A DNA stretch of 14,356 nt from Thermococcaceae archaeon (GTDB lineage Archaea > Methanobacteriota_B > Thermococci > Thermococcales > Thermococcaceae). The stretch covers positions 1-14,356 of the forward strand of contig JAMOPD010000152.1 in the NCBI GenBank assembly GCA_027064745.1, in the 5' to 3' direction. Shown piece after piece: positions 1-14,356 of this stretch; within the stretch, counting starts at the first letter, position 1; each line of letters opens with the position of its first letter. Position numbers and translations under genes: made by a program. The notes beneath the pieces were generated by a model. It searched no databases, had not been told where the DNA came from, and saw only the letters and a program-made list of their open reading frames with translations.

Positions 1-1977
1 GACATTGACAAAATGATAGGAGAATTAGCCCTAAAGATACTGGAGAATATTGAAACCTCTCTCGAACAGCTTTCTACATTCCACAGGTTCTTGTTCCCTC
101 CGGAAATAAAAGCAGAATATGGACAATATGAAAAGGAAGTCGGCCAAATGCTCAGGGATTTAACAACATTTGACATTAGACCTTCTCAGATAAGTAACTT
201 GGATGAATTGAGACGTCTGGTCAGCACTGATATAACCAAAAAAGAACGTCAACTGCAATCCCTGGAGATAGAGACTGAAAACATTAAGAGAGAAATGAGT
301 GAGATCGAAGAACAGGTTGCTAAAACTATAGAGCTAACATCAAGGCAATTAAATGAATATTACGAGATTATAAAACTTGCTCCTTCACTTGAAGGCAAGC
401 TAAGAGAATCTTCAAGGAAGATAAATAACATGCTAGAAGATTTAAGAGTAAAGATAACCTCTGAACGGATAAATAAAAATCTTGAACCTGAAAGCTTGGC
501 AAGAAGTGTTAACGAGGAATTTGATCTCGCAATGACCAATATGAGGACAATAATAAACCAGTTATCTTCAATATTCCCCTCAGATCCTGACATACATTCT
601 CTTAAGAACTTCTTAGAGTACCTGAATCTAGTCAAAAACACAATGCTACACTACTATGGATACATGTATTATACTTACAGACAGGAACACAGAAGCTTCA
701 GTGAAAAGATAACAGGAAAAGATTACTCCACACAAATAAGTGATTATGAGAATGAATATGACAGTGACATAACCGGAAGAATAAGATTCAGAGACTTCTT
801 CAAATATGTTAACATTATCACTGATGAAGAAGGTGGAATTGAAAACGTGCAGATGAGCCGCATATACGATGTTATAAGTACAATCATAAAGCGCATATTT
901 GATAATATCCAGCTGGAGATATCAAATAACTTAGGTAACAAGCTCAACATAGAGATGGGAGAACTTAATCTTCAGGAGCTGGCAGAGGGAAGTCAGTCAA
1001 GCAGAGAGTTTATTACAAAAGTAAAGGACGTTGTATATGAAAAAACAATTGAAAAACGTGGGCTTTCAGAGAAACTCAAAGAAATTGAAGAAGAAAAGGC
1101 TAAACTTAATCAGGAGATGCTCATCCTAAGAGACTTCTATGATATACTGAGTAAAATGCTGGATATGGTTGCTGATCTTTCTGTCAGAATACAGAAGGAA
1201 TGGCATGATGAAATTGATAGATATCATAGAAGTATAAAGAAACTGAAGAAATACTTAGAAGAGAAAGCCTCCAAGAGACAGGAGAGAGGTACCTTCATCT
1301 ATAAAGTACAGCCATCTCCAGAGGCTCTTGGATTAATACTTGATGTATTTAATAGTAATCTCTCTTTAATACTACAAAACCCAAGTTTATCTCATTTAGC
1401 TCAGATTGAGTCAAGAAAAATCATGAATGCCTTTAAAGAGCTATTTTCAACTCTACTTTACCCAAACTATCTTGGACTACAGAGAGGAAGGGCTATCGTT
1501 GAAGATGAATGGACTCCAATTGAATGGAGTGTTCCTGGATCAATGGTCTATGTTAGCTCCCCCATAAATGAAACACCAGGAGAAATGAACCAGCAGATAA
1601 AAGAAGCTGTCATAGATATCCTGCGGAGAACTTTGCATCCTGGAAGAGAGCCGTACTATGTTCCACTTGCTGCAGGTTCTTCATGGGATATAGCAACAAC
1701 GATTTTTGTTCCAGGAGTATTCTTAGAAAACATCTACGGCTTATACCAGATAAACGGTAGCTTCTATGATGCATACTACTCACTCAAAACCTCAGGAGAA
1801 CGGAGAGAAATATTCCACCACATATACAAACTAGAAGATGGATGGTACATAGAAAGGGTACCCATGGATCCTGATGAGGCCATTAAATATGCTGCAGATG
1901 AGCTTGCCAATAAAGATGTAACAACTGAGATAGTCAAGAAATATTACATAAAGCACTCGATACTTCCAGAAGACTGA
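1..1977 (+). CDS. Large soluble coiled-coil protein, 5' end outside the window; first visible gene of the GTPase cluster
   Basis: The frame is open back to base 1 (codons for D-I-D-K precede the first ATG at 13), and that ATG has no GGTGA or GGAGG site before it, so the gene probably begins upstream; if not, it starts at 13. Counting from the ATG, about 654 residues are visible. Residues about 70-135 and 340-375 are rich in E, K, Q and L with heptad-like spacing and should form coiled coils. The stretch between them is helical with a Tyr-rich patch (about 215-225). The C-terminal 230 residues look globular, with several aromatic and Gly-Pro positions. No signal peptide, membrane helix or Walker motif is visible, so it is probably cytosolic. 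I do not recognise the family. The gene ends 16 bases before the GTPase gene and is probably co-transcribed with it. A tubulin-like N-terminal domain upstream is possible but unseen. Confidence 0.85.
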   Translation, partial: DIDKMIGELALKILENIETSLEQLSTFHRFLFPPEIKAEYGQYEKEVGQMLRDLTTFDIRPSQISNLDELRRLVSTDITKKERQLQSLEIETENIKREMSEIEEQVAKTIELTSRQLNEYYEIIKLAPSLEGKLRESSRKINNMLEDLRVKITSERINKNLEPESLARSVNEEFDLAMTNMRTIINQLSSIFPSDPDIHSLKNFLEYLNLVKNTMLHYYGYMYYTYRQEHRSFSEKITGKDYSTQISDYENEYDSDITGRIRFRDFFKYVNIITDEEGGIENVQMSRIYDVISTIIKRIFDNIQLEISNNLGNKLNIEMGELNLQELAEGSQSSREFITKVKDVVYEKTIEKRGLSEKLKEIEEEKAKLNQEMLILRDFYDILSKMLDMVADLSVRIQKEWHDEIDRYHRSIKKLKKYLEEKASKRQERGTFIYKVQPSPEALGLILDVFNSNLSLILQNPSLSHLAQIESRKIMNAFKELFSTLLYPNYLGLQRGRAIVEDEWTPIEWSVPGSMVYVSSPINETPGEMNQQIKEAVIDILRRTLHPGREPYYVPLAAGSSWDIATTIFVPGVFLENIYGLYQINGSFYDAYYSLKTSGERREIFHHIYKLEDGWYIERVPMDPDEAIKYAADELANKDVTTEIVKKYYIKHSILPED

Positions 1978-1993
1978 AGGGGTGAGCTAGGAC

Positions 1994-3766
1994 ATGAAAA
2001 TCAAAAGTATTGAGTCATTTGGTATTCTCTCTTTTTTTACCTACATGGCTTTTGGAGTTATTTTCTATTTTCTGATCAAGCTCCTATTGGGTGGTGCTGA
2101 ATATTCTCAAATGTTTCACAGCATCACTAATAGTACATTGTTCATAGTTGTTTCAGGGTTAACTCTAGGTCTTGTAACCATAACTGGACTCACCAGAGAG
2201 ACTTCTTATGCAAGAAAAGGTTTTGGATTTCTCCTTGGAATCCTGCTCCCAATAGTCTCTGGTAGTTTTTCAGAGATATACTTCCTAATCTCTCTTGGAA
2301 TCGGGCTTTTACTTGGCCTTATAATGATCTTCAGGCCTATTGGACAACTAAAACTCGCCAAAGGCTTTGGAGTGCTCCCGCTTCTTGTAATAATGCTGCC
2401 CTTTTTGTCCGAGCTTTTATGGATGGCAAAAAATGGTACTTTAACAGCTGAACTTGATAAGGCTCTGGTGTATGCTAAGATTGTTGTTGCAATCCTCATA
2501 GCAGACGTATTAATACACCGCACATTTGCACATGCCGCAAAAGTCGAAGAATCTATGGAAGAGTCTGTCATCTTTGTCGGACCCACAATGTCTGGAAAAA
2601 CTGTGCTTTCAATAGGCTTATTTTATGAAATAGTCCAGAAAGGTTTAGGTGGTCTTGAAGTCAGGGAGGATTCATTGGTTCTAGGAGATGAACCCATAGG
2701 GCTCGAAGATCTTTACATCTTCTTTAGAAACAACGGATTCGATGGCATTAAAGGTACACAGAGAGGATGGCTCTCAATCCAATATTTCAGCATTATTAGA
2801 CCGTTTATTGATAAATTTCTTTACGGTTTAAAGGATATTTCCATGGAGATAACAGACTATGCAGGTGAAGACATTAGGAAGATAGCTCGAATGATAGAAA
2901 AGAAAACTGAGTATAGAGAGCTAATAAAAACCCTGAGAGAAGCACTGAAAGATGAAACCTTCCTAAAAGAAGGTATAGTAGCTCCACCAAAGATAAAAGA
3001 CGAAGAAGGTCGGATAAAATATGCCAACAAAGTGATAGATTCGCTTATTAAAGATTTAGAGAACTATAACTTTGATTTCAGAGATTATTCTGATAGGATA
3101 AAATGGGAGAAAGTGCCGGCAGCAGCCAGAGCAGATTTGGCAACAGCATATACATTCGGAAAACTCATGAGAGCTGAAAGGTTGGTATTTATAATTGATG
3201 GTGCTAAGTTGCTCTATGAATTATATACAAGAAGCCCAGACATCATTGGAAATCTTGAATTCTTAAAGAAGAATAACCCTTACTATTACAAACAGATAAA
3301 CAGCATAATAAAATGGCACGAAGCTCGGAGAGAAACTAATGAAAAGTTGATAGAAGGAACACTGGAAGGAGATATAAAAGCATATACAAGAATAGCAACT
3401 GAATTCAAAAAACGAAAAGGTAGTGGAAACTTCATTTTCCTTGTTACAAAGGCAGATTTAATAGCAGCTCTTTTTGATCCCGAAAATGTTATTCATGCGA
3501 GAACAAGAGGATTGAAGAAGAGAATAGTCAAGATACTTAGGAAGAGCATACTCTTCAAGAACCTTATGAGAGAACTTAAAATTCAAGAGAAAGAATTGCA
3601 GGATAAACTGAAGATATCTATGATAGTATCTGCTACTGATTTAAAGAAAATCGACATGACTGCAGCATTCAGAGATGAAGTTCGGACAGCTGGACTTGAT
3701 GAACTTATAGAATGGATACGAAAACTACCACCCTCAAAAATTATCTCAGAGGTTGTTAAGCCATGA
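1994..3766 (+). CDS. Polytopic membrane protein with a C-terminal GTPase domain
   Basis: A 590-residue protein. Residues 10-175 hold about six hydrophobic segments (near 10-32, 48-66, 75-91, 95-113, 125-145, 157-174). A P-loop GTPase-like domain follows, facing the cytosol by inference: G1 GPTMSGKT at 196-203, a G3-like D-Y-A-G-E at 288-292, a hydrophobic strand ending in I-I-D at 400-402, G4 TKAD at 485-488 and a G5-like VSATD at 545-549. The DxAGE form of G3 and TKxD favour a GTPase over an AAA or ABC ATPase. About 105 mostly helical, charged residues separate G3 from the next strand, an unusually large switch II-side insertion. The start at 1994 has GGTGA eight bases upstream. It sits second in the cluster and its stop overlaps the next start (ATGA). 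It may be the membrane switch of the system; substrate and partners are unknown. It resembles the 'distinct GTPase' and double-GTPase-type families, but the exact family needs a profile search. Confidence 0.88.
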   Translation: MKIKSIESFGILSFFTYMAFGVIFYFLIKLLLGGAEYSQMFHSITNSTLFIVVSGLTLGLVTITGLTRETSYARKGFGFLLGILLPIVSGSFSEIYFLISLGIGLLLGLIMIFRPIGQLKLAKGFGVLPLLVIMLPFLSELLWMAKNGTLTAELDKALVYAKIVVAILIADVLIHRTFAHAAKVEESMEESVIFVGPTMSGKTVLSIGLFYEIVQKGLGGLEVREDSLVLGDEPIGLEDLYIFFRNNGFDGIKGTQRGWLSIQYFSIIRPFIDKFLYGLKDISMEITDYAGEDIRKIARMIEKKTEYRELIKTLREALKDETFLKEGIVAPPKIKDEEGRIKYANKVIDSLIKDLENYNFDFRDYSDRIKWEKVPAAARADLATAYTFGKLMRAERLVFIIDGAKLLYELYTRSPDIIGNLEFLKKNNPYYYKQINSIIKWHEARRETNEKLIEGTLEGDIKAYTRIATEFKKRKGSGNFIFLVTKADLIAALFDPENVIHARTRGLKKRIVKILRKSILFKNLMRELKIQEKELQDKLKISMIVSATDLKKIDMTAAFRDEVRTAGLDELIEWIRKLPPSKIISEVVKP

Positions 3767-4428
3767 GTGAATATGGATTTTACACTACGGAAGGCGTAGT
3801 ATTAGTGAAAACAGAAAACCATGAAACATGCAAAAGCCTTGTATCTTTAATAGATAAATATTCCTCATGGGTTACATTCGTCTCAGGTTTCAAAAATGGA
3901 ACAGTCAAAACCTATGTAGGGGCAAGATTTGATTATGTTAAATATTGGAGCAGCAGATACAGCAGAGGAATTCTTCTTGTTGATGTACCAAAAATAAAAA
4001 GTATGCCCAAGGCATTCATAGATGCTATCGAAAATCTAAGAAGTGAAGAAAGTTTAGACTTTACAACTGAAATTGATACATACCTACGGAAAGACTCCAA
4101 TACAGCCGAACTTAAGGACGATCTAGAAGAGATTAAAGATGTTACCCGAGAATACCTTGAGAGTATTGACAAGAGTGGTATCATTAGTACAAAGAGCATA
4201 AAACTTCCAAAGTTTAACAAAGTTACTTACCCCACAATCTTGTACAGATGGTTATTTCTGAGAGCAATAAGCACAGTCCTAGCGGAATACGAGGATGATA
4301 TTGGGGGAATACGACCTTTGAACAATATTCTAAAAGAGGATGAGATACTATACCCTCTAATCCATTATTCCAAATTCCATGCCAAACATCTTTCAGCTTT
4401 ATGGTTTTCAAATGACGCTCCTCTTTAG
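3763..4428 (+). CDS. Uncharacterised 221-residue cytosolic protein, translationally coupled to the GTPase
   Basis: I do not recognise this protein. Its ATG overlaps the stop of the GTPase gene (ATGA at 3763-3766), the usual sign of translational coupling, with a weak GAGG about nine bases upstream. Residues 1-95 read as alternating strands and helices, including a hydrophobic strand at about 69-74. Residues 100-140 form an acidic, probably helical linker. Residues 155-205 are helical with many aromatics. There is no signal peptide, clear membrane helix, Cys cluster or nucleotide-binding motif, so it is probably soluble. Immediate coupling to the GTPase makes a regulator, effector or adaptor of that protein the simplest guess, but this is inference from position only. 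It ends 12 bases before the next gene. Confidence 0.82.
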   Translation: MSEYGFYTTEGVVLVKTENHETCKSLVSLIDKYSSWVTFVSGFKNGTVKTYVGARFDYVKYWSSRYSRGILLVDVPKIKSMPKAFIDAIENLRSEESLDFTTEIDTYLRKDSNTAELKDDLEEIKDVTREYLESIDKSGIISTKSIKLPKFNKVTYPTILYRWLFLRAISTVLAEYEDDIGGIRPLNNILKEDEILYPLIHYSKFHAKHLSALWFSNDAPL

Positions 4429-4440
4429 GGGGGATGGTAA

Positions 4441-6186
4441 ATGGTAACTGTGGATATTAATTTATATGATACTGAAGGGCTTTCCCTGTTTAAAGAAGGA
4501 GAACCTATCCCTTGGTCTGAGATTGGAATGACATATGAAAATATTGACAAACTCGGTGTCTGGCTTTTGATGAATAAAACTAATCGACGAGTTACAATTG
4601 CCATGAGACTTAGGGCTTCCATTAGAGAGCGGGAAAATAGCAGAGCCATTATGACCATGAGAATTAATTATGCTCATGAAAATGAACTCGACAAGCTTGT
4701 TGAGAAATTCCCAGAGATAATAGAGAACTTTCTTAAAAAAGTGGAGGGAAAAGGAATAGCCTCATACAAAGAACCCATAGAAACATCTCCTAAGTGGGAT
4801 TATCTAGTTGAATATATCTCAAGAACTGCCAGAGTACTGAGATACTTCCGAGAAATGCCAAAAATAAAGCTACCACATTTGAATTATTCGGATCCTTCCA
4901 TCTCTGAGAGAGGAGAAATGTTTAAGTTTTTCCTACATCTCAGCAGAAGCATTGGTGGTGCTACATTTGTAGGGATATTTTCTAAAAATTGCCCCGCATC
5001 GCGGAATGCAGTGATGATATGTGGTGAGGGTAGGCCCATAGAAGAGCTAGAAGCAAAAATTGAAGCAGCTCGTTTAAAGAAAAAAAGGAAAACAAGAACT
5101 GTTGAGAAATCTGAGAAAAAAGGAGCAACAATAGTATATTCAGTTGGTGCTTTTATTCTTGGAGCATTGTTGATTCTTGGACTTGTTTATGCGGGGATAC
5201 TCGGAGGGGAGTCTGCAAAAACCGAGAAGAGTGTGATAACTCCTCCAAATGAAGAAAAACTTCAAGAACTACAAAAAGAGATCAATAATTTACAGAATTC
5301 TAAAAGTATAGAAGTTCTAGAAGATTACCTAAGATTTGCAAACAACAAGACAGCCAACATGAATACACTATTACAATTCATCCAAAAAGACATAGCTATA
5401 CATAAAGAGTATCAGACAGAGTTATCCAAATTAATTGAAGAAAACAAAACCTTAGCAAAAGAGCGCGATAAATTAGAGCGAGAGCTAAAGCAAGAGAGAG
5501 ATAAACTGAAAAATCTCCAAAACAGTATAGGTGAGTTTAACACTGAGAGCAAATATTTTGCACTGGTGATCGGCAAAAACAACATTACTCTAAAGCCAGA
5601 GGACATAAAGAAGCTTAGCAAGGGGGATGGAATAAAAGAATGGCTTATCATAATGAAAGGACAGTGTAAGATAGTTGCAAATCAAAGAGCTGGTATTTAC
5701 ATCACAGAATTAACAGACTTTAACAAAACCCTAGCCAATTATTCAGAGACTCTTGATAAAATATCCTGGTATCTAGAGCAAATGAACTCTACGAAAGCTA
5801 AATCATTCAAGCAATCAAGGGATAAACTTCTCGCTCAGCAGAAAGAGTTACAAACTATCGGTAATAACATTAAAAATTCATTAAAAACAATAAACTCATG
5901 TAAAGTTGCTTATAATATGGAAAAGAACTGGAGCAAAGAGGTATCGGAGATTAAAAATATAAAGAGTCTTTATTCTGAACCACTAAAACTTGTTCTAGAA
6001 GTAAAAGCAAAAGGAATAAACAGCACATTAATACAAGGACCAATCCTCGATTATGCACATAAGAGAGGATATTCCGATGAACAACTCCAGAACAAAATAA
6101 ATGAGCTCTTTGCTTCTGCCAACAATGACTTAGAGTTGTTCATGAAATTTGAAGAACTCCTTAAGTGGATAATGGAGGGAGGGTAA
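4441..6186 (+). CDS. Single-pass membrane protein with cytosolic N-domain and extracellular coiled coil
   Basis: A 581-residue protein of unrecognised family. Residues 1-205 lack hydrophobic helices and look like a folded alpha/beta domain. A strongly basic stretch (about 211-227, many K and R) is followed by one membrane helix at about 229-254. By the positive-inside rule the N-domain is cytosolic and residues 255-581 are outside. The outer part is almost wholly helical, with coiled coil at about 320-366 (E/K/L heptads). It carries eight N-x-S/T sequons (N302, N335, N381, N428, N433, N449, N496, N527) against two in the N-domain, which supports surface exposure and possible AglB-type glycosylation. 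A G-rich site (GGGGGG, 4429-4434) precedes the ATG. Its stop shares one base with the next start (TAATG at 6184-6188), so the secreted partner is probably made at the same time. Its design suits a transmembrane connector between the GTPase side and the outer protein. Confidence 0.88.
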   Translation: MVTVDINLYDTEGLSLFKEGEPIPWSEIGMTYENIDKLGVWLLMNKTNRRVTIAMRLRASIRERENSRAIMTMRINYAHENELDKLVEKFPEIIENFLKKVEGKGIASYKEPIETSPKWDYLVEYISRTARVLRYFREMPKIKLPHLNYSDPSISERGEMFKFFLHLSRSIGGATFVGIFSKNCPASRNAVMICGEGRPIEELEAKIEAARLKKKRKTRTVEKSEKKGATIVYSVGAFILGALLILGLVYAGILGGESAKTEKSVITPPNEEKLQELQKEINNLQNSKSIEVLEDYLRFANNKTANMNTLLQFIQKDIAIHKEYQTELSKLIEENKTLAKERDKLERELKQERDKLKNLQNSIGEFNTESKYFALVIGKNNITLKPEDIKKLSKGDGIKEWLIIMKGQCKIVANQRAGIYITELTDFNKTLANYSETLDKISWYLEQMNSTKAKSFKQSRDKLLAQQKELQTIGNNIKNSLKTINSCKVAYNMEKNWSKEVSEIKNIKSLYSEPLKLVLEVKAKGINSTLIQGPILDYAHKRGYSDEQLQNKINELFASANNDLELFMKFEELLKWIMEGG

Positions 6187-8264
6187 TGAGAAAATCCCTC
6201 TCCTTCTTTCTAATCTTCCTAGTGTTATTAGATTTCCTTGGAAATACATACATATCCGCTGGAGTGCTTTATACAAAAACAATATGGCTAAACAGAGGCG
6301 ACTCTGATGAATACTACTACTTCACCATAACTCTGGAAGATATTGATGTTTTGGGGAGTTCAGCTATGATAGGAGTTTCCGGAATCCAAGGAAGCCAAGA
6401 CATAGTTCTTCAACTTTCAGGGCAGAATAGCATAGATGTATTCGGAGATGAAAGTATAACAATCACACTTCTTGATTTAGGTTCCAGTTCAGCAAAGATT
6501 ACAATAGCAGTTGATGTTGAAGCTCTTGCAAATGTGGCATATAACCTCCTAAAAAATAAAATTCAAGAAGCTGAGGATGCAGGATTACTACCTCAGAGCA
6601 AGATAGACACTTACAAAAATTCTCTGGATTCTGCATCAAGTTATATAAAAATAGGGGACTATATAAGTGCTATAGATCTCTGCAAAACTACAATAACCTC
6701 TATAGATGAAGATACAAAACTCGCTAAAGATGCAAAAAAGGCAATAGACAATGCAACACTTATTATAAATAACCCAAAACTTGTGGATAAAGACTGTAAC
6801 AGCTGTCCTGAATCAATCGTGTCAACAGCCAACACAAAGCTCAAGCAAGCTAAAAATGCCTTTGATTCTGGAGATTTTATATCTGCCAAGGATCTAGCAG
6901 TAGAAGCCGCCACATTAATTGAAGAGTGTTGTAAATCATGTAAGATCTATCCTGACAAAGAGAAGAGTGTAGAAAATTTCTTAAAAAGCCAATCAAGTGA
7001 AATACCCTTAGATCCAGCATGGACTAAAATAAATGATGCTAAAAGGGAATACGAAAATGGGGACTGTATCAAAGCTATCCACTATTTAGATACTGCGAAG
7101 TCTCTTGCTGAGGATATAATAAAAGGCTGGAATAATGCCAAAAATTGTAGGAGCACACTTCTATCAATGATATCTGAGGCAACATCTAAATATGTGATAA
7201 GCTACGGTACCGGTACAAAGATTCAAATAGCCCTCGCAGATATTGAAGATCGGATATACCCAGAGATTACAGAATATATGAGAAAAGGCTATTTCTCAAC
7301 AGCTGTGACAAACTGTAATGCATTAAAAACTGAAGTGGAAGATCGGATAAAGGCATTTGAACAAACATGGGAGCAGATGAACAAATCATACAGTGTTCTA
7401 ACAACTTTACAATCCAAAGGATATAAGATTGATAGTGCTTGGGAGGCATACAACAAGGCAATTAAATTTTTCCAAGAAGGAAGTTATACCAAAGCATCTG
7501 TGGAATTCGAAAAAGCCAAGAATATAGCCGAACAAATTGAATCATATGCATCTGAAGCCCAGAGGATAAAAAACAAAACAGAAAGCTGTCTTCTAAACCT
7601 CAAAACTAATGGTATTAATGTGGATATCATATTCAAGGAAGACATTAACAAAGCTGAGAAGTTGTATTCCTCAGGTGATTATACTGAAGCAGAGAAGCAG
7701 TGGACTGTCATACTTAAAAAGTGCCAAGACCCAGATATTGCAAATGCTATAAAACAGCGAAAAACGACATACACGAGATACTCACAGATAAAAGCCGAAA
7801 AAATAGTTATTCCATCCAGCATATCCAAACAGCTCCAAGAAGCGGATGAATATTTTGCAAGTGGGAAATTCAAAGAAGCAAGTGCCCAATATGCGAAGGT
7901 AACTGAACAACTAAATAACTTAGAGAGAACCGCTAAAGATGCTATGAATGAAATTAAACAAAGTGAAGAATTTCTAAATTCCGACGTTCCCCAATATGAG
8001 AAGATTTCAAAACTACTTGGTATACCCCAACTAAAGCTACGTGCAAAAATCCTGAAAGAATCGATTGAAAACGCTAGTAAGGCATATGCCTCAGGGGACT
8101 ATTCAAAAGCTGCAAAATATGTATCAAAAATAGAAGAGATAAGGAATGATATGGACGGAGATGGGATTCCAGACAATGTTGACATTTTGCCACAGCTTCC
8201 AAACTATTATCTACTCGGGGGAATAGTAGTGCTACTGCTTTTCCTGATAAATATCTTTAAATGA
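6186..8264 (+). CDS. Secreted, membrane-anchored surface protein with eight helical G-D-Y repeats and a Ca-binding-type motif
   Basis: An in-frame ATG at 6165 exists, but ATG 6186 is chosen because GGAGGGAGGG lies just before it and the product then starts with a classic signal peptide (basic MRK, then a hydrophobic core to about residue 19). That gives 692 residues. Residues 27-115 are Ser/Thr/Gly-rich and look like a beta domain. From about 120 to 650 the chain is helical, with a turn motif G-[D/x]-[Y/F]-x-x-A recurring eight times (glycines at 157, 229, 292, 368, 432, 497, 560, 637), a spacing of about 63-77 residues, TPR-like in character. Residues 655-669 hold D-x-D-G-D-G-I-P-D, a thrombospondin type 3-like calcium motif, just before a terminal membrane helix (about 673-691). 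Paired cysteines (204/207, 248/249/252) could form disulfides outside the cell. It ends the cluster and is probably its outer-face component. Family unrecognised. Confidence 0.88.
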   Translation: MRKSLSFFLIFLVLLDFLGNTYISAGVLYTKTIWLNRGDSDEYYYFTITLEDIDVLGSSAMIGVSGIQGSQDIVLQLSGQNSIDVFGDESITITLLDLGSSSAKITIAVDVEALANVAYNLLKNKIQEAEDAGLLPQSKIDTYKNSLDSASSYIKIGDYISAIDLCKTTITSIDEDTKLAKDAKKAIDNATLIINNPKLVDKDCNSCPESIVSTANTKLKQAKNAFDSGDFISAKDLAVEAATLIEECCKSCKIYPDKEKSVENFLKSQSSEIPLDPAWTKINDAKREYENGDCIKAIHYLDTAKSLAEDIIKGWNNAKNCRSTLLSMISEATSKYVISYGTGTKIQIALADIEDRIYPEITEYMRKGYFSTAVTNCNALKTEVEDRIKAFEQTWEQMNKSYSVLTTLQSKGYKIDSAWEAYNKAIKFFQEGSYTKASVEFEKAKNIAEQIESYASEAQRIKNKTESCLLNLKTNGINVDIIFKEDINKAEKLYSSGDYTEAEKQWTVILKKCQDPDIANAIKQRKTTYTRYSQIKAEKIVIPSSISKQLQEADEYFASGKFKEASAQYAKVTEQLNNLERTAKDAMNEIKQSEEFLNSDVPQYEKISKLLGIPQLKLRAKILKESIENASKAYASGDYSKAAKYVSKIEEIRNDMDGDGIPDNVDILPQLPNYYLLGGIVVLLLFLINIFK

Positions 8265-8266
8265 AT

Positions 8267-8309
8267 CTTTTAGCTTTTAATTTCCATTTTATTTTTAATT
8301 TCAGTTTTT
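8267..8309 (+). terminator. T-rich transcription terminator after the five-gene cluster
   Basis: Directly after the stop at 8264 come repeated T runs (near 8268-8271, 8275-8278, 8287-8290, 8292-8296 and 8305-8309). Archaeal RNA polymerase ends transcription at oligo-T on the non-template strand, and Thermococcales ends often carry several such runs. This marks the right end of the cluster transcript. Confidence 0.6.
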
Positions 8310-8507
8310 GTTACCTAGTTCTCATGATTAAAAAATTGGTTTGGATGCTTGTAAATGCCAAGTGGTTGCTCATACAGGCGTTCAAGCAGACACAACCAAA
8401 GACATGACAGGAACTAGGGTTTTTGTCCTTTCAGCGTATGCATGTTGTGATATACTAATAGTCAACAAGAATACCTCTCATGGAGGATTTTGTCCATATC
8501 CACTCAC
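8310..8507. other. Non-coding gap with nested inverted repeats; no credible gene
   Basis: About 200 bases lie between the cluster terminator and the tRNA-His terminator. No ORF here has a ribosome binding site or a recognisable product. Three pairs of arms nest perfectly: TTGGTT (8336-8341) with AACCAA (8394-8399), TGCTTG (8346-8351) with CAAGCA (8383-8388), and GCC (8357-8359) with GGC (8377-8379). Smaller possible stems are TGTTG/CAACA (8443-8447, 8463-8467) and CCTC/GAGG (8474-8477, 8483-8486). No C/D box motif pair and no k-turn of an H/ACA guide was found. It may be a small structured RNA, a leftover of a mobile element, or chance. Confidence 0.3.
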
Positions 8508-8523
8508 AAAAAGAGAGCAAAAA
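8508..8523 (-). terminator. Oligo-T terminator of tRNA-His
   Basis: Read on the minus strand, two runs of five T (complement of 8519-8523 and 8508-8512) begin four bases after the CCA end of the tRNA. This is the expected place and form of a Thermococcales terminator. Confidence 0.55.
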
Positions 8524-8526
8524 TTA

Positions 8527-8604
8527 TGGGGCCGGGGCCGGGATTTGAACCCGGGCTAGGGGATCCACAGTCCCCTGTGCTAACCAGGCTACACCACCCC
8601 GGCC
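8527..8604 (-). tRNA. tRNA-His (anticodon GTG), with encoded G-1 and CCA
   Basis: On the minus strand the acceptor arm GCCGGGG (complement of 8597-8603) pairs with CCCCGGC (complement of 8531-8537). The anticodon arm is GGGGA-CTGTGGA-TCCCC, so the anticodon is GTG and the amino acid is His. The T-arm is CCGGG-TTCAAAT-CCCGG. Base 8604 supplies the extra G-1 typical of tRNA-His, opposite discriminator C73 (8530), the pair that HisRS reads. The CCA end is encoded (8527-8529). No intron is seen. A TATA box lies about 27-36 bases upstream and T runs follow the 3' end. The 3' end is not repeated elsewhere in the window, so there is no sign of an integrated element using it as an attachment site. 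Confidence 0.97.
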
Positions 8605-8630
8605 ATGTTCAGCTTAACTTTTTGGGTTAG

Positions 8631-8640
8631 CTTTATAAAG
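8631..8640. promoter_or_regulatory. Palindromic TATA box between tRNA-His and taw3
   Basis: CTTTATAAAG is its own reverse complement. Its centre is about 31 bases from the tRNA 5' end, the usual distance for a short-leader tRNA transcript, and on the tRNA side it is preceded by CGAAAA, a good BRE-like sequence. On the taw3 side it could start a transcript near 8662, giving a leader of about 50 bases that contains the GGAGG. A second weaker candidate for taw3, GAAAGCTTTAAG, is at 8663-8674. Confidence 0.6.
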
Positions 8641-8716
8641 TTTTCGTCAAAATCTGGAGAGAGAAAGCTTTAAGACCTTTATTCTCATGAATCCGCTCAG
8701 AAGGGAGGCTGAGAGT

Positions 8717-9334
8717 ATGAAAGCAAAACGAGAAGCCCTCAAAAGCCTCTTCACTGCAGTGCGGGAGAGGAAAGTTGATGAGGACATCCTCGACCTCCTC
8801 ATGCTCATAAACTCCATCAAAGGAGTTTATACCACATCCTCATGCTCTGGGAGAATCGGCATCATAGAGGAGCCAGCTCCCGGCGCCAAACCCTTAGCAA
8901 GGTGGCTGATAAAAGTGCATCGTCAAATTGAATTCGAGGAGGCGAAATCAAGCCTGAAAAAAGCAAGAAAAGGTTTAATTTTTCTCAAGAGCCAGCCTCC
9001 AATCTTCCATGTTGTCGCCGAAGATTTAGAGAGAGCCAAAATGCTTCATGAGCTTGGCCTTGCAAGCGGCTTCAAATACACGACATTCAAGGTCATAAAC
9101 GCCAGATATCTCGTTGAAATAAACGCCACCGAATACCTGACCGCTCCTCTCGGAAAGGATGGAAAAGTTCTTGTGAGCGATGAGTATCTCCACTTTGCTA
9201 TTGGAGTTGGCAATCAAATGCTCAAGCGCTCGAAGAACAGGCTTCCAAGGCTAGAGAAGAACTTCAAAAAGCTGAAAATGAAGCTCGGAGAGGATGAACT
9301 CTTCTACACAGTTAAGGAGGAAATGCTTTGCTGA
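8717..9334 (+). CDS. taw3: tRNA(Phe) 7-((3-amino-3-carboxypropyl)-4-demethylwyosine(37)-N4)-methyltransferase Taw3
   Basis: Taw3/TYW3 transfers a methyl group from SAM to N4 of the tricyclic wyosine precursor at G37 of tRNA-Phe, after Taw1 and Taw2; it acts in the cytosol. The 205-residue product carries the family signature S-S-C-S-G-R at 41-46, preceded by I-N-S-I-K-G-V-Y-T-T, and has the usual length. An upstream in-frame ATG at 8687 would add ten residues, but GGAGG at 8704-8708, eight bases before ATG 8717, fits the later start much better and matches the family N-terminus (M-K-A-K-R-E-A-L). It stands alone on the plus strand, divergent from tRNA-His and convergent with lplA. The last 80 bases are the parent of decayed tandem copies lying downstream. 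Confidence 0.93.
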   Translation: MKAKREALKSLFTAVRERKVDEDILDLLMLINSIKGVYTTSSCSGRIGIIEEPAPGAKPLARWLIKVHRQIEFEEAKSSLKKARKGLIFLKSQPPIFHVVAEDLERAKMLHELGLASGFKYTTFKVINARYLVEINATEYLTAPLGKDGKVLVSDEYLHFAIGVGNQMLKRSKNRLPRLEKNFKKLKMKLGEDELFYTVKEEMLC

Positions 9335-9529
9335 TTTGAGTGGTCCTCCTCTGGAAAAGAGCTTCAAAAAGCTGAAAAATAAGTCCAGAGAGGCTGAACT
9401 TTTCTATTAGAGAAGAGATGCTAAGCTGGTAGGAGTAGTTCTCGTCTGAGAAATGACCTCAAAAGCTGAGAATGAAAGTTTGGAGGAAATGGTATTTTCA
9501 GGAAGAACTTCAAAAAGATAAAAGTTCAG
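9251..9529 (+). repeat. Decayed tandem copies of the 3' end of taw3
   Basis: The segment starting at 9251 (inside taw3) reappears at 9351, again at about 9446, and in part at 9499. Units 1 and 2 match at 41 of the first 50 bases, and unit 2 still reads E-K-S-F-K-K-L-K-N-K then E-L-F-Y before a stop, mirroring E-K-N-F-K-K-L-K-M-K and E-L-F-Y of Taw3. Unit 3 keeps AAAAGCTGAGAATGAA with one lost base nearby. Unit 4 shares the 16 bases GAAGAACTTCAAAAAG exactly with unit 1 (9502-9517 and 9256-9271). The unit length is about 95-100 bases. This explains almost all of the taw3-lplA gap; no separate gene is present there. Confidence 0.75.
9509..9525 (-). terminator. Probable oligo-T terminator of lplA
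   Basis: On the minus strand, CTTTTATCTTTTTG follows the lplA stop within about 20 bases. It lies within the last decayed taw3 copy, whose A-runs become T-runs on the opposite strand. Confidence 0.4.
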
Positions 9530-10279
9530 CTAGCGGGAATAGTTCCACGTCTCATTCCCATATCTCTCCTCCACGAGTTTTTCGGCGAGTTCAAGCTCAT
9601 AATCTGTCAGCCGCCCTTCCTCAAGTGGAAAGACCTCAAAGAACTTCTTCTTGAGGAGTTCATACACTTCACTCCTGCTCATCTTGATCCCTTCCCTCTC
9701 AAGTGTCGTGACCCGCTCCCATATGCTCTTCACACCCTTATCCTTTAGCTTGACCTTGCTGGCTTTCAGCACCGAAACAAGAACGTCTAACCGGGTTGAA
9801 TACATGAATGTGCCGTGCTGGAGTATTACCCCTTTCCTCCTCGTCTGAGCTGAGCCGCTGATTTTTTTACCGTTGGCGACAATATCATTAAGCCCTGAAA
9901 ATCCCGCATCCAGACCGAGCTCTTTGAGCGCATCCACAAGTGAGCCCGCAAGATAGCGGTAACTCTCCTCAACGTTCCTCAACGCTGGGTGAAGTTCCTC
10001 GCCGGCTATTACCGAATATGTTATCTCTCCGAATTCATCGTGAAAAACCGAACCACCACCAGTTATCCTTCTGACGACAGGAATGCCAAGTTCCTTGCAT
10101 TTTTCAAGGTTGACATCATGCCTGATGCTCTGAAACCTTCCAATGGTTATTGAACTCGGGCTAAAAACGTATAAACGGACCGTATCAGGAACTTTTCCTT
10201 CTATGCGTGCCCTCATCACCGCCTCGTCTATTGCCATCTGCACTTCAGGCTTCGCAACTATCATTGGAATAAACCTCAT
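9530..10279 (-). CDS. lplA: Lipoate-protein ligase A family protein (single catalytic domain)
   Basis: LplA-family enzymes activate lipoate (or octanoate) with ATP and attach it to a lysine of acceptor proteins such as GcvH or 2-oxoacid dehydrogenase E2. The 249-residue product has the family motifs in order: R-R-I-T-G-G-G at 70-76, N-D-I-V-A-N-G-K-K-I-S-G-S-A-Q at 131-145 with the catalytic-lysine position at K138/K139, and Q-H-G-T at 154-157. It lacks the roughly 90-residue C-terminal accessory domain of E. coli LplA. In Thermoplasma that domain is a separate LplB protein; none is seen here. The start at 10279 has GGTGAT four bases before it and a TATA-like box at 10308-10317, so it probably has its own promoter although it lies 53 bases behind the signal peptidase gene. 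Octanoyl or biotinyl transfer cannot be excluded from sequence alone. Confidence 0.88.
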   Translation of the reverse strand: MRFIPMIVAKPEVQMAIDEAVMRARIEGKVPDTVRLYVFSPSSITIGRFQSIRHDVNLEKCKELGIPVVRRITGGGSVFHDEFGEITYSVIAGEELHPALRNVEESYRYLAGSLVDALKELGLDAGFSGLNDIVANGKKISGSAQTRRKGVILQHGTFMYSTRLDVLVSVLKASKVKLKDKGVKSIWERVTTLEREGIKMSRSEVYELLKKKFFEVFPLEEGRLTDYELELAEKLVEERYGNETWNYSR

Positions 10280-10307
10280 ACCATCACCAGAATTAGAAGG
10301 AAAGAGA

Positions 10308-10317
10308 AGTTTTTAAG
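10308..10317 (-). promoter_or_regulatory. TATA-like box of lplA
   Basis: CTTAAAAACT on the minus strand is centred about 34 bases before the ATG. A start of transcription near 10288 would leave a short leader that begins at the GGTGAT site. Confidence 0.4.
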
Positions 10318-10332
10318 AGCAACGATTTAGGC

Positions 10333-10800
10333 TTATCCCAAACTGAGTTTCTCCCGTACTTCCAGGGGTATTAAGCCTATTTTAGGAAATACCAGCAATG
10401 CCTTAGCCTCTATAACATCCCCTGGAATGCAATCGAGATATGGAGAACCAACCAAACCAGGATCAGGAACAGGATTATTATCTCCCTGGATAACAAAGCA
10501 TAACTTTTGTTTTCCATCGACATTAATCTTCTCTATACCCCTAACACGATGTATAATTGGATATCTAGTGTAAGGTCGTTTATATACAACAACATCTCCC
10601 ACTTTAATATCCTGTGGAGAGACTCCTTCAAGAAGGATTACATCTCCCCTGTAGAAAACAGGCTCCATAGAGCCGCTTACCACTATAACAAGAGGAGAAT
10701 TCGTGTGAAGAGCGAATTTTAAAGCTGTATGTAAAGCCAAAACAAGTATTATAGTTATTACAATCCACGCTATATCTTCTTTCCATTCTTTAAGCTCCAT
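10333..10800 (-). CDS. Signal peptidase I, archaeal/ER type
   Basis: This membrane-anchored serine protease removes signal peptides from Sec-exported proteins at the outer face of the membrane. The 155-residue product has one N-terminal helix (about 9-31), then box B S-G-S-M-E-P at 42-47 with catalytic Ser44, box D I-I-H-R-V at 82-86 with His84, and box E G-D-N-N-P at 106-110. His instead of Lys as second catalytic residue places it with Sec11-type rather than bacterial enzymes. Cys101 and Cys124 may form a disulfide outside. The frame is open to 10857, but ATG 10800 is preceded by GGAGG at seven bases and gives the normal N-terminus, so it is chosen. The first 31 bases overlap the end of the DUF531 gene, so the two are probably co-transcribed. 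Confidence 0.92.
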   Translation of the reverse strand: MELKEWKEDIAWIVITIILVLALHTALKFALHTNSPLVIVVSGSMEPVFYRGDVILLEGVSPQDIKVGDVVVYKRPYTRYPIIHRVRGIEKINVDGKQKLCFVIQGDNNPVPDPGLVGSPYLDCIPGDVIEAKALLVFPKIGLIPLEVREKLSLG

Positions 10801-11327
10801 TTTAACGCCTCCATTAATGTGCTGATTTTTGTTGGAATAGCACCTATAGCCGTACAAGTTTCAAGGCTAATTTTTTTCCCATCAGTTATGTCCAGATGAT
10901 ACTCAGCCAACTTAAATGTTTCCTTTGGAAGACCATGCCTCCCAAGTCCAACTATGAGGAAAAAACTCTCACCTCGAAGAGCTCTCTCGGCGATCTCGAT
11001 AGCACTTATTGTTTTCTTATCATTTGGTTTCCTTGTTGTAGCTACTACATGACCAAACTGAGCTGGATAGCCTTTCCTTAGAAATTCCAAAAGGTGAAAC
11101 CTATTGCCGCTAGCAAGTTCAAGAAGATATTTCCCACCTTCTCCAATGGTCGTGTTCTGGGATATCTCCTTAGCTACATCTAGGGGCTTTCCTTCAAAAG
11201 GGAAGCCAATTAAGGCCAAATGAAATCCAAAAGCCTTACATACTGGAGCAGCTCTTGCAATAGCTCTTAAATGAGCCTCATGGACTCTTTTAGGATCATA
11301 AGAGTTATATAACGCTAATGTGAGCAC
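10770..11327 (-). CDS. DUF531 family protein, SPOUT-like RNA methyltransferase candidate
   Basis: Known as an uncharacterised archaeal family (DUF531). The 185-residue product begins with a strand followed by L-Y-N-S-Y-D-P-K-R-V, has G-L-G-R-H-G-L-P at 127-134 and S-L-E-T-C-T-A-I-G-A-I-P at 154-165. A Gly-rich loop followed by an S-L-x-T/V-x-x-A segment near the C-terminus is how the SAM-binding trefoil knot of SPOUT methyltransferases looks, so an RNA methyltransferase role is likely but unproven. The frame is open to 11468; GTG 11327 is chosen because GAGGGG lies six bases before it, the sequence upstream does not look like the family, and a TATA box lies about 40 bases upstream. Its 3' end overlaps the signal peptidase gene by 31 bases. 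Confidence 0.82.
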   Translation of the reverse strand: MLTLALYNSYDPKRVHEAHLRAIARAAPVCKAFGFHLALIGFPFEGKPLDVAKEISQNTTIGEGGKYLLELASGNRFHLLEFLRKGYPAQFGHVVATTRKPNDKKTISAIEIAERALRGESFFLIVGLGRHGLPKETFKLAEYHLDITDGKKISLETCTAIGAIPTKISTLMEALKWSLKNGKKI

Positions 11328-11361
11328 TTTAATCCCCTCTTGCCTTATGAAATGCAGAGAA

Positions 11362-11372
11362 GATTTATAAGG
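11362..11372. promoter_or_regulatory. TATA element shared by the divergent DUF531 and helical-repeat genes
   Basis: GATTTATAAGG on the plus strand reads CCTTATAAATC on the minus strand. From its centre, 25 bases rightward reaches about 11392, five bases before ATG 11397; 25 bases leftward reaches about 11342, fifteen bases before GTG 11327. Both distances are right for archaeal promoters. Confidence 0.5.
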
Positions 11373-11396
11373 ATTTAGATGAATTTTATAGTTAGC

Positions 11397-12473
11397 ATGA
11401 CGGAGCTTAAAGATATTGAGGTTCTCATAAAAGCAGGAGCCTATGGGGATGCTATTAGAAAAGTGCATGAGTTAGAAGATCCTTTTGACAAGGTTCAGGC
11501 TTTAACCATGATAGCCCATGCATTATATTATGAAAACGAAGACATCAATTGGATAGAAACCTTACTTGAGGATGCAATGTATCTGGCCGATAAAATAAAA
11601 AAGCCTCAAGTTAAGGTTTCGGCCTATGGTTTAATTGCTTCCACATATTCCTCTATAGGTGATAATGAAGCCGCATTGATACTGTTCGAAGATAGCATTG
11701 ACATCGCAAGCAGAATCAAAAACCCTATCTGGAGAAGTTTAGCATTGGCATATCTGGCATACTATCTGGCCATTTCTGGATTTGCAGAACATTCCCTTGA
11801 TATTTTTGAAATTGCTTTTGATGAAATAATCCGGGCTGAGGTAGGATACAATCTGAAGGTCGACTATCTTATCGAAATGGCTGAACTCCTTGAAAAGGCG
11901 GGAGATCAACTACCCTCAAAAGAGGCTATCCCATTTTACACAAGGTCTTATGATATTTTTGACAAACTTAATTTAAGCCAAAAAGCCGCTCTCTTGGAGA
12001 AAAAATCTAAATTAGCCTTCACTGTTCTCCATGCTGGTATGCCTGAAATTAGAGAGGCTCTAAATAATGGAGATGGAAATAAAGCTGTTTCCATACTCTC
12101 TACGGTGTATTCGGGCATTCAAAAGTTTATCGCGTTGCTGGAAGTAGCATTGTGGCTCAGGAAGATAAACAATCCCCAGTACCTCGAAATTACGAAGACT
12201 GCATTTAAGGAAGATATTGAAGAGGATATTCCAGAGACAACTATACAATATATAGCAAGATTACTCACGGAACTGGGAGACTTAGAGAAAGCTATAATAT
12301 TCGCCAATAAAATAGGGGACATAAAAAAGAGAAGTGAAGCTTTAAGCACTGTAGCAGTTGCATTGGCCAAACAGAGAAAATTTGAAAAAGCTTATCTGCT
12401 TGCCCGAGAAATTCCAGAAGATAGCATCAAAAGGACTACCATAGAAGAGATAGCGGCCATTGAAAGATCATGA
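11397..12473 (+). CDS. Alpha-helical repeat (TPR-like) protein, function unknown
   Basis: The 358-residue product is built of paired helices with Ala/Leu-rich TPR-like spacing: for example D-K-V-Q-A-L-T-M-I-A-H-A-L (31-43), K-V-S-A-Y-G-L-I-A (73-81), W-R-S-L-A-L-A-Y-L-A (112-121), and again near the C-terminus L-G-D-L-E-K-A-I (293-300) and Q-R-K-F-E-K-A-Y (326-333). No signal peptide, membrane helix or catalytic motif is visible, so it is probably a cytosolic scaffold or adaptor. ATG 11379 would add six residues, but the TATA box at 11362 puts the transcript start near 11392, so ATG 11397 on an almost leaderless message is preferred; no ribosome binding site is present. It is divergent from the DUF531 gene and ends 46 bases before the dipeptidase gene. 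Similar proteins are common in Thermococcales; I cannot assign a role. Confidence 0.85.
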   Translation: MTELKDIEVLIKAGAYGDAIRKVHELEDPFDKVQALTMIAHALYYENEDINWIETLLEDAMYLADKIKKPQVKVSAYGLIASTYSSIGDNEAALILFEDSIDIASRIKNPIWRSLALAYLAYYLAISGFAEHSLDIFEIAFDEIIRAEVGYNLKVDYLIEMAELLEKAGDQLPSKEAIPFYTRSYDIFDKLNLSQKAALLEKKSKLAFTVLHAGMPEIREALNNGDGNKAVSILSTVYSGIQKFIALLEVALWLRKINNPQYLEITKTAFKEDIEEDIPETTIQYIARLLTELGDLEKAIIFANKIGDIKKRSEALSTVAVALAKQRKFEKAYLLAREIPEDSIKRTTIEEIAAIERS

Positions 12474-12480
12474 AGATGAA

Positions 12481-12491
12481 GGTTATATACC
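12481..12491 (+). promoter_or_regulatory. TATA box of the M19 dipeptidase gene
   Basis: GGTTATATACC is centred about 34 bases before ATG 12520, placing the transcript start near 12511, at the GGTGAT site. This supports ATG 12520 over the upstream ATG at 12460. Confidence 0.5.
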
Positions 12492-12519
12492 CTGTTTTCC
12501 TATTCTCCATGGTGATATC

Positions 12520-13455
12520 ATGATTTTCGACGCCCATTCAGATTTACCTACCTTAGTATATGACGAGAGGAAAAAGGGAAAAAGCAGAGTTCTTGAGGAA
12601 AATTTTGAGCGCTTCTTTGGGAACACCGTAACGGCCAGAGTCATGGCGGTCTGGACAAGAGCTGAGAAAAGGAATCAAGCCCTTAGATATGCCCTTGAGG
12701 TCATAAACTCCATGAAGAGGGACATACAAGAAAGTGATAGCTTCGAGCTCGTAACTAGTGTTGAGGAAATGAGAAAGGCCATTGAAGACGGAAGAGTTGC
12801 CCTCTGGCTGGGCCTCGAAGGAGGAGAGCCAATTGAGGATAGCATAGACCTGCTGGAGATATTCCACTTACTCGGCCTTCGTGTTCTGACACTGACATGG
12901 AGCCTAAGAAATGCGATAGGCGATGGTGTCTTTGAGAGGACAAATGGAGGTCTGACAAACTTCGGAATTGAAGTCCTCGGAAAGGCGGAGGAGCTGGGCA
13001 TCGTCATAGATCTCAGCCACATAAACGAAGCCGGCTTTTGGGATGCCATTCACACAACTTCCTTCCCTGTAATAGCCTCACACTCCAACGCGAGAAGGTT
13101 ATGCGACAACGCCAGGAACCTAACTGATGAGCAGATTAAGGCTATAGCGGAGAGGGATGGAGTAATTGGAGCCGTTGCAATCCCTAACTTCGTCCATAAA
13201 GATGAGCCCACCCTTGAAAGATATGTTGAGCACATAGAGTACATGGTTGATTTAGCAGGCTACGAGCATGTTGGCCTGGGATTTGACTTCGTCTATTACC
13301 TTGAGGGATGGAGCGGAAGAAGCGTTCAGGGCTTTGGAAATGAAGAAAAAATTCCTGCTCTGATGAAACTTTTGAAAGAGAGGTTTTCGGAGAGGGAGGT
13401 TAAGGCGATAACATTCAAGAACTTTGAAAGAGTATTTAAAGAGGTGATCAGCTGA
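12520..13455 (+). CDS. Membrane-dipeptidase-type metallopeptidase (peptidase family M19)
   Basis: M19 (renal dipeptidase) enzymes are two-zinc hydrolases of the amidohydrolase fold that cleave dipeptides, including D-amino-acid and dehydro forms. The 311-residue product shows the metal ligands in order: H6-x-D8 at the N-terminus, E100 in G-L-E-G-G, H167 in D-L-S-H, H188 in S-H-S-N-A-R, and the catalytic-site D256 in G-F-D-F. Length fits the compact prokaryotic members. There is no signal peptide or anchor, so it is probably cytosolic, unlike the mammalian enzyme. An ATG at 12460 would add 20 residues that overlap the previous gene and do not resemble the family; ATG 12520 has GGTGA four bases before it. 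It has its own TATA box, so it need not depend on the helical-repeat gene. Confidence 0.92.
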   Translation: MIFDAHSDLPTLVYDERKKGKSRVLEENFERFFGNTVTARVMAVWTRAEKRNQALRYALEVINSMKRDIQESDSFELVTSVEEMRKAIEDGRVALWLGLEGGEPIEDSIDLLEIFHLLGLRVLTLTWSLRNAIGDGVFERTNGGLTNFGIEVLGKAEELGIVIDLSHINEAGFWDAIHTTSFPVIASHSNARRLCDNARNLTDEQIKAIAERDGVIGAVAIPNFVHKDEPTLERYVEHIEYMVDLAGYEHVGLGFDFVYYLEGWSGRSVQGFGNEEKIPALMKLLKERFSEREVKAITFKNFERVFKEVIS

Positions 13456-13461
13456 GGAATC

Positions 13462-13470
13462 TTTTTATAA
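13462..13470 (+). promoter_or_regulatory. TATA box of the methyltransferase gene
   Basis: TTTTTATAA lies 31-39 bases before ATG 13501. The predicted transcript start is near 13492, giving a very short leader made up mostly of GGTGAGCCG. Confidence 0.5.
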
Positions 13471-13500
13471 CCTCCTCCCCCAGCTCAAAGCGGTGAGCCG

Positions 13501-14346
13501 ATGGAAGTGTATTTCCTAACTGCGCAAGACGCGAGGAGTCTGCTGTTTGCAAAAGGTGGGGCGAGAATAAACCTTGACCTGAGGAAAACAGGTAGGACAT
13601 GGCTTGTCCAAATCAGAGAGGGGAAGTTCATATTTCCAGATGGGAGTAAAATCGATAGAGAAACAATTGAGAGAATTGCTGGAGATGACAGGAACATCTA
13701 CTTCATCGCTGGTGGAAGAGTATTCAAGGCAGCCATAGCCGGCGAGCACTTTTACAAACTCGTCCCGACAATTCCGCCAACGATAGAGATAAACGGAATA
13801 AGGATGCACAGGACGAAGGGAACCGATCCCATGAAAGACACTGAGAGCAAGGTAAATGCCGTCAGGCCGGGAGAGGGGGAGACCGTTCTTGACACGTGCA
13901 TGGGGCTCGGCTATACGGCTATCGAAGCTGCCAGAAGGGGAGCATATGTGATAACAATCGAGAGAGACAGAAATGTCATAGAGCTGGCAAGAATAAACCC
14001 ATGGAGCTGGGAGCTCTTTCACTCGCAGAACATTCAGGTGATACATGGGGATGCTTTTGACGTCATAAAGCGCTTTAGAGATGGGACATTTGATGTCATA
14101 ATTCACGACCCGCCGCGCTTCAGCCTAGCGGGACAACTCTACTCCGAGGAGTTCTACCGCGAGCTATTCAGAGTGCTGAGGCCGGGCGGGAGACTCTTCC
14201 ATTACGTCGGAAATCCAGGGAAGAAGTACAGAAGGAGAGATTTGCAAAGAGGAGTTATGGAAAGGCTGAGAAAAGTAGGATTTAAGAACGTTAAACGGGT
14301 TGAGGAAGCGCTTGGGGTTGTTGCGAGGAAGCCTGAGAGAAGTTAA
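13501..14346 (+). CDS. Archaeal class I SAM-dependent methyltransferase (COG2521-type)
   Basis: The 281-residue product has an N-terminal domain of about 95 residues, probably substrate-binding, then a Rossmann-fold methyltransferase: motif I L-D-T-C-M-G-L-G-Y-T-A at 130-140, the acidic end of strand 2 at E154, G-D-A-F-D at 183-187, and motif IV H-D-P-P-R-F-S at 202-208, followed by L-R-P-G-G-R-L at 226-232. D-P-P-R in motif IV suggests attack on an amino nitrogen, as in N-methyltransferases, but the substrate is unknown. The protein resembles the predicted archaeal methyltransferase group COG2521 by general appearance. GGTGA sits four bases before the ATG and a TATA box 31-39 bases before it. 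The N-terminal part M-E-V-Y-F-L-T-A-Q-D-A-R is compatible with a true start. Confidence 0.87.
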   Translation: MEVYFLTAQDARSLLFAKGGARINLDLRKTGRTWLVQIREGKFIFPDGSKIDRETIERIAGDDRNIYFIAGGRVFKAAIAGEHFYKLVPTIPPTIEINGIRMHRTKGTDPMKDTESKVNAVRPGEGETVLDTCMGLGYTAIEAARRGAYVITIERDRNVIELARINPWSWELFHSQNIQVIHGDAFDVIKRFRDGTFDVIIHDPPRFSLAGQLYSEEFYRELFRVLRPGGRLFHYVGNPGKKYRRRDLQRGVMERLRKVGFKNVKRVEEALGVVARKPERS

Positions 14347-14356
14347 TCTTTTAAAG

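Follow-up and report, generated by a model that had tools for sequence, protein, structure and literature searches.

An archaeal FtsZl1 (Tubulin_2) operon with membrane GTPase and surface protein genes in a Thermococcaceae archaeon

The window (the whole stretch analysed, 14,356 nucleotides of contig JAMOPD010000152.1 from a Thermococcaceae archaeon) begins with five open reading frames on one strand (Table 1), as tightly spaced as a preliminary description from the sequence had stated, with intervals of +16, -4, +12 and -22 bases, the last counted from the GTG at 6165 in gene 5. The ATG at 6186 is the more likely start of this gene, since it overlaps the gene 4 stop by one base, is preceded by GGAGGGAGGG and matches the start positions in relatives. 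The T-rich tract reported after gene 5 was also recovered and is terminator-like, an equal or higher T-run content being found in 0.6% of the 76-nt windows on both strands of the same sequence. A separate promoter before the GTPase gene, which would have spoken against a joint system, is not indicated: the gap comprises 16 bases and a TATA-like scan is unremarkable (6 of 9 positions). The scan is crude, however, and in four genomes the first gene, with 5 to 8 of 9 positions, did not stand out in it. A simple hydropathy scan agrees with the topology previously assigned to the five products, with zero transmembrane (TM) segments in genes 1 and 3, one in gene 4, and hydrophobic segments at both the N and the C terminus in gene 5. 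For gene 2, it predicts five TM helices at the N terminus, which a P-loop G domain follows.

Table 1. Features of the cluster in the window; residue numbers refer to the gene 4 protein.
Feature	Position	Strand	Remarks
Gene 1, C-terminal 658 residues of FtsZl1/Tubulin_2-type protein	1..1977	+	open at 5' end
Gene 1 segment content: coiled coil and C-terminal domain	1..1977	+	
Gene 2, membrane GTPase	1994..3766	+	hydropathy scan, motifs
Gene 3, small soluble alpha-beta protein	3763..4428	+	paralogous to gene 4 cytoplasmic part
Gene 4, single-pass protein	4441..6186	+	hydropathy scan, paralogy with gene 3
Gene 4, cytoplasmic gene-3-like domain	about residues 1-225		
Gene 4, TM segment	residues 231-249		
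Gene 4, outer part	beyond TM 231-249		coiled coil and helical region
Gene 5, secreted, C-terminally anchored protein	6186..8264	+	alternative GTG start 6165
T-rich tract, terminator-like, 3' of last gene	8265..8340	+	

Gene 1 had been read as a soluble coiled coil, which holds as far as the lack of TM segments is concerned; it is, however, not a plain coiled-coil protein but the C-terminal part of a tubulin-superfamily protein of about 1,125 residues of the FtsZl1/Tubulin_2 type, truncated at the contig end. The N-terminal 467 residues are encoded on another contig of this genome, C181, whose end and the window start share an exact overlap of 19 bases. This half contains a GGGTGSG loop, within a GLGGGTGSG motif also found in three thermococcal relatives, as in the FtsZ-like N-terminal domain of the FtsZl1 family (loop GGGTG(S/T)G), and matches Tubulin_2 in Pfam at E 2.4e-12 (two relatives, E 9e-13 and 5e-14). 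The extended coiled coil typical of FtsZl1 follows the GTP domain in a predicted model and in alignments, residues 320-886 of the model being mainly long helices, except for a small strand pair at 729-744. Among solved structures, matches were to an FtsZ-type chain, CetZ 4b45 (E 0.004), an Asgard tubulin (E 0.006) and a coiled-coil construct. An ordinary coiled-coil protein was rejected as an identity for gene 1, the SMC/Rad50 matches being weak and confined to its coiled coil, and Pfam matches of the DUF4363, EzrA and tropomyosin type were uninformative, lying on repeats or coiled coil.

The T6-H7 elements and the second tubulin domain were not detected in FtsZl1 proteins in 2010, according to the consulted part of PMC2875224, and the 2010 paper and its review therefore left in question whether these proteins retain the filament-forming parts of the tubulin fold. 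In the predicted model, a mixed alpha-beta domain seems to be alignable with the second domain of FtsZ, whereas profile comparison gave no support for this domain. The model suggests that the tubulin fold is complete in FtsZl1 but split by a coiled coil of about 550 residues, which, in our own reading, would interrupt the second domain between H9 and S8. Such a split fold was not found in print in the paper listings and selected passages searched, nor did these yield an experimental study of any FtsZl1 protein.

The gene 2 GTPase carries G1 (GPTMSGKT), G3 (DYAGE) and G4 (TKAD) motifs, corresponding to the membrane-associated GTPase of FtsZl1 operons with its Walker A, Walker B and TxKD-type motifs. 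In family form, these occur in order in all seven GTPases compared (that of the window, three thermococcal and three plasmid ones), whereas shuffling gene 2 20,000 times never produced them. Five TM segments were likewise predicted by hydropathy in the relatives from genomes G018 and G007, and four plus a doubtful one in that from G085. Two leads on the wider family were too weak to be followed: SRbeta, which among solved structures is closest to the GTPase profile by sequence (E 0.019), and YcjX/DUF463, the best Pfam lead (E 0.031, G018 only).

A new point is that gene 3 is paralogous to the cytoplasmic portion of gene 4. The fold of gene 3 is predicted to be of the PAS/roadblock/longin type; with Foldseek and a second aligner, PAS/LOV domains ranked beside roadblock proteins and, since both match side by side, no family name is given to gene 3, whose match to DUF7376 (E 7e-4) lies below the cut-off. 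The gene 3/4 profile gave no sequence match to the N-terminal parts of the corresponding plasmid proteins, which agree in position and topology.

Gene 5 comprises, in this order, an S-layer-type N-terminal domain, also a new point, helical TPR-like repeats, a short DxDxDG segment and a TM anchor. It shares one sub-domain with the S_layer_N region, whereas neither S_layer_N nor S_layer_C (PF05123/PF05124) is among its Pfam matches up to E 1; the protein is thus S-layer-like and not, by profile, an S-layer subunit. Upstream of the FtsZl1 N-terminal half, C181 carries a further gene (gene 0) for a surface coiled-coil protein. The five genes of the cluster as previously described are therefore present, but they are not the complete set, which includes at least one more gene.

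In three related genomes the common order is surface coiled coil, FtsZl1, membrane GTPase, small αβ protein, single-pass protein and S-layer-like repeat protein, and the genes are kept together, as the preliminary description had asked of relatives, in each of the four genomes where they were detected. The co-conservation across Thermococcales that it looked for was, in contrast, not borne out: the cluster occurs in 4 of 94 genomes of the family, and full-length copies of its parts are found in the same 4 of 115 genomes of the phylum. Short matches elsewhere were not counted as homologues, which left out of single counts 4 of 8 genomes (56-residue stretches, E 5e-4 to 9e-4), 1 of 5 (58 residues, E 7e-4), 63 of 67 (nothing matching outside the coiled coil and the TM region) and, for the gene 5 type, 80 of 84 (partial repeat or S-layer-domain matches among the matches listed; in some genomes, scoring covered 9 candidates out of as many as 18). 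The four genomes carry the cluster at three different chromosomal sites. FtsZl1 relatives are also encoded on four archaeal plasmids from haloarchaea and Methanohalobium, three of which additionally encode a membrane GTPase and a single-pass protein. No relatives were found in scans of genome-contig and viral-contig collections.

The proposed link to the tubulin/FtsZ-like system of Makarova and Koonin (2010) proved right, gene 1 itself being the FtsZl1 protein: we are dealing with an FtsZl1 (Tubulin_2) operon in an archaeon, of a kind already described in 2010. A Pyrococcus member was apparently already included, as we infer from an alignment legend in the consulted part of PMC2875224 that places Pyrococcus abyssi between Methanosarcina acetivorans and Halorhabdus utahensis, in rows without family label. 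The likeness extends to size (about 1,050-1,130 aa), the N-terminal FtsZ-like GTP loop, the long coiled coil and C-terminal domain, and the membrane-associated GTPase that adjoins in archaeal operons (PMC2875224). The expected von Willebrand A (vWA) partner, however, is missing among the cluster genes scanned and 10 flanking proteins. No vWA, OmpA or protein kinase Pfam match was listed for the five genes, the relatives' scanned genes or these flanking proteins (for gene 0, among the best 25 rows in each of two match lists) and, therefore, the cluster is not filed under such a subtype; in the part of PMC2875224 consulted, these genes are in the majority of, or frequent in, FtsZl1 operons, not universal. 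Additional here are the gene 3/gene 4 pair, the S-layer-type repeat protein and the upstream surface coiled-coil protein, some of which may correspond to lineage-specific families of the 2010 paper. In contrast to canonical archaeal FtsZ and CetZ, FtsZl1 is far longer, has a coiled coil apparently inserted inside the fold, is recognisable by profile only around the T4 loop and belongs to a membrane/surface operon. An FtsZ-like protein near a flagellin is mentioned in a secretome study of Thermococcus barophilus, in the part consulted.

The genes form one cluster that is inherited as a set. We consider it about an even chance (probability of roughly 0.5) that this FtsZl1 operon provides a GTP-dependent inner scaffold linked through the membrane to the S-layer, for patch shaping or anchoring. 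On the cytoplasmic side of the membrane, GTP-dependent assembly of FtsZl1 would yield a scaffold that bears coiled coils, the polytopic GTPase would recruit or time it, and the paired gene 3 and gene 4 cytoplasmic domains could act as adaptors for the GTPase, while the gene 4 protein, together with gene 0 and gene 5, would provide the link across the membrane to the S-layer. The surface proteins might take the OmpA place, as suggested in the preliminary description, and GTP might power a pull or a signal through the membrane. Most probably, the system would serve to shape or anchor a patch of membrane and S-layer (local remodelling, a vesicle or a contact site) rather than ordinary division, which is disfavoured because separate canonical FtsZ-type genes exist. 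More tentatively, and rather improbable as a whole, FtsZl1 proteins might be complete split tubulins forming coiled-coil-bristled filaments, tied by the GTPase and roadblock-like adaptors to the membrane and via the single-pass protein to the S-layer.

The cluster could instead be a GTPase-centred, DO-GTPase-like conflict or defence system, in which surface and membrane parts sense an invader that a GTP-driven tubulin-like assembly then stops. The patchy distribution in the family, the three chromosomal sites and the plasmid copies would suit this somewhat unlikely explanation, as would the tubulin-containing conflict systems (DO-GTPase/GAP1-N2) of Kaur et al. 2020 (PMC7159879, in the part consulted), mobile neighbourhoods with a membrane-near GTPase, extracellular repeat components and a tubulin that continues, in one protein, into a coiled coil or a helical domain. 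The DO-GTPase-type Walker B glutamate after the G3 motif is kept in all seven GTPases (DYxGE), a short motif and weak alone, and residues 184-408 of the GTPase match mad8 (E 8.5e-5), on which the literature consulted offered nothing relevant. However, DO-GTPase2 stays below the cut-off in the proteins scanned and in all four genomes, the best DO-GTPase scores being 13.0 bits (G018 GTPase) and 14.6 (Methanohalobium GTPase) against a cut-off of 27, and no GAP1, FNIII, HSP70, MoxR or effector domain was found among the cluster proteins scanned. Pfam includes GAP1 models, and none matched genes 3 and 4, beside the GTPase, or their scanned relatives. The other PADLOC matches listed (for gene 0, the best 25 of 39 families) sit on coiled-coil stretches, the strongest being DruC1 on gene 1 (E 3.6e-6).

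It is unlikely that the GTPase and the tubulin-like scaffold form a vesicle machine budding the membrane outward. In favour of this, membrane remodelling and vesicle biogenesis were proposed by Makarova and Koonin (PMC2875224, consulted in part), and Thermococcus makes vesicles reportedly without the haloarchaeal ArvA, absent from this genus and with the vesicle mechanism there left open in the consulted text of PMC10927574, but a cluster in only 4 of 94 family genomes cannot be the group's general vesicle pathway. ArvA is likewise an archaeal GTPase in an operon proposed for membrane remodelling, but it is small and Arf-like, has ArvB and ArvC as partners and is set apart from gene 2 by description only (PMC10927574, same text). 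Quite unlikely is a surface sensor or adhesion complex, with the tubulin-like protein as a passive scaffold for GTPase signalling from the gene 5 and gene 4 ectodomains; repeats of the gene 5 type are also present in large surface proteins of Thermococcales, of which three were scanned and one has a fused protein kinase domain, and a role in transport or signalling was put forward by Reviewer 1 of the 2010 paper (PMC2875224, in part), but no kinase, phosphatase or transcription factor was found among the cluster proteins scanned. FtsZ superfamily membership might point to a cell-division operon, which is, however, highly improbable, with other FtsZ-type genes besides FtsZl1 in all four genomes and no match in 90 of the 94 family genomes.

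The rare gene set of this archaeon from a hot vent is built around a giant, distant tubulin relative and also comprises a membrane GTPase and surface proteins. If true, the split tubulin and its membrane link would represent an archaeal cytoskeleton-to-coat linkage, focal-adhesion-like in logic. The model also bears on the 2010 question of the filament-forming parts, since the second domain may be present and displaced by the coiled-coil insertion. Moreover, the conserved set provides a ready list of candidate partners in a cultivable group.

The first gene of the window, as read from its sequence, is a truncated relative of tubulin. Its full-length FtsZl1 counterparts in three related genomes comprise 1,124, 1,134 and 1,126 residues, and the N-terminal part matches Pfam Tubulin_2 (E 9e-13 and 5e-14) in the two relatives scanned, in which Pfam Tubulin also exceeds its cut-off. 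Gene 1 covers model positions 444-1105 only; a second contig of this assembly, C181, encodes positions 2-449 at its end, which overlaps the first bases of the window exactly over 19 bases. The assembly, which is 85% complete, comprises 424 contigs and holds the window as the entire contig C152, has divided the FtsZl1 gene between these two contigs. The N half on C181 matches Tubulin_2 (E 2.4e-12) and contains the motif GLGGGTGSG. Upstream of it lies gene 0, whose 368-residue product combines a coiled coil with a hydrophobic segment on its N-terminal side and a transmembrane segment on its C-terminal side. The tail after the transmembrane segment (about 45 C-terminal residues), possibly a helix-packing tail, is GY-rich with a glycine every four residues, and is also present in two of the relatives, fully in G018 and partly in G085. 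A TATA-like stretch (TAACACTTAAATAT), read by eye upstream of gene 0, is common to G085 and the genome of the window, and a crude TATA-like scan of this region did not single it out. Promoters may also lie inside genes.

The five plus-strand genes of the window overlap or are at most 16 bases apart. For gene 5, the ATG that overlaps the gene 4 stop codon by one base, preceded by GGAGGGAGGG, seems the better placed start. Downstream of gene 5 come a T-rich tract, the gene for tRNA-His and a series of ordinary genes coding for TYW3, a member of the lipoate ligase family, a signal peptidase, a DUF531 protein, a TPR protein, an M19 dipeptidase and a methyltransferase. Other Thermococcales also have helical repeats of the gene 5 type, in large surface proteins with a beta-propeller; one of these proteins contains a protein kinase domain close to the C-terminus, and the gene of another adjoins a Vps4-type AAA ATPase.

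Judged from gene content and order, the cluster is inherited as a kept set. The three relatives, G018, G085 and G007, share with the genome of the window a gene order that runs from the surface coiled-coil gene through FtsZl1 and the GTPase gene to genes 3, 4 and 5, and full-length matches to FtsZl1, the GTPase, the gene 3/4 domain, gene 0, and gene 5 occur in the same four of 115 phylum genomes, from which the profiles were built and whose own matches are therefore by construction; the other 111 gave no full-length match to any cluster part, short or partial matches being left out of these counts. The FtsZl1 gene is present in 4 of 94 family genomes (3 of the 74 with at least 90% completeness and at most 5% contamination). 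On the right-hand side, TYW3 and lipoate ligase follow the cluster in both G085 and the window (translations compared by eye), the left-hand neighbours differ between G085 and the genome of the window, and the clusters of G018 and G007 are flanked by other genes, of housekeeping type; thus, the set is patchy and does not occupy a single site. In G007, two overlapping ORFs stand in the place of gene 3 and, since both match the gene 3/4 domain, the module has multiplied in this genome.

Outside the phylum, tblastn of plasmid records recovered a relative of the FtsZl1 N-terminal part, with about 30% query coverage, on each of four plasmids of archaea: Methanohalobium (E 5e-26), Haloplanus (2e-24), Halorubrum (5e-21), and a Natrialbaceae archaeon (1e-21). 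Three of these plasmids encode, after the tubulin-like gene, a polytopic GTPase with the motifs GPxx[ST]GKT, DYPGE, and TKxD; next comes a single-pass protein in Methanohalobium and Halorubrum, and a small protein plus a single-pass protein in the Natrialbaceae plasmid. In Haloplanus, whose gene table is incomplete, neither a GTPase nor a single-pass protein is named among the annotated neighbours. GTPase profiles of the thermococcal and plasmid groups match each other across the membrane part and P-loop (probability 90.8, E 1.2e-6), single-sequence comparisons between the groups being weaker (probabilities 62 and 1.5). On the Halorubrum plasmid, genes for vWA and Hsp70 proteins also lie at a distance of a few kilobases from the tubulin-like gene, with a transposase gene in between, and in Methanohalobium the gene annotated immediately upstream of the tubulin-like gene is type IV pilin-like. 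The Natrialbaceae tubulin-like gene is recorded as two ORFs and may be broken or wrongly sequenced.

Coordinates of features in the window, in contig C181 (L013) and in related loci
Feature	Record	Positions	Strand
End overlap, window side	window	1-19	
End overlap, C181 side	L013	1-19	minus
Preferred gene 5 ATG	window	6186	plus
Gene 0 glycine-periodic tail	L013	1425-1560	minus
G007 ORF at gene 3 place, 479 aa	L007	7510-8949	minus
G007 ORF at gene 3 place, 295 aa	L007	6777-7664	minus
Methanohalobium pilin-like gene	L023	8768-9694	
Halorubrum vWA and Hsp70 genes	L025	14-3101	minus
Natrialbaceae tubulin-like ORFs	L026	11911-13194, 13752-15284	
Beta-propeller protein with repeats	L059	119-5068	
Beta-propeller protein with repeats	L057	268-5406	
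Beta-propeller protein with repeats	L058	1458-5135	minus

The available text of Makarova and Koonin (2010; PMC2875224) names eight archaeal FtsZl1 proteins, implies membrane association of the GTPases beside them, and includes Pyrococcus abyssi among the aligned species, its row standing, as far as list order tells, between FtsZl1 species. Since such proteins and GTPases are already described, the thermococcal cluster belongs to a known kind. In the available part of a 2023 survey, Tubulin_2 is described as a sparse and divergent group, and the main reconstructions omit it. The literature searched, with the 2010 supplement outside it, yielded no co-occurrence test of the cluster parts, gene 3/gene 4 paralogy, S-layer-type domain in the cluster, or split-fold model of FtsZl1 such as the one proposed here.

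A role in cell division is unlikely, because all four cluster genomes contain at least two further FtsZ-type genes besides FtsZl1. A third FtsZ-superfamily gene (frames of 369-386 aa) occurs in G018, G085, G007, and a further genome, G058, and was not found in the 85% complete assembly of the window. The main rival reading, a role in conflict or defence, draws on the patchy and partly plasmid-borne distribution, on a PADLOC mad8 match to the GTPase G domain (E 8.5e-5), and on the tubulin-GTPase conflict systems already described in the available text of Kaur et al. (2020; PMC7159879), and is considered rather improbable. The cluster parts are predicted on both membrane sides: outside there is a domain of S-layer type, and inside the tubulin relative, which carries a GTP loop. 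The most likely reading, with a probability of roughly 0.5, is that the cluster would form a scaffold that is anchored in the membrane and linked to the envelope.
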